Positions 1 to 64,000 of a stretch of 64,000 nucleotides of DNA are shown piece after piece. Below the pieces are notes generated by a model. That model worked only from the letters and a program-made list of their open reading frames with translations. It did not search any database and was not told where the DNA came from. Each line of letters begins with the position of its first letter. Within the stretch, counting starts at the first letter, position 1. The translations under genes and the position numbers were made by a program. The DNA comes from Deltaproteobacteria bacterium (GTDB lineage: Bacteria > Desulfobacterota > Desulfobulbia > Desulfobulbales > JAGXFP01), in NCBI GenBank assembly GCA_020056965.1, contig JAGVGT010000024.1:62001-126000 (forward strand), given 5' to 3'.

Positions 1-192
1 ATCCCGGAAACAAGAAGTGTTGCCCCTGTAACCCCCAGTAACTGCGAAAATCTACCTCTTTTATTCCCCTTAACTTTCATCTTGTTTTCCCCCCAAGGAA
101 GCAATTATGTAAATGGTTAAGTGGTGACTCTGACTAAAAAACATCCGCATGTTACCGTGTTTGGTGTGCATATGTCAACACTGAAATTGTAA

Positions 193-1359
193 TTATTCGG
201 TAAATCTCCGAGGTATTTTCAGAAACTTTCGAGCAAATTTTTTGGAGGGGGAAATCTCCTCCGGTTGTTTGTTAATAACCAAATATCCTTTTTCTCCAAT
301 CCGTCTGGCCATCAATGCCGCCATAAGATGGTAAGTAAGCACAAGTACTCCCCCGCCTAGGATACCGCCGGGGATGCCGATAATGACCAAGATAATAGTC
401 ATTATCCATGTGAATAGATAGCCCAAGATTTCGATGATTCCTAGATATGGATTGGCGAGGTAGATATTGCCGGTTCCCGGCAAAACCAGGGACTTTTTCA
501 TCGCGACCTTGGCCGATTTGTAGGGGGTCTGGCAGTGTGGGCAGGAAATCATTTTTTCTGGTACCGGCTGGTAGCAAGCGGGACATAGTTGTGAAGGGGC
601 TTGGTACTCTTGGACGCCGGCGTGAAGCTGCTCACGTTGCGTCCGGATAAAATTATCCAGGCCGGCTCCCAGGCGGCGGTTGACAGTAGTGAAGTCCCAA
701 TTGCGACCTGAATCAGTGGTGACGATCAACGAACTGCCGTAGAAACCTCGGGATACACGGGCAATGTCATCGTAGGGGATTTGAAATACGAAGCGGGTTG
801 GGCGAGAGAGATGGTAATCGAGGTTAATGAAAATCAGGCGACGATTGGTGCAAATCAGGGCGTAGTAGTTTAAAGGCCAAGTCAGTAGGCCGTTTGCGTA
901 GGGGATTTCGAAAGGGAAATAGGCAATGCCGCTGGCGATCCGGCAGACTAATTCGTCTCTTTGCAGAATACTTTCGCTCAAAAGGGGAGCGGTGGCAGTA
1001 ATCAGTTTGGCCAGCAAGCGGTTTAAACTGGTCTGGTGGTGATTTTTGTCGCCAGGCATGAATATTTCAGCCAGGAGAAACTTCTCCAGTGGTAGCCCTT
1101 GTAGCTCGGGGAAGGCGTCGAGAATTGCAGCGGTCGGCTCGCTGCCGTTCGGCAGGTTTGTTGCAGGAGAAGGTTGTGATGCTGCGGACTTTTCGTTGGT
1201 CGTCCCTGGGGCGCCTAGTTCCTGGACCGGTCGCTCATCCGCTGCCTCCAGTAAGAAGCGTTTACCGCATTTTTTGCAGTGTGCCGCCGAGTTGGGAGGA
1301 AGCTCAATATCTTCGGGAAGGCGATGCTGGTGGTGACAGTGGGGGCAGGCGACAATCAT
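193..1359 (-). CDS. Hypothetical protein: N-terminal MJ0042-type zinc ribbon, second zinc ribbon, two C-terminal TM segments
   Basis: Internal start MIVACPHCHHQHRLPEDIELPPNSAAHCKKCGKRF (CxxC...CxxC). Second motif CPACYQPVPEKMISCPHCQTPY. Hydrophobic C-terminal segments. Confidence 0.8.
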   Translation of the reverse strand: MIVACPHCHHQHRLPEDIELPPNSAAHCKKCGKRFLLEAADERPVQELGAPGTTNEKSAASQPSPATNLPNGSEPTAAILDAFPELQGLPLEKFLLAEIFMPGDKNHHQTSLNRLLAKLITATAPLLSESILQRDELVCRIASGIAYFPFEIPYANGLLTWPLNYYALICTNRRLIFINLDYHLSRPTRFVFQIPYDDIARVSRGFYGSSLIVTTDSGRNWDFTTVNRRLGAGLDNFIRTQREQLHAGVQEYQAPSQLCPACYQPVPEKMISCPHCQTPYKSAKVAMKKSLVLPGTGNIYLANPYLGIIEILGYLFTWIMTIILVIIGIPGGILGGGVLVLTYHLMAALMARRIGEKGYLVINKQPEEISPSKKFARKFLKIPRRFTE

Positions 1360-1384
1360 GGCTATAGGGGCTGATTGGGAGTGG

Positions 1385-2275
1385 TCAGGGAATAAGCTGG
1401 GTTGAACAAGTGACCCCCAGTGCATCATAAATTTTGAGGGTGGCCCGGGAGGAATTCAGGGTGTAGAAATGAATGCCCCTGACCTTGTGATCAAGTAGGT
1501 CGCGGACCTGTTCCGTGGCCCAGTGAATACCGACATTTTCAACGAAATCGTCGTCCCTGGCTCGAGCCACCGCTTTAAGCAGACGGGCCGGCAACCTGGC
1601 CCCGCCGGCCAGTTCGGCCATGCGGGTCATACCCTGGCGGGTTGTGATGGGCATGATCCCGGCCAGAATCGGCACGCGGATTCCGGCCAGTTCACACCGT
1701 TCACAGAAGTCGTAGAAATCCCGGTTGTCAAAAAAAAGTTGGGTGACGATATAGTCTGCCCCGGCATCCACCTTGGCCTTAAGAAAGTCGATTTCGGCCA
1801 GCCGGTTCGGCGTCTCCGGGTGTCCCTCAGGAAAACCGGCCACCCCCACGCACATCCCCGGGAACAGCTCCTTGATGAAGGCGACCAAATCGGCAGCATG
1901 TGGAAAGCCGCCCGTTGGTACTGTCTGGTCGCAGTTGGTGCGCGGTTGGTCGCCGCGCAGGGCCAGAATGTTCATCACCCCGGAATTTTGATATTTGGAA
2001 AGTATGCCCCTGATGTCGTCTCGGGAAGAACCCACGCAGGTCAAGTGGGAGACCACGGTAAGATCGGTTTCCTGGCGGAGGCGGGCAATCAATTCATGGG
2101 TGCGGTCTCGGGTGGAGCCGCCGGCGCCATAGGTGACACTTACGTAAGACGGGTGCAGCGGGATCAAATCCTTGATGCTGCAAAACAGGTTCTCCCAAGC
2201 CTCCGGGGTTTTCGGCGGGAAAAATTCGAAACTGAAGGAGGTTTTAGCCGAGGCCAGGATATCCTTGACTAGCAT
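1385..2275 (-). CDS. metF: Methylenetetrahydrofolate reductase
   Basis: MLVKDILASAKTSFSFEFFPPKTPEAWENL, SVTYGAGGSTRDRT, ALRGDQP, DYIVTQLFFDN: MetF signatures. Start chosen at the internal Met. Confidence 0.95.
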   Translation of the reverse strand: MLVKDILASAKTSFSFEFFPPKTPEAWENLFCSIKDLIPLHPSYVSVTYGAGGSTRDRTHELIARLRQETDLTVVSHLTCVGSSRDDIRGILSKYQNSGVMNILALRGDQPRTNCDQTVPTGGFPHAADLVAFIKELFPGMCVGVAGFPEGHPETPNRLAEIDFLKAKVDAGADYIVTQLFFDNRDFYDFCERCELAGIRVPILAGIMPITTRQGMTRMAELAGGARLPARLLKAVARARDDDFVENVGIHWATEQVRDLLDHKVRGIHFYTLNSSRATLKIYDALGVTCSTQLIP

Positions 2276-2417
2276 GAGCGGCTCCGTGTGCTGCGCTGGT
2301 GATATATTTATGGTTAAGGTCGGGAATTTCGATGGTGTCACAAATCGTCAAAATTTAAGAAACCGATAATAATAGGCCGTCGGGTGGTTGGCAAGTGTTC
2401 TTACCGGAGTCTTTGGC

Positions 2418-5400
2418 TCAGGGGGCTACCTTGGTCAAGGGGGAGAAGATCGCCAGCGGCATTTTGAAGGTGTTGACAATCAAGTTAACGATACCTTCGC
2501 CGATGGCCTCAGGCGGCAGCAGGGAAACGTTGGGGTCGCGCAAATCGCCTTTCAGACCGACAGGAATAGAGATGAGGGCCTGGTCCTTGCCGCCGGCCAC
2601 CGTTCCGATCAGAGGCAGGTTGGTGATGATGGCGTCGATGCTTTTCAAGGGGGCTACCATGATGATCAAATCGGCTTGGCCGCTTTGCAGATCGATTTTT
2701 CCCTGTCCGAAGAGGTTGAGGCCCTTTCCCTTGACCACGGCCTTTTCGATCAGCAGTTGGTTGTTTTTGATCCGGCTTTCGACCTCCAGGCTGGAATAGG
2801 CAAAGCCGTCATCGCCCAGTTGTGGCAGTTTCTGGGAGGTGAATAGATCGGTCAGGTTCACAACGCTGAAGACCTTGGCTAAAAAACCCAGTCGGCGAAT
2901 GAAACCATTTTCGGAGTACAACGTTATTTTGCCGTCCTGCCAATTCTGGCTGGTGCCTTGCAGGCTGCCGTCCAGATGCAGAGGCCCTTCAATTAGGGTA
3001 TTACTGAAGCCAAAACAGGGGATGACTTCCTGGAGCAACGGCGGCGTGGCGCTGTCGGTGAAGAAGTTCAGCGAGTTCTCGCCCTGATCGGGGGCAGAAT
3101 AGATGGTTCCAGAGATATCAACTCCGCAGACCTTTGACGAGCGCAGATCCAGGGAATAACCACCCGAGGGCAGCAGGGTCATGAACCCCCGTGCTGGTGC
3201 CACGATGAAGCTGCTACCCGGGCTTCCCGGCTTGCTTAGATTCGCCGGTTCGGAGGTCGTGCCGGGTTCGAAGCGTTCGATCTTAAACTGGAGAGTGCCG
3301 CGACTCGGCCATTTCTTGCCGGCCTCGGTTGAATCAACCGGTTCAGTCAATTTGCCGATTCCTTTGGTCATTCCCTCCACGGTGGTTCGGGCCAGCAGAT
3401 CGGCGGTCAGGTTGAGTTTGAAATCAAGTTGATTGGCGGCAGGATTGATCGTGCCGTTGATTTCTATTCCACTACTGTCACGAGAACTGATCAAGGCTTT
3501 TTCGATGGTCAGGGTGCCATCTTCCTGACCACGCAGGTTCAGGTCGTTAAGAATGATCGGAGTGGCTGCATCGCCGATGGACCATTCCAGCCCCCTGGTT
3601 TTGAGCCAGCCTTGAAGATTCTTGCCGCCCGGACGCAGGGGCAGTTGGAGGGCAAAATCTCCCTCCAGGCGCTGGGCGTGAATGATGTTGGTCGAGAGCA
3701 GTTTAAGGACGGAGTCTGCTTCGACAACGCCCTGCCAATTTAATGAAATTCGATTCGGCGCTGACTTCGGGTAATCCAGGGCCAGTTTGCCGCGCTCAGG
3801 AGAAGCGGAGATCACCAGCTCCCGGAGGGTGAAACGTTCAGGGGTGTCGACCAGGTCGAGCCTGACGGATGGGGCGTCGCTACCGCCTGAGCCGGCCTTG
3901 ATGGTGCCGTTCACGGAAGTATTTCTTTCGTCCCAGTCGATGCGGAGTTTTTCGACAGTACAGGGAATTTTGGGGAAGTAAGGTTCGGGAATCCAACCCT
4001 TTTCCTTTATCCAACCGGCAAGATTGCCCATGATTGTACCGCTCAAGGTGGTTTGCCCGCGCCATCTCTCAAAGCGATTATGCCGAAAGCTGCCCCCGAT
4101 AGTCAGGGGTTGTTCGCTGAAATTAAGCCGGCTTTCGCCCAGGTCGATTTTTTCTTGGCTGATGAAGGCGTCGGCGGCTTCGGCCAAAAAGGGCTGGGGC
4201 AGGAGAGGGCTGGTCCAGCGGGAGCCTCTGGTGGTCAGATACCCGCTGTAGCGCCAGCTTTCAGGTGAATCCAGAAGCCCAGCGAATTCCGCCTTTTTCA
4301 ACTCCAGGGTGCCTTCGGCGCTGCTGATCGCCTTTTGCAGGGCGGGGGGCAGGGCCTTTTTGGTCGTCAATTCCTTGAGTAGGGGAGCTAGGGCCAAAGA
4401 GGCGTTGAGGTTAGCAAGTTTCAGTTGTACCGGCCCCTGCCAGCCAACTTCTCCAGTTGATTCATGAATCTGATTGGGTCCCCAGTTACCTTTAACGTTG
4501 CGCCAGGAAACCCGGTCAGGATAAACCGCCAGAGTTCCTTTGCTGATACTGAAGGGCCAGGACACCCGGTCATATTCGCCGCTGGCCTCCATGCTGTCAA
4601 CCCGCACCGTCACGGCCGGGTTGTGCAGGGAGTCGCCAATCTTCAAATGTCCTTGGGCTCTGCCTCGGCAGCGGTGAAACCGGCGGACCTCGCCCTGAAA
4701 GCCTTGGTGTTTGACCTCGTCGAGCAGGACTTGGGGAAGGTCGGCCAGGTCGGCCTTGAGATCCAGATCGAGTCGGAAGTCATTTTTCCGCTCCAGTAGA
4801 TCCAGGTAGAGGTTGCAGTTGCTGCCGGTGCTGTTGCCCAGACGGGCCCGTAATTTGGCGCCGGACAGGTAGCCGTTGCTGATTTCGATGGGTCCGCCTG
4901 CCTCCGTGAGATCAAGTTTGGTGCCGGGGGGGTGGATCTCGGCCCGGTCCACGTCAACCTTGATGCGCATCTTTTCCAGGTGCTGGAAGTCCTCCAGGTG
5001 TCCCTGAAAATAGTAGCTGGCGCTGTTGGCGGTACCGCCTCTGACTATATCGCAAACCAGCTGCGCAACCTGGTGGTCGCCGAAGAGTTCCAGGATCCTC
5101 TGGCGGATGGCGCTGACGTCAAGGTCCTGGCCGTTGAGGTCGATCAGCCAGGTTTTGTCTGGCCCCGTTGTTCCATCCGAATGGAGAGGTTGCGTGAGGT
5201 TCTGGGTGACCGCGATCCGGCCGTTTAAAATGGCGGCGGGATTTTTGAGTTGGAATTTGGCAATGGCGATGGATAAGGCCTGCGAGGTTTTATCGATGGT
5301 GCAGGAAAATTCTCCGCAGTCGAGTAATGATTTTTCCGGAGAGCGCGGCAGGAGAAAACAGGGAAAATCGCCTTCCATCTGGATCCGATATTGCTCTAAA

Positions 5401-6098
5401 CCCTGACCGTTGATGTTTCCCAGCAGGGACAGCCCTGAAATTTTCGGTCGCAGTCGGCCACCCAGAAAATCCGGGATGAGATTACCCAGATCCAGTCCGG
5501 TAACCTCGTAATCCAGCTGGTAGCTTTGCTCTCCGGTTTTGTAGTTGCCTTTGACCTCCAACTCCGAAAAAAGAGCAGAGGTACAGGTGACTTTCAGGTC
5601 GCAGCGGTCGGGGGTGAGGCGCAGTCGGGAGTTGATGCCGTTGACCATCAGCGGCGAATGGGTTGAACCTTTGGCAAAGGGAGGGGCGGCGATCAGGGCG
5701 GATCCCTCGACGATACTGACGTTGAGGTGCGGCAGGCGAAGTGGTGATTCGGAGTTTTCGGTTGGCCAGGCGGTGACCGCAATTTTCGGCCTGACCAATT
5801 TTAGTTCACCCAAGTCGAACTGCTGCTGCAGCAGGGAAGTCCAGCGGGGGTATATCCTGGTTTCCGGAATAGCAACAGTAATCCCGCCCCGGGTAATGGT
5901 GATGTCGTTTAAGGAAAAATGCGGGACAGGAAACCAGTCCCATTTCAGGTGGCTGGCCTCTACCTGCCAGCCGGTGGCGGCCGAGACCCTGGCGGCAACC
6001 TGGGCGCGGACCGGACGAAAATCAAGGAGCCTGGGAAGGTGATAAATCAGAAGCCCCAGGGTACAGAGTATGGTCAGGAAGACGATGAGTTTCTTCAT
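2418..6098 (-). CDS. AsmA/YhdP-like large membrane-anchored envelope protein
   Basis: N-terminal TM anchor MKKLIVFLTILCTLGLLIYHLP followed by a long beta-rich AsmA-like region. C-terminal GKGLNLFGQGKIDLQSGQADLIIMVAPLKSIDAI is typical of the AsmA-like C-terminal domain. Confidence 0.85.
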   Translation of the reverse strand: MKKLIVFLTILCTLGLLIYHLPRLLDFRPVRAQVAARVSAATGWQVEASHLKWDWFPVPHFSLNDITITRGGITVAIPETRIYPRWTSLLQQQFDLGELKLVRPKIAVTAWPTENSESPLRLPHLNVSIVEGSALIAAPPFAKGSTHSPLMVNGINSRLRLTPDRCDLKVTCTSALFSELEVKGNYKTGEQSYQLDYEVTGLDLGNLIPDFLGGRLRPKISGLSLLGNINGQGLEQYRIQMEGDFPCFLLPRSPEKSLLDCGEFSCTIDKTSQALSIAIAKFQLKNPAAILNGRIAVTQNLTQPLHSDGTTGPDKTWLIDLNGQDLDVSAIRQRILELFGDHQVAQLVCDIVRGGTANSASYYFQGHLEDFQHLEKMRIKVDVDRAEIHPPGTKLDLTEAGGPIEISNGYLSGAKLRARLGNSTGSNCNLYLDLLERKNDFRLDLDLKADLADLPQVLLDEVKHQGFQGEVRRFHRCRGRAQGHLKIGDSLHNPAVTVRVDSMEASGEYDRVSWPFSISKGTLAVYPDRVSWRNVKGNWGPNQIHESTGEVGWQGPVQLKLANLNASLALAPLLKELTTKKALPPALQKAISSAEGTLELKKAEFAGLLDSPESWRYSGYLTTRGSRWTSPLLPQPFLAEAADAFISQEKIDLGESRLNFSEQPLTIGGSFRHNRFERWRGQTTLSGTIMGNLAGWIKEKGWIPEPYFPKIPCTVEKLRIDWDERNTSVNGTIKAGSGGSDAPSVRLDLVDTPERFTLRELVISASPERGKLALDYPKSAPNRISLNWQGVVEADSVLKLLSTNIIHAQRLEGDFALQLPLRPGGKNLQGWLKTRGLEWSIGDAATPIILNDLNLRGQEDGTLTIEKALISSRDSSGIEINGTINPAANQLDFKLNLTADLLARTTVEGMTKGIGKLTEPVDSTEAGKKWPSRGTLQFKIERFEPGTTSEPANLSKPGSPGSSFIVAPARGFMTLLPSGGYSLDLRSSKVCGVDISGTIYSAPDQGENSLNFFTDSATPPLLQEVIPCFGFSNTLIEGPLHLDGSLQGTSQNWQDGKITLYSENGFIRRLGFLAKVFSVVNLTDLFTSQKLPQLGDDGFAYSSLEVESRIKNNQLLIEKAVVKGKGLNLFGQGKIDLQSGQADLIIMVAPLKSIDAIITNLPLIGTVAGGKDQALISIPVGLKGDLRDPNVSLLPPEAIGEGIVNLIVNTFKMPLAIFSPLTKVAP

Positions 6099-6392
6099 TT
6101 CGACAGGTTGCCCACGCTGCCCGGCATGCTGCGGGAAGGGACGAGAAGCGCAGTGCGGGCGGCGCCCCGGAAGTTTAGGTGCTGATTGATGTGCTGCTGA
6201 TAATAGCATGGCAAACGCTAATCACAACAGGATAATTGGCATCGGCGGCGGCAAGTGTCCTGCTGCGGGATCGCTGTGTCGGGTCTGAGAAACAGCTTGT
6301 CCGTTGCGCTTTTTTTTCGTAACCTTCAAAGTTCTTCGGGCGGTAATGCGTTCGAGTGTTCAGCAAAATTTTGAAAGATCTCTCGGGAGTGA

Positions 6393-7364
6393 TTGATGGA
6401 CAAAACCAGAATCGGGGTGATCGGGGTCGGTTATCTTGGCAAGTTCCATGCCCAGAAGTACGCGGCCATGGCCGATGTTGAACTGGTGGGGGTGGCCGAT
6501 GCCTCCGCCAAGGCCGCCCGGCAGGTGGCGGAGGCCACCGGTTGCCGAGCCTTCGAGGATTATCAGCAACTGCTGGCCGAGATTGAGGCGGTCTCGGTGG
6601 TGGTGCCCACCAGCTTCCATCACCAGGTGGCAGGGGAGTGTCTCCGGGCCGGCTGCGATGTCATGCTGGAAAAACCCATGACGGTCACGGTGGCCGAAGC
6701 CGACGAGTTGATCGAGCTGGCTGGTGCCGGCCAGCGGATTCTCCAGATCGGCCATCTGGAGCGTTTCAATCCGGCGATTCTGGCCATGGAAGAGCACCTT
6801 ACCACCCCGCTGTTCATCGAATCGCACCGGATCCACGTTTTCAAGAACCGGGCCCTGGATGTTGATGTGGTGCTTGACCTGATGATCCACGATATCGACA
6901 TTATCCTGAATATCGTTAAATCCCCTCTGGTGACCATCCACACCGTCGGATTGCCGGTGGTCACTCAGACCACCGATATTGCCAACGCCAGGTTGATTTT
7001 TGCCAACGGTTGCACCGCTAATGTCACGGTCAGCCGCATTTCCCGGGAGAATCTCCGGCGGATCCGGATCTTCCAGCCCGGCTCCTTTATCTCGGTGGAC
7101 TACGGCAAGAAGGAGTTGACTGTGATCCGGCAACTGGCGGGCACCGATGCCGACGGTATGCCCCGGCAGGAGATTGTCAATTCCTGCTATGTCGAGCAGG
7201 ATGCCCTGGCCCTGGAGCTGGCTGACTTCGTCAGCAACGTCCGCCAGCGTTCCCGGCCCCGAGTGGCCGGAGAGGATGGTCGGCAGGCCCTGAAAATCGC
7301 CACCGAGATCATTGCCCAGATCCGTGCGCATGCCGAAAAATATCGGGCGCAACTGGGGATCTGA
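6393..7364 (+). CDS. Gfo/Idh/MocA-family oxidoreductase
   Basis: IGVIGVGYLGKFHAQKYAAMADVELVGVADAS Rossmann motif; EKPMTVTVAEADELI. Ends immediately before lpxB. Confidence 0.93.
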   Translation: MMDKTRIGVIGVGYLGKFHAQKYAAMADVELVGVADASAKAARQVAEATGCRAFEDYQQLLAEIEAVSVVVPTSFHHQVAGECLRAGCDVMLEKPMTVTVAEADELIELAGAGQRILQIGHLERFNPAILAMEEHLTTPLFIESHRIHVFKNRALDVDVVLDLMIHDIDIILNIVKSPLVTIHTVGLPVVTQTTDIANARLIFANGCTANVTVSRISRENLRRIRIFQPGSFISVDYGKKELTVIRQLAGTDADGMPRQEIVNSCYVEQDALALELADFVSNVRQRSRPRVAGEDGRQALKIATEIIAQIRAHAEKYRAQLGI

Positions 7365-8528
7365 GTGGTGACCAACCGCAGCGGGACCAAGGCGCCCCGT
7401 ATCATGATCATTACCGGCGAGGCTTCCGGGGACATGCACGGAGCTAACCTGATCCGGGCCATGCAGGAGGAGGCGCCTGGTTTGCGGGTCTGCGGGATGG
7501 GCGGTCCTGAGCTGCGCTCTTGCGGCATGGAAGTCCTTTACGATGCGGCCCGGCTTTCGGTGGTGGGGTTGCTGGAGGTCTTCAACCACCTGGGCGATAT
7601 TCGGGCCGCCATGGCCGTTCTGGAGGCGCGTTTGGCCAGTGAGCGTCCTGATCTGCTGATCTTGATCGATCTGCCCGATTTCAACTTGATGATGGCCAAG
7701 CGGGCTAAAAGGCTGGGCGTGCCGGTCTTTTACTATATTAGTCCCCAGGTTTGGGCCTGGCGGAGCGGCCGGGTCAGGAAGATCAAACGGCTGGTCGATC
7801 GGATGGCGGTGATCCTGCCCTTTGAGCAAGAATTTTACCGCCAGAGGGGTATGGAGGTCGATTTTGTCGGTCACCCCTTGCTGGATACGGTCAAGACCAC
7901 TAAATCCCGCCGCGAGTTTCTGGCCCGCTTGGGTATCGAGCCTGGTTCCCGGCCGGTGCTGGGGATTCTGCCCGGTAGCAGGGTCGGCGAGGTGCGGACC
8001 ATGTTGCCGATCTTTCTGGCGGCAGCGCGACTGCTGGCGGCGGAGTTCGGCCCGCCGGTCTGTCTCCTGCCGGTGGCGGCGGCTCTGGACGACAGGCTTC
8101 TGGCGGAAAGCGGTCTGGCGGAAAGCGGCCTTGAGGTCCACACCCTTCGGGAGGATCGTTACGACCTGATGGCGGCCTGCAACGCGGTCATGGCTGCCTC
8201 CGGCACGGTTACCTTGGAACTGGCAATTCTTGGGGTGCCCATGGTGGTGGCCTACCGGGTCTCACCCATCACGTATTTCCTGGGCCGGTGGCTGATTAAG
8301 GTGAAATATGCCTCCCTGGTTAATCTGGTGGCCGGAGAAAAGATTGTGCCGGAGTTGATGCAACGCGAGGCCACCCCGGAAAATATCAGCCAGGCTCTGC
8401 GTTCGCTGCTTGGTGATACCGGCGCCGCCGAACGGATGAAGGAAGGACTGGCCCGGGTGGTCCGGCAACTTGGCGGCCCCGGGGCCTCACGGCGGGCGGC
8501 GCAGGTCGCCCTGCAGCTTAAAAGGTGA
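7365..8528 (+). CDS. lpxB: Lipid-A-disaccharide synthase
   Basis: IMIITGEASGDMHGANLI, GVPVFYYISPQVWAWRSGRV, VGHPLLD, LPGSRVGEV: LpxB signatures. GTG start directly after the upstream stop. Confidence 0.97.
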   Translation: MVTNRSGTKAPRIMIITGEASGDMHGANLIRAMQEEAPGLRVCGMGGPELRSCGMEVLYDAARLSVVGLLEVFNHLGDIRAAMAVLEARLASERPDLLILIDLPDFNLMMAKRAKRLGVPVFYYISPQVWAWRSGRVRKIKRLVDRMAVILPFEQEFYRQRGMEVDFVGHPLLDTVKTTKSRREFLARLGIEPGSRPVLGILPGSRVGEVRTMLPIFLAAARLLAAEFGPPVCLLPVAAALDDRLLAESGLAESGLEVHTLREDRYDLMAACNAVMAASGTVTLELAILGVPMVVAYRVSPITYFLGRWLIKVKYASLVNLVAGEKIVPELMQREATPENISQALRSLLGDTGAAERMKEGLARVVRQLGGPGASRRAAQVALQLKR

Positions 8529-8679
8529 CAGTTAATTGAACAAGGGTTCCCGGAAGTGGCGGCTGTTAAGGTCATAGCGCCGGGCCATCCTTGTCGTTGA
8601 CACCTTCATCGGTAATAGTTAATAGTGAAAAGTTGAGATTTGCATAATCAAGACCTTTATCGTTTCTCAAGGGATAAGA

Positions 8680-9936
8680 GTGAAAAACTTCCCACCTGTG
8701 TTGTTCTGTCTGATCCTGCTCTGCGTCTTGGCTTCTCCTGGCCGGGCTGAGCTTTCCGAAGGCATTGGCAGTCGGATAGGTTCGATCGGCGGCCGCGTTT
8801 TTGTGGAAGGCAGACCCCAGGCCCTTTCGATGGTCGCCTTCTTTCAGGAAAAGAACGGACCGCCCTCGCTGGATGGGGGGCTTGGTCGAGTCCCGGAGTT
8901 CCTTTCCCGCACCGATGCCGAAGGCTCTTTTGTGGCCAATTTACCCACCGGCCGTTATTTCATGGGGATACTGGAGCGTTCTCCAGGATCGCCATCCGGA
9001 CCGCCTCGGGCCGGGGAAAAATTTTATTTTGCCGTCGATAACCAGGGCCAGTTGCTGCTCCTTCCCCTGCGGGGAAAAATGCACTTCGAGGCTGGTCGGA
9101 TCAACGCAGCCCCCTCTTCGGTCTTTGTCGACCGGGCCGGCTATTTCAAGGTGGAAGGCGTGGTGCGCAATGAGAATGGCACACCGGTTAACAACGTGGT
9201 GGTTCTGGGTAAGAGCCGGTTGAACATCCCCCGCCCCGAGTTCATTTCGGCCCGAACCAAAAGCGATGGTCGCTACAGCTTGAAGCTTCCGGCCGGGCGC
9301 CCTTTTTACCTGGTGGCCCGGCAGGATATCGCCGCAACTCGACCGCAACCCGGCACCCAGGTGGGCACTTACGGCATCCATTCCAAGACCGGTCTGGCTA
9401 CGCTCACCCTTTTCAGTTTTGGCAGCCCGCCCCCCGGGGTGTTGGCCGAGGACACCGAAAGCCGGGCCCAGACCGTCAGCGGCCGGCCGGCTGAAGTCCG
9501 CGGCGGGGTTGATATCTTCATGTACCCCGTGCCCGACCCGGAAAAGGTCAAGAAATCCGTGCAAAGCAATACGGATTTTCCCAGGTTGGGCCGGGACGGC
9601 AATCACAATATTGTTTTTGAGGGTAACAGTTTACGGGTGAGCGAAAAATCTTCCCGTGACCTGGAGCAGTGGGCGGCCTTTATAATCGACCGCGAAGAGT
9701 TTGGTATCGAGTTGACGGGCTACACCGACAACTCCGGTATTTTGGCAGAGAATATCGCAATTTCCGAAAAACGGGCCAGATTTGTCGCCGATTATTTGAT
9801 TTCCCGGGGGGTGGCGGTCCGTCGCATCAAGGTTGCCGGCAAGGGTCCGTATAATCCGGCGGCTCCCAATCGCACCAAAGCAGGACGGGCCTTGAACCAG
9901 AGGGTGGAGATCCGGCTGGTCGGGGTTGAGCGTTGA
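8680..9936 (+). CDS. Exported OmpA-family protein with carboxypeptidase-regulatory-like repeats
   Basis: Signal peptide. C-terminal OmpA peptidoglycan-binding domain (ELTGYTDNSGILAENIAISEKRARFVADYLISRGV...RALNQRVEI). Upstream CarboxypepD_reg-like repeats. Confidence 0.88.
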   Translation: MKNFPPVLFCLILLCVLASPGRAELSEGIGSRIGSIGGRVFVEGRPQALSMVAFFQEKNGPPSLDGGLGRVPEFLSRTDAEGSFVANLPTGRYFMGILERSPGSPSGPPRAGEKFYFAVDNQGQLLLLPLRGKMHFEAGRINAAPSSVFVDRAGYFKVEGVVRNENGTPVNNVVVLGKSRLNIPRPEFISARTKSDGRYSLKLPAGRPFYLVARQDIAATRPQPGTQVGTYGIHSKTGLATLTLFSFGSPPPGVLAEDTESRAQTVSGRPAEVRGGVDIFMYPVPDPEKVKKSVQSNTDFPRLGRDGNHNIVFEGNSLRVSEKSSRDLEQWAAFIIDREEFGIELTGYTDNSGILAENIAISEKRARFVADYLISRGVAVRRIKVAGKGPYNPAAPNRTKAGRALNQRVEIRLVGVER

Positions 9937-10003
9937 AGAGCGGCCTACTGACCCTTGCCCATAACGGCCGTTCGCGGTCGGTCCAGGTGGAAACCAGAAA
10001 GAG

Positions 10004-12517
10004 ATGACTATTCCCGCTTTGATCATAGCCAGGACGAGCTGGTTGGCTCTGTTGCTGATCAGCCTCTCGGTCGAGTTTGCTCGGGGCGCAGTTCTGGTCG
10101 AGAACACCCTCTGGCAGGGCGAGGTGCGGATGGAGGATGATGTGCTGGTGCCGGCCGGGGTGACCCTGACCGTGGCCGCCGGCACCCGGATTTTGGTTCA
10201 GCCGGCTGACAACACCAAGATCGATCCTGAGTATCTTTCGCACCAGACCGAACTTTTGGTCCGCGGCCGACTGCTGATCAACGGCGCTGCTGGAAGCCGG
10301 GTCAGCTTCCTGGCTGAGGGTGGTTCCGCACCGTCGCGCTGGGCCGGGGTCATGGTCGATGGTGGTGAGGTGCTCTTGAATGGTACCGATGTCCAGGATG
10401 CCGAGGCGGCCCTCACCGTGATCGCCGGCAAGGTCAACCTCGACGGTTGCCGGTTGGCCGGTAACCGTTACGGCCTGGTCGTCCAGTCCGAGCGGGCGGG
10501 GGTGGTCGCGGCGGCCACCCGCATCGAAAAGAACGATTATGGCATCATGGCCTTTGATGGGGCGACGGTAACTCTGAACAGCGACAGTATCGCCAGGGAC
10601 AACGCCAAGGGAGACAATCTCTCCGGCCGGCGAGCTCCGGTGGTGCCTTCGGTTGAGGTTGCCGTCATCGGCCCACCCGAAAAATCCCGGCCGATCACGG
10701 CAGTCTATCGCGACGAGGCCTTGCCCGGCACCACGGTCTGGAAGGGGCGGATCTTGATTGAGGGTCAGTTGCGTTGCCCACCGGCCAGTCGTTTGATCAT
10801 CCTGCCGGGGACGGTGGTGGAGTTCACCAAGAAGGACACCAATGGCGACGGGATCGGCGAAAACGGTCTACAGATCCAGGGGCAGTTGATCGCCAAAGGC
10901 ACTCCGGAGGAACCGATCATCTTTCGCTCCGGCGAGAAGGAGACGCACCGGGGCGACTGGGATTCGATCAATATCCTAGGCAGCGATCTGGCCCAGAACC
11001 TTCTGGAGTATTGCCGGATCGAGGACGCCTATCGGGGGTTGCACTTCCACTTCTCCAACGTGGCCGTCAATCATCTGAGCCTCAGGAACAACTACCGGGG
11101 CGCCCAGTTTCAGGAATCGCTGGTCCTGGTCAACGGCAGCCGTTTCTTCGGCAACAAGAGCGGTATCCAGGCCCGCGACTCCGAGGTGACTTTCACCAAC
11201 AATGAGGTCTCCGACAACCTCAACGGCGCCAACTTCTTCCGTTTGGATCTGACCGCCGACCACAACACCTTCGGCAACAACCTCTCTGACGGGCTCCGGG
11301 TCAGAGAGAGCCGCGCCAGGGTCAGCACCAACCTGCTGGCCGGCAACCGCATGGGGCTGCTGGTTTCCGACGCTACCTCCGGTTCTTTTAGCGGCAATGT
11401 GGTGAGCGGCAATCTCGAAGCCGGTCTCTTGCTCCGAGATACCGGCGAGGTGGCGGTGACCGGCAACGCCGTGACCGGCAACGGCATTACCGGCATCAGC
11501 CTGCGCAACACCGGGGCCGTCATCACCAAAAACCTGATTGCCGGCAACGGCGAGCGGGGGGTGGGAGTCACCTCATTCAGCGGCTCCTTCACCGCCAACA
11601 ACCTGGCCGCCAACGGTAAATACGCTGTGGGCCTGGACGGGGCCGGCGACCTTGAAGCCGGTGGCAACTGGTGGGGGGGCAGCGATCTGGCCCGGGAAAT
11701 ATACGACCGTCACGACGAGTCCGGGCTGGGTGAGGTCCGCTACACCCCGCAACTGGCCGAACCGGTGGCCTTCGATTGGCCGCTCACCACCCTGGCCAGC
11801 GATGCCTTTTGGGCCGGGGAAATCCGCACCGCGGAAATGCTGAATGTTCGCCAGGGGGTGGCCCTGACCATACGGCCCGGGACCATCTGCCGCTTTGATG
11901 CCGAGGCGGCCGGGCTGATGGTTTACGGCCGTTTGCTGGCCGAAGGGCGGCCCGAGGCGCGGATCGTCTTCACCTCACCGGCGGAGGCTGGTCCCTCGGA
12001 CTGGGCCGGGGTCACTTTGGAGCGGGCGGTGGGCAGTCGGGTCGCCAACTGCGATTTTCGCAATGCCGAATGGGGGCTGCATATCCACTTTGTGCCCCTG
12101 GATATTTCTGGCTGCCGTTTTATCGACAACGATGGCGGCATCCGTTTCCGCAGCGGACCTATGCTTCTTACCCATTCGCTTTTCAGGGGCAACCGCATCG
12201 GGGTGCGCTCCTTCTTCGGCAAGATGGAGATTCGTGAAAACGAGTTTGTCGACAACGAGATTGCCATCTTCGTCCGGGAGGGCGGCGAGGGGGTGGCCAT
12301 CCATCGCAATAATCTCCATGGCAGCGACCGCTACAATCTGCGCCTGGGCGATTTTGACAAGGAAGATGTCGATGCCCGGGAAAACTGGTGGGGGGGCGGT
12401 GACCCTCTGGCGACCATCTTCGACGGTCACACCGAGCCTTATATCGGCAAGGTGATCTATGAGCCATTCCTGGCCGAACCGGTCAAACTTGATTTCAGCA
12501 TGTTTCCCGACAACTGA
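10004..12517 (+). CDS. Exported right-handed parallel beta-helix (NosD-like) protein, three-module
   Basis: Signal peptide. Repeating W.G.I...LTI.PGT.V.F...L.I.G.L.A.G... modules and NWWGG motifs; beta-helix repeats such as NGSRFFGNKSGIQARDSEVTFTNNEVSDN. Confidence 0.88.
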   Translation: MTIPALIIARTSWLALLLISLSVEFARGAVLVENTLWQGEVRMEDDVLVPAGVTLTVAAGTRILVQPADNTKIDPEYLSHQTELLVRGRLLINGAAGSRVSFLAEGGSAPSRWAGVMVDGGEVLLNGTDVQDAEAALTVIAGKVNLDGCRLAGNRYGLVVQSERAGVVAAATRIEKNDYGIMAFDGATVTLNSDSIARDNAKGDNLSGRRAPVVPSVEVAVIGPPEKSRPITAVYRDEALPGTTVWKGRILIEGQLRCPPASRLIILPGTVVEFTKKDTNGDGIGENGLQIQGQLIAKGTPEEPIIFRSGEKETHRGDWDSINILGSDLAQNLLEYCRIEDAYRGLHFHFSNVAVNHLSLRNNYRGAQFQESLVLVNGSRFFGNKSGIQARDSEVTFTNNEVSDNLNGANFFRLDLTADHNTFGNNLSDGLRVRESRARVSTNLLAGNRMGLLVSDATSGSFSGNVVSGNLEAGLLLRDTGEVAVTGNAVTGNGITGISLRNTGAVITKNLIAGNGERGVGVTSFSGSFTANNLAANGKYAVGLDGAGDLEAGGNWWGGSDLAREIYDRHDESGLGEVRYTPQLAEPVAFDWPLTTLASDAFWAGEIRTAEMLNVRQGVALTIRPGTICRFDAEAAGLMVYGRLLAEGRPEARIVFTSPAEAGPSDWAGVTLERAVGSRVANCDFRNAEWGLHIHFVPLDISGCRFIDNDGGIRFRSGPMLLTHSLFRGNRIGVRSFFGKMEIRENEFVDNEIAIFVREGGEGVAIHRNNLHGSDRYNLRLGDFDKEDVDARENWWGGGDPLATIFDGHTEPYIGKVIYEPFLAEPVKLDFSMFPDN

Positions 12518-12533
12518 AGGGAAAATTAAGAAG

Positions 12534-13256
12534 ATGACCGCACGAATCTGGAAATTTCTACTGCTGGCCTTGCTCCTGCTCCCGACCCCATTCGCCCTGG
12601 CCGGACCGCTAAATCTCACCGGGCGAATCCTGGACAGCAACGGCCGGCCGGTCGGCGGCGCCGAGGTTTACGTCTTCGATTCCGCCAATACCAAGCGGCC
12701 GGCCGATTATATTTCGGAAAAGAGTGGCAGCGACGGCCATTACCAGTTGGCCCTGCCGTCGGGCCGCTATTGGACCATGGCCATCCAGCGCCAGGGCGAG
12801 GCGCGGGTCGGTCCCCTTGGCCCCACCGACCGTTTTTCCGGAGAGCCCCTGCTCTTTGAGGGTGGGGACGATAAGCAGGTGGTCAACGATTTTACCATCA
12901 TCTCGCTGAAAGAGGCGGCCCTGCGTAACCGCAAGCGCAATGAGGAACTGATCAAGGTTACTGGCCGGATCTTCGACCCCTCCGGAGCGCCGGTGGCCGG
13001 GGCCTACGCCATGGCCGATCCTTCGCCAAAGGGGCAGCTGCCGCTCTATCTCTCGACCTGGAGCGAGGCGGACGGCCTCTACACCCTGTTTCTGCCCAAG
13101 GGTAGAATTTTTCTGGGGGTCTCCCGGGTATTTCCTCCTGATAGTGATTATCATCTGGACCGGGAAGCCGATTTTAGCGACGATGCGGTGGGCGAGGATT
13201 TGCTTGCGCCACCGGTTACCGAGAAGGGCAGTGCGCCCGCAACCGGAGAGCGGTAA
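12534..13256 (+). CDS. Exported carboxypeptidase-regulatory-like domain protein
   Basis: Signal peptide MTARIWKFLLLALLLLPTPFALA; repeats NLTGRILDSNGRPVGGAEVYVFD and KVTGRIFDPSGAPVAGAYAMAD. Confidence 0.8.
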   Translation: MTARIWKFLLLALLLLPTPFALAGPLNLTGRILDSNGRPVGGAEVYVFDSANTKRPADYISEKSGSDGHYQLALPSGRYWTMAIQRQGEARVGPLGPTDRFSGEPLLFEGGDDKQVVNDFTIISLKEAALRNRKRNEELIKVTGRIFDPSGAPVAGAYAMADPSPKGQLPLYLSTWSEADGLYTLFLPKGRIFLGVSRVFPPDSDYHLDREADFSDDAVGEDLLAPPVTEKGSAPATGER

Positions 13257-13262
13257 GCGGTT

Positions 13263-13925
13263 TTGATTGATTCAGCTAAACACCGGAACGGCGACGGGAT
13301 TCCGCCGAACGAACCCGAGGTGCGCGGGGGAGAGGAGTCGTGCCGGATCAGCTTCACCGAGGCCAAGCCGGAAGGCGGCTTCTCCTCTTTTGGCGATCTG
13401 GACCGGCTTGACTGGTTGGCTCTGGTGGTGTTGGTGCTTTTGATCGTCTCGGCCTTGGGCCTCATCATCTTTCAGCCCGGCCAGGCGGGGACGACGGTTA
13501 AGAAAGATGGCGGCACTCGGCAGAGGATCGTGGTGATCAGCCCCGAACTGGACCAGAAGATGGCCGCCGCCACCATGCTCCTGAACGGCGGCGACCTAGT
13601 CAAGGCCGGGGCTTTGCTCGATGCGCTGATTGCCGAATTTCCTTACGAAGGCGGGCCGCATATGCTCAAGGGCGATCTTTTTCTCCGGAAACAGCAACCC
13701 GTTGAAGCCCTGCTGGAGTACCGTCTGGGGGTTGATCTCAACCCCGACTATCTCGACAAGAAGATGGTGGAAGTTTTTCAAGGCAAAAAAATCAAGAGTA
13801 CCTTGGAGGAGGCGCGCCGGGCCATCGATGCCGGTTTAGCCCGTACCCCTGGAGATGCTACCCTGCTGGAGCAGCGCAAGGTGCTCTATTATATGCTGCG
13901 CAAGGTGGCCGGTAGTTGCGGATGA
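13263..13925 (+). CDS. Membrane-anchored TPR-like protein
   Basis: TM segment LDWLALVVLVLLIVSALGLIIF followed by TPR-like helices (AATMLLNGGDLVKAGALLDALIAEFPYEGGPHMLKGDLFLRKQQPVEALLEYRLG). Start is probably TTG. Confidence 0.7.
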   Translation: MIDSAKHRNGDGIPPNEPEVRGGEESCRISFTEAKPEGGFSSFGDLDRLDWLALVVLVLLIVSALGLIIFQPGQAGTTVKKDGGTRQRIVVISPELDQKMAAATMLLNGGDLVKAGALLDALIAEFPYEGGPHMLKGDLFLRKQQPVEALLEYRLGVDLNPDYLDKKMVEVFQGKKIKSTLEEARRAIDAGLARTPGDATLLEQRKVLYYMLRKVAGSCG

Positions 13926-13932
13926 TGAGGAG

Positions 13933-15045
13933 ATGAGCATGCACAAGGGGTGGTTCATACTGATGGGGGCGGTGATCGGGATCGGAGGCGCCGTCCTGGC
14001 TTATTTCGGCAACCCGGCCAATACCGGCATCTGTGTCTCCTGTTTCATGGAGAATATTACCGGCGCTCTGGGGCTGCATGACAATGTCCGCATGCAGTAC
14101 CTGCGCCCGGAACTGATCGGTTTCGTTCTGGGGGCCTTTGCCCTGGCCCTGGCCCGCAAGGAGTTCGTCCCCACCGGTGGCAGCTCACCGATGTTGCGCT
14201 TTCTGATCGGCTTCTTCCTGATCGTCGGTTGCACGGTTTTCATCGGCTGTCCGGTCAAGATGGTGTTGCGCCTGGCGGCCGGTGACCTCGGCGCCATGGT
14301 CGGCCTGGTGGGGCTGACCATCGGCATCTATATCGGCCTGGAGTTCATTGAAAACGGCTTCCGGTTGGGGGCGCCAACTCCGCAGCCCAAGGCCAACAGC
14401 CTGCTGATCCCCGGGCTGATGCTCTTCCTTTTGCTCCTGGTTTTAATCAAGCCCGCCTTTATCTATGAAAGCGCCAAGGGGTCCGGCGCCATGCATGCCC
14501 CGCTCTTGCTCTCTTTGGGCCTCGGCCTGCTGATCGGCGGACTGGCCCAATACACCCAGTTTTGCATCACCGGCGGGATTGCCCGGATCTTTCTCTGGGG
14601 GCCGCGCGAGGTCTTAAACTGCCCGCGCTCCACCGGCCTGTTGCTCAGCCTCGGTTCCTTCTTCATGTTCGCCTTGGTGGCGAGCCTCCTGACCGGTCAG
14701 TTCCATTTCGGTTTGGAAGGGCAGCCCAGTTCCAATGATAGCTATGGCTGGGGCTTTCTGGGAATGCTGATGGTCGGCTTTGGTTCGGTGCTGATCCGGG
14801 GCTGCCCTTTGCGGCAGCTGGTTGGGGCCAGCCAGGGCGACAGCGATGCCGCTGCCGCGGTGCTGGGGATGATGGCCGGGGCCGCCATGGTCCAGAACTG
14901 GAACCTGGCCGGCACCCCGGCCGGCACCCCGCTGGCCGGGCAGGTGGCGGTCCTGGTCGGTCTGGCTCTGATGTTTGCGGTGGGGATCATGAACCGGCGG
15001 CGCGGCTACGGCATCGCCCCGGAGTACCAAGCCGGTCTGGATTGA
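13933..15045 (+). CDS. YedE-family putative selenium/sulfur-compound transporter
   Basis: MSMHKGWFILMGAVIGIGGAVLAYFGNPANTGICVSCFMENITGALGLHDN and GGIARIFLWGPREV...RGCPLRQLVGASQGDSDAAAAVLGM: YedE/YeeE type, polytopic. Confidence 0.88.
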   Translation: MSMHKGWFILMGAVIGIGGAVLAYFGNPANTGICVSCFMENITGALGLHDNVRMQYLRPELIGFVLGAFALALARKEFVPTGGSSPMLRFLIGFFLIVGCTVFIGCPVKMVLRLAAGDLGAMVGLVGLTIGIYIGLEFIENGFRLGAPTPQPKANSLLIPGLMLFLLLLVLIKPAFIYESAKGSGAMHAPLLLSLGLGLLIGGLAQYTQFCITGGIARIFLWGPREVLNCPRSTGLLLSLGSFFMFALVASLLTGQFHFGLEGQPSSNDSYGWGFLGMLMVGFGSVLIRGCPLRQLVGASQGDSDAAAAVLGMMAGAAMVQNWNLAGTPAGTPLAGQVAVLVGLALMFAVGIMNRRRGYGIAPEYQAGLD

Positions 15046-15152
15046 GCGATTAGCCCGGCCGCGAGACAGAACCTCTAGCCAGAACCGTGAATTTCAGGTA
15101 GTTTCCTCGAATTCTTTATTTACCTCTCACTAATCATTTTGGCTTGGATGAT

Positions 15153-16163
15153 ATGAAAGACCACACTCCGTCGCGCCATCGCCATTTCCCGAGTCCTCCC
15201 GGAGCAGCCTGGCTGCTCCTCTTTTTTGTCCTGGTCGCGTCCGGTTGCAGCCGCCAGAAGGTGACTGAACTGGACAAGTCCACCCTGGAGAAAGATACCA
15301 CCTGGAGCGGCCAGATCCTGGTCAAGGGCGATATTTACGTGCCGCCCGGCGTCACCCTGACCATCGCCCCCGGCACCACCGTCAGTTTCCAGAAGATCGA
15401 TGAAAAGAGCGACCGCAACATGTTCGCGGTCGATTCGCCTTATTATCCGCAGGCCGAGTTGATCATCCGGGGTAAGCTGATTGCCCGCGGCACCGCCAAG
15501 GACAATATCGTCTTCACCACCGCCGAGATCAAACCTGAACCGTCCGACTGGGGGGCCATCAACTTCCTGGGCAGCGACGGCAATGTTATCTCCTATGCCA
15601 AGATTCTTAACGCGTACAACGGCGTGCATGCCCATGGTTCCAAAGTGGAAATCACCCACTGCGAGTTCGTCAAGAACGGGGTGGGGGTGAGTTTCAAGGC
15701 CGAAGAGGAGACCCCCGGGGTGCCCTGGTTTGGGGTGCGCAGTTCGCTGATTATCCGCAATAACCTTTTTGCCAATAACAAGGGCGCCATCGGCATCCGC
15801 AACTCCGACGCCGAAATCAGCCACAACGAAATCCGCGAAAACAAGTTTTTCGGGATCTGGCCCAAGGAGAAGAGCAAGCTCAGCGTTACCTACAACGAAA
15901 TAACCGCCAACGGCCGCGGCATTTATCTTTATCAGGTCCAGGGCGCCACCTTCGAGAATAACAACATTTACGACAACACCGAATACAACTTCGCCATGGC
16001 CGAGGCCCAGGATTTTCCGGTCCCGGCCCCCAATAACTGGTTTGGTACCACCGACCGCAAAAAAATCGACGAGACCATCTTTGACTTGCACGATGATGCC
16101 GAATTGGGCGAGGTGCTGATCGAGCCGATTCGCAAGGAAGCCGTGGCCTGGAAGGAGAATTGA
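15153..16163 (+). CDS. Beta-helix repeat lipoprotein (NosD-like)
   Basis: Lipobox LLFFVLVASGC; TTWSGQILVKGDIYVPPGVTLTIAPGTTVSF; C-terminal NNWFGTTDRKK...FDLHDDAELGEVLIEP matches the module ends of the 10004-12517 protein. Confidence 0.87.
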   Translation: MKDHTPSRHRHFPSPPGAAWLLLFFVLVASGCSRQKVTELDKSTLEKDTTWSGQILVKGDIYVPPGVTLTIAPGTTVSFQKIDEKSDRNMFAVDSPYYPQAELIIRGKLIARGTAKDNIVFTTAEIKPEPSDWGAINFLGSDGNVISYAKILNAYNGVHAHGSKVEITHCEFVKNGVGVSFKAEEETPGVPWFGVRSSLIIRNNLFANNKGAIGIRNSDAEISHNEIRENKFFGIWPKEKSKLSVTYNEITANGRGIYLYQVQGATFENNNIYDNTEYNFAMAEAQDFPVPAPNNWFGTTDRKKIDETIFDLHDDAELGEVLIEPIRKEAVAWKEN

Positions 16164-16167
16164 GCCG

Positions 16168-17463
16168 ATGCAGCGCCACGAAGTCAAGGTCATCGGGTTG
16201 GTCAGTTTTTCCCACTTCATGACCCACTCGTACATGAGCATTCTGCCGGCGGTGCTGTTGGCGATTACCGCCGAACGGGGCTTAAGCTTCACCGCCATCG
16301 GCCTGATCACCAACGTCGGCTATTTCCTTTACGGCCTGGGCTCCTTCCCGGCCGGCTACCTCTCCGACCGCATCGGCTCCAAGCGGGTGCTTACCGTCGG
16401 CCTCGGCGGCATGGCGCTTTCCTCGATCCTGGTCGGACTCTCCCAGGGGCTGGTGGCCTTCGCCCTCTCTTATGCCCTGCTGGGACTCTTCGCCTCGATT
16501 CATCACCCGGCCGGGTTGTCGTTGATCGCCCGGCGGGTGGAGAATCGCCGGGGCAAGGCCATGGGGCTGCACGGGGTGTTGGGCAATGTCGGGATGATGC
16601 TGGCGCCGCTGGTGGCCAGCCTGGGGTTGATGTTTTTCCGGACCTGGCGCGCCGCCTATTTTATTTACGGGGCCATCGGTCTGGTCTCGGCACTGATCAG
16701 CTATCGCAGTCGGATCGACCAGGAGGCCGATCTGGACTGGCGTTCGCTCTACCGCTGGCCGGAGTTGGTCCGGAAACTCCGGGCCGGGGCGGGGGCGGGG
16801 ACCGGCGTCGCGGCCGACCAGGCCCAACCGCCAAAATCGGTCTTCCCGCTGTCTCTGTTCTTCCTGTTCGGCGTTGCCGTACTCTCCGGCTTCATCTTTC
16901 GGGGCTCGCTGACTTTCTTCCCGGCCTTGCTGCAGCGGGAGATTAATTTCATCAACAACAGCGACCAGCCGGCGGTGCTGGCCGGGACCATCACCTCCCT
17001 GATCCTCTCTCTGGGGTTGATCGGGGCCTGGTTCGGGGGTTGGATCAACGATAAGATCAAGCGGCCCGAGTTGGTGCCGATCGTGATTTTTGTGGTGATC
17101 GCCCCGGCGCTTTTTCTGATCGGCAAGCTTTCCGATTCCAAGCTGCTGGCCATAAGCTGCCTGTTCAGCCTGATCTACTACGCCTGGCAACCCTCGCACA
17201 ATTTCCTGATCTCCCGCTATACCCGCCGGGCCTCGCACGGGGTGGGTTTCGGGATCAACTTCTTCCTGCTCTTCGGGGTCGGCTCGGTGGCCACGGCCAT
17301 TGGCGGCTATGTGGCCGATGAGTACAGTGTCGACCGCTTTTATCTGGTGATGGCCGGGATCGCCGCAGTGGCGCTACTGGTGGCTTCCGGGGTATATCTG
17401 TTGCGGCGCTGGAGCGTGGAGTTTCCCTTCAGGCTGGTGCGGGAAGGCGATGCAGTGAAGTAG
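16168..17463 (+). CDS. MFS transporter
   Basis: About 12 predicted TM helices; GYLSDRIGSKRVLTVGLGGMALSS MFS loop motif. Confidence 0.9.
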   Translation: MQRHEVKVIGLVSFSHFMTHSYMSILPAVLLAITAERGLSFTAIGLITNVGYFLYGLGSFPAGYLSDRIGSKRVLTVGLGGMALSSILVGLSQGLVAFALSYALLGLFASIHHPAGLSLIARRVENRRGKAMGLHGVLGNVGMMLAPLVASLGLMFFRTWRAAYFIYGAIGLVSALISYRSRIDQEADLDWRSLYRWPELVRKLRAGAGAGTGVAADQAQPPKSVFPLSLFFLFGVAVLSGFIFRGSLTFFPALLQREINFINNSDQPAVLAGTITSLILSLGLIGAWFGGWINDKIKRPELVPIVIFVVIAPALFLIGKLSDSKLLAISCLFSLIYYAWQPSHNFLISRYTRRASHGVGFGINFFLLFGVGSVATAIGGYVADEYSVDRFYLVMAGIAAVALLVASGVYLLRRWSVEFPFRLVREGDAVK

Positions 17464-17556
17464 ACTTGCCTGGCCGGACCGGGAAAATCATTTTAGGTAT
17501 CCAGCCGATCAGCCCCGGTGGTAAATGTTCCCAAGCTATGTGCAACGAGGTTTTTC

Positions 17557-18726
17557 ATGCACCCCAATCCCGCCATCCTGGAAATGTTGTCCCTGGTCTA
17601 CGAGGACCTGGACATCGACACCATCGAGCAACGCTTTGTCACGATGGTGGCCGAGCTCTTTCCCTTTACCCGCGTCGGGCTATTTTTTGTCAAACACAAG
17701 AAGGGACTCCTGCAAGGCAAGCTCTGCAAGGGTTTTAACGAGGGCTCGATCAGCACCATCGAGGTGCCGATTGACGGGCAGTATCTCCTGACCCGGCCGC
17801 TGATCACCGGTTTTCCACTCTGGAACGAACCGAGTTGCGACGATCCCTTTCTTGGCGGTCTGGGCCTTAACCACTTCGCCCTGATTCCGGTGGTCAACAA
17901 AAAACGCATCCCCTGCTGGCAGATCACCAACTGCCAGGCCGTCGATTGTCCGGCCTATGGCCATCAATGGCTCCGGTGCTGGCTGGTGCCGGGGACGAAA
18001 TGCAAGGACCAAACCCAGCCCAGCTTGGAGGGGAAGTCGGCGCTCTGCGCGGAATGCCCAGTCTTTACCGGTCAGGACAGCAGGGCCGTGGAGGGAATCA
18101 TGCTGGTTGACGGTCCGGCTCCGATCAGCGACGAAACGGTGACCATGCTCTCGATCATTGCCCATGGGGTCGGCGCGGCGATCAACAACTCAAAAAAGTA
18201 CACCCAGGTCCTTCGGGAGTCGATTCGTGACGACCTGACCGGACTCCATAACCGGCGCTATTTCAATGAGCGCCTCCTGGACGAAATCGAGCGGGCTCGT
18301 CGCTACGGCGGCAATATCAGTCTGTTGATCGGCGATATCGACCACTTCAAGCTGGTCAATGATTGTTATGGTCATCCGGCCGGCGATATGGTTCTCAGGG
18401 AAGTTTCGGCTATTTTCATCCGGGAGTTGCGGCGCAGCGACCTGGTCGCCCGCTATGGCGGCGAAGAATTTGCGGTGGTGCTTTTCGACTGCACCCCGGA
18501 AAGGGCCAAAACCATTGCCGAAGGGTTGCGCCTGGCCGTGGCCAAGGCCAACTGGCCGGGCTTGGCAGAGACCAGGGTCACCATCAGTTTCGGAGTTGCC
18601 TCTCTGACCAAAGACGCCTCTACCCTGGAAGGATTGATCGGGAAAGCGGACAAAGCCCTTTACAGCGCCAAGGCCCAGGGCCGCAACCGGGTCTGGATTG
18701 CCCCGCAGGCCATGGATGACGATTGA
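17557..18726 (+). CDS. GAF-like/Cys-cluster diguanylate cyclase (GGEEF)
   Basis: C-terminal GGDEF domain with DDLTGLHNRRYFNERL, DIDHFKLVNDCYGHPAGD and RYGGEEFAVVL. Internal Cys-rich segment CWQITNCQAVDCPAYG...RCWLVPGTKC...CAECPVF. Confidence 0.92.
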   Translation: MHPNPAILEMLSLVYEDLDIDTIEQRFVTMVAELFPFTRVGLFFVKHKKGLLQGKLCKGFNEGSISTIEVPIDGQYLLTRPLITGFPLWNEPSCDDPFLGGLGLNHFALIPVVNKKRIPCWQITNCQAVDCPAYGHQWLRCWLVPGTKCKDQTQPSLEGKSALCAECPVFTGQDSRAVEGIMLVDGPAPISDETVTMLSIIAHGVGAAINNSKKYTQVLRESIRDDLTGLHNRRYFNERLLDEIERARRYGGNISLLIGDIDHFKLVNDCYGHPAGDMVLREVSAIFIRELRRSDLVARYGGEEFAVVLFDCTPERAKTIAEGLRLAVAKANWPGLAETRVTISFGVASLTKDASTLEGLIGKADKALYSAKAQGRNRVWIAPQAMDDD

Positions 18727-18834
18727 GCCGGTTCGGGAGCCGTGTTCATAGTGAAATGATGGTTGAATTAACGGGTCGGGCTGCGGTTTCTCTCGGACGG
18801 CAGGCTATTGACTATTACCGAACTAGGGGGAAAA

Positions 18835-19737
18835 ATGGATATCTTTTGCCAAAAATGCCAAAAACGGGTGGGGCAGGTTGCCGACGAGAAGATCCCGGTG
18901 GGGCAGAAGGCCAGCGTTAAGTGCCCAGTCTGCGGCGAGAAGATCATCCTGGGCCGGGAGGATGTCGCCACCCCGGATCTCACCATCGAAGCCGAAAAAC
19001 CGGCTGCATCATCCCAACCACCTGGTTTCGCTAGCCACGGCCGGCCGGGGGAAGATGGCGGCCGCGAAAAGACCGGGGCAAATGAGGTGGTCCCGAATTA
19101 CGATTTTACCATCGGGGCCATCCTCAAGGAGGCCTGGCAGAAGACCAGTGGCGTCAAAGGGCCGATCTGGGGCGCCGCCCTTATGATCTTCCTGGTGATC
19201 ATCGGCTTTAGCCTTGGCGGCTGGCTGCTCTCCACCGTGCTAGGCGGCGAGGGTGAGAACCTCGCCCTGAGCGCGGCCCTGCAGATCACCTTAACGGTCG
19301 CCATCTACCCTTTGATCGCCGGGGTAATGATGATCGGACTCCGCCACTCCGTGGGGCGGCCGGTCAGTTGGAAGCAGGCCTTTGGCTACTTCGCCTTACT
19401 GTTGCCGCTGGTTGTTTCATCCTTGCTGGCCACGGTTCTGACCTTTGTCGGCTTTCTCCTCTTGCTTCTGCCCGGCATCTACCTGAGTCTGGCCTATATG
19501 CTGGTCATCCCTCTGATTGTCGATAAGGGCATGGGGCCCTGGCAGGCCATGGAGGCCTCGCGCCAAGCCATACACCAGTGCTGGTTTAAAGCCTTCGGCC
19601 TCTACTTCGTGATGGTGCTGATCTATCTGGTCAGCATAATCCCGCTGGGCCTCGGGATGATCTGGACCCTGCCGATGTTTGTCATGGTCAGCGCGATCCT
19701 CTACCGGGAGCTCTTCGGGGTCAGCGACAAGACCTGA
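18835..19737 (+). CDS. Zinc-ribbon plus polytopic membrane protein
   Basis: MDIFCQKCQKRVGQ...VKCPVCGEKI zinc ribbon followed by several TM helices. Confidence 0.8.
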   Translation: MDIFCQKCQKRVGQVADEKIPVGQKASVKCPVCGEKIILGREDVATPDLTIEAEKPAASSQPPGFASHGRPGEDGGREKTGANEVVPNYDFTIGAILKEAWQKTSGVKGPIWGAALMIFLVIIGFSLGGWLLSTVLGGEGENLALSAALQITLTVAIYPLIAGVMMIGLRHSVGRPVSWKQAFGYFALLLPLVVSSLLATVLTFVGFLLLLLPGIYLSLAYMLVIPLIVDKGMGPWQAMEASRQAIHQCWFKAFGLYFVMVLIYLVSIIPLGLGMIWTLPMFVMVSAILYRELFGVSDKT

Positions 19738-19812
19738 TCAGCGGGGGTGAATTAAATCGGTGTCAAGGGGAGGGGGCTGGCGCCGAAAGCGCCGGTTTCT
19801 TCCGGCCGGAGA

Positions 19813-20271
19813 CTAACCCAGCAACCCGGCTTGCTGGGCATGGTTAGCGAAGATCCAAATTCTACAGGTGTTGAATACTGGCTTGGTGCGGTTCGGACTC
19901 GATGATCGGTTGCGGGCGTCGAATGCCTCGAAATTGATTCTCTCTGCGTTCAAGAGGGTCAGGGATATGCCCTGTTCTTCGCAGGAAAACTCTTCGCCCT
20001 GGGCAAGTCTGAAGGCCAGATGAAAGTTCCGGTCCCAGTTGTACGGTTTCGAAACTCCACATAGATAGAAAATCTCGCCCGGATATTCATCCAGGTCCAA
20101 GTTATGGCCCGCCAGGCCGAGGGCTGGGCTGACCAGTTCGGAGTTGTCACCCAGCAGACACTCGGCACAGTGGCTGTTCAGATCGACACCGCTGACATAT
20201 TTCAGCCACAGGTAACGGAATGGGGCGGTGGTCGTGATTTCCTTGATTCTAACTTTGGCCGGATTATTCAT
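19813..20271 (-). CDS. Hypothetical protein
   Basis: 152-aa ORF with non-biased composition (MNNPAKVRIKEITTTAPFRYLWLKYVSGVDLNSHC...); no recognised domain. Confidence 0.6.
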   Translation of the reverse strand: MNNPAKVRIKEITTTAPFRYLWLKYVSGVDLNSHCAECLLGDNSELVSPALGLAGHNLDLDEYPGEIFYLCGVSKPYNWDRNFHLAFRLAQGEEFSCEEQGISLTLLNAERINFEAFDARNRSSSPNRTKPVFNTCRIWIFANHAQQAGLLG

Positions 20272-20694
20272 CTAAAACACTCATCTGTTTGGGGTTGAGT
20301 TCAATTTCCAAAACTTCTTTTCTATTCTTCCTTAACCCACCAGCATTGGTTCTGATGCTCGGATAATTTGCCTTTAGGCTCAACCTTCAGGTACCGGGGG
20401 TGATCAGGTCTTTAAGGATCAGGAGATATAATGTGGTTACAACATTATAGACCTCCTGGCGAATTATGTAAGCATAGATAATGACCAGGACTGCACAGGT
20501 GAGTTAATCGACCAAGACCAACCGGATTATCGGGGTGGATGGCAGGTCGGTCAGGATCATGATTTATGAGGAATCAGCGCAGCTGGAGCCTGGAAATTAC
20601 GCCGGATGGCTGAACGGTCCGGACTGGAGTGAACCGGGGAATTACGGCCAAGAAATTTATATTCGCATCGAGGCGTTAACCCAGCGCCTTTTCC

Positions 20695-23031
20695 TCAGGT
20701 GGTGAGGTTCCGATAGATGGCCGGCATGCGCAGGGGCAATTGGCGGACATCGTCCAGGAAGATGTAGTTGACCTCCCCGTACATGTGGGCCATATAGTCA
20801 TGGGCCTGGCGATCGATGGTCAGGCAGAAGGGATGAATCCCCACCGCCTTGGCCTCGATCAGGGCGCGGCGGGTATCCTCGATGGCGTACTTGCCCTTGT
20901 AATCGTCGTAATCCTCCGGTTTGCCATCGGAGAGAACAAACAACAGCCGCGTCCGGGCCTCGACCTTCTGCAGCAGGGTGGTGGCATGGCGTAAGGCCGG
21001 CCCCATCCGGGTGTACTCCCGGGGCGCGATGGCGCAGATCCTGCTCTTGACCTCAGCGTTATACGGCTCGGCAAAATCCTTGACCCGGTAGAAATCGCAG
21101 CGGGTGCGGCGCATTCCGGAAAATCCGGCAATGGCAAAGCGATCGCCGAGGTTCTCCAGCGCCGTCCCGGTCAAAATCAGCGCCTCTTTGAGGGCCAGAT
21201 TGATCCAGCCCTCGGTGGATGACGACATGTCCACCAGGAAATAGACCGCGATATCCCGCTGGTCCCGGCGCAGTCGGATGAAGAGCTGTTCCGAACCGGC
21301 CCGGCCCGCCCGCCGGTCCGAGAGCGCCTCAATTACTGCGTCCAGGTCGAAGTCATTGCCGTCCGGTTGTCGGCGCACGAAGCGCTCCCCGGCCCGGAGC
21401 AGCTCGAACTGCTTGCGGAGCTGCAAGACCTGGCCCCGATATTTCGCCAGGGTCGTTTCAATTAGGCTGCTTTTGACCGGCTGCAGAATCTTTTCATGCA
21501 CCGCGCACCAATCCCGGCGGTAACCCTGGCGGCGGAAGTCCCACTCAGCATAGGTCAACGGCTGGGCCAGACTTTCACCGCTGGTGTCCGGCGAGGCGGT
21601 GAGCGCCAGCGGGCCGTGCCCGGCCAGGCCTTGGGCGGCACTGACATACTCGGCCGGAATCCCCCCCAGATCTTTTATAATCTCGCGGCCCAGTTCCTGG
21701 AGCGACTCGGGGAGTTCCTCGGCCAAGGTTTCCAGGGTCACCAGGTTCTGGCTGGGGGAGGAGGTCTGGGGCTCCGGCGCTTCCAGGCTTTTCTGGTCCG
21801 GGGCCAGCACGAGGGCCGCCGTGGCGGACTGGTCGTTGCTGCCCTTCGGCGGCGGGACGGGTTCAGCCGGGGCCGATTCCGTGGGTGGCGGGGCATTCGC
21901 CAGCAGAAGCGCCAACCCCTGGATAAATTTGTCCTTGGCCTGTTGCCGCTCCCGCATCCTGACCTGCCAGGCAGCTTGCGGGAGCAGGCGACCCAGCCAG
22001 GGCAGGGGCACCATTGCCTGGTCTGGCTGGGTCGAGTTGGCGAACTGGGCGTAAAGGGCGGCGGTGCGCGCGGCCGTCTCCTCGACCCGGCTGGTCGCTG
22101 CCGGAAACCAGGCGGGGCGGCTTGGGCCGGTTTTTCCCGCTTCGACCCGGTCGGTCGAGGCGGGAGTCCCCATGACTAGACCGCGCAGCTGGGCCATGCG
22201 GTCGTTAAGAGCGCCCGGGAGGTGGTCGGCCTCGGCCTCGGCCAGTTGTTGCAAGAGGGGCTGACCGTCGCGCCACAGCCCGGGGAAGGTGGCGGCCAGC
22301 CAGACCAGCAGCCGCTGCGCCTCAACCAGGGTGAAGAGGTCCTCGGCCCGGCGCGGGTTGGGGAAGAGCTGGAAAAAATCGTTGAGGTTGAGCAGCGCGG
22401 GAGGGGTGCCCGGGGTCGGGTAGGTCGCCCGCACGGCCAGGACCAGAGGGTCGGCCCGCCCGACCTCCCACTGATAGGTGCCGATCTGCAGCAACCCGGC
22501 CTGGAGGGTGAGCAGCAGTTTGTAGTAGAGGAAATTTTCCTCCGGAGTGGCGAATCGGGCAATTTTGGCGGGCAGGAAGATGGTTTCGGTGTCGGTGCCT
22601 GGTTCCGGGCCAGGCGCCAGACGTACCGGCTGCCCGGTCACCCCCTGGGCATAGGTCTGTAAATGGGGCAGAGCGGCCAGTTCCACCCCGGCCTCCCCGC
22701 GCAATCGGCACAGATAGTTGGTCTCGGCATCGGCCATGAAGTGCTGGGCGGCCCGTAAGCCCTGCTGCTCGTAAGTATCGAGGATGGCGCTGACCCAGTC
22801 GTTGATTTGCTGGTCGGCCAGACATTCCAGGGCCGGCCCGGCGCTGGCCAGGTAGGAGTAGCACAGGGAGTTGCTCACCGGCCAGATGGCCGGAATCTGC
22901 CGGAGGACCAGTTCCTGCCGGTGCGGGGCCAGCGGGCGCAGCTTTTCCAGGTTTTCCTCGACCTCCCATTCATTGGGCAGGGGCGGGGTAATCAGTTCGA
23001 AGAAGCGCTCTTTGAGGTCAACCATGGTCAT
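20695..23031 (-). CDS. CbbO/NorD-type von Willebrand A domain protein
   Basis: C-terminal VWA with MIDAS DMSSSTEG and the NorD/CbbO-type tail LLFVLSDGKPEDYDDYKGKYAIEDTRRALIEAKAVGIHPFCLTID. Downstream of a CbbQ/NorQ-type ATPase. Confidence 0.92.
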   Translation of the reverse strand: MTMVDLKERFFELITPPLPNEWEVEENLEKLRPLAPHRQELVLRQIPAIWPVSNSLCYSYLASAGPALECLADQQINDWVSAILDTYEQQGLRAAQHFMADAETNYLCRLRGEAGVELAALPHLQTYAQGVTGQPVRLAPGPEPGTDTETIFLPAKIARFATPEENFLYYKLLLTLQAGLLQIGTYQWEVGRADPLVLAVRATYPTPGTPPALLNLNDFFQLFPNPRRAEDLFTLVEAQRLLVWLAATFPGLWRDGQPLLQQLAEAEADHLPGALNDRMAQLRGLVMGTPASTDRVEAGKTGPSRPAWFPAATSRVEETAARTAALYAQFANSTQPDQAMVPLPWLGRLLPQAAWQVRMRERQQAKDKFIQGLALLLANAPPPTESAPAEPVPPPKGSNDQSATAALVLAPDQKSLEAPEPQTSSPSQNLVTLETLAEELPESLQELGREIIKDLGGIPAEYVSAAQGLAGHGPLALTASPDTSGESLAQPLTYAEWDFRRQGYRRDWCAVHEKILQPVKSSLIETTLAKYRGQVLQLRKQFELLRAGERFVRRQPDGNDFDLDAVIEALSDRRAGRAGSEQLFIRLRRDQRDIAVYFLVDMSSSTEGWINLALKEALILTGTALENLGDRFAIAGFSGMRRTRCDFYRVKDFAEPYNAEVKSRICAIAPREYTRMGPALRHATTLLQKVEARTRLLFVLSDGKPEDYDDYKGKYAIEDTRRALIEAKAVGIHPFCLTIDRQAHDYMAHMYGEVNYIFLDDVRQLPLRMPAIYRNLTT

Positions 23032-23047
23032 GATGGGGTCGTCGCCC

Positions 23048-23860
23048 TTAGAACAAGGAATTGACCATCTCGTTTAAAGCGGCCAGGAGCTCCGGCTCGT
23101 CGGTCAGAGGTTCGACGATGGCGGCCCGGCAGGCCCGGCGCCGGGCCATCCCGGAGCTGATCAGCTTGCCGGCATGGATCAGCAGCCTGGTGCTGGCCCC
23201 TTCCACCAGACCCTCATCCTTGAGTTTCCGGGTCATGCTGCCCAGGCGGACCAGGGACTGCGCCAGTTCCGCCACCACCCCCGCTTCATGGCCGACGATG
23301 CTGCTTTCCAACTCGGCCGGAGGATAGGTGAACTCGATGGCCACAAAGCGCTGCCGGGTCGAGGGCTTCAGGTCCTTGAGCACACTTTGATAGCCGGGAT
23401 TGTAGGAGATGGCCAGCATGAACTCCGGCGGCGCGGTCAGCTGTTCGCCGAGTTTCTCGATGGGTAGTTCGCGGCGGTCATCGGCCAGGGGGTGGATGAC
23501 CACGGTGGTGTCCTTGCGGGCTTCGACCACCTCGTCCAGGTAACAGATGGCGCCATGCCGCACCGCCATGGTCAGCGGCCCGTCCACCCAGACCGCCTCG
23601 TTGCCCTTGATCAAAAAACGGCCGACCAGGTCGCTGGTGGAGAGATCGTCGTGGCAGGAAATGGTGATCAGCGGGCGCTTGAGCAGCCAGGCCAGGTGAT
23701 GCATGAAGCGGGTCTTGCCGCAGCCGGTCGGCCCCTTGAGGAGCAGGGGGATGCCGTGGGCATAGGCGGCCCTGGCGATCTCCAGTTCGTCGCCCTGCGG
23801 CAGATAAAAGGGTTCCGTTTTGATCAGGTGCTCCATTAACAATTCGTGGGTTGCCGCCAT
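23048..23860 (-). CDS. CbbQ/NirQ/NorQ/GpvN-family AAA+ ATPase (MoxR superfamily)
   Basis: Walker A LLLKGPTGCGKTRF; HDDLSTSDLVGRFLIKGNEAVWVDGPLTMAVRHGAICYLDEVVEARKDTTVVIHPLADDRR; ISYNPGYQSVLKDLKPSTRQRFVAIEF. Confidence 0.95.
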   Translation of the reverse strand: MAATHELLMEHLIKTEPFYLPQGDELEIARAAYAHGIPLLLKGPTGCGKTRFMHHLAWLLKRPLITISCHDDLSTSDLVGRFLIKGNEAVWVDGPLTMAVRHGAICYLDEVVEARKDTTVVIHPLADDRRELPIEKLGEQLTAPPEFMLAISYNPGYQSVLKDLKPSTRQRFVAIEFTYPPAELESSIVGHEAGVVAELAQSLVRLGSMTRKLKDEGLVEGASTRLLIHAGKLISSGMARRRACRAAIVEPLTDEPELLAALNEMVNSLF

Positions 23861-23989
23861 AGTCTGGTCACCGCTAATGATCGGGAAGGTAGTGGGGGGG
23901 AATAGTTATCTCAGAATGATAAGAACGAATACCGTTAAAGCAAACATTGAAATAGCCGGAGCGAATTGGGGGACTTTGCGGCGACCGAT

Positions 23990-24538
23990 TCAGAAAAACC
24001 AGAGGAAAAGGGTTAAGGCACCGACGGCCAGGGCCAGCAGGGAGCCGATGAGTATAGCCGAGCGCTCGTCCTTCGGGGCCCAGGGGCTGATCGGAGAGGT
24101 GGGGTCCATTGGGGTTGACGCCAGCCGGGCCAGCTTGCCGGCCAGGTCCTGGCGCAGCCAGTCGGCCAGCTCGGCCCGGATCACCAAGGTCTGCGGACCG
24201 GCTTCTTCCCAGTTGATCTTTTCGGTGACCAGCTGTTCAAGGTCTGGCAGTCGCCGGGTGAGGAGCTGCCGGATCTGCTTAGTCTGGGCCTTGCTCAGTT
24301 TTTTAACTTCCAAACCGGCCATTAGTAAGGTTTCCGCGCCTTCCCGAGCCGCCCCGGTGGGGAGATGTTGCATCACCTGGCGGTTAACAGCGATGAAGTT
24401 GCTGCCCGGGCCCAGGGCCGCCCGTTGGAAATAGGCCTCCACCTCGGTGGAGCGGAGATCCGGGGCGGGCGGAATGATGAAGCGATGGCCAAAAGGCCCG
24501 CCTCGGGGGGTTTCTGCTAAGAGAAACGGGGTGGCCAT
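23990..24538 (-). CDS. Tail-anchored hypothetical protein
   Basis: Start overlaps the upstream GTPase stop (TGATG at 24536-24540). C-terminal TM SAILIGSLLALAVGALTLFLWFF. Confidence 0.75.
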   Translation of the reverse strand: MATPFLLAETPRGGPFGHRFIIPPAPDLRSTEVEAYFQRAALGPGSNFIAVNRQVMQHLPTGAAREGAETLLMAGLEVKKLSKAQTKQIRQLLTRRLPDLEQLVTEKINWEEAGPQTLVIRAELADWLRQDLAGKLARLASTPMDPTSPISPWAPKDERSAILIGSLLALAVGALTLFLWFF

Positions 24539-27063
24539 CAACTTCCCCAGGGCGGTAACATGGGTTCCTCGGGCAGGCCAGCAAGGGTAAAAGTGATGGT
24601 CCGGTCGGCGGAATCCTTGCTGTCCAGTTGCAAACGCAGACCGTTCAGGTCCTCGACCGCCCCTTCCCAGTTGACCTCGCCGGTATTCTCGCTCCACCAG
24701 GAGGAGCAGGAAACCTTGACCTGAACTTTGGCGAGGTCGGACAATTTTTCCCTGAACTGGCCGCTGCCTAACTGCGTGGCCACGCCGCTCCCGGCTGGGC
24801 TCCAATCGGCTTTTTCTATAATGGCCTTGCCGTTGAAGGTGACCAGAAGATTGCTGTGTCGGCAGCTCTCACCCCAGTTGAGGTTATCGAGGACCAGTTT
24901 GAGATTCAGGGGGTTGACCAGCAGGTTTAAGTGTTGCTGGTAGCGGGAAACCGCCGGCGCCATTTTTTTCAGCGGGGCATATTTTAGATACTGGCTGAGC
25001 CGCTCCTGGTCTTTGTATTTCACCACTTGGGCGTAAAGGTCCCGGTCTTCGCCAATGTCCAGCCCGTCCTGCAGGTTTTGCAGCTCTTTGAGCTGGGGGG
25101 CGGCCAGATGGGCGACCAGCGCTTGGCTGTCAAGGGCCTGCTGAAGAAGATTGCGGGCCGGCCCCCAGAGTCTCTTCCGGGATTTTTCATTGATGGAGCT
25201 GGTCAATTCGCGCACCGCTCGGGTTTTGAAGTCGGCCGCGAGCTTTGCTGTTTCTTCCTTGGCCACGGTCTGCCTGAGCATCTGGTCGATAAATTCAGCG
25301 GCCTGGACAATATCGCCGTCATGCATGGCCTCGAGATATTGGTCTCGGTAGATCAGCCAGATATCCCGGCCTTTGTCCTTGGTGAGCTTGATTTTTTCAG
25401 TGGTGATCCGGGCCAGGATTTTTTTCTGCTGGCCATCGAGGTCACCGGATACGGCCTCGGGAAAAGGCAGCGTGCGCAGTTGCTGCTGGAGGTTATCCAG
25501 CTCTTCCTCGTTGGGGGCGGCTTTGAGCAGGGCCGCGTCCAGGGCGGTGGCAATATTGGCGAGATAGTTCTGGTTGCCCCGATATTTTTGGGCCTGCGCC
25601 GCCACCGTGACCATGGTATTGGCCAGATCGGTGTGAATGCCGTTTTCGCCGAACTGTTGCAGGTATTTCCTGGCCAGTTCAACCTTGATCAGGTCGTCGG
25701 TCGCCTCCACCACCGGCCGCCATTGCATCTCCTCGCGGCGGTCACGGAAAGAACGGAGCGTCGCCATGGCCTCGGCGCTATTCATGACCAAAAGGCGGGA
25801 AATGAGGTGGCGGTAGAAGGGTGCTCGATAGTACGATTCCAGCCAGCCTTCATCGTCCTTCAGATTCTGCAGGGTAGCCTGGGGGTCGCTCTTGGCGGAG
25901 AGGATGGCGCGATATCTGAAATTGTCGGAGATGCCTTCGCCTGCCAAAAAAGCCGCGGCCAGGATGAGCAGAAAGCAGAGGGCGTTGGCGGTAATGGTCA
26001 GGAAATAGCGCTGGAGGCCGCGCTGGATTTTCACCCGCTCCGGGGATTTGTCTGGAAAGCGCTGGGCCAGAGTCTGGCCTTGGCCGATCAGGGGGAGGGA
26101 AAACACAATGCTGGCGTTTTTCAAAAAACACCAGGCCGATCTTTTCGTGACCTGTTCCAGGAAGCGGCTGATATCGATGTGGTCGCGGCGTTGGGCCGCC
26201 CAGATGAACCCGTCTTCCAGACCAAAGGATTGCAGGGGTGAGACCGCCATGGGCCGTTCAATGAGGGTATTGTCGGCCCCTTTGATAAATTCATGTTCAC
26301 CGAAGGCGCTGACCGGAAAGATCTGAAAGTTCTCCTCGGTGACCGAATTTTTGAGGGCATCGACCAGGGCCTTGTGGGGCGGCTCCGGTTTTTTTCCCAG
26401 AAACCGGAGGAGTTCCCGGTATTCGTTCTCCGGGCTGGTGTAGCGCAGCGAGCCCCGCCGGTCCCACTTGTTGATCAGCAGGGCCAGGGGGATATCGAGG
26501 GTCGGCCCTTGGGGGGTTTCATTTTTCAGAATGGCAAAGGCCTGCTCCAGCTTGTGCAGTTCCGCCGAGAGCGGCTGGCTTTGGTCATCTTCCCGGCGGG
26601 GGACTTCCGCCAGCACCAGGATGCCGTCCATGCTGCTCAAGTGCTCGCGCAACCGTTTGGCCATCTCGTCATTGGTGAGGGCGGGATCGATGAGCTCGCC
26701 GGAATAATCGATCAGCTCGACCGGGTAGGTGCGGTGGCTGGGGGTGGTGAAGTGATACAGATAGCGTAAGGGCTCGGCCCGGTTGGGATTCGGGGGCGGT
26801 AGTTCGCCCCGGGCCAGGCGCTCAATGGCCTTTTCCAGCCAGATCTTGCCGAGATGAAAAGCCGAGGCCTGGTCGCCGATGTCCCAGGTTTCCGGCTCCC
26901 CTGGCGGTTTGGGCAGACCGGCCGGTTCCAGGATCCAGGTGCTGGTGAACTTGCTGGGATGGGCCACGCATTTCATCGCCAGGGCCGCCAGGATACAGGT
27001 CTTGCCGGAGGCGGCCCGGCCGTAAACCGCGAAACGGTAAGCTTTCTGAGATTGGCCGATCAT
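24538..27063 (-). CDS. Large membrane-associated TRAFAC-like GTPase
   Basis: G1 GRAASGKT, G3 DYSGE, G4 NKWD; internal TM ITANALCFLLILAAAFLAG; long helical and beta C-terminus. Start overlaps upstream stop (ATGA). Confidence 0.82.
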   Translation of the reverse strand: MIGQSQKAYRFAVYGRAASGKTCILAALAMKCVAHPSKFTSTWILEPAGLPKPPGEPETWDIGDQASAFHLGKIWLEKAIERLARGELPPPNPNRAEPLRYLYHFTTPSHRTYPVELIDYSGELIDPALTNDEMAKRLREHLSSMDGILVLAEVPRREDDQSQPLSAELHKLEQAFAILKNETPQGPTLDIPLALLINKWDRRGSLRYTSPENEYRELLRFLGKKPEPPHKALVDALKNSVTEENFQIFPVSAFGEHEFIKGADNTLIERPMAVSPLQSFGLEDGFIWAAQRRDHIDISRFLEQVTKRSAWCFLKNASIVFSLPLIGQGQTLAQRFPDKSPERVKIQRGLQRYFLTITANALCFLLILAAAFLAGEGISDNFRYRAILSAKSDPQATLQNLKDDEGWLESYYRAPFYRHLISRLLVMNSAEAMATLRSFRDRREEMQWRPVVEATDDLIKVELARKYLQQFGENGIHTDLANTMVTVAAQAQKYRGNQNYLANIATALDAALLKAAPNEEELDNLQQQLRTLPFPEAVSGDLDGQQKKILARITTEKIKLTKDKGRDIWLIYRDQYLEAMHDGDIVQAAEFIDQMLRQTVAKEETAKLAADFKTRAVRELTSSINEKSRKRLWGPARNLLQQALDSQALVAHLAAPQLKELQNLQDGLDIGEDRDLYAQVVKYKDQERLSQYLKYAPLKKMAPAVSRYQQHLNLLVNPLNLKLVLDNLNWGESCRHSNLLVTFNGKAIIEKADWSPAGSGVATQLGSGQFREKLSDLAKVQVKVSCSSWWSENTGEVNWEGAVEDLNGLRLQLDSKDSADRTITFTLAGLPEEPMLPPWGS

Positions 27064-29018
27064 CTTCCACCGGTGGCTGATTTTAGGGCGGGAATGCGGG
27101 CGCTGCTGCTCCGGCGGAGCATGCCGCTGGCCTGCATCAGCCACCAGCTGGAAACGTTTTGCCGCCAGGCGCTCAGGTCATCATGCCCGGGTGGGTGCAC
27201 CCCGCCACTGGCGGCCACAAATCCCTGGGCCGCGGCTGCGAGGTAGCGGTGCGCGGCCTGGTCCGGGGAATCTTGGCCTGGTTGGATCAGGAGCCGGCCG
27301 TCACCGCGCTGCAGGATGTGGCCATCAATCAAATTCAGGGTCTCCAGCGAGCTGTGACTGGTGCTGCTGTAACCGAGCATAAAGCGGACCGGACCGGTGC
27401 TGTCAACGACGGTGGTGGGGGAAACCTTTTCCCGGTAGGTCTCTTGCATTCTGGTGAGCATGCCGGTCACCCCGAAGGGAATCAATTCCTGGTCACTGAG
27501 TTTGGCGGCCAGTTCCGCGCCGAGTTGCTGCCCGGCCATCTGCATGCTGGTTTTTTTCAGCTCTGGTGCGATTTTACCATCATGGGCCAGGTCTAACACG
27601 GTTTTCCTGACGTTGACAAAGGCTACGCCGATTTTCAGGATCGGATATAAAAATGAGACCGGGTCGGCCAGGCTGTTGAACCAGTCGCTGGAGGTCGGGT
27701 TGCGGCCCTGGCGTAGTTTGTTGGGTACCTCCCAGAGCGTATAATAGAACGGCATCCAGGTTTGCAGGAGATTTGGTGGCGGCCCCACCTCCTCCTGCAA
27801 CCCCTGGTCGCTCATGACGCTGTAACGCCGCAACAGATCGGGGTAGTCGGTACCTGCCTCGAAAAGTTTCTTGAAGGCGGCGGTTTTGACGGCGGCTGGT
27901 ACCGTTCGTCTGGCTAAAGCATGGAACGAGGGCTCAGCCCGGAATTTCATCAGGGCCCTGATCGTCTGTTCGTCGCCCTGGAGGAGGGCCTGAACCACGG
28001 TCTCGTGCAAATCGGCCGGATACGGTGCTCGGCTCAGTTCCGGATAACCATAGAGCAAATCGATGGGCAGGGGGCCGCGCAGCCGGAGCAGCTCTTCACC
28101 TTCCGGCCGGGCCAGCAGGTCCCAGATTCTGGGATCGGCCAGATAGAGGTCAAAGAGGTTGTGGTTGGCAGCCGCGACCCTGACCAGCTTCGGCCAGATC
28201 GTCGTGCGGAAAGCCAGCCGGAAGGACTCCTCGTCCCGCAGGCGTGAGCGGATTTCCGGCCCGTATTTGAGCACCATATTGAGCAGCGAAGCCAGTTCGG
28301 CATCGGTTTTGTCCAGCTTGACGGTGAGGATTTCCCGCAGCCACTGATCGTATTCGAAGCCACTCTCATCGGTCCGGTCGAAAAAGAAAATCGCTTCGCT
28401 GCCGACCAGGCCGCGCCGGTACAGTCTGGTGATCAGGTCGCCATTGTTTAGCAGGGCGTCGGTGAGCAGCTCGGCATCCAGGGGGGCGGCATGGACCACG
28501 TAAAGATTGACCAGAAAATCATAATCACCGCCGGCCGATTCAAACAGCCGCAGCCGGAGGGTCGGTTTTTTGGCCACCGCGAACAGTCCGGCGCTTTCCG
28601 GATGCTTTTCTAGAAAAGGCATGAGTCTCGGCTCGCTGCCGAGGGCGGCGAGCAGGGTCAGCTGTTTGGTGTAAGCCAGGCCATCTTCCCGGTGAAGCAA
28701 GGCAAACCAACCACCATTGAGCTTGAGGAAGTGGTCTGCCGCCGCCGGGGTCCAGCCTTCCTGGATAAACCTTTTGCGCATCTCAACAGCGAACGGGGTT
28801 TGGTCGGGAAGGGTGGCGGTGGGGGGGGCTTCCGCATCGGAGCGGACCTCGGGGCTGGAACTAACCTGGGGGTCGGGACTGACCTCGGTGATCGGGGGCG
28901 GCACGGTGGCCCGGATTTCGGGGCGGTGCCGGTGCTTGAAGTAATAAATAGCCGCGCCCCCGACCACCAGGACCGCCAGCAGGGTAATCAAAAAGATTTT
29001 GATGGTTTGTCGCCACAT
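27060..29018 (-). CDS. N-terminally membrane-anchored hypothetical protein
   Basis: MWRQTIKIFLITLLAVLVVGGAAIYYF anchor, Pro/Ser-rich linker, large helical domain. No family recognised. Four-nt ATGA overlap with the GTPase gene. Confidence 0.78.
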   Translation of the reverse strand: MWRQTIKIFLITLLAVLVVGGAAIYYFKHRHRPEIRATVPPPITEVSPDPQVSSSPEVRSDAEAPPTATLPDQTPFAVEMRKRFIQEGWTPAAADHFLKLNGGWFALLHREDGLAYTKQLTLLAALGSEPRLMPFLEKHPESAGLFAVAKKPTLRLRLFESAGGDYDFLVNLYVVHAAPLDAELLTDALLNNGDLITRLYRRGLVGSEAIFFFDRTDESGFEYDQWLREILTVKLDKTDAELASLLNMVLKYGPEIRSRLRDEESFRLAFRTTIWPKLVRVAAANHNLFDLYLADPRIWDLLARPEGEELLRLRGPLPIDLLYGYPELSRAPYPADLHETVVQALLQGDEQTIRALMKFRAEPSFHALARRTVPAAVKTAAFKKLFEAGTDYPDLLRRYSVMSDQGLQEEVGPPPNLLQTWMPFYYTLWEVPNKLRQGRNPTSSDWFNSLADPVSFLYPILKIGVAFVNVRKTVLDLAHDGKIAPELKKTSMQMAGQQLGAELAAKLSDQELIPFGVTGMLTRMQETYREKVSPTTVVDSTGPVRFMLGYSSTSHSSLETLNLIDGHILQRGDGRLLIQPGQDSPDQAAHRYLAAAAQGFVAASGGVHPPGHDDLSAWRQNVSSWWLMQASGMLRRSSSARIPALKSATGGR

Positions 29019-29225
29019 ATAGCTTATTCTTTTCGGCAAAGAGGCCGGCGGCTGAGGATTTGGGGCTAAAAAACGGGTTGGTCCGGCCGACCGTTGCCGG
29101 TGAGCCAATGGTTTGATTATGGGCCAGGAGTTTCGGCCAGTCAATGTTATGCTCACCCAGGAACCAATAACCGATGCACCCCAGTTTCCCGGCGCTGATC
29201 TTGTCTTGCCGGTCCGGAGGGCAGC

Positions 29226-29864
29226 TTGATAAAATGGATTGTTGTCGCCCTGGGCCTGCTCAGTGGCGCTGCCTGGTTCTTCTTCCACCAATCCGGGCCG
29301 GAAATTCGCAATGCGGATTCGGCCGGGGAGGCGATCATCTGCTTTGGCGACAGCCTGACCGCCGGGGTCGGGGCGCCCGCTGGAGAGGATTACCCTGCCC
29401 AGTTGTCCCGGCTGATCGGCCGACCGGTGGTCAATGCCGGGGCGACCGGCGATACCACGGCTGATGCGCTCAGCCGCCTTGGCCCCGTGCTGGCGGCCCG
29501 GCCTCGGATGGTTATCGTCATTCTGGGCGGCAACGATATTCGCCAAGGGGTGAACCGGGAGGAAGCCTTCGCCAATCTGGCTCAGATTGTCGCCCGGATT
29601 CAGGCCGCCGGGGGCATGGTGGTGCTCGGCGGGATCGACATCCCCCTGTTTTCAAGGGGATTTGAGAGCGGTTACCCGAAGCTGGCCCGGGAGAGTGGTT
29701 CGCTGTTGGTGCCCAATGTCTTTGCCGGCATCTGGGGGCGGGAGGGGATGATGGCTGATCAGATTCATCCCAACGCTGCCGGTTACGCGGTAATGGCCAG
29801 CCAGATCCAGGCGGTCATCAAACCATATCTGCCGGCCCTGGCCGGGGCTGGCCAAAACCAATAA
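29226..29864 (+). CDS. SGNH/GDSL-family arylesterase/lysophospholipase-like protein
   Basis: IICFGDSLTAGVGAPAGEDYPAQL (GDSL), VILGGNDIRQGV, DQIHPNAAGY. Confidence 0.93.
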   Translation: MIKWIVVALGLLSGAAWFFFHQSGPEIRNADSAGEAIICFGDSLTAGVGAPAGEDYPAQLSRLIGRPVVNAGATGDTTADALSRLGPVLAARPRMVIVILGGNDIRQGVNREEAFANLAQIVARIQAAGGMVVLGGIDIPLFSRGFESGYPKLARESGSLLVPNVFAGIWGREGMMADQIHPNAAGYAVMASQIQAVIKPYLPALAGAGQNQ

Positions 29865-29908
29865 ATACACAACTCGATCTTTTTTCAAATACTTAGGCCT
29901 GGTCTTTA

Positions 29909-31732
29909 ATGTCATACCTGACTATTACCCCGGAATTCTTAAAGAGCGTGGCCAAGACGGCCGGGGTTTATCTGATGCGGGACGGCAAGGGCCAAGTGCT
30001 CTACGTTGGTAAGGCCCGCGACCTGCGGGCGCGTCTGGCCTCGCACCGCAACACCGCCCGGGCCGGCGGCAACAAGACGGCGGCCCTGTTGGCCAAAACC
30101 AGCGAAATCGAGACCATCCTCACCGCCACCGAGAAAGAGGCGCTGCTCCTCGAATCCGCCCTGATCAAGAAGTATCACCCCCGCTACAACGTCATCCTCC
30201 GCGACGACAAGAGCTACCCCTATATCAAGGTGACCACCGGCGAGACTTGGCCCCGGGTGCTGATCACCCGGCGGCGGCTGCGCGACGCGGCCCGCTACTT
30301 CGGCCCCTATGCCTCGGCCACCGCCATGCATGAAACCCTGCGGCTGATCCGGGCCCTCTTCCCCCTGCGGACCTGCAAGGGGCAGGAGGTGCCGCACCGG
30401 GAGCGGCCCTGTCTCAACCACCAGCTCGGCCTCTGTCCGGCCCCCTGTAGCGGCGGGGCCGACCGGGCCGACTATCTGCGGGCGGTGCAGGAGATCCTCT
30501 TGATCCTGGAAGGGCGGCGCCGTGAATTGCTGACCGACCTGGAACAGCGGATGCGGCAGGCCGCCGCGGCCCTGGAGTTCGAGAAGGCCGCCGGTTACCG
30601 CGATCTGGGCAACGCCCTGCGGGAGACCCTGGAAAAGCAGGCGGTGGCGGCCGGCCATTTCCGGAGTTTCGATGTCTTCGGGCTGGTCCGCCAGGGGGTG
30701 ACGGTGGTGGTGGCGGTGCTCTTTGTCCGCGAGGGGCTGGTCAACGGCCACCAGAATTTCCAGCTGGAAGATCCCCTCGGCGACGACCGGGAGGTGCTGG
30801 GGGCCTGCCTCAGCCAGTTTTATCAGGAGGAACGCTTGATCCCGGCCGAGATTCTGGTCGGGCTGCAGCCCGACCGGGCCGAGCTGCTGGAGGAGTATCT
30901 TGCCGAGCTGCGCTCCGGTTCGGTCTCCATCCGCCAGCCCCAGCGGGGTGAGGGCGTGGCCCTGGTCCAGATGGCGGCGGCCAACGCGGCCCAGTTCTTC
31001 GCCGACCGGGAGAAGAAGGCCGGTTCCAGCCTGGCCCTGTTGCTGGCGGTGGCCAAGCAGCTGCATCTGGCCGCTCTGCCGGCAACCATCGAGTGCCTGG
31101 ATATCTCCAATATCAGCGGCCAGCTGGCGGTGGGCTCGCTGATCGCCTTCCGCGACGGCGAGCCGGACCCAGCCAATTACCGCCATTACCGGATCAAGGG
31201 CGGCGATACCCCCGATGACTACGGGATGATCCGCGAGGTGCTGCTGCGCCGCTTTGCCCTGGACCGGAAAAGGCCAGGGCCGGACCTCCTGCTGATCGAC
31301 GGCGGCAAGGGCCAGCTCAACGTGGCCCGCGAGATCCTGGCAGAGGCGGGCCTCACCGACCTGATTGCTCTGGCCTCCATCGCCAAGGAGAAGGCGGAGG
31401 AGGGCGAGAAGGTCTTCCTGCCGGGCCGCAAGAATCCGCTGGCCCTGAAGCGCCATGACCCGGTCCTGCTCTTCCTGATGCGGATCCGCGACGAGTCGCA
31501 CCGCTTCGGGGTGACTTTCCATCGGCGGCTGCGGAAGAGCAAGGATCTGACCAGCGGTTTAATTGAGGTGGAAGGGTTGGGTCCAACCCGGAGCCGGTTG
31601 CTGCTGAAGAAATTCGGCAGCCTCAAGCGGGTAGCGGCGGCGACTGAAGAGGACTTGGCCAAGATCAAGGGGATCGGCCCGGAGCTGGCACGGATTATTC
31701 ATCACCACTTTCATGGGGAAGAAGGGCCGTAG
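29909..31732 (+). CDS. uvrC: Excinuclease ABC subunit C
   Basis: GIY-YIG region AGVYLMRDGKGQVLYVGKARDLRARL; ECLDISNISGQLAVGSLIAFRDGEPDPANYRHYRI; C-terminal HhH. Confidence 0.98.
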   Translation: MSYLTITPEFLKSVAKTAGVYLMRDGKGQVLYVGKARDLRARLASHRNTARAGGNKTAALLAKTSEIETILTATEKEALLLESALIKKYHPRYNVILRDDKSYPYIKVTTGETWPRVLITRRRLRDAARYFGPYASATAMHETLRLIRALFPLRTCKGQEVPHRERPCLNHQLGLCPAPCSGGADRADYLRAVQEILLILEGRRRELLTDLEQRMRQAAAALEFEKAAGYRDLGNALRETLEKQAVAAGHFRSFDVFGLVRQGVTVVVAVLFVREGLVNGHQNFQLEDPLGDDREVLGACLSQFYQEERLIPAEILVGLQPDRAELLEEYLAELRSGSVSIRQPQRGEGVALVQMAAANAAQFFADREKKAGSSLALLLAVAKQLHLAALPATIECLDISNISGQLAVGSLIAFRDGEPDPANYRHYRIKGGDTPDDYGMIREVLLRRFALDRKRPGPDLLLIDGGKGQLNVAREILAEAGLTDLIALASIAKEKAEEGEKVFLPGRKNPLALKRHDPVLLFLMRIRDESHRFGVTFHRRLRKSKDLTSGLIEVEGLGPTRSRLLLKKFGSLKRVAAATEEDLAKIKGIGPELARIIHHHFHGEEGP

Positions 31733-31766
31733 CGTCCCCTCTTCCCCAATATTTCCAAAGGAGCCG

Positions 31767-32207
31767 TTATTTTTGGATTACCCAACGGCCATTTTCTCGA
31801 CAGGCCGTGGCCATGGTCTTTTCGGCCTTGCCATCGATGGTTGAAAGGATCTCGGCCTCGCGGCAGTTCCGGCCGCTCTGGTCCTGGTAGGCCGGTTCAG
31901 GGGTTACCGCGTAATTGTTGCCGTTGTCCGGGTTTACCCAATTTGTGGTTTGTCGCGAGGGCGTAGCCTCATAGGCCCGGTTAAGTTGCTCCCGGTCGTA
32001 CTTGTCCATTTCGTTCCCGATGATATAGCCGAGCAATCCCCCGACCGCCGCCCCGATTAGAGTCCCTTCCGTATTGCCGCCAATGGCCTGGCCCACTAGG
32101 GCGCCGCCCGCGGCCCCGCCGATGGCGCCGGTCTGGCCTTTGGTGGCGCACGAAGTAGCGAGCAGCGGAGCGACGAGCAGACAAAGCAAAATGATTTTTT
32201 TCAGCAT
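31767..32207 (-). CDS. Glycine-zipper outer-membrane lipoprotein
   Basis: Lipobox region LLVAPLLATSC; glycine zipper GAIGGAAGGALVGQAIGGNTEGTLIGAAVGGLLGYIIGNEMDKYD. Confidence 0.88.
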   Translation of the reverse strand: MLKKIILLCLLVAPLLATSCATKGQTGAIGGAAGGALVGQAIGGNTEGTLIGAAVGGLLGYIIGNEMDKYDREQLNRAYEATPSRQTTNWVNPDNGNNYAVTPEPAYQDQSGRNCREAEILSTIDGKAEKTMATACRENGRWVIQK

Positions 32208-32575
32208 GAAGTGTTCTCCATTATTGGTTGTTGCCATTCGTTCGGTAAACGAAATTTCGGTTGTCCTAGAGTTGAAATCGTTCTCCAACGCCGGAAAGGC
32301 ATGCGGTTAATCCCATGCTACGCCTGGAGATATTCAGATGGAAAGTAGATTTTAAAAAAAGTTTAGAACGAATATCATTTATAAAATCGTTAGCTTGGCA
32401 GGCGCAAGGAAGGGGAGTCCTACGTAGAAATGGATTGCTTTTGAGTCGCGTAATATGTCACCGGAGCTCATTCGGAATTCACTGCGGAATTTTACTAACA
32501 AAAGCCAAAAGCGGACTTGACCCCTTTTTCTCCAACAGGCCCGGCCCGCTGGCCAGGCTGCCGCCCGTGCGGCCG

Positions 32576-33517
32576 TTATTTGGGCCACAGCAGGTAGAGA
32601 TAACCGCCGTAGGTCAGCAGATAGACCAGCCCGCCGACCCTGCCCAGCTGCTTGCTGCCGGCCAGGAAGGGCAGAAACAATCCGCCGGTCAGCATCAGGA
32701 ATGTGAGGTCGAGAGCGGTGATGCCCCCGGAATCCAGTGGCGTCACCAGGCTCGCCAGACCCAGGACGGATAGGATGTTGAAGATGTTGGAGCCGACGAT
32801 GTTGCCGATGGCGATGTCCTGTTCGCCTCTGGCGGCGGCGACCACGGAGGTCGCCAGTTCGGGGAGGCTGGTGCCGGCGGCGACGATGGTCAGGCCGACC
32901 ACGGCCTGCGAGATCCCCAGGGCGGTGGCCAGATCAACCGCGCCATCGACCAGCAGGCGGGCGCCGATGATGAGCAGGATCAGTCCCGCCCCGATGGTGA
33001 CGACCGGCAGCCCCAGCTTGCCCCCCTCGCCTGGCGGCGTGGTGGCCGGTGCCTCCCGGTCGTCTGGCTGGATGTCCCGGTCGCGCCTGAGGGTCAGGAC
33101 GGTGTAGAGGATAATCCCGGCGAACAACCCGCCGCCTTCCGCCCGGCCGAGGTGGTGATCGGCAAGGAGGAAGATGAGCGCCACGGAGACGCTGAGCATG
33201 ATCGGGATATCAATGCGCAGGAGCTGCCGGTTGAACTTCAGGGGGCGGACGAGGGCTGAGAGGCCCAGGATAACGGCAATGTTGAAGATGTTGGAGCCGA
33301 CGGCGTTGCCCACCGAAATGTCGCCGAGCCCGGCCAAGCCGGCCCGCAGGCTAACCACCAGTTCCGGCAGGCTGGTGCCATAGGCGACGATGGTCAGGCC
33401 GATGGCCAGGGCCGGCACCCCGAGGCGTCGGGCCAGCTGCGAGGCGCCCCGCACCAGCCATTCGGCGCCGCCATAGAGCAGCGCCACGCCGAGGATCAGT
33501 TGTGCCGCGATCACCAT
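32576..33517 (-). CDS. Calcium/sodium (CaCA-family, YrbG-like) antiporter
   Basis: Two homologous halves with GTSLPELVVSLRAGLAGLGDISVGNAVGSNIFNI and GTSLPELATSVVAAARGEQDIAIGNIVGSNIFNI. Confidence 0.95.
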   Translation of the reverse strand: MVIAAQLILGVALLYGGAEWLVRGASQLARRLGVPALAIGLTIVAYGTSLPELVVSLRAGLAGLGDISVGNAVGSNIFNIAVILGLSALVRPLKFNRQLLRIDIPIMLSVSVALIFLLADHHLGRAEGGGLFAGIILYTVLTLRRDRDIQPDDREAPATTPPGEGGKLGLPVVTIGAGLILLIIGARLLVDGAVDLATALGISQAVVGLTIVAAGTSLPELATSVVAAARGEQDIAIGNIVGSNIFNILSVLGLASLVTPLDSGGITALDLTFLMLTGGLFLPFLAGSKQLGRVGGLVYLLTYGGYLYLLWPK

Positions 33518-34315
33518 ATCCCTTGTCCTCTTCCGCTTGTCGTCATCGTAGACCGGGCGAAACGGCGAATATCGATTGGCGCCGGGCGCCAGCATTTGGC
33601 GACGCCCAGCGGACGATAAAGGTATACCATGTCGGATTTGCCGAAATCGAGCAGGAAGAAGGGGCCCGGACCTAAGTGAACATATCAGGAGCTAGCCAAT
33701 CAAAAAGGTAGGGTTTCAATAGGCGCAGGGTATTGCGGTGGATGGGCCGAGATTGTCAGCAGGGGGCAAGCAGGGAATTGGTCTACCGTTGACCTTTAGG
33801 GGGCACCCAGGGACGTTGTTTATTTGTCTATATTAGCTCAAAAAATTACCGGGATAGTTAGTAAGACTAAAAGTAACTAAAAGGGGTCAAGTCCGCTCTT
33901 GGCTTTTGTTGGGACTAATTTTGACTCCAGACTTCTGAATTTTTTTGGATGTGACAAAGGGGTACAGCTTTTCCCCCGAGCATTTGATAGCTACCTGACA
34001 TCAGGATTTGTTTCAAGTGAAATTCCTACTCGCGAATGGTTCCGATAAAGAACCGCTTCCGCTCTATTCTGGTTTGGTTTGGGGGTCAGATTTACAGCGA
34101 TGGGAGTGATGGGAGAAATGGGGGAAGACGTTCGTGATTTATTGATTTAACAGGCAGAGACGCTTGGGGCTCGCCGGGGACAAATAAACAGCGCATACCT
34201 GGCTGTCCTCGTCCTTGTGGTTTCACCATGCGGACACGTTCATCTGAAAAAATTGCCTTGGCAAAAGAGCATTCACTGCGTAAATTGATATCAATGCAAT
34301 CACAGGAGGTGCTTT

Positions 34316-34561
34316 ATGGCCAGTATCACGATCAGAAATCTAGATGAAGAACTGAAGAGTAAATTACGCCTACAATCGGCGCAGCACGGCTGCTCCATGG
34401 AGGCCGAAGTGCGGAATATTTTGCGTCTGGTTCTCACTCCGGCAGCTCCCCAGGGAGATTTTGCCGCCCGCGTCCATCAGCGCTTTGCGGAGCTGCAACT
34501 TGATGCCTTACCGATCCCTGATCGTCAGGCCGTGCGAACTCCGCCGAACTTTGAGCGGTAA
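34316..34561 (+). CDS. FitA-like ribbon-helix-helix antitoxin
   Basis: MASITIRNLDEELKSKLRLQSAQHGCSMEAEVRNILR: FitA-type RHH. Followed 3 nt later by a PIN toxin. Confidence 0.92.
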   Translation: MASITIRNLDEELKSKLRLQSAQHGCSMEAEVRNILRLVLTPAAPQGDFAARVHQRFAELQLDALPIPDRQAVRTPPNFER

Positions 34562-34563
34562 AC

Positions 34564-35001
34564 ATGCGCGGCATTATTCTTGATACCAATGTTCTTTCGG
34601 AATTGATGCGTGCGCAGCCTGATCCCTTGGTATTGAAGTGGTTTGCCCGGCAAAGCGTAGCCACATTTTATGTCACGGCGATTACCAGGGCGGAAATATT
34701 GCTGGGTATAGCCCTTCTACCTGCCGGTAAACGGCGCGACGCCTTGGCTGATGCCTCGGAAAAGATGTTTCGAGAAGATTTCCCCGGCAACTGCCTCCCC
34801 TTCGATGAATCATGCTCGGGGCTGTACGCTTCTCTGGTGGCAGATGGGCGCCGTTCCGGTTTTTCAATTACCACCGAAGACGCGCAGATTGCCGCCATCG
34901 CCTTGCATCGCAAACTGCCGCTTGCCACCAGAAACACCAGGGATTTCTTTCATATTCCGGGTTTAACGCTCTACAATCCCTGGGACACTGGTGGGTCGTA
35001 A
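34564..35001 (+). CDS. FitB/VapC-like PIN-domain toxin
   Basis: GIILDTNVLSELMR, ITRAEILLGI, TTEDAQIAAIALHRKLPLATRNTRDF: conserved PIN acidic residues. Confidence 0.93.
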   Translation: MRGIILDTNVLSELMRAQPDPLVLKWFARQSVATFYVTAITRAEILLGIALLPAGKRRDALADASEKMFREDFPGNCLPFDESCSGLYASLVADGRRSGFSITTEDAQIAAIALHRKLPLATRNTRDFFHIPGLTLYNPWDTGGS

Positions 35002-35170
35002 TTCCATTTCCAAATCATTCGTATAACTTCGTCGGCTGCGCTGCGCGGCTCCTCGCTGTACCCGGCGAACCGTCTCGTCTCGTACCCGCAATCTGCATTC
35101 TATGTAGGGCGACAATAAGCGCAGCGCATTGCGCCGGATGAGTCCTCCCTCAGCCACTCTCATCTTCCGC

Positions 35171-35207
35171 AAAGTTCGCGGCTGAAGCCGCTCCCACTTG
35201 CACTACC
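35171..35207. repeat. REP-like palindromic element, copy 1
   Basis: aaagttcgcggctgaagccgctcccacttgcactacc. Near-identical inverted copy at 60451-60487. Confidence 0.8.
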
Positions 35208-35242
35208 TGATTTATTCCACCTGTGGGCTATCACGAACCTCG

Positions 35243-35517
35243 TCAGGCGTGATATCTCAGGTCTCTTGTTCGGTGCTGAAAGCCAGGCGTTCCTGGACCG
35301 AGAAGGGGGTGTGCAGGTAGAGGCGCTCCACCTTTTGCCTGGCCCAGGGGGTGCGGCGTAGGAACTTGAGGCTGGAACTGATGGAGGGGAAGGTGAGGAA
35401 ACAGGCGATGGGGATCTTCTCGCCCAACCCAGGCCAGCCGTAATGGGCGACCAGGCGGGTGAGAATCGTCTCCAGGGTCAGGCCGTGCAGGCGGTTTTTG
35501 GTCGAGGGGATGTGCAT
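35243..35517 (-). CDS. VF530-family (DUF2132) putative DNA-binding protein
   Basis: LHGLTLETILTRLVAHYGWPGLGEKIPIACFLTFPSISSSLKFLRRTPWARQKVERLY. Confidence 0.9.
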
Positions 35518-36119
35518 CAGGCGGCCTGCTCCAGGGCAAGATAGAGCTGGCGCCCTACCCAGGCGTCCGTGGCTGCGTACAGGACCTGGTGGGGGGCGAG
35601 GATATCGGCGGCCCAGTTGGAGGTCTGCGCTCCCTTGGAGATGCGAAAGCCCAGGAGCACGGCGGCCAGGCCGCGCAGACCGTGGTTCTTGATGTCCCTC
35701 TTTTTGGCCAGGTTCCCCAGGTCGACAAAGCCGCCGGCCTGGAAATGGGCGAGCTTTTTCAGTTCGCGGATGTCGTAGTCCAGGCTTACCCCGGTTTTGA
35801 TGATGGCCGGATCGGCCAGAAGTTCACACAGGGGCTCGGCCAACCCCAGCGGCTTGAGCTGGAAGATAAAGACCTCGGTGGCGCTGGCCAGTTGCAGGAG
35901 CGAGGGCAGGTAGCTTTCCCCGACTTTGTAGGCAGGCCGGGTTTCCGTATCAAAGCCGAGCAGGGTCTGGCCGGCCAGCTTGGCCATGGCCACGGCCAGC
36001 TCGGCCCCGGTCCGCACCACGCTCACCGGCCCGCACCACTGGGCCATGGGGTAGGCGTTGATCTCTTCCTTGTCCATCCGCCGGGTAAAGCCGGGGCGGT
36101 CGGTTTGTCTGTGGGGCAT
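35517..36119 (-). CDS. 3'-5' exonuclease, RNase D-like (DnaQ superfamily)
   Basis: LLGFDTETRPAYK, VSLDYDIREL, AATDAWVGRQLYLAL: DEDD-type motifs. Confidence 0.88.
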   Translation of the reverse strand: MPHRQTDRPGFTRRMDKEEINAYPMAQWCGPVSVVRTGAELAVAMAKLAGQTLLGFDTETRPAYKVGESYLPSLLQLASATEVFIFQLKPLGLAEPLCELLADPAIIKTGVSLDYDIRELKKLAHFQAGGFVDLGNLAKKRDIKNHGLRGLAAVLLGFRISKGAQTSNWAADILAPHQVLYAATDAWVGRQLYLALEQAA

Positions 36120-36150
36120 TTCTCTAGGTGTCCTTGTTGTTTAATGGTCT

Positions 36151-36263
36151 GGCAAAAAAAGTATTTCTTAACGCAGAGGCGCAGAGCCGCAAAGTTTATT
36201 TCTGCCAATTTACGATGTTATCTTCGCGCCTCTGCGCTTCTGCGTTTGGTTTTTCAGCCTTCC
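36151..36263. repeat. Inverted-repeat element 'TTAACGCAGAGGCGCAGAG...', copy 1
   Basis: ggcaaaaaaagtatttcttaacgcagaggcgcagagccgcaaagttta...gcgcctctgcgcttctgcgtttggtttttcagccttc. Direct second copy at 36561-36664. Confidence 0.85.
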
Positions 36264-36363
36264 AGCCGGCAATACATGAATGGCACTAGTTTATGGTTTT
36301 TTGAATGAGAAATATCCTGCGAATATCAGAATCGTCAGGTTAAGGAATGGTACCGTTTACGTT

Positions 36364-36455
36364 CCCCTCACCCCAACCCTCTCCCTGAAGGAGAGGGAGC
36401 TTTTTGTCTTCCCTCGCCCTCAGGGAGAGGGTGGCCGAAGGCCCAGGTGAGGGGA
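36364..36455. repeat. Inverted-repeat element 'CCCCTCACC...GGTGAGGGG'
   Basis: cccctcaccccaaccctctccctgaag...ccctcagggagagggtggccgaaggcccaggtgagggga with internal palindromes. Confidence 0.8.
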
Positions 36456-36560
36456 TAAGACAGTCAATTTCCGTATGCCTTTAAGTGCCATGCGCAAAGG
36501 CCGACAGAAAATTTCAAGTTTCTAATGTCGCTGAACCATGCGCCGAAAGCGCCTAAACTT

Positions 36561-36664
36561 GCAAAAAATACTTCTTAACGCAGAGGTGCAGAGCCGCAAA
36601 GTTTAATCCTTCCAATTTACGATGTTACCGTTGCGCCTCTGCGTTTGGTTTTTTAGCCTTCTGG
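36561..36664. repeat. Inverted-repeat element 'TTAACGCAGAGG...', copy 2
   Basis: gcaaaaaatacttcttaacgcagaggtgcagagccgcaaagttta...cgcctctgcgtttggttttttagccttc. Confidence 0.85.
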
Positions 36665-36684
36665 CCTGCTCAGGGAGACTGGAG

Positions 36685-38040
36685 CTATTCCAGGCCCAGT
36701 TTCTTCAGTTTCCGCCACAGCGAGACCCGGTCTATCCCTAAGGCCTTGGCGGCCTCGGTCTTGTTGCTGCCGGTTTCCTTCATCACCCATTCGATATAGG
36801 CCCGTTCCTGCTCGGCCAGGCTGGGGAGGGCGCCCTGTTTGCGGCGGAAGGTCAGCAGGGTGGTTTCCTGTAAGTCTTCCGGCAGATGGGACGTTTCAAT
36901 CAGGTTGCCGGTGGTCAAGGCAATGCCCCGCTCGATGATGTTTTCCAGCTCGCGGACATTGCCCGGGAAATCGTACTGCTGCAAAATCTCGGCTACTTCC
37001 GGCGCAACCGCTTCGACCTTTTTCTCCATTATGGCCGCATATTTACGGATGAAGTGCTGGATCAGGATGGGGATGTCGCCCTTGCGCTCGGCCAGGGGCG
37101 GGATCCGCAGTTCGACCACATTGAGCCGGTAATAGAGGTCCTGCCGGAACCGGCCCGAGCTGACCTCGGCCTGGAGATTCCGGTTGGTGGCGGCGACGAA
37201 GCGGACATTGACCTTGATGGGGGAGGTGCCGCCCACCCGCATCACCTCCCTTTCCTGGAGGGCGCGCAGCAACTTGACCTGCATGGAGGTGGACATCTCG
37301 GTCACCTCGTCGAGAAACAGGGTGCCGCCGTCGGCCATCTCGATCAGGCCTTTTTTGCTTTCGTGGGCGCCGGTGAAGGCGCCTTTCTCATGGCCGAACA
37401 TCTCGTTGCCCAGCAGTTCCTCGGTAAAGGCCCCGCAGTTGATCGAGAGCAGCGGCCCCTGGTGGCGGCGGCTGCTCTGGTGGATGAAGCGGGCCATCAG
37501 CTCCTTGCCGGTCCCCGATTCGCCGGTCAGCATGACATTGCTGTCGGTGGTGGCCACCTGGCGGGCCGAATCCAGGAGCTTTTTCATCTGCGGGTCGGTG
37601 CTGATCAGCTCGGTGCCGGACTTGTAGTTCTGCAATTGCTCGCGGAGCTGGCGGTTTTCCTCTTTCAGGTGCTGCTTTTCCAGGGCCTCCTTGACCACCT
37701 TGCGGACTTCATCGATCTTGTAGGGCTTGGCGATGTAGTGGTAAGCGCCGGCCTTCATGGCGTCGATGGCCGAATCCACCGTGGCGTAGCCGGTGATCAT
37801 GATCACTTCGGTCTCCGGATGGTGTTCCTGCGAAAATTTCAGGATATCCATGCCGTCGATCTTTTCCATCTTCAGGTCGGTGAGAATCAGGTCGAACTCC
37901 TGGTTCTTGATCAGCGCCAGCGCCTCGCTGCTGTTCTGCAGGGCGGTTACCTGATAGCCCTCATTCTTGAGAATGTGGGTGAGGTTCTTCAGGGCGATCT
38001 GTTCGTCGTCGATGACGAGAAGGCTGGGGTGGTTACTCAT
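36685..38040 (-). CDS. NtrC-family σ54-dependent response regulator (REC-AAA+-Fis HTH)
   Basis: REC LLVIDDEQIALKNL...LILTDLKMEK; AAA+ GESGTGKELMA, GAFTGA, GTLFLDEV; C-terminal HTH SNKTEAAKALGIDRVSLWRKLKKLG. Confidence 0.97.
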   Translation of the reverse strand: MSNHPSLLVIDDEQIALKNLTHILKNEGYQVTALQNSSEALALIKNQEFDLILTDLKMEKIDGMDILKFSQEHHPETEVIMITGYATVDSAIDAMKAGAYHYIAKPYKIDEVRKVVKEALEKQHLKEENRQLREQLQNYKSGTELISTDPQMKKLLDSARQVATTDSNVMLTGESGTGKELMARFIHQSSRRHQGPLLSINCGAFTEELLGNEMFGHEKGAFTGAHESKKGLIEMADGGTLFLDEVTEMSTSMQVKLLRALQEREVMRVGGTSPIKVNVRFVAATNRNLQAEVSSGRFRQDLYYRLNVVELRIPPLAERKGDIPILIQHFIRKYAAIMEKKVEAVAPEVAEILQQYDFPGNVRELENIIERGIALTTGNLIETSHLPEDLQETTLLTFRRKQGALPSLAEQERAYIEWVMKETGSNKTEAAKALGIDRVSLWRKLKKLGLE

Positions 38041-39487
38041 CTCTGTTTTCCTGTTTCCTGGGGAGCCAGATGGTAAAGGTCGTGCCTTGGTCGATCTGGC
38101 TGTCGACGTTGATCCGGCCGCCGTGTCTTTCGATGATGTCGTGGACTATGTACAGGCCGAGGCCCGAGCCGTGGCCGACGTCCTTGGTGGAAAAGAACGG
38201 ATCGAAGATCTTCTTGCGGTTTTCCGCCGGGATGCCCGGGCCGTTGTCCTCGACCATTATCTCGATTTCCTCGGCCTCGGTGCCGGTCCCGACCGGGCGG
38301 GCGATGATCCAGATTTTGCCGCTTTCTCCCACCGCGTCGATGCCGTTCTTGAGCAGGTTGAGGAACACCTGTTGCAGCTTCTGCTTGTCGGCCTCGAAAA
38401 CCAGATCCTCCGGGCATTCCAGGGTAATAACCACCGCGGTGGGAATCTGCCCGCGGATCAGCACCACCGTGTCTTCCAAGAGTTTTTTCAGGTTGACCGG
38501 CCGGGGATGATACTCCTTGGCCCGGGAGAATTCCAGCAGGGTGCGGACAATGTCCCGGGCCTTGTCGGCCTGGCCCTCGATTTGGCCGATCAACTCCTTC
38601 TTGAACTCCGGATCACCCTTGTCGATTTCCTCGCCCAGGATCTGGGCCGAGGTGGAGATGTTGGAAAGCGGATTGTTGAGTTCGTGGGCCACCCCCGACA
38701 GCAGGGTCCCCAGGGAGGCCAGCTTTTCTGACTGGACCAGCTGGTGCTGGCGGATCTGCAGGATATGCGACATCCGGTTGAAGGCATTCAACACCGAACG
38801 GATTTCCTCTTCGACGGCGGTTGAGCGAATCTCGTCGAAGTCCTCCCGGGTGATCTTCTCGGCGTACCTCTCCAGGAGCTTCAGGGAGTTGACCACCCTT
38901 TGCCCCAGCAAGGTGGCCAGGCCAAAGGACATGAACAGCAGCGCCACCGCCGCCGCCACCAGAATCTTGCGCACCGTCTTCAAGAGATCGCGAACGGCGA
39001 TCTTCTCTTGCCGGGAGCTCTTCTCGGCAAAGTCGGTCAATTCCTTGCCGAGCCTGCGGATGGTGTCTTTGAGGCGGGTCGCTTTCTCGTCCTGGCGATT
39101 GTTTACGCCATACAACTCGGCCAGCCTTTGGAAGTTGAACTCATATTCAATGATGGCCTGGGAAAAACGTTCCAAATTTGAACTGGGGATGATCCGGCCC
39201 AGTTCCCCGCGGCTGTTTTGCATGATGTTGTTGGCGTTGCCGAGATAGGTTTTGGCCTCTTCAAAATCGCTCTGTTCCCCATAGAGGAAGTAGTTCTTCT
39301 CGAAGCGGCGCATCTCCAGAATGTTGCCGAACAGGTCGTCGATCAGTTCCAGATGCTGGACTTTCTGTTCGATATGAATACTCACCCAGTAAGTCAGGCT
39401 GATGGTGCCGACCATGAAGGCCAGCAACACCACGAATCCGTAGGTGATTTTCTTTCTGATGCTGACTGAGGGGAAGAGGGTTCTCAT
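38033..39487 (-). CDS. Membrane sensor histidine kinase
   Basis: Two TM segments around a helical sensor region, HAMP-like region, GVAHELNNPLSNISTSAQILGEE H-box, DNGPGIP and GSGLGLYIVHDIIERHGG. Overlaps the response regulator gene. Confidence 0.95.
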   Translation of the reverse strand: MRTLFPSVSIRKKITYGFVVLLAFMVGTISLTYWVSIHIEQKVQHLELIDDLFGNILEMRRFEKNYFLYGEQSDFEEAKTYLGNANNIMQNSRGELGRIIPSSNLERFSQAIIEYEFNFQRLAELYGVNNRQDEKATRLKDTIRRLGKELTDFAEKSSRQEKIAVRDLLKTVRKILVAAAVALLFMSFGLATLLGQRVVNSLKLLERYAEKITREDFDEIRSTAVEEEIRSVLNAFNRMSHILQIRQHQLVQSEKLASLGTLLSGVAHELNNPLSNISTSAQILGEEIDKGDPEFKKELIGQIEGQADKARDIVRTLLEFSRAKEYHPRPVNLKKLLEDTVVLIRGQIPTAVVITLECPEDLVFEADKQKLQQVFLNLLKNGIDAVGESGKIWIIARPVGTGTEAEEIEIMVEDNGPGIPAENRKKIFDPFFSTKDVGHGSGLGLYIVHDIIERHGGRINVDSQIDQGTTFTIWLPRKQENRDE

Positions 39488-39515
39488 CTGTGGTTCCTTA
39501 CGATGCCATTTGAAT

Positions 39516-39532
39516 TGTTGCATTATGCATCA
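39516..39532. promoter_or_regulatory. Putative response-regulator site A1 (TGTTGC-attat-GCATCA)
   Basis: One mismatch from TGTTGC-N5-GCAACA. Lies between the kinase and the divergent TSUP/Usp operon. Confidence 0.55.
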
Positions 39533-39603
39533 TCTTTTCTGGTTTTGCAACGTCTGTGTAACCCCCCGTATATAAAGACATTTCTATTTGGCGCTAGGAA
39601 CGG

Positions 39604-39620
39604 TGTTGCAGATAGAAACA
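39604..39620. promoter_or_regulatory. Putative response-regulator site A2 (TGTTGC-agata-GAAACA)
   Basis: One mismatch from TGTTGC-N5-GCAACA; starts 82 bp upstream of a σ54 -24 element. Confidence 0.55.
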
Positions 39621-39685
39621 CCGGCAGTTTTGGTCTTGATCGCTTATCATCCCGTATCTGCGTGGTTATTTTTCTTTCCCGCCAT

Positions 39686-39701
39686 TGGCACACATCCTGC
39701 T
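39686..39701 (+). promoter_or_regulatory. σ54 (-24/-12) promoter of the Usp/TSUP operon
   Basis: TGGCAC-acatc-CTGCT against consensus TGGCAC-N5-TTGCW, with correct GG-N10-GC spacing. 75 bp upstream of the ATG at 39776. Confidence 0.8.
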
Positions 39702-39775
39702 CTTAAGATCGACAAACGCTGGGGGCGGGTTTTTCGCCAAGCCCACCAGGGTCAGCAACCATGTCGAGGTGTTGT

Positions 39776-40309
39776 ATGGGCAAGATTCAGGATTTTTTGC
39801 AGAAACTCGAGCAAACCATGGCAGCGGCGGCCTTCGCCGAGGCCGGAGAACACGAGTCTGCCCGCCAGTTTCTTAATGATTTCAAGAATAGTCGCAAGAA
39901 GGTGTTGCTCGGCACCGACCACCTGGAGCCGGACCTGAAGATCGTCAACTACGCCCTGAGCCTTTGCCAGCGAATGGGGGCCGGCCTGGAAATCTTTCAT
40001 GTGGTGCCATCCTCGCTCTGTAAGGGCGTTGATCTCGGCGCCTCGGTGGCCGGCGAGCCGGCCTTTGCCGCCTTCAATAAAAAAATGGCGACCCTGGGGG
40101 TGGCCTACCAGCCGGTCTGTAGCGACCGGGGTCTGGTCCGGGAAATCTCCGATCATGTCGCCACCTGCCGCCAAGTCGTCTGCGTGGTGGTTTCTCCGGC
40201 CCATGCCGCCGAGACCTCGCAGACCAAACGGGACGGCCGGACCATCGGCGAATGGTTCCAGGAACTGAGTTGCCCGGTCCTCTTTTACAGCAATCAGCAA
40301 AAAGTCTGA
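39776..40309 (+). CDS. Usp-like protein with MAAAAFAEAGEHESARQFL N-terminal motif
   Basis: KKVLLGTDHLEPDLKIVNYALSLCQRMGAGLEIFHVV resembles the UspA N-terminal fold; preceded by the shared N-terminal motif. Confidence 0.75.
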   Translation: MGKIQDFLQKLEQTMAAAAFAEAGEHESARQFLNDFKNSRKKVLLGTDHLEPDLKIVNYALSLCQRMGAGLEIFHVVPSSLCKGVDLGASVAGEPAFAAFNKKMATLGVAYQPVCSDRGLVREISDHVATCRQVVCVVVSPAHAAETSQTKRDGRTIGEWFQELSCPVLFYSNQQKV

Positions 40310-40346
40310 GACTTGTTTACCAATAATTAACCAAAGGAGTATTGAG

Positions 40347-40697
40347 ATGGCGATTACTAAATTTGATCAACATGCCATGGCTGCCGCCTTTTCCGAGGCC
40401 GGCGAGCCGGAAACCGCGCGCGAGATCCTGAAGGACACCGGGGCCCAGAAGAAGCAGCCCCAAGCGCACCATCAGGCCAAGAAACCCTACCTCTCGACCG
40501 TGATTTTAGGCGTCCTTTCCCTGACCGCCTACTATTACGTGTTTTCCAATGAGAAGCTGGTGACCGATGTCTTTACCCGGGGCGGGATCTATGCGATCTG
40601 GCCGCTCGGCACCGCTCTGTTCGTCTCTTTCATCCATGGCGCCTTCGGCAGCAATCTGTTGACCGTCCTGGGTCTGGAAGCCAAGAAATCCCATTAA
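40347..40697 (+). CDS. Small two-TM protein with MAAAFSEAGEPETAREIL motif
   Basis: MAITKFDQHAMAAAFSEAGEPETAREILKDTG followed by two hydrophobic segments. Confidence 0.78.
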   Translation: MAITKFDQHAMAAAFSEAGEPETAREILKDTGAQKKQPQAHHQAKKPYLSTVILGVLSLTAYYYVFSNEKLVTDVFTRGGIYAIWPLGTALFVSFIHGAFGSNLLTVLGLEAKKSH

Positions 40698-40734
40698 TTA
40701 AAAGCATATCTAAACTCGTAGAGGAGTGATCACC

Positions 40735-42066
40735 ATGAGAAAGTTTCTAATCGTTCTTATCATCGCCGGGTTTCTGGCCCCGCTCTTGTCTTCCCCGGCC
40801 TTTGCCGCCGGGCCGCCGCCGAAAGATATCCTCAAGGGGGTTTTTACCCAGGTTGACGCCCAGCAGCGGACTGTCAGCTTCACTAAGGATGGCGGTGAGG
40901 TCATGACCCTGACCCTGCCGGAGAAAATGGCGCTGGAAGAGGTTTCACTTAACAAGAAGGTCATGGTGAGCCTGGATACGCACGCCGGGCCGGGGGTCAT
41001 TAAGGAAGTTGATAGAATGTTCATGGATATGACCACGAGCAAAGTCGTTGCCCTGCTGCTGGTCGGAATGATCGGCGGCCTGCTCTCCGGGTTCATCGGT
41101 TCCGGCGGCGCCTTTGTGCTGACCCCGGCGATGATGTCCCTGGGGGTCCCCGGGGCGGTTGCGGTGGCTACCAATATGTGCCACAAGTTTCCCAAGGCCC
41201 TGGTCGGCACCTACAAACGTTTCAAGTATGGTCAGGTCGATCTCAAACTGGCTGCCGTCATGGGCGTCACCGCCACCATCGGCGTGCAGCTCGGCATCCA
41301 GATGCAGAAATACATTCTTAACACTTACGGCAACGCCGGTTCCAATCTCTACGTCAGCGTGATCTTCGTGGCGGTGCTGGTGCTGGTCGGCGGCTACGTG
41401 TTTTTTGACGCCTACAAGCTGGCCCGTGGCGATGGCGGCGAGAAGGTCTCCAAGCTGGCCCTGCGTCTGCAGAAGATGGAACTGTGGCCGATGATGGAAT
41501 TCAAGGTCGCCAAGGTGCGGATCTCCGCTTGGGTAACCGTGCCGGTTGGGCTCTGCACCGGTCTTCTGGCGGCAACCATCGCGGTGGGCGGCTTCGTCGG
41601 GGTTCCCGGCATGATCTATGTGGTTGGTGCCTCCGCCATGGTTGCTTCCGCCACCGAATTGGGCATCGCCTTCATCATGGGCGCCTGGGGCTCGGTCCAG
41701 TGGGGCATCTCCGGTTTGATCGACATCCGTCTGGCCCTGTTGCTGCTCTCCACCTCCCTGATCGGCGTGCAGCTCGGCGCTCTGGGCACCACCTACGTCA
41801 AGGACTACATGATCAAGCTGGTCATGGCCTCCGTCATGCTGGTGGTGGCAGTGAGCCGCGGCGCCATGATTCCCGGCTATCTGGCCGCCCTGAATCTGCG
41901 CGCCCCTCTTGATCACGGGATGGCGACCTTTCTCGATGGCCTTAGTTTCTGGACCCTGGTTGCCGCCTTGGGGTTATCCGGCATCATCATCACCATCGCC
42001 ATGGTGGTCGGGATGATGAAGGACCGGGCCGAGAAAAAGGTCCTCACGGCGGTCAGCCATGGCTAA
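40735..42066 (+). CDS. TSUP-family (TauE/SafE) permease with N-terminal signal and extra domain
   Basis: MLLVGMIGGLLSGFIGSGGAFVLTPAMMSLGVPGAVAVATNMCHKF-type TSUP core. N-terminal extension KDILKGVFTQVDAQQRTVSFTKDGGEVMTLTLPEKMAL. The supplied ORF begins at 40726; its first ATG is at 40735. Confidence 0.9.
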   Translation: MRKFLIVLIIAGFLAPLLSSPAFAAGPPPKDILKGVFTQVDAQQRTVSFTKDGGEVMTLTLPEKMALEEVSLNKKVMVSLDTHAGPGVIKEVDRMFMDMTTSKVVALLLVGMIGGLLSGFIGSGGAFVLTPAMMSLGVPGAVAVATNMCHKFPKALVGTYKRFKYGQVDLKLAAVMGVTATIGVQLGIQMQKYILNTYGNAGSNLYVSVIFVAVLVLVGGYVFFDAYKLARGDGGEKVSKLALRLQKMELWPMMEFKVAKVRISAWVTVPVGLCTGLLAATIAVGGFVGVPGMIYVVGASAMVASATELGIAFIMGAWGSVQWGISGLIDIRLALLLLSTSLIGVQLGALGTTYVKDYMIKLVMASVMLVVAVSRGAMIPGYLAALNLRAPLDHGMATFLDGLSFWTLVAALGLSGIIITIAMVVGMMKDRAEKKVLTAVSHG

Positions 42067-42910
42067 GTACCGCAAGATCCTGGTCGCCTACGACGGTTCG
42101 CCGTCGGCGAAGAATGCCTTGGCTATCGCCAGTCAGATGGCCAGGGAGAACAAAAGCTGGATCAAGGTCATAGCGGTTCTGCCCAGCTACCAAGGTGATC
42201 TGGAACTGGTCGGCGTCCAGAATATCCGCGAGACCATGGAGGGCCCCGGCCGGGAGCTGCTGGCCGAGGCCCAGGGCATCGCCGATGCCGGCGACTTTCA
42301 TATTCTGACCAACCTGGAACAGGGCGAGCCCTTCGAACGCATCGTCCATGTGGCCGAGGACGAAAACTGCGACCTGATCGTCATGGGTCGCAAGGGCTTG
42401 AGTCCCCTGGAACGGGAGTTGATGGGCAGCGTTACGGCCCGGGTAATCGGCCATACCGACCGGGACGTTCTGGTAGTGCCGGACGGCGCCCGGCTGGCCT
42501 GGGGCAAGCTTCTGCTGGCCAGTGACGGGGCCGGTTGCAGCGATAATGCCACTGGCAAGGCCCTGGCCCTGGCCGCTGATTATGGCTCACAGCTCACGGC
42601 CCTGGCGGTGGTTTACACCAACGACGAATTCATGGCCCTGGCCCATGAGATGATCAACGGCTTGGTCGAAAAGGCCCGGACCCGGCTGGATGAGCTGGTC
42701 CAGCGCGGCGCTGGGCTGGGGGTGACGGTTACCCCGCTGGTCAAGGAAGGGGAGGCCCATGAGGTCGTGATCAAACAGGCCAAGGAACAAGGCGTCGACC
42801 TGATCATCATGGGTTCGCACGGTCGGAAGGGGTTGAGCCGGCTATTGATGGGCAGTGTCACCGAACGGACCATCGGATACGCCGAATGTCCGGTCTTGAT
42901 CGTCCATTAG
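42059..42910 (+). CDS. Tandem-domain universal stress protein (UspA family)
   Basis: Two Usp domains: KILVAYDGSPSAKNAL...LIVMGRKGLSPLERELMGSVTARVIGH and KLLLASDGAG...LIIMGSHGRKGLSRLLMGSVTERTIGYAECPVLIVH. Overlaps the TSUP 3' end. Confidence 0.96.
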   Translation: MAKYRKILVAYDGSPSAKNALAIASQMARENKSWIKVIAVLPSYQGDLELVGVQNIRETMEGPGRELLAEAQGIADAGDFHILTNLEQGEPFERIVHVAEDENCDLIVMGRKGLSPLERELMGSVTARVIGHTDRDVLVVPDGARLAWGKLLLASDGAGCSDNATGKALALAADYGSQLTALAVVYTNDEFMALAHEMINGLVEKARTRLDELVQRGAGLGVTVTPLVKEGEAHEVVIKQAKEQGVDLIIMGSHGRKGLSRLLMGSVTERTIGYAECPVLIVH

Positions 42911-42960
42911 GAACCGCTTGTCCTCACTTGCCATAGCGGCTTAGTTATTTGTCCTCCAGA

Positions 42961-43008
42961 ATCCCGTTCGGCCGGTGCTGGTCGTGACCCACGCCGGCCG
43001 AACGGGAT
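42961..43008. terminator. Hairpin 1 of a tandem pair in a convergent intergenic region
   Basis: Perfect 15-bp arms atcccgttcggccgg / ccggccgaacgggat with an 18-nt loop. Confidence 0.65.
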
Positions 43009-43024
43009 AGTTCATAGCATTAAA

Positions 43025-43067
43025 CCAACAAAAGGCCCGGCGGACATTCCGTCGGGCCTTTTGTTGG
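43025..43067. terminator. Bidirectional terminator hairpin 2
   Basis: Perfect 15-bp arms ccaacaaaaggcccg / cgggccttttgttgg between the usp and lon-like genes. Confidence 0.8.
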
Positions 43068-43098
43068 TTCCGGCCATAAAACCAGTTTTGGCAGTTGG

Positions 43099-45123
43099 TC
43101 AGACCAGGAGAAGTTCGACGACCTCGCCAACCTCGCTGATCGTGATCACCTTCAGACTGTTGGCCAGGGCCGGGGGCATTTCCTTGAGATTGCCCAGATT
43201 TTTTTCGGGGAAGATCACGGTTTTGATCCCGGCCCGGCGGGCGGCCATCATTTTTTCCTTGATGCCGCCCACCGGCAGGATGCGTCCGGTCAGGGTCAGC
43301 TCGCCGGAGAGGGCGATGTCAAGCCGGGCCGGCCGTTTGGTCAACAGGGAGAGCAGGGCGACGGCGATGGTCAGTCCCGCCGAGGGGCCATCCTTGGGAA
43401 TGCCGCCGCCGGGGATATGGATATGGATATCGGTGTTCTCGAAAAAGTCAGCCGGGATGTTGAACCGGGCCGTATTGCTGCGCAGATAGCTTAGGGCGGC
43501 CTGGGCCGATTCCTTCATCACCTCGCCCAGGGAACCGGTGAGAATCAGATTGTTGTGGCCCTGCATGATGGTCGCTTCGACAAAGATGATCTCGCCGCCC
43601 ATGCCGGTCCAGGCCAGGCCGGTGGCGACCCCGATCCGTTCCTTGAGTCCGGCGGTTTCCTGAAAGTACTTACGGGGACCGAGCAGTTCCTCAACCTTTT
43701 CCGGGGTAATGCTCTGAACCGTTTCCGGGGCGGTGGCCTGCTGTTTGAGGATCTCTCGGGCCGTCTTCCGGCAGATGGCGGCAATCTGGCGCTGGAGATT
43801 GCGCAACCCCGCTTCCCTGGTGTACTCGGTGATGATCTTTTCGATGGCCGGGGCGGTGAAGGTCGGTGACCAATCGTTCAACCCCGCTTCCCGGATGGCG
43901 CGGGGAATCAGATGGTGCCGGGCAATCTCCGCCTTTTCTTCGAGCATATAGCCGGAAAGATAGAGCACCTCAAGACGGTCCAGCAACGGGGCGGGGATGG
44001 TATCGACGCTGTTGGCGGTGGCGACGAACATCACCTTCGAGAGGTCAAAGGGGACATCCAGGTAATGGTCGGTGAAATGGGCGTTCTGCTGCTGATCAAG
44101 GACCTCAAGCAGTGCTGCGGCCGGGTCGCCCTTAAACTCACCGCTGAGCTTGTCGATTTCGTCCAGCATGAACACCGGATTCCTCGATTCGCAGCGACGG
44201 ATTTCCTGAATGATCCGCCCGGGCAGAGCGCCGACATAACTGCGCCGATGGCCGCGAATTTCCGCTTCGTCCTTGATGCCGGCCAGGGACAGACGGATGA
44301 ACTTCCGCTCCAGGCTGCGGGCAATTGATTTCTGCAACGAGGTTTTGCCGGTCCCGGGCGGGCCGACCAGGCAGAGAATCGGTCCCCTGTTCTCAAGTCC
44401 GGCCGTTTTTTCGGCCAGGGCCTCCCGGATGGTCTGGCGCAACTCGTCAAGTTTTAAGGGTTTGGCGAGGACATGGTAGGAACCCTTGCGCATGGCCTGG
44501 ACCGCTGTCGGCATGGTGGCGTGGCCGGTAACCATGATGATGGTGGTTTCCGGGCTGATCACCTTGGCGCCTTCCAGGACCGCCAGACCATCAACTTTTT
44601 CCATCCTGTAGTCAGTGACCACCACGTCAAAGCGCTCGGCTGCCATCAGGCGGAGCGCTTCCTCGCCGTTGGCCGCCGGCTTGACCAGATAATTTTCCTG
44701 GCTCAGAACGTGTTGGAGATTGCGGCGGGCGATCTCATCGTCGTCAACCACCAGAATTTTTGGTCGAGAGGAGCTTTTGAGAATCCGCACCGCCAAGTGC
44801 TCCAGGATCCGCTCCTTGATTTCGGTCAGGCCGAAATGTTCCTGGTCGAGGATGCGCTCGGCCCTTTCGATGTCGAGGTTGTCCGGAGTGGTTTTGTGCC
44901 AGGGCAGGCTGATCAGATAATTCAGGTAGTTGACGCCGATGGTGTATTCGGCGGCATCGACGTTGCTTTTGGCCAGAACGGCCAATTCGTCGAGCGCTAC
45001 CTTTTCGATGTTGGCCGGCAGCGCGGCATTGAGGATCGACTCGCGAAGCAAATCAAGGTCGGAAGGGTCGCGGTCTTCAGCTGCCGGTCTGTCCGGTTCT
45101 TTTTCCTTGCCAAATATACGCAT
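43099..45123 (-). CDS. Lon-type (S16) ATP-dependent protease with internal response-regulator receiver domain
   Basis: Lon AAA+ (GPILCLVGPPGTGKTSL, IKDEAEIRGHRRSYVGALPGRIIQ) and Ser-Lys protease motifs (KDGPSAG, VGGIKEK). Full REC domain (PKILVVDDDEIARRNL...VVVTDYRMEK...MVTGHA...LAKPLK) encoded at about 44416-44760. Confidence 0.95.
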   Translation of the reverse strand: MRIFGKEKEPDRPAAEDRDPSDLDLLRESILNAALPANIEKVALDELAVLAKSNVDAAEYTIGVNYLNYLISLPWHKTTPDNLDIERAERILDQEHFGLTEIKERILEHLAVRILKSSSRPKILVVDDDEIARRNLQHVLSQENYLVKPAANGEEALRLMAAERFDVVVTDYRMEKVDGLAVLEGAKVISPETTIIMVTGHATMPTAVQAMRKGSYHVLAKPLKLDELRQTIREALAEKTAGLENRGPILCLVGPPGTGKTSLQKSIARSLERKFIRLSLAGIKDEAEIRGHRRSYVGALPGRIIQEIRRCESRNPVFMLDEIDKLSGEFKGDPAAALLEVLDQQQNAHFTDHYLDVPFDLSKVMFVATANSVDTIPAPLLDRLEVLYLSGYMLEEKAEIARHHLIPRAIREAGLNDWSPTFTAPAIEKIITEYTREAGLRNLQRQIAAICRKTAREILKQQATAPETVQSITPEKVEELLGPRKYFQETAGLKERIGVATGLAWTGMGGEIIFVEATIMQGHNNLILTGSLGEVMKESAQAALSYLRSNTARFNIPADFFENTDIHIHIPGGGIPKDGPSAGLTIAVALLSLLTKRPARLDIALSGELTLTGRILPVGGIKEKMMAARRAGIKTVIFPEKNLGNLKEMPPALANSLKVITISEVGEVVELLLV

Positions 45124-45256
45124 GGTCAACCAGTTCGGAATTGGCGGGGGCGCCTTAACCCTTTGCCGCCCCTTGCGGCGGCACATTTATAACTATATTG
45201 GTATCAAAAAGAAACACAACCTGCATTTTTGCCTAGTTGCACTCCGTCACTTTTCT

Positions 45257-45273
45257 TGTTGCGATCGGCAACA
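45257..45273. promoter_or_regulatory. Putative response-regulator site B1 (TGTTGC-gatcg-GCAACA)
   Basis: Perfect inverted motif in the lon / small-gene divergent intergenic region. Confidence 0.65.
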
Positions 45274-45343
45274 GTATCACTTCGTTGGTAACTATTTGAA
45301 AAAACGTATATATGTCAGATTGACTGGGTCCGGCGCTGTCGCC

Positions 45344-45360
45344 TGTTGCTATCTGCAACA
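45344..45360. promoter_or_regulatory. Putative response-regulator site B2 (TGTTGC-tatct-GCAACA)
   Basis: Perfect inverted motif; arms extend to CCTGTTGC...GCAACAGG. Confidence 0.68.
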
Positions 45361-45435
45361 GGTGACTCTGGAGGTCGCTGGGAGGCTTTGCAGTTTTAAC
45401 TAATGATATCAGATGGATATCTGTTTGCTTCCGGT

Positions 45436-45451
45436 TGGCATGCGACTTGTA
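45436..45451 (+). promoter_or_regulatory. σ54 (-24/-12) promoter upstream of the small protein gene
   Basis: TGGCAT-gcgac-TTGTA close to TGGCAC-N5-TTGCW; 95 bp upstream of the ATG at 45546. Confidence 0.68.
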
Positions 45452-45545
45452 TAGATATATCAGCAAAAGGTATCACAGGCGAAAGAAGAAGTTTGACCCT
45501 GTGAGATTAGAACACCAAAAAGATCGCCCCAAAGGAGGGAGAATA

Positions 45546-45728
45546 ATGAAGGGAACCAGCAAGATCACCATGTTCGACAGAATTATGATGGCCATCAGTT
45601 TTGCCGAGGAAAACGAGCCGGAAACCGCCTTGGCGATTTTGGAGGCGGACGAGAGGAAGAGCAAAAAGAACCGGCCGGGCGCGACCATCGAAAAGCGGCC
45701 CAGCAATCGTCCGACCATGCGGGTTTAA
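45546..45728 (+). CDS. Small protein with MAISFAEENEPETALAIL motif
   Basis: RBS-like aaaggaggg at 45531-45539; MKGTSKITMFDRIMMAISFAEENEPETALAILEADERKSKKN; σ54 promoter upstream and terminator downstream. Confidence 0.75.
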   Translation: MKGTSKITMFDRIMMAISFAEENEPETALAILEADERKSKKNRPGATIEKRPSNRPTMRV

Positions 45729-45787
45729 GCATCGCAACCTGGAGTTGCCGGGTTAGTTCGCCGAAAATGCTAAATAGCGTGACAGTT

Positions 45788-45828
45788 ACGTCGCCCACGG
45801 TTTATTCCTTGGGCGACGTGGTTTTTTT
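45788..45828 (+). terminator. Rho-independent terminator
   Basis: acgtcgccca ... tgggcgacgt hairpin followed by ggttttttt. Confidence 0.85.
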
Positions 45829-45874
45829 AAGCTCAATGGTTTTAGAGAGCCGGTTCCGCCGCAGATGAGGTGCT

Positions 45875-46354
45875 TTGCCGATGAAGATTGTCACCCGTGA
45901 ACTTCTAGAACGGATTTCCGACCAGGCGCTCCACTCGCCACGTCTGCGTCAGAACCATAATCTCCATCCAGCCGATGACTCCCGCTGTCATCGGCTGTTG
46001 AACGCGATTGAACCGCACTCCTACATCCGCCCGCACCGGCATCTTGATCCCGAAAAAGATGAAGCCTTTATCCTGGTGCGGGGGCGCCTGGGGATCATCT
46101 GCTTTGCCGATGACGGTACGGTTGGTGAAGTAGTGCTGTTGTCAGCGGCCAGTGGCAATCTGGCGGTAGACATACCCCATGGCGTCTATCACACCGCCGT
46201 CAGCCTGGAAACCGGTACCGTATTCTATGAAACCAAGGCCGGCCCCTATCTCTCCTTAACCGAGGATGAAATAGCGCTTTGGGCGCCGGCAGAGACCGCC
46301 CCGGCTGTTCAGGCTTACCTGGATCAGCTGCGGGGGCTGTTCCATTTAACTTAA
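45875..46354 (+). CDS. WbuC-family cupin fold metalloprotein
   Basis: NHNLHPADDSRCHRLLNAIEPHSYIRPHRHLDPEKDEAFILVRGRLGIICFADDG...VDIPHGVYHTAVSLETGTVFYETKAGPY. Confidence 0.9.
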   Translation: MPMKIVTRELLERISDQALHSPRLRQNHNLHPADDSRCHRLLNAIEPHSYIRPHRHLDPEKDEAFILVRGRLGIICFADDGTVGEVVLLSAASGNLAVDIPHGVYHTAVSLETGTVFYETKAGPYLSLTEDEIALWAPAETAPAVQAYLDQLRGLFHLT

Positions 46355-46373
46355 TCCTCCTGGTTAATCTAAA

Positions 46374-46769
46374 ATGAAGATCGATATCACCAAAGAGCCG
46401 CCGGTTGACATCTTCCGGGACCGGGGCAAGCACCTCCGCATCTCCTTCGTGCTTCTGGCCCTGGTGCTTTGCGGAGGAGGGCTGATAGTCTACGGGTTAG
46501 TTTCCGACACCCCGCAAAACGAGTTCCTGGAAACCCTGGTCCTGGCCCTTTTTGTTGTCCCGGCAATGGCTTTTGTTTATTTCGGGGAAAAACTCCAAGA
46601 CTACAAAAAGCTCAACCCCGGACAGCAGAAGGAATTGGCCGACCTGGGCCGGAAACATCCCGAGATCACCACCTATTGCGCATTGGTTGCGAAGCAGGGC
46701 AGGGTGATAGTCCATGCCGAGTACGAAGCCTGCAAGTATTATGACGAAGACCCCCGCCGCCAGACCTGA
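46374..46769 (+). CDS. Hypothetical two-TM membrane protein
   Basis: Hydrophobic segments ISFVLLALVLCGGGLIVYGLV and LETLVLALFVVPAMAFVYF. Confidence 0.72.
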   Translation: MKIDITKEPPVDIFRDRGKHLRISFVLLALVLCGGGLIVYGLVSDTPQNEFLETLVLALFVVPAMAFVYFGEKLQDYKKLNPGQQKELADLGRKHPEITTYCALVAKQGRVIVHAEYEACKYYDEDPRRQT

Positions 46770-46839
46770 AATGACGTCATCCATAACGCCAAAACGGGCT
46801 TAGCCCTGCCGACCTTGTTGCTGTTCTGCTCTTGATTGG

Positions 46840-48981
46840 TCAGTTTTTCCGCAGCGAAAGGGCGATCCTTTTGCGTGGCAGGTCTATTTCCAGCACCCGG
46901 ACCAGCACCGGCTGGCGAACCTTGACCACCTCTGAAGGCTCCCGGACAAAGCGATCGGCCAGTTGACTGATGTGAATCAGTCCGTCCTGATGGACGCCGA
47001 TATCGACAAAGGCCCCGAATTTGGTGACATTGGTGACCAGACCGGGTAGCCACATCCCCGGCTGCAGGTCGGTGAGGCTGTTAATCCCTTCGGTAAAGGC
47101 GAATTCGCTGAAGCTCGCCCGGGGGTCACGGCCCGGTTTGGCCAGCTCCGCGATAATATCGTTTAAGGTCGGCAAGCCCACCTGATCCGTCACATAGCGG
47201 CTGAGCTCAATGTCTGCTCTTTTCTCCGGCTGTTCGATCAAGTCGCTGACCCGGCACCGGCAATCCTTGGCCATCGTTTCGACGATCCGGTATTGCTCGG
47301 GATGGACCCCGCTGGCATCCAGGGGATTGGCCGCCTCCCTTACCCGTAAAAAACCGGCGCACTGCTCGAAAGCCTTCTCCCCCAGACGCGGGACCTTAAG
47401 TAACTGGGCTCGGCCCACAAAAGGGCCATGGTCTTGGCGGTATTTGATGATGTTTCTGGCCAGTCCCACGCTTAAGCCCGAGACATGGGCCAGCAGTTCG
47501 GCGCTGGCGCTGTTCAGCTCGACGCCGACCAGGTTTACGCAGCTGACCACGGTGTCGTCCAGGCTCTTTTGGAGGACAGCCTGGTTGACATCGTGCTGGT
47601 ATTGGCCGACCCCGATGACCTTGGGGTCCAGCTTGACTAGTTCGGCCAGCGGGTCCTGCAGGCGACGGCCGATGGAGACCGAGCCGCGCACGGTGAGGTC
47701 ATGGTCGGGGAATTCCGCCCGGGCCGTTTCCGAGGCAGAGTAGATCGAGGCGCCGCTTTCATCGACCATGGTTATGGTGATCTCCGGTGGCAGAGACAAG
47801 CCGCGGACAAAGGTTTCGGTCTCCCTACCGGCCGTGCCGTTGCCGATCCCGATGGCCTCGATCCGGTGCCGCCGGCAGAGTTCGTCGATGACCTTGCCGG
47901 CTTCCTGACCTTGAGCGCTGGAAAGGGTCGGATAGATGGTGGTGGTGTGGAGAAGCTGGCCCTGCTCGTCCAGGCAGACCAGTTTGGCGCCGGTCCGAAA
48001 GCCGGGGTCGAGGGCCATAACCCGTTTGCGCCCCAGGGGCGGGGCGAGCAGGAGTTCCCGTAAATTGTCGGCGAAAACCTTGATCGCTTCCCGGTCGGCC
48101 CGCTCCTTGAGATGGCCGCGCAGTTCGTTTTCCAGCGAGGGGGCCAGCAGCCGCTGGTAACTGTCGGCCGCGGCCAGCTTGACCTGCTGGGCGGCTGGGC
48201 TGCTGCCTTTGACAAATCTTCTCTGCAACAGCTCGATCCCCGCTTCCTCGGGGGGGCGCAGGGTCAGGGTCAGCGCCTTTTCGTTTTCCCCGCGCAGCAT
48301 GGCGAGCAGACGATGACTTGGCACCTTGGCGGCCGGTTCCCGCCAGTCGAAATAGTCCCGGAACTTCGCCCCGGTCTCCTGGTTTTTTTTGACCACCTTG
48401 GAATTGATCACACCCTTGGCACCAAAGAGATTACGCAACCCGGCCCGGGCCACGGGGTCTTCATTGAGCCATTCGGCGATGATGTCGCGGGCCCCGGCTA
48501 GGGCCTGCTCCGGGGTGGAGATCTCCTGCTCGGGATTGAGGAATTTTTCTGGTTCAAGCGGGGTGTGATCCTGCTTGATGATTGCTCGGGCCAGAGGCTC
48601 CAGCCCCTTTTCCCGGGCAATCATGCCTCGGGTCCGCCGCTTGGGACGGTGGGGTAAATAGAGATCCTCCAGGAGGGTCAGGCTGGGGGCAGCCAGAAGG
48701 GCCTGGTGCAGTTGGGGTTCCAGCAGGTCCCGTTCGCTCAAAGAGGTAATGATCGCTTGGCGCCGTTTATCGAGTTCGGCCAACTGCGTGAGCCGGTCGC
48801 GGATCACGGTGAGCTGAATTTCATCCAGCAGGCCAGTCACTTCTTTCCGGTAACGGGCAATAAACGGCACCGTGGCCCCGTCATTTAAGAGGGTTGCCAC
48901 GGCCGCCACCTGGCCGGTCTTGATTTGCAACTCGTGGGCGATGATTTCCTGGTGTTGAGTCATGCTGGCTTCTTTATTCAT
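46840..48981 (-). CDS. tex: Tex-family RNA-binding transcription accessory protein
   Basis: ALDPGFRTGAKLVCLD; YqgF-like and HhH motifs; C-terminal S1 domain PGLVTNVTKFGAFVDIGVHQDGLIHISQLAD. Confidence 0.96.
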   Translation of the reverse strand: MNKEASMTQHQEIIAHELQIKTGQVAAVATLLNDGATVPFIARYRKEVTGLLDEIQLTVIRDRLTQLAELDKRRQAIITSLSERDLLEPQLHQALLAAPSLTLLEDLYLPHRPKRRTRGMIAREKGLEPLARAIIKQDHTPLEPEKFLNPEQEISTPEQALAGARDIIAEWLNEDPVARAGLRNLFGAKGVINSKVVKKNQETGAKFRDYFDWREPAAKVPSHRLLAMLRGENEKALTLTLRPPEEAGIELLQRRFVKGSSPAAQQVKLAAADSYQRLLAPSLENELRGHLKERADREAIKVFADNLRELLLAPPLGRKRVMALDPGFRTGAKLVCLDEQGQLLHTTTIYPTLSSAQGQEAGKVIDELCRRHRIEAIGIGNGTAGRETETFVRGLSLPPEITITMVDESGASIYSASETARAEFPDHDLTVRGSVSIGRRLQDPLAELVKLDPKVIGVGQYQHDVNQAVLQKSLDDTVVSCVNLVGVELNSASAELLAHVSGLSVGLARNIIKYRQDHGPFVGRAQLLKVPRLGEKAFEQCAGFLRVREAANPLDASGVHPEQYRIVETMAKDCRCRVSDLIEQPEKRADIELSRYVTDQVGLPTLNDIIAELAKPGRDPRASFSEFAFTEGINSLTDLQPGMWLPGLVTNVTKFGAFVDIGVHQDGLIHISQLADRFVREPSEVVKVRQPVLVRVLEIDLPRKRIALSLRKN

Positions 48982-49140
48982 ATTTCTTCGGTAGCGCCAA
49001 CTGTTTTCGAAAACCGGCCTGTTTATTGCCGCCCGGTTTAATCAGGCGAGCATCTGTGTTTGCATTCCAGTTGGTGAAGTTGTATCGCTATCGGTGAGTG
49101 GAGAAGTTCGTGATTCGTATAAGAAAATTTGGTGAGGAAA

Positions 49141-49716
49141 ATGCTGAAAACTAAATACGGCCTGGGTTTGATCTTAGTCGTGCTGTTGCTCTTGCCGCCC
49201 AACCCGGCTTGGGCCGGATTATCCGAACTGGCCCACCCCGGGCGGACCGGGGCGGGGCTGACCTGGGGGCACAGCTATGATCCCAGCCCCACCTTCGCTT
49301 TCGCCCAGTTGACCGGAGTCCTGCAGTATGACTATGATCGGGTCTGGTTCCACCGCGCCCCGGAGCCGCTCTATTTCAAGTTGGAGGGTAGTCTGGGGCC
49401 GGCCTCTTACCAAAGCAACGAGCGGCTTCTGGCCTCAGTCAACATGTTGGCCCAATATTACCTGGCCCCGGCCGATGCCCTTCTTCGTCCATACATGGAG
49501 GCGGGCATCGGCCTGATCTACAGTGACTTCCAGGGTGAGGGGCAGGGGTTGCGGCTCAACTTCAACCCCCAGGCCGGTCTGGGCTGTGACTACCATATCC
49601 CGGCCGGAACCATCTATTTCGGCAACCTCCGACTCCACCATCTTTCCAACGGCGGTCTGCATCGCGATAATCGTGGCGTCAACTCGTTGCTGCTGCAGAT
49701 CGGCCGCTACTTTTGA
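49141..49716 (+). CDS. PagL-like acyloxyacyl hydrolase (lipid A 3-O-deacylase family)
   Basis: Signal peptide; short beta-barrel; C-terminal LRLHHLSNGGLHRDNRGVNSLLLQIGRYF matches the PagL His/Ser region. Confidence 0.85.
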   Translation: MLKTKYGLGLILVVLLLLPPNPAWAGLSELAHPGRTGAGLTWGHSYDPSPTFAFAQLTGVLQYDYDRVWFHRAPEPLYFKLEGSLGPASYQSNERLLASVNMLAQYYLAPADALLRPYMEAGIGLIYSDFQGEGQGLRLNFNPQAGLGCDYHIPAGTIYFGNLRLHHLSNGGLHRDNRGVNSLLLQIGRYF

Positions 49717-49871
49717 GGTTCGCTCGTTCTGCCATTCGCTAAATCATCCCGGAAAATATTTCACTTCACCGTCGGCCCGGGACGATGATACTATCACGGT
49801 TACTTGCCTGCGTACTTGGCGGGTTCACTAAGAACCGCCTTAAACATTAATCAAAAAACAGGGTGAATGTG

Positions 49872-50306
49872 ATGAAAGGATCTAGACTGCTGTTAATCTG
49901 TGGTTGTCTGCTGGTGCTGTTTGCCGGCTTTGCCGCCAAACAGTCCCTGGCCGCTGCCGAGGCCCGCCAGGATGTGCTTTACACCTGCGCCTGCGGTGAC
50001 CAGTGCAAATGCAATTCGGTCAGCACCGCCCCCGGCGACTGTAAATGCGGCAAACCCATGAAGTGGGGCCATGTTCTGAAGAGTGAGGGTAATGAGGTCC
50101 TCCTTTGCCAATGCGATGAGGGTTGCACCTGTAGCCTGGATTCCAAGGATTCGACCAAGTGCGGTTGCGGTAAGACGGTCAAACGGGTCAATCTGGCCGG
50201 GAAAGGTATCTATTTTTGTAACTGCGGCGGCTCCTGTATGTGCAACACGGTTTCCTCCGAGCCCGGCAAGTGCAAGTGCGGTATGGATCTGAAAAAAGTC
50301 GATTAA
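49872..50306 (+). CDS. Exported Cys-rich triple-repeat (metallothionein-like) protein
   Basis: Signal peptide; three exact CxCx3CxCx9CxCG units (18 Cys after the signal). Confidence 0.85.
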   Translation: MKGSRLLLICGCLLVLFAGFAAKQSLAAAEARQDVLYTCACGDQCKCNSVSTAPGDCKCGKPMKWGHVLKSEGNEVLLCQCDEGCTCSLDSKDSTKCGCGKTVKRVNLAGKGIYFCNCGGSCMCNTVSSEPGKCKCGMDLKKVD

Positions 50307-50327
50307 ACAGTCAAATCCATAGTTGGT

Positions 50328-50362
50328 AACGGGCAGGGCAATCTCCGGATTCCCTGCCCGTT
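50328..50362 (+). terminator. Hairpin downstream of the Cys-rich gene
   Basis: aacgggcaggg / ccctgcccgtt 11-bp perfect arms; weak T tract. Confidence 0.6.
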
Positions 50363-50384
50363 CCTTTATAGACGGAAATTCGGC

Positions 50385-50975
50385 ATGGAAACGATCGAGG
50401 CCCAAGTCAGACGGTTGGTGGCCGAGGCGATTGCGGTGGTGGATTACGACCCCCGGTGGCCGGCGAGCTTTGCCGCCGAAAGGGACCGTCTGCGCGCCTG
50501 TCTGCCGGGGGAACTGCTCGGGCGAATCGAACATTTCGGCAGTACCGCCGTGCCGGGGCTGGCCGCCAAACCGATCATCGACCTGCTGATTGAAGTGAGC
50601 TCGCTGGCTGAAACCAAAAGGAGGATCGTGCCGCTCCTCGTCGGTCAGGGCTATGAATATCTCTGGCGACCCAGCTGGGGCAATGACGTGCCGCCCTTCT
50701 ACGCCTGGTTCATCAGACGCGACCAGACCGGGCAACGCACCCACCACCTGCACATGATCGAAAAAGACTTTGCCCACTGGGACCGGCTGGGCTTCCGGGA
50801 CTATCTGATCAACCATCCCGACCAGGCTGCGGAATATGGCGCATTAAAGCGGCGGCTGGCTGCGGAACATCCCCATGACCGGGTGGCCTATACCGAGGGA
50901 AAAGGTTCATTCATCGCGGGGATCATGGCCGTGGTTGAAAGGGAGCAACGGTTGATCAGAATGCTACCTGGATAA
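50385..50975 (+). CDS. GrpB (UPF0157) family protein
   Basis: VDYDPRWPASFAAERDRLRACL...IEHFGSTAVPGLAAKPIIDLLIEV. Confidence 0.95.
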   Translation: METIEAQVRRLVAEAIAVVDYDPRWPASFAAERDRLRACLPGELLGRIEHFGSTAVPGLAAKPIIDLLIEVSSLAETKRRIVPLLVGQGYEYLWRPSWGNDVPPFYAWFIRRDQTGQRTHHLHMIEKDFAHWDRLGFRDYLINHPDQAAEYGALKRRLAAEHPHDRVAYTEGKGSFIAGIMAVVEREQRLIRMLPG

Positions 50976-51027
50976 GGATGGACGGCCGGTTTGGATATGA
51001 GTTGGCCAACCGGCAGAGCAGCCGGCT

Positions 51028-51627
51028 TTAGAGGTAAGCAATGATGTAACCACATCCGGCGTGGGGGCACTGCCAGTACTTGCCGGTCTCATACGGCCCC
51101 TTCATCTTTACTTCCAACCGCATGGTGGCGCCGCATTTGGCGCAGGTTGGCGGCCCACCGGCCCCGGCCGGCCTGACTGATCGGGTTGACTCTTCGGCGG
51201 ACTTGGCTGCCCCTCCGGGTGTCAGGGCTTCGCGGATCAGTTGGCGGCCGCTTTCGGGCAGATTGCTGATCAGTTCGACAAACTTGGCCCCGTCGATGAG
51301 ATTTATTTTGTTGGCGACGGCAAACTCGCGGACACCCCAACCGATGGTCCCAACGGTCATCAGATAGCCACTGGCCAGACCCAGCTTAGCCATCGAATTC
51401 TTGACCTGAGTAAGCTGGATCACATCGACCCTGGCCCCTGCTATCGCGCACTGGAGCAGGGCAAAGGGGGCATTGTTGGCCTTTCCGTAAAGCACGATGA
51501 CATCACCAATTCCCGGCATGGAGCCGGTGCCGGTGGATTTGGCCGCGAAACCCATTTGGTCGAAAAGGGCCCGGCAAGCCTTTTCAAGAGTTGGCAGATC
51601 AAGTCGTTCCAGTAAGGCGATATCCAC
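51028..51627 (-). CDS. Mrr-like restriction endonuclease-fold protein with topoisomerase-type zinc ribbon
   Basis: LEKACRALFDQMGFAAKSTGTG...LLQC; C-terminal CAKCGATMRLEVKMKGPYETGKYWQCPHAGCGYIIAY. Confidence 0.75.
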   Translation of the reverse strand: MDIALLERLDLPTLEKACRALFDQMGFAAKSTGTGSMPGIGDVIVLYGKANNAPFALLQCAIAGARVDVIQLTQVKNSMAKLGLASGYLMTVGTIGWGVREFAVANKINLIDGAKFVELISNLPESGRQLIREALTPGGAAKSAEESTRSVRPAGAGGPPTCAKCGATMRLEVKMKGPYETGKYWQCPHAGCGYIIAYL

Positions 51628-51826
51628 TTCTACCTCATAATTTAAAAATCAGACCAGATGTCCCTGAGCCGCTTTTTTATACCAAGATAGAACCGGGCCG
51701 AGCAAGCTATATAAGCAAACCAAGTCCGGTCCACCTGGGAATTCCGGCAAATGTCTTACCCGCAGAGTCCACGACCACAAGGGCGACGAAAGACAACCGG
51801 GAACCTGGCACTTTTCCTGTTTTCAG

Positions 51827-53323
51827 TTACTTCCACCCTAAGACCAGTTCCACCAGTGTCCTTACCCCCACCCCGGAAGGCCCCTTGGGAACATAAGATT
51901 TCTTGGTGAAATCCCAGGCCGTGCCGGCAATGTCCAGATGTGCCCAAGGGGTCTTGTCGACAAACTCTTCGAGGAAACAGGCCGCCGTGATGGTCCCGGC
52001 GGCCCGGTCCGACCCGACGTTCTTCAGGTCGGCCACCTCGGACTTTAGCTGTTTACGATACTCCTTGCCCATGGGCAGGCGCCAGAGCGGTTCGCCGCAG
52101 CGCTCACCGATGGCCAGCAGCTTTTCGGCCAGGGCATGGTCGTTACTCAGCAGGCCGGTACGATGGTGACCAAGGGCAATAATTACCGCCCCGGTGAGGG
52201 TGGCGATATCGATAACGGCCGTCGGCTGGTAATGCTTGACCCCATACGCCAGGGCATCGGCCAGGATCAGCCGGCCTTCCGCGTCGGTATTGACCACCTC
52301 AACATTTTTGCCGTTGAACTGGCTGATGATGTCGCCCGGCTTCAGGGCCGCCGACCCACCCATATTCTCGGCGGCCGGCACCAGCCCAATCACATTTATT
52401 CCGGCCGGTTTCAACTGGGCCACCGCCTGCATGGCCGCCAGCACCGCCGCTCCGCCGCACATGTCGAATTTCATGTCCTGCATGCCGGCCCCCGGTTTGA
52501 GCGAAACGCCGCCGGAATCGAAAGTCAGCCCCTTGCCGACCAGCAGCAGGGTGGGGGACTTAGTGGTTCCCCCTCGGTATTCCAGGATCACCAGGGCCGG
52601 GGGCTGGACCGAACCCTGGCCAACGCCGACGATGCCACCCATGCCCATCTTTTTCATGGCGGTCTTGTCAAAGACCTTGCAGGTCAAGGCATATTTTCCG
52701 GCCAGATCCCGGCCGGCCTTGACAAAATGGGCCGGGGTCCAATGGTTGCCGGGTTCGTTGGCCATATCCCGGGCGGAATTTACCGCCAGCCCCAGCACCA
52801 GCCCCTGTCTGACCGCCTCATCGATGGCGCGGTCCTCGGCGGCATGAATGACGATACCCTTGAGGGAGTCGTCTTTTTCCTCCGGCTCGAAATCCTTGCG
52901 GTATTTATCGAAGCGGTAGGAGCCCAACACCAGTCCTTCGGCCAGGGCTCGGGCCAGTTCGACTCGCGACAGGCCGCCAAACGGATCGGGCAGGGCGACC
53001 TTCAAGGTCCGGGCCTTGGTAGCCAGGGCGGCGGAAACCGCCAACCCGCCAGCCTCGCGAAACAACTCCGTAGATGGCTTATCCTTACCCAGACCGATCA
53101 CGATGACCCGCTCCGGTGCCTTGCCGACCTTAGGCGATTCTCGATAATAGATCAGGTTTTTGCCGGCCTGACCCCGGAAATCGCCCAGCTTTCGGGCCTT
53201 TTCCAGATAGTCCGCCACCGCCTGGTCCGGACAGATCGGGGCCTGTTTCGCTCTTTCCCTGACAAAATAAACAACCGTATCTCCGTCCCCGTCAAGCAGG
53301 GGACGATAGCTGACTTTGAGCAT
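51827..53323 (-). CDS. pepA: Leucyl aminopeptidase (M17)
   Basis: VGKGLTFDSGGVSLKPGAGMQDMKFDMCGGAAV, NTDAEGRLILADAL: M17 signature. Confidence 0.97.
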   Translation of the reverse strand: MLKVSYRPLLDGDGDTVVYFVRERAKQAPICPDQAVADYLEKARKLGDFRGQAGKNLIYYRESPKVGKAPERVIVIGLGKDKPSTELFREAGGLAVSAALATKARTLKVALPDPFGGLSRVELARALAEGLVLGSYRFDKYRKDFEPEEKDDSLKGIVIHAAEDRAIDEAVRQGLVLGLAVNSARDMANEPGNHWTPAHFVKAGRDLAGKYALTCKVFDKTAMKKMGMGGIVGVGQGSVQPPALVILEYRGGTTKSPTLLLVGKGLTFDSGGVSLKPGAGMQDMKFDMCGGAAVLAAMQAVAQLKPAGINVIGLVPAAENMGGSAALKPGDIISQFNGKNVEVVNTDAEGRLILADALAYGVKHYQPTAVIDIATLTGAVIIALGHHRTGLLSNDHALAEKLLAIGERCGEPLWRLPMGKEYRKQLKSEVADLKNVGSDRAAGTITAACFLEEFVDKTPWAHLDIAGTAWDFTKKSYVPKGPSGVGVRTLVELVLGWK

Positions 53324-53482
53324 GAACTTCTCCGTATGCAAGTTTTAAGGGCCACCCGACAAAGCCACGGCCGGCCGAGTCAGGAGTTACAAGCAATAAT
53401 GACTGCCATATGATTACACATTCTGTATAGTATTTCCCAATACTTATCCAATGATTATCAATAACTCTCATGGAGGTTTGCT

Positions 53483-54529
53483 TTGCTCCTGCAACTTTGT
53501 CTGACGGTGGCCATCGCCATTTCAATCGCCGCTGTCTTCTCACTTCTTGAGGCCGCCCTCTATTCGTTGCCCAACTCCCATATCGCCGTCATGCAGAAGG
53601 AAGGTCATGCCGCCGGTCACATCCTGCAGCGCCTGAAGGGGAATATCTCCCGGCCGATCACCGCTGTCCTCACCCTTAATACCGTGGCCAACATCATGGG
53701 TGCGGCGATGGCCGGAGCCATCGCCGCCGATCTCTTCGGAGAGCACAGCCTGGGCTGGTTCTCGGCCGGCTTCACCATGATTACTTTGGTTTGCTCGGAG
53801 ATCATCCCCAAGACCATCGGGGTGGCCTACTGTCGCGAATTGGCCCCCTGGATCGCCTTGCCCCTGCAAATCCTGGTTACAGCACTTAGCCCCGTCATCT
53901 GGCTTTTCCAGATGATCACCCGCCTTTTACCCACCCCCTCCAACCAGAACCAGGCCTACGCCGAGGAGGTGCGGGCCATAGCCTCAATGGGGCTTAGCTC
54001 CGGCAGCATCGACCCCCAGGAGGAGAAGGTCATCGGCAATATCCTGGAACTCAAAAAAAAGGATGTCATCGACGTCATGACTCCCCGCACCGTCACCTTT
54101 ACCCTGCCCGGCAACCTGACCATCAGTCAAGCCAAGGAATACCGGGAAGACTGGAACCGCCACAGCCGGGTGCCGGTTTATGACCGGACCCCCGACGAAA
54201 TCACCGGCATCGTCCTGCGCAAGGACCTGCTGCTTTACGGCACCGAAGGCAGCGATGCCGACCTCGCCAAACTGGCCGGGCCGGTACACTTCGTTCCGGA
54301 GACCGCACCCTTAAGCCGGGTGCTATTGGATTTCTTCGAGAAGCGCCAGCATCTCTTCGTGGTGGTGGACGAGTATGGCAGCTTCACCGGGGTGATCAGC
54401 CTGGAGGACGTGATCGAGGAGATCGTCGGCCAGGAGATCATGGACGAGTCGGACCAGACCCGCGATATGCGCGCCCTGGCTAAGAGCCGCCGCAAGGAGC
54501 GGGTGGGCAGGGCGAAACCGCCGGGTTGA
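53483..54529 (+). CDS. CNNM/CorC-type (DUF21 plus CBS) membrane protein
   Basis: DUF21-like TM region; VMTPRTVTFTL; CBS pair with FVVVDEYGSFTGVISLEDVIEEIVGQEIMDE. Confidence 0.93.
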   Translation: MLLQLCLTVAIAISIAAVFSLLEAALYSLPNSHIAVMQKEGHAAGHILQRLKGNISRPITAVLTLNTVANIMGAAMAGAIAADLFGEHSLGWFSAGFTMITLVCSEIIPKTIGVAYCRELAPWIALPLQILVTALSPVIWLFQMITRLLPTPSNQNQAYAEEVRAIASMGLSSGSIDPQEEKVIGNILELKKKDVIDVMTPRTVTFTLPGNLTISQAKEYREDWNRHSRVPVYDRTPDEITGIVLRKDLLLYGTEGSDADLAKLAGPVHFVPETAPLSRVLLDFFEKRQHLFVVVDEYGSFTGVISLEDVIEEIVGQEIMDESDQTRDMRALAKSRRKERVGRAKPPG

Positions 54530-55888
54530 TCAGAAGATTACGGCCAGATAGGTCAGCAGCAGGGTGACGATCAAGAGGTTGATGCCGATAAAGTTCTTGA
54601 GTTTGACGATGCCCTCGAAGTCTTCCAGGCACAGGCGCCAGAGGATATAGGCGCCGGCGATGGCCCCGTTCAGCATGAAGAAGGCCGAGAGAATCTGCAC
54701 CGGAAAATCGGGGATGGTGAAGGAGAGGTGGTTCAGCCAGGAGAGTCCGAACTGGCGACCAAAAGTGGGCAGAAAGTTGCCGATGCCGGCGGCAAAGCCG
54801 GACATCCGGTAAACCAGCTCGCCGGTGAAGGCCATGGGAATCAGGATTGGCACCAGCGGTGAGAACCGGCCGAACATGGGATCCTCGTTGATCCCGAAGA
54901 GGCGGGACCCGAATTTGATCATGGCCAGAATCACCAGGAAACCGGCCACCAGCAAGAGGCTGAAGGAGGCGGTGTCCGGCAGTCCCAGCCACGACTCAAA
55001 AAGCTTGTAAGGTTCCTTGTAGCGAAAAAAACGGGCCAGCTGCGAGCCGATCAGGAAGGGGACGATGTAAGTGCAGGTGATATAGCGGCCCTTGTTGCGG
55101 ATCAACTCCGAGTAAGGGTTGCGCAGGAGCAGTTGGGGCGAATCGAGCCGGCAGAGGGGCAGGCAGTGGCCGCAGACCAGGCAGTGCAGATTGTTTTGGA
55201 CGCTGTAGGCCCCGAGATATACCGGGCAACCCCGTTTTTCGCCGGTGCCCTTCTTGCACGCGAAGTTGTCGCAGACCCGGCATTTTTCATGGTCGGGCCG
55301 GAACTCGATGATCGACAGGGTGGCCGCTGCCCCGCTGATCCGCCCCAGGGGGCAGAGATGGCGGCACCAGGCCTGGCCGGGGAAGAGCACCGCCAGTAAC
55401 GCCGAACCGGCGACGATGGTCAGGACCAGCAATGAGGTGCCGACCGGCGAGCGGTCGAGCCCGGCCACCACCTCGATCCAGATGATCAGGGCCAGCAGGA
55501 TTACCGAGGTATACACGCCGTATTTCTGAAGAAACTTGGGCACCGGCAGATTAAGGGTCAACCCCCGGCGCTGCAGGAAGACCCCGAGGCCGGGAAAAGG
55601 GCAGATTCCGCACCACATGCGGCCCACGAAGAACCAGCTTAAAACGATGGCCGGCCAGAGCAAGCCCCAGGTCAGAAAGACCGCGATATTGCGGGTCGGG
55701 TCGCGGGGGCCGAACAGGCCGGAGATCACTACCAGGAAGAACAGTACGTCACCGCCGGTCCGCAGATAGGCGTAATGGTGGCGGGCGGCCAGGAAGCGGC
55801 GCACCCCCGGAAAGATCCGGAACAGGTCGAGCCGCTCCGCCTCCGCCGACGAGATCAGGCTCTTAATGGCCCTGGTCCACCAGAGCAC
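54530..55888 (-). CDS. NapH-like membrane 4Fe-4S protein
   Basis: WCGICPFPGLGVFLQ, WCRHLCPLGRISGAAA and Fe-S region CRVCDNFACKKGTGEKRGCPVYLGAYSVQNNLHCLVCGHCLPLC; multiple TM helices. Confidence 0.88.
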   Translation of the reverse strand: MLWWTRAIKSLISSAEAERLDLFRIFPGVRRFLAARHHYAYLRTGGDVLFFLVVISGLFGPRDPTRNIAVFLTWGLLWPAIVLSWFFVGRMWCGICPFPGLGVFLQRRGLTLNLPVPKFLQKYGVYTSVILLALIIWIEVVAGLDRSPVGTSLLVLTIVAGSALLAVLFPGQAWCRHLCPLGRISGAAATLSIIEFRPDHEKCRVCDNFACKKGTGEKRGCPVYLGAYSVQNNLHCLVCGHCLPLCRLDSPQLLLRNPYSELIRNKGRYITCTYIVPFLIGSQLARFFRYKEPYKLFESWLGLPDTASFSLLLVAGFLVILAMIKFGSRLFGINEDPMFGRFSPLVPILIPMAFTGELVYRMSGFAAGIGNFLPTFGRQFGLSWLNHLSFTIPDFPVQILSAFFMLNGAIAGAYILWRLCLEDFEGIVKLKNFIGINLLIVTLLLTYLAVIF

Positions 55889-57018
55889 TAGCCGAGATCC
55901 TCAAGGGTGATGGTAATTTCCAAGGGGGCCTCGTCGCGCATGATGATCAAGATCACTTTGGTGCCCACCTTGAATTTTTCCAGCTCGCGCCGCAATTGAT
56001 CGTAGTCGTCAACCTTCTGCCCGTTCACCCCGACAATGATATCGCCGGGCACCACCTCGCGCCCTTCCTGCCGGGTGCCCCGCAAACCCGCCTTTTCGGC
56101 GGCACTGCCGGGCTGGACCCCGACGATCAATATCCCTTTAATGCCCAACTGCGCGGCGATCGTGGGGGCGGCCAAGGTCACCCCCAGTCCGGGCCGACTG
56201 AGCTTGCCGTGGCGGATCAGTTCCGGCGCCACCCGGTTGATTTCGGCCACCGGGACCGCGAAACCGATCCCTGAACTGGCCCCGGAAGGGCTGTAGATGG
56301 CGGTATTGATGCCGATCAGGCGGCCCGAGCTGTCCAGCAGCGGCCCTCCGGAGTTGCCGGGGTTGATCGCCGCGTCGGTCTGGATTACCCCCTGGATGGT
56401 GCGGCCGGTGGCGGCCTTGATCTCGCGGCCCAAGGCGCTGACAATCCCCGAGGTAATGGTGTGGTCAAGCCCGAAAGGGTTGCCGATGGCGAAGACCTTC
56501 TGGCCGACCTGCAACGACTCGGAATCACCGACCATGATCGGGCTGAGGAGTTTGGCCGGGGCCTCGATCTGCAACACGGCCAGGTCCTTGTCGGGTGCGG
56601 CCCCCACCAACCTGGCCTTCCAGACCGAGTTGTCACCCAAAGTCACCTCGACCCGGCTGGCGTCCTCGATGACATGGAAATTGGTGACCACCCGCCCTTG
56701 TTTGTCCCAGATAAAGCCGCTGCCGGTGCCGCGGGGAATCTCATAGGCATTGAGGCTGAAGAGGCCCCGCCGTAACTCGATGCTGCTGATGTAAACCACC
56801 GAAGGCGAGGCGGACTTGAACAGGGCAATGGTATTGCGCTCGTCGGCCGCCAGATCGCCACGGGGGGTCACGGCGCGGGATTGGGCATCGGGGTCGGTGA
56901 CTGGATTGACCGCCTTTTCGGAGCGGTAATAGAGAAACCAGGCGACCAGAAAGATCAGCGCCAGAAAGAGAAATGGTGAGAACTTGCTGCGAAAGCTGGG
57001 GGATTCCTGACCGTGCAT
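55888..57018 (-). CDS. HtrA/Deg-type serine protease with PDZ domain
   Basis: N-terminal TM anchor; GTGSGFIWDKQGRVVTNFHVI, DLAVLQI, TDAAINPGNSGGPLLDSSG; C-terminal PDZ. Confidence 0.95.
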   Translation of the reverse strand: MHGQESPSFRSKFSPFLFLALIFLVAWFLYYRSEKAVNPVTDPDAQSRAVTPRGDLAADERNTIALFKSASPSVVYISSIELRRGLFSLNAYEIPRGTGSGFIWDKQGRVVTNFHVIEDASRVEVTLGDNSVWKARLVGAAPDKDLAVLQIEAPAKLLSPIMVGDSESLQVGQKVFAIGNPFGLDHTITSGIVSALGREIKAATGRTIQGVIQTDAAINPGNSGGPLLDSSGRLIGINTAIYSPSGASSGIGFAVPVAEINRVAPELIRHGKLSRPGLGVTLAAPTIAAQLGIKGILIVGVQPGSAAEKAGLRGTRQEGREVVPGDIIVGVNGQKVDDYDQLRRELEKFKVGTKVILIIMRDEAPLEITITLEDLG

Positions 57019-57233
57019 TTTCAAAGCCTTATCGAAGTGGACCTGTCGGGGTAATGGTAACCAGCCGCCCCTTGGTAATGGGTTTGCCAAGGGGGCATGG
57101 AATGTGCCGAAAAGTCACCAATATAAGAGGCGCCGACCAAAGGTCAAGGACAAACCCTGCTGAAGACCAACATGGAGGGAGAACAGTTTAGGAGAAGTCG
57201 GACTTGTCGGACCGGTCAGACAGCTATAATCTT

Positions 57234-57914
57234 TCACCCCGGCCTGGTGTATTGCATCTCCGTCCCGCCCGCCCCTTCAACCAACCGGCAACCAAAAGGG
57301 GCAATGGCCAGAAAAAGTGGCCGGCCCAGAAGAAACATTTCCTCATCACCGCGCTCGGTAAAACTCCGCAGAAACGACTCCCGCAAGGACAAATCGGCGC
57401 GGACCAGGCTGGTAAGGGCGGCCAGGCTTGCCTCGGTGGAACTTTGCCGGTCCAGACCGGCCAGGAGTTCCATGACCTCCGGGTAGCCTACCGCCTGTTC
57501 GAGTTTAGCCAACCACTCCAAGGCCGGGTCGGCGGCGGCCAGCAAATCCCGGCGGCTCAAAAGCTCTCGGCCCATCACCGCCTCCAGGGGGGTGGTGTCT
57601 CGGCAGAAGAGCAGGCGGCATTCCAGGGGGCGCTGCCCGTAAATCCCACAGCCGCCGGGCTTATCATAAAACTTGCAGCGCCAACTGCCGCGCGCACCGG
57701 CAAGTTTGAGGAATTCCTGGCTGGCCGGCACCACCCGGCCTTGCCGTTGATCGTAAGCCGGCTCACCGCTACGGATGGCGACCAAATCACGCCGCCTGAG
57801 GGCGCCGGACTCAAGCAGCGGCCGGTCCTCATGGTGCAGGGCCGGGCCACCCTGCTCGCAACAGGTGCCGCAACGCCTACAAGCGGTGGTATCTATGGTC
57901 AGTTTAGGGTCCAT
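57234..57914 (-). CDS. YkgJ-family cysteine-cluster protein
   Basis: TACRRCGTCCEQGGPAL...CKFYDKPGGCGIYGQRPLECRLLFC. Confidence 0.93.
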   Translation of the reverse strand: MDPKLTIDTTACRRCGTCCEQGGPALHHEDRPLLESGALRRRDLVAIRSGEPAYDQRQGRVVPASQEFLKLAGARGSWRCKFYDKPGGCGIYGQRPLECRLLFCRDTTPLEAVMGRELLSRRDLLAAADPALEWLAKLEQAVGYPEVMELLAGLDRQSSTEASLAALTSLVRADLSLRESFLRSFTERGDEEMFLLGRPLFLAIAPFGCRLVEGAGGTEMQYTRPG

Positions 57915-57982
57915 GTTCGACGGTTAGGGAGAGTTTATTTGCTGAATATCCACCCCGGTCTTATCGCCTGGGCCGAAGTTGA

Positions 57983-58891
57983 TCACGGTTTGGCCACAAG
58001 ATCGCTCAGTGCCCCGGCGAGGGTTGGAAATTTGTAAATGAAGCCGGCCCGGGTCAGTACCCCCGGATGGACCTTGGCACTGTCCAGCAGCAGGTCGCTG
58101 GCCTCGCCTTGTACTATTTTCAGGACGAAGGCCGGAACGGGTAGCATTAATTGGGGCCGACCCATGGTCTGGGCCAGGCTGCGGGTCAAATCGCGGTTGG
58201 TCACCGTTTCCGGAGCCACACAGTTTACCGCCCCGGCAATTGCCGGGGTATTGAGTAACAGATCGAAGATCCTCAACAGGTCAGTCAAGTGAATCCAGGG
58301 AAACCATTGCCGGCCGTTGCCCAGTTGCGCGCCTAAACCGGTCCGGAACATCGGGACCATCTTGCTGAGCGCCCCGCCGTTGGACCCCAGCACAACCCCC
58401 AAGCGACAACGCAAGACCCTTATCCCCATAGCTTCGGCGCGTTCGGCCTCGGCCTCCCAGGCTGTGCAGATCTCGGCGAGGAAGCCATTGCCTCCGGCAG
58501 ATTCTTCAGTCAGCTCTTCATCACCCCGGTTACCGTAAAAGCCCACCGCCGAGCCATTGAGCAAGACCCTGACTTGTGAGCCCGGGCGGGGCAGGGCGGC
58601 AACGATATTCCTGGTGGTCAACACCCGGCTGTTGTGAATGGCCCTGCGGTTGGCCTGATTCCAACGGCAGAAGATGCTGGCCCCGGCCAGGTTGATTACT
58701 GCCTCATGGTCGGACAATTCCTCCTGCCAGGGGCCGGGCCGGCTCGGATCTCCCTTGCAGTGGCGCGGATTCCCGGCTTGATCGGCAACGCCGCCCCGGC
58801 TGAGGATGGTGATTTGGTGGCCGGCTTCGAGCAGGTGGTCAACCAGGGCCTGGCCCACGAAACCGGTGCCGCCGGTGATGAAAATTTTCAT
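57983..58891 (-). CDS. TIGR01777-family SDR epimerase-like protein
   Basis: MKIFITGGTGFVGQALVDHLLEAGHQITILSR; INLAGASIFCRWNQANRRAIHNSRV; TIGR01777-type C-terminus. Confidence 0.94.
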   Translation of the reverse strand: MKIFITGGTGFVGQALVDHLLEAGHQITILSRGGVADQAGNPRHCKGDPSRPGPWQEELSDHEAVINLAGASIFCRWNQANRRAIHNSRVLTTRNIVAALPRPGSQVRVLLNGSAVGFYGNRGDEELTEESAGGNGFLAEICTAWEAEAERAEAMGIRVLRCRLGVVLGSNGGALSKMVPMFRTGLGAQLGNGRQWFPWIHLTDLLRIFDLLLNTPAIAGAVNCVAPETVTNRDLTRSLAQTMGRPQLMLPVPAFVLKIVQGEASDLLLDSAKVHPGVLTRAGFIYKFPTLAGALSDLVAKP

Positions 58892-59026
58892 GGTGGCCCG
58901 TTGGCTCGTTCCGAGCATCCTGTCTTTGGTGTAGATACAAGGGTAGTCAAAGTAATTTGAGTTCGAGGCGGGTGTAAACAAGCGAAGCGCCTGCGCCGAA
59001 TGTAATCCCTTCCCCGCAAATCCGAA

Positions 59027-59857
59027 TCACTTTTTCAACTTGTACAACCGGCCCGACAGGGTTTGGCCATGCAGGTCGTCGAGCTGGTCGCCCAGCGACT
59101 CGTCCAGGTTGCTCAGGCGTTCATCCGGGTGCGGATGGGTTTTGAAGAGCAGTTTGACCGCATCATCGCCGCCGGAATAATGGCCCATCTGCTGGAGGAC
59201 CTCGACCAGCCCGTACTGATCGTAACCGGCCCGGGCCGCCAGGACCACGCCCATGCGGTCGGCCTCGTATTCGGCCCGCTTGTCCAGGCCTCGGGCGACG
59301 ATCTCGGCGCCGCTGCCGATCAGCTGCTGGACCAGCTGGTTGTCGCTACCGGCCTTCTCGGCCAGCAACTTGCTGCCGAAATCGACGACCTTGGCCTGCT
59401 GGATCACCTTGTAATGGTGCTGACGGACCACGTGGCCGATCTCATGGGCCAGGACTCCGGCCAGCTCGGCCTCGTTCTTCAGGAGCTTGTAGAGGCCCTT
59501 GGTCACGAAGATATAGCCGCCGGGGGCGGCGAAGGCGTTGAGGTCACTGCTGTCAATCACCCCGAAATGCCAGGCCAGGTCCGGCCGCTCGCTCTGGTTG
59601 GCGACCCAGCGCCCCACCTGGTTGACGTACTTCTGCAGCTTCTGGTCCTTGACCAGGGCCGCGGCGCCCAGCAGGTTGCCGGCGATCTGCCGGCCGACCG
59701 CCACCTCCTCGGCCTCGGCGGTTTTGTCGTCCTGGAGCTGGGAGGTCAGGGTCTGGACGGCGCCGTTCAATAGGTCTTGGTTAAACTCGAAGGCCCAGGC
59801 CAACGGTGAGAGCATCAGGGTGATGCCGAAAACTATCATAGCTATGAGTCGATGCAT
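59027..59857 (-). CDS. M48-family periplasmic metalloprotease
   Basis: Signal peptide; ELAGVLAHEIGHVVRQHHYKVI (HExxH); YEADRMGVVLAARAGYD. Confidence 0.94.
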   Translation of the reverse strand: MHRLIAMIVFGITLMLSPLAWAFEFNQDLLNGAVQTLTSQLQDDKTAEAEEVAVGRQIAGNLLGAAALVKDQKLQKYVNQVGRWVANQSERPDLAWHFGVIDSSDLNAFAAPGGYIFVTKGLYKLLKNEAELAGVLAHEIGHVVRQHHYKVIQQAKVVDFGSKLLAEKAGSDNQLVQQLIGSGAEIVARGLDKRAEYEADRMGVVLAARAGYDQYGLVEVLQQMGHYSGGDDAVKLLFKTHPHPDERLSNLDESLGDQLDDLHGQTLSGRLYKLKK

Positions 59858-59867
59858 GAACATTCTC

Positions 59868-60365
59868 CTATTGCTCCAGATATGGAACTTGCCGGGCTTT
59901 GAGCTTGCCCTGGGCGGCAAATTTTTCGGCCGCCCCCTTGCTGACGGTGTACGACTCGACGGTCTTGACTTCCTTTTCGTCGAACTTGGCGTTCTTCAGC
60001 TCTTCCTCGTTCAAGCCACGAATACCGGTGGTGGAAACGATCTTGCCGGTGCCGGCCCGGCCGCTGGCCAGGGCCGCTACCCCGGTAAGGCTGGCGCCGG
60101 TGGCTGCCGCGCCGCCCTTGCGGATGCTGAGCATCTTGACCCAGCCCTTTTTGGGACTGGCGATCTGCAGCCAGGCGCCGTCCCGCTTGACAATCTGCAC
60201 CGGGTCGCCGGCTTTGACGCTGCCCACTGATTTGGCGTCACGGAAGGGTTCGGCCTTGATTTCGTCGGCCTTGATGGCCGAACCGGGTTCGGTGGCCGCC
60301 AGGGCTGGCGGGGCCAGGAGAGTGAGCAGCAGGGCTACGGTTAAAAATGGGTTGGGTATTCGCAT
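59868..60365 (-). CDS. SH3-domain-like exported protein
   Basis: Signal peptide; EPFRDAKSVGSVKAGDPVQIVKRDGAWLQIASPKKGWVKMLSI bacterial SH3 pattern. Confidence 0.85.
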   Translation of the reverse strand: MRIPNPFLTVALLLTLLAPPALAATEPGSAIKADEIKAEPFRDAKSVGSVKAGDPVQIVKRDGAWLQIASPKKGWVKMLSIRKGGAAATGASLTGVAALASGRAGTGKIVSTTGIRGLNEEELKNAKFDEKEVKTVESYTVSKGAAEKFAAQGKLKARQVPYLEQ

Positions 60366-60450
60366 GGTTTGCTCCTTATCAAAACTGTCGGGAATGTTGT
60401 TCATGTGTTGCTTCCGCACGTCATATAAAGCGTACAGGCGTTATTATTGC

Positions 60451-60487
60451 GGTAGTTCAAGTGGGAGCGGCTTCAGCCGCGAACTTT
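60451..60487. repeat. REP-like palindromic element, copy 2 (inverted)
   Basis: ggtagttcaagtgggagcggcttcagccgcgaacttt is the reverse complement of 35171-35207 except for one base. Confidence 0.8.
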
Positions 60488-60563
60488 ACCGAACCAAGGC
60501 GTTTAGCGACTGATACCCACGAGGGGTACGCCGAGCCGCTCCCACAAAAAATATCCCTGGGCG

Positions 60564-60754
60564 CGTCATTGCGAGGAGCGAGGCGACGAAGCAATCTTAA
60601 ACTCATGTAAAGCCAGTAAATCCGAGTGGACACGATTAGGATTAGCTGCAAATAAAATAGTGATTCCGTTCACACTGAGCTTGTCGAAGTGCGGCCCAAC
60701 GCGCCACTCCTCTGGGATTGCTTCGTCGCTTCACTCCTCGCAATGGCAGTATAA
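60564..60754. repeat. Small inverted-repeat element ('tcattgcgaggagcga...gacgaagcaatc')
   Basis: Left arm cattgcgaggagcgaggcgacgaagcaatc; right arm gattgcttcgtcgcttcactcctcgcaatg. No transposase ORF. Confidence 0.75.
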
Positions 60755-60760
60755 GGGCTC

Positions 60761-62440
60761 CTAATGGGTTATTTCCTTATGCCAGCGCTGCAAGGCCCCG
60801 CCCAGAAGCAGCGTCCAGCCGGCGTTGGCCTTTTCGCCGCCGTCGATCAAGCCGTCCTGGAAGACATAGGCCTTTTCCATTGTTGTCCCATTCTCTCCTA
60901 ATCGCGGTTCACCGGCAAGTTCCTCGACCATTTTTATTTCCGCCCGGATCGCTGCCCGGCCGTCGGTGTCCGCGGCCGGGCAGGTCCAGGAGACCGCCAC
61001 CATCCCTTCAAGCAACCCCCAGAGGCCTTTTTGGTCGCCCTTCAGGATCTCGACGCTCATGTTTTTAACCCCGGTCCGGCCCAGGCGATGGCGGATGGCG
61101 GTCGCCTTTTTCTCGCCATCGGCGTCGCTGCCGCCGGCGGTCTTAAGCAGCAGCAGGGCGGCATAAAGGTCGTCGGTGGTACCCCGGGAGTAGGTGAGGG
61201 CAGTCTTTTCCAAGGCCTTGCGGGCCGCCAGGGTGTAAAGGCGGGCGATGGAAAAGTAGGTGACCCCAAACAGCACCGGGCCGGTCAGGTTGATATAGGT
61301 GGTGATCAGGTTGATGGTGGCGTAGGAGATACCGACCAGCAGGAACTGGGAGGCCCCGAACAGGGAGTTGAGCTTTTCCGGCGCAACGTCGCGGTAGAGG
61401 GCAATGGCGGCGCTCCAGATGATCAGCAGGGCCAGAAGGATGTTGAACAACCTGGCCTCCGGGACCCGCAGAAAGTCGTTATGGCGGAGATTGTCGATGG
61501 CGGTGGCCATGATTTCAACCCCGGGAAACTGCCGGTCCATGGGGGTCGGCTTGACATCGAAGAGGCCGGCGGCGGTGGAGCCGATGATGATGATCTTGCC
61601 CTTGAACTCATCGGCCGGGCGTTTATGCTCCTTGCTGGTCAGGTCTAAAAAGGCCTCGGCAAAACCGGTGTACCGGTAAGTAAAGGGTTGGCCGCGCCAG
61701 TTGAGCAGGATCGCCTCCCGCTCCGGGGTCTTGAGGCCCAGCCAGTCGACCACCTTGGCCGGCAGCGATGGCATCAGCCAGCCTGATTCCAGGCGCTGGA
61801 CCGGATATTGGCGGGCAATGCCGTCGCTGTCCGGATAGATGTTGTGGGTGCCCAGTCGGCCGCTCTCGAGGGCGGCGGCCAGGAAGGGCAGGACCACCGC
61901 CACCGGTTTGCCGTCAGCGGAGGCGCCGGGCTGGCGGATTGCCCCGGGAATCTGGGCCGAGAAAACTTTGCTGAGGGAATCATGGCTGGGGTCGAGGCGC
62001 AGAATGGGGAAGAAGGTGTTGCTGGTACTGCCGATCACCTCGTTGAAATAGGCGTCGCTGTCCGGGTTATAGACGTCCGGGTCGGAGAAGAGGACATCGA
62101 AGATCACCGCCTTGGGCTGCTGTTTTTCGACCTGTTCAAGAAACTCGCCCATGACCTGGCGCGGCCAGGGCCAGCGGCCGTACTCCTTGGCCATGGCGGC
62201 GAGGCTCGCCTCGTTGATATCGACGATGACAATGTCCGGGTCCGGCTTGGCCACTATCAGTCGGTGCTTGAGCATCAGGTCGAAGGAGGATTGCTTCATC
62301 CCGGCGCTGATGTTGAGGACCAGGCCGTCGGCCAGCACCACCAGGCTGAAAAGGGCGGCCAGATAGAGGTAGAAGCTGCCCTGGAAACGGTTGCCCAGTT
62401 TGAGCCAAAGGCGTTGAATCAATCGTCTGATCCGGTTCAT
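60761..62440 (-). CDS. CHASE2-domain membrane protein lacking a recognisable cyclase/kinase output
   Basis: N-terminal TM, CHASE2-like DIVIVDINEASLAAMAKEYGRWPWPRQVMGEFLEQVEKQQPKAVIFDVLFSDPD, then C-terminal TMs and an uncharacterised cytoplasmic domain. Confidence 0.88.
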   Translation of the reverse strand: MNRIRRLIQRLWLKLGNRFQGSFYLYLAALFSLVVLADGLVLNISAGMKQSSFDLMLKHRLIVAKPDPDIVIVDINEASLAAMAKEYGRWPWPRQVMGEFLEQVEKQQPKAVIFDVLFSDPDVYNPDSDAYFNEVIGSTSNTFFPILRLDPSHDSLSKVFSAQIPGAIRQPGASADGKPVAVVLPFLAAALESGRLGTHNIYPDSDGIARQYPVQRLESGWLMPSLPAKVVDWLGLKTPEREAILLNWRGQPFTYRYTGFAEAFLDLTSKEHKRPADEFKGKIIIIGSTAAGLFDVKPTPMDRQFPGVEIMATAIDNLRHNDFLRVPEARLFNILLALLIIWSAAIALYRDVAPEKLNSLFGASQFLLVGISYATINLITTYINLTGPVLFGVTYFSIARLYTLAARKALEKTALTYSRGTTDDLYAALLLLKTAGGSDADGEKKATAIRHRLGRTGVKNMSVEILKGDQKGLWGLLEGMVAVSWTCPAADTDGRAAIRAEIKMVEELAGEPRLGENGTTMEKAYVFQDGLIDGGEKANAGWTLLLGGALQRWHKEITH

Positions 62441-64000
62441 TTTACCTCCTCCAACTCAAAGGCGGCCTTGAAAAGTCGGCGGGTATAAGGATGCTGCGGC
62501 CGGTCGAAGATCTCCGAGGGGCCATGTTCGACGATGCGGCCGTCCAGCATTACCACCACCTGGTCGGCCAGGGCCCGGATGATCCGGAGGTCGTGGGAGA
62601 TGAAGAGGTAAGTCATCCCCAGCCGCTGCTGGAGGTCGCGGAGCAGTTCGATGATTTGGGCCTGGATGGTCATGTCCAGGGCGCTGGTCGGTTCGTCCAG
62701 AACCAGGAGGCGGGGCTTGAGGGCCACCGCTCGGGCGATGGCGATGCGCTGGCGCTGGCCACCGGAGAACTCGTGGGGGTAGCGGTCGGCCATCGTCGCC
62801 TCCAGACCTACCTCGATCAGGGCTGCTTCCACCAGGTGGCGGCGCTCCTTTTTGTTGCCGCCGATCCGATGGACCGCCAGCCCTTCGGCGATGATCTCCT
62901 CGATGGTCAGCCGGGGCGAGAGCGAGGAGAAGGGGTCCTGAAAGACCACCTGCAACTCCCGGCGCAGGGGCCGCATCTCCCGGTTGCCCAAGGTCAGCAG
63001 TTCCCGGCCGTTATAGACGATGGAGCCTCGGCAGCCGGTGAGGCGTAACAGGCACATCCCTAAAGTGGATTTACCGGAACCGGACTCGCCGACCACGCCC
63101 AGGGTAGTGCCTTCGGGGATGGTCAGATCGACCCCGTCCACCGCCTTGATTACCCCCACCGTGCGCCGAAAGAAACCCTTTTTAATCGGGAAGTGGCAGA
63201 AGAGGTCGCGGATTTCCAGCAGCGGTTGGGACTCCGGTTTGGCACTGGGCCGACCATGCGGCACGCTGTCTAAGAGGTGGATGGTGTAGGGATCCTGGGG
63301 ATTGGTGAAGATGGTCTCGGTGGGGCCGGACTCGACGATCCGTCCCTGGTGCATGATGTTCACCCGGTTGGCGGTCTTTCTGACCATGTTCAAATCGTGG
63401 GTGATCAGCAGCACCGCCATGCCCATCTCCTGCTGGAGTTCCTTGATCAGGGTGAGGATCTGGGCCTGGATGGTGACGTCCAGGGCGGTGGTCGGTTCGT
63501 CGGCGATCAGCAGGGCCGGGCGGCAGGCCAGGGCCATGGCGATTATCACCCGCTGGCGCTGGCCGCCGGAGAGCTGGTGGGCAAAGGAGTCGATCCGACT
63601 GGCCGGGTCGGGGATGCCGGTGCGGGCCAGCAGTTCAATGGCCCGTTGCCGGGCCTCGGACTCGCTTAATCCCTGGTGGATGGTCAGCGACTCGATGATC
63701 TGGCTGCCCACGGTATAGACCGGGTTCAGGGAGGTCATCGGCTCTTGGAAGATCATGGCGATGCGGTTGCCGCGCACCTTACGCATCTCATCCTCCGCCA
63801 AAGTCGCCAGGTCGCGGCCGTCGAACTCGATGCGGCCGCTGATGGTCGCCGCCTCCTGGTCCAGCAAGCGGAGGATCGATAAGGCGGTCACCGACTTGCC
63901 GGAGCCGGATTCGCCGGCCAGGGCCACGGTCTCGCCGGGCAGGATGGTCAGGTTGACCCGGTCCAATACCTGGTTATCCTCGCCCTCGGAGTGGAAGGTG
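62437..64000 (-). CDS. Dual ABC ATP-binding protein (YejF/oligopeptide type), 5' end outside the window
   Basis: Two ATPase cassettes, each with Walker A (GESGSGKS) and [16 protein letters not shown] signatures. Frame stays open to the window edge. ATGA overlap with CHASE2. Confidence 0.95.

Follow-up and report, generated by a model that had tools for sequence, protein, structure and literature searches.

An exported protein with three six-cysteine units, a candidate metal-thiolate buffer of the bacterial envelope

A contig of a Deltaproteobacteria bacterium, of which we analyzed a 64,000-nucleotide stretch (the window), encodes an exported 144-aa protein in which a CxCx3CxCx9CxCG unit occurs three times (49872..50306, + strand). 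The cysteine pattern is not a product of chance, and the protein belongs to a genuine family that is under selection. What might such a protein do? The best explanation, which we hold with about even confidence, is that it is a reduced cysteine-cluster metal buffer located in the envelope, most likely for Cu(I), with approximately one Cu4S6-type cluster per unit. The parts of this explanation differ in strength. Metal binding by the units is strongly suggested by their conserved CxC-rich sequence, their SpCuf1-like core and their link to the HMBD domain; copper rather than Zn or Cd is moderately favored as the cargo; the stoichiometry of one Cu4S6-type cluster per unit is a prediction only, and weakly held.

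The coding sequence was identified by ORF scan and is supported by orthologs at 61-69% identity and by the pattern of codon-position differences. It starts at an ATG at 49872 and stops at a TAA at 50304-50306. A possible ribosome-binding site, AGGGTGA (49860..49866, +), precedes the ATG by 5 bases, and a likely intrinsic terminator, cgggcaggg / ccctgcccg with a 13-nt loop and a following ttccttta, was read from the sequence at 50330..50368 (+). The automatic terminator scan found none there because the loop is too long for it. This element suggests that the transcript ends just 3' of the three-unit gene. An antisense ORF at 49893-50816 (-) overlaps two genes that have relatives or Pfam domains and was taken as spurious. 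Elsewhere in the window, reading by eye revealed a Lon-type protease ORF (43099-45186, -) with an apparent inserted response-regulator receiver domain, an unusual fusion, in which the sequence KILVVDDDEIARRNLQHVLSQENYLVKPAANGEEALRLM... is followed by the ATPase and Lon protease parts, as well as a membrane polyferredoxin-like protein with NapH/NosR-like cysteine motifs (54530-55888, -) adjoining a DegP/HtrA-like protease (55888-57090).

All three units lie on the + strand. Unit 1 (C39-G60, 49986..50051; CACGDQCKC-x9-CKCG) is defined by sequence and family alignment and runs C39-x-C41-x3-C45-x-C47-x9-C57-x-C59-G. Unit 2 (C79-G100, 50106..50171; CQCDEGCTC-x9-CGCG) runs C79-x-C81-x3-C85-x-C87-x9-C97-x-C99-G, and unit 3 (C116-G137, 50217..50282; CNCGGSCMC-x9-CKCG) runs C116-x-C118-x3-C122-x-C124-x9-C134-x-C136-G. 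The ORF reading thus bears out the exact within-unit spacing claimed in the preliminary description of this DNA, and likewise its count of 18 cysteines past the signal peptide, to which C10 and C12 within the signal peptide are to be added. Its term "perfectly periodic" holds inside the units but is slightly overstated for the array, which lacks strict periodicity since successive units start 40 and then 37 residues apart.

The protein begins with a Sec-type signal peptide, approximately residues 1-31 (49872..49964, +), which was read by eye and from alignments; it has a Lys/Arg n-region and a hydrophobic core, with cleavage near SLAAAEA/RQ. Together with the signal peptides or lipoboxes of the relatives, it upholds the earlier claim of export. 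In family alignments many relatives carry an LxGC lipobox where the window protein reads LFAGF, with Phe replacing the lipobox Cys. Many relatives are therefore probably membrane-anchored lipoproteins, while the window protein, whose signal-peptidase site is probably an ordinary one, is likely to be soluble in the periplasm.

Relatives were detected in 11 of the 58 genomes searched, the closest full-length ones at 61-68% identity to the window protein, and a scan limited to a single genome for each species yielded 36 loci in Thermodesulfobacteriota, Nitrospirota, Acidobacteriota and Myxococcota, under labels such as Desulfobulbaceae, Desulfocapsa, Desulfuromonadales, Nitrospirae, Holophagae and Thermoanaerobaculales, among others. 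The host genomes are mostly metagenome-assembled and belong largely to anaerobic lineages. Within the window's own order occurrence is sporadic, with a match in 17 of 258 genomes when two-unit relatives (see below) are counted. One genome (G011) holds three diverged three-unit copies (L005, L012 and L015; 63, 51 and 37% identity to the window protein). In an alignment of 38 sequences, where mean column identity is 53%, 16 of the 18 unit cysteine columns show no variation, and conservation is still 90% or higher at the remaining two, C47 and C99. Between the window gene and five relatives, differences at third codon positions (0.53-0.65) exceed those at second positions (0.20-0.26) two- to threefold, as purifying selection on the protein would give. 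The family tree is shallow and poorly resolved; horizontal transfer is possible, though the tree does not demonstrate it. Plasmid searches returned no match for either the three-unit or the two-unit group, viral contigs contained no match for the three-unit group, and PHROGs gave a single weak and meaningless one. A 680-aa open frame that contains the family domain at one locus (G331/L033) is probably not a fusion: its upstream part resembles read-through of a GC-rich frame overlapping another gene, and an internal Met start with its own signal peptide is possible. Our literature search found no paper describing the three-unit family.

A phylum-wide search uncovered a second group of approximately 125 aa, with two units joined by a short beta-like linker. 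The profiles of the two groups align along their length (hhalign 99.9%, E 6.7e-31), and by this measure the two-unit group is homologous to the three-unit group over its length. In the profile alignment, the first and third units of the three-unit proteins pair with the first and second units of the shorter ones, so that the difference is the middle unit (unit 2 of the window protein), which the sister group is missing. None of the six unit cysteines varies among 30 units sampled from the two groups; the profile built from these 30 sequences (29 columns, one sequence shortened by one residue to fit) served for searching only. AlphaFold2 predicts the window protein to be all-beta except for the signal helix, with a mean pLDDT of 83 against 81 for the sister protein, and the predicted strands at 35-39, 62-72 and 75-79 are nearly identical between the two. 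By sequence, neither group has a solved relative. Foldseek at E up to 0.001 returned no solved-fold match for either group, its weak matches being often SH3/Tudor-like with E > 0.3, and fold searches of PDB and viral libraries gave nothing significant.

Where could such units have come from? HMBD (PF19335) is a heavy-metal binding domain found in CusB-type adaptors and P-type ATPases. The window protein does not match it up to E 10, and seven of the 38 members match weakly within an E limit of 1, the best at 3e-4. PF19335 scores 15.8-18.5 bits in those relatives whose matches were read in detail, below the curated cut-off of 23.6 bits, and these sub-threshold matches fall on the second half of a unit, at the unit 3 position in L033 and L034. 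Unit 3, which ends PGKC-K-CGMDL, is also the most HMBD-like part of the window protein. Aligning the unit and HMBD profiles gave a score of 21.95, with only the PGxC-x-CGMxL half aligned; controls with shuffled HMBD columns reached at most 11.4 with cysteines fixed and 14.9 with all columns shuffled, which makes a distant HMBD origin plausible for that half. Like the units, HMBD has a short Y-x-C start and a PGxC...CGMxL ending, and some proteins likewise hold tandem copies of it, among them a small, probably exported protein with two canonical HMBD units (L096, G023:C225, a 155-aa ORF), which may parallel the two-unit group. It differs in having CPMHP and CPxC, with three cysteines and approximately four fewer residues, where the units have CxCx3CxC and CxC, and the CPMHP...CPxCGM motif of HMBD is absent from the units. 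A distant relationship of the units to HMBD is thus plausible, whereas membership is not claimed, given that the first half, CxCx3CxC, differs from CPMHP.

Gene neighborhoods offer evidence on the cargo. In the window, the gene lies between PagL and GrpB with no copper gene beside it; PagL, a lipid A 3-O-deacylase (PF09411, 61 bits; 49138-49716, +), is directly upstream on the same strand and GrpB is downstream. Elsewhere on the contig are a NosL gene and a CusCBA-like set with HMBD. The latter is a CusC-CusB-CusA-like efflux operon outside the window (L188, G000:C52:38760-45490), whose CusB bears an HMBD (YTCAMHP...CPICGM) and a degenerate second HMBD copy (WVSSMDPTYIRDAPGKDNMGMDL). No conserved neighborhood of the three-unit group was found except among close relatives, most loci share no neighbor, and upstream regions compared by eye revealed no common operator. 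Of some fifty loci, only about five have copper neighbors, and copper families make up the smaller part of the neighbors scanned. NosL, a periplasmic Cu(I) chaperone (PMC7558416), is the next gene at one three-unit locus (L055/G312, 16 bp) and one two-unit locus (L151/G138, 77 bp); against 0.024 adjacent NosL genes expected from the NosL counts of 26 host genomes, these two correspond to a P value of about 3e-4, which is generous because the association was tested after being noticed. Multicopper oxidases adjoin L150 and L157, the second of which also adjoins a CusB bearing HMBD and YHS domains, and SCO1 is near L049.

These neighborhoods point modestly to copper; the preliminary description had left the metal unspecified. 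The alternatives that remain are, in our order, Zn/Cd binding, disulfides and Fe-S. A sponge for Zn(II), Cd(II) or Hg(II), or for soft metals in general, holding Zn2Cys6-like clusters and protecting cells in metal-rich sediments, is possible but rather unlikely: six cysteines per unit would fit Zn2Cys6 or Cd clusters too, the sequences of HMBD and metallothioneins are not metal-specific, and most loci have no copper gene nearby, yet copper genes are the only recurrent metal-related neighbors seen, and no Zn/Cd regulator or exporter was seen recurring beside family genes. Might the cysteines instead stabilize a small beta fold as disulfides, in a structural envelope protein that binds no metal? 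Export, an even number of cysteines and a confidently predicted scaffold would suit that role, which we nevertheless consider improbable. CxC pairs are ill suited to disulfide formation and often serve as metal ligands, the hosts are largely of anaerobic lineages, and both the HMBD-like CGMxL ending and the copper-gene neighbors speak for metal. Only a slim chance is left to a role in carrying iron-sulfur clusters, persulfide or electrons for the envelope sulfur metabolism of sulfate reducers and their relatives; sulfur- and metal-cycling lineages are among the hosts and the sequence is compatible with Fe-S ligation, but no unit has the CxxC spacing of ferredoxins or rubredoxins, no such family matches, and the family occurs in Nitrospirota and Acidobacteriota too.

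How would a copper buffer of this kind work? The REP copper-binding motif of the fungal copper sensor SpCuf1, CXCX3CXCX2CX2H (PMC4992176), shares an identical CxCx3CxC core with the units; SpCuf1 is an unrelated nuclear transcription factor, and the shared motif would be convergent. In model studies of Cu-metallothionein complexes, Cu4S6 is a preferred core (PMC4755600), and the six thiolates of a unit would suit such a cluster. We propose that a small beta scaffold carries three six-cysteine knuckle units, which either derive from an HMBD-type domain or are its distant relatives, and that, in mainly anaerobic hosts with a reduced envelope, each unit would hold a d10 metal cluster. With Cu(I) as the likeliest metal, a protein could hold up to about 12 Cu, and the buffer would either sequester periplasmic copper or keep it ready for cuproprotein assembly. 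More tentatively, the relatives as a whole may constitute an unnamed and widespread family of envelope, often lipid-anchored, cysteine-cluster copper buffers, in which a diverged HMBD-like unit was multiplied on a beta scaffold with no recognized solved counterpart: a periplasmic metallothionein analogue of anaerobes that would feed or protect cuproprotein assembly. If true, this would reveal how anaerobes deal with copper or other soft metals beyond the cytoplasm. It would also put a name on proteins that have no family model and that occur in four or more phyla of sediment and groundwater bacteria, and it would mark a possible evolutionary route from a heavy-metal domain, HMBD, to a metal store.

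How does the family compare with known systems? The preliminary description had held a match to an already characterized family to be decisive against its reading, and no Pfam or NCBIfam family reaches its cut-off for the three-unit family. Known metallothioneins are largely cytoplasmic, SmtA/BmtA and MymT being small cytosolic examples. Bacterial metallothioneins (SmtA/BmtA, PF02069; MymT) resemble the window protein in being very Cys-rich, with CxC motifs and presumed clusters of d10 metals, but the window protein is exported, is 144 aa long, has three regular units and is predicted to form a beta scaffold. PF02069 matches neither the window protein at E up to 10 nor the 38 members at E up to 1. 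The best Pfam score in the window protein belongs to plant Ec metallothionein, PF02068, at 24.7 bits against a cut-off of 31.8; its alignment positions vary between members, and at this sub-cut-off score the match looks compositional, that is, CxC-driven. The earlier label "metallothionein-like" thus survives as an analogy, and not as kinship, in view of these profile results and of a predicted beta scaffold in place of a loop-only peptide; an exported multi-unit metal-thiolate protein is still the best reading. The family is best read as one that would act like a metallothionein yet belongs to no known metallothionein family.

Csp1 and bufferins are the main known cases of exported copper stores with multiple cysteines. 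Csp1 relies on Tat export and folds as a four-helix bundle; the window protein has a Sec signal and a predicted all-beta structure, and does not qualify as a Csp. What the two would share is the role, Csp1 being an exported, multi-Cys, Cu(I) storage protein (PMC7558416). Bufferins (the RiPPs Buf1 and Buf2) are Sec-exported, Cys-rich periplasmic copper chelators whose six-Cys domains are sometimes duplicated; some are lipoproteins and some are encoded apart from their enzyme (PMC12452194). These likenesses notwithstanding, a bufferin-like RiPP, in which an MNIO enzyme would convert the cysteines of the window protein to copper-binding heterocycles, is scarcely credible: bufferins are modified by MNIO enzymes, of which the window's genome (G000, 89.9% complete) has no PF05114 match, neither the Buf1 profile PF10048 nor NCBIfam matches the window protein, and no maturation genes recur beside family loci. 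If the buffer reading is true, the three-unit family would be a third, apparently unrelated exported multi-cysteine solution besides Csp1 and bufferins.
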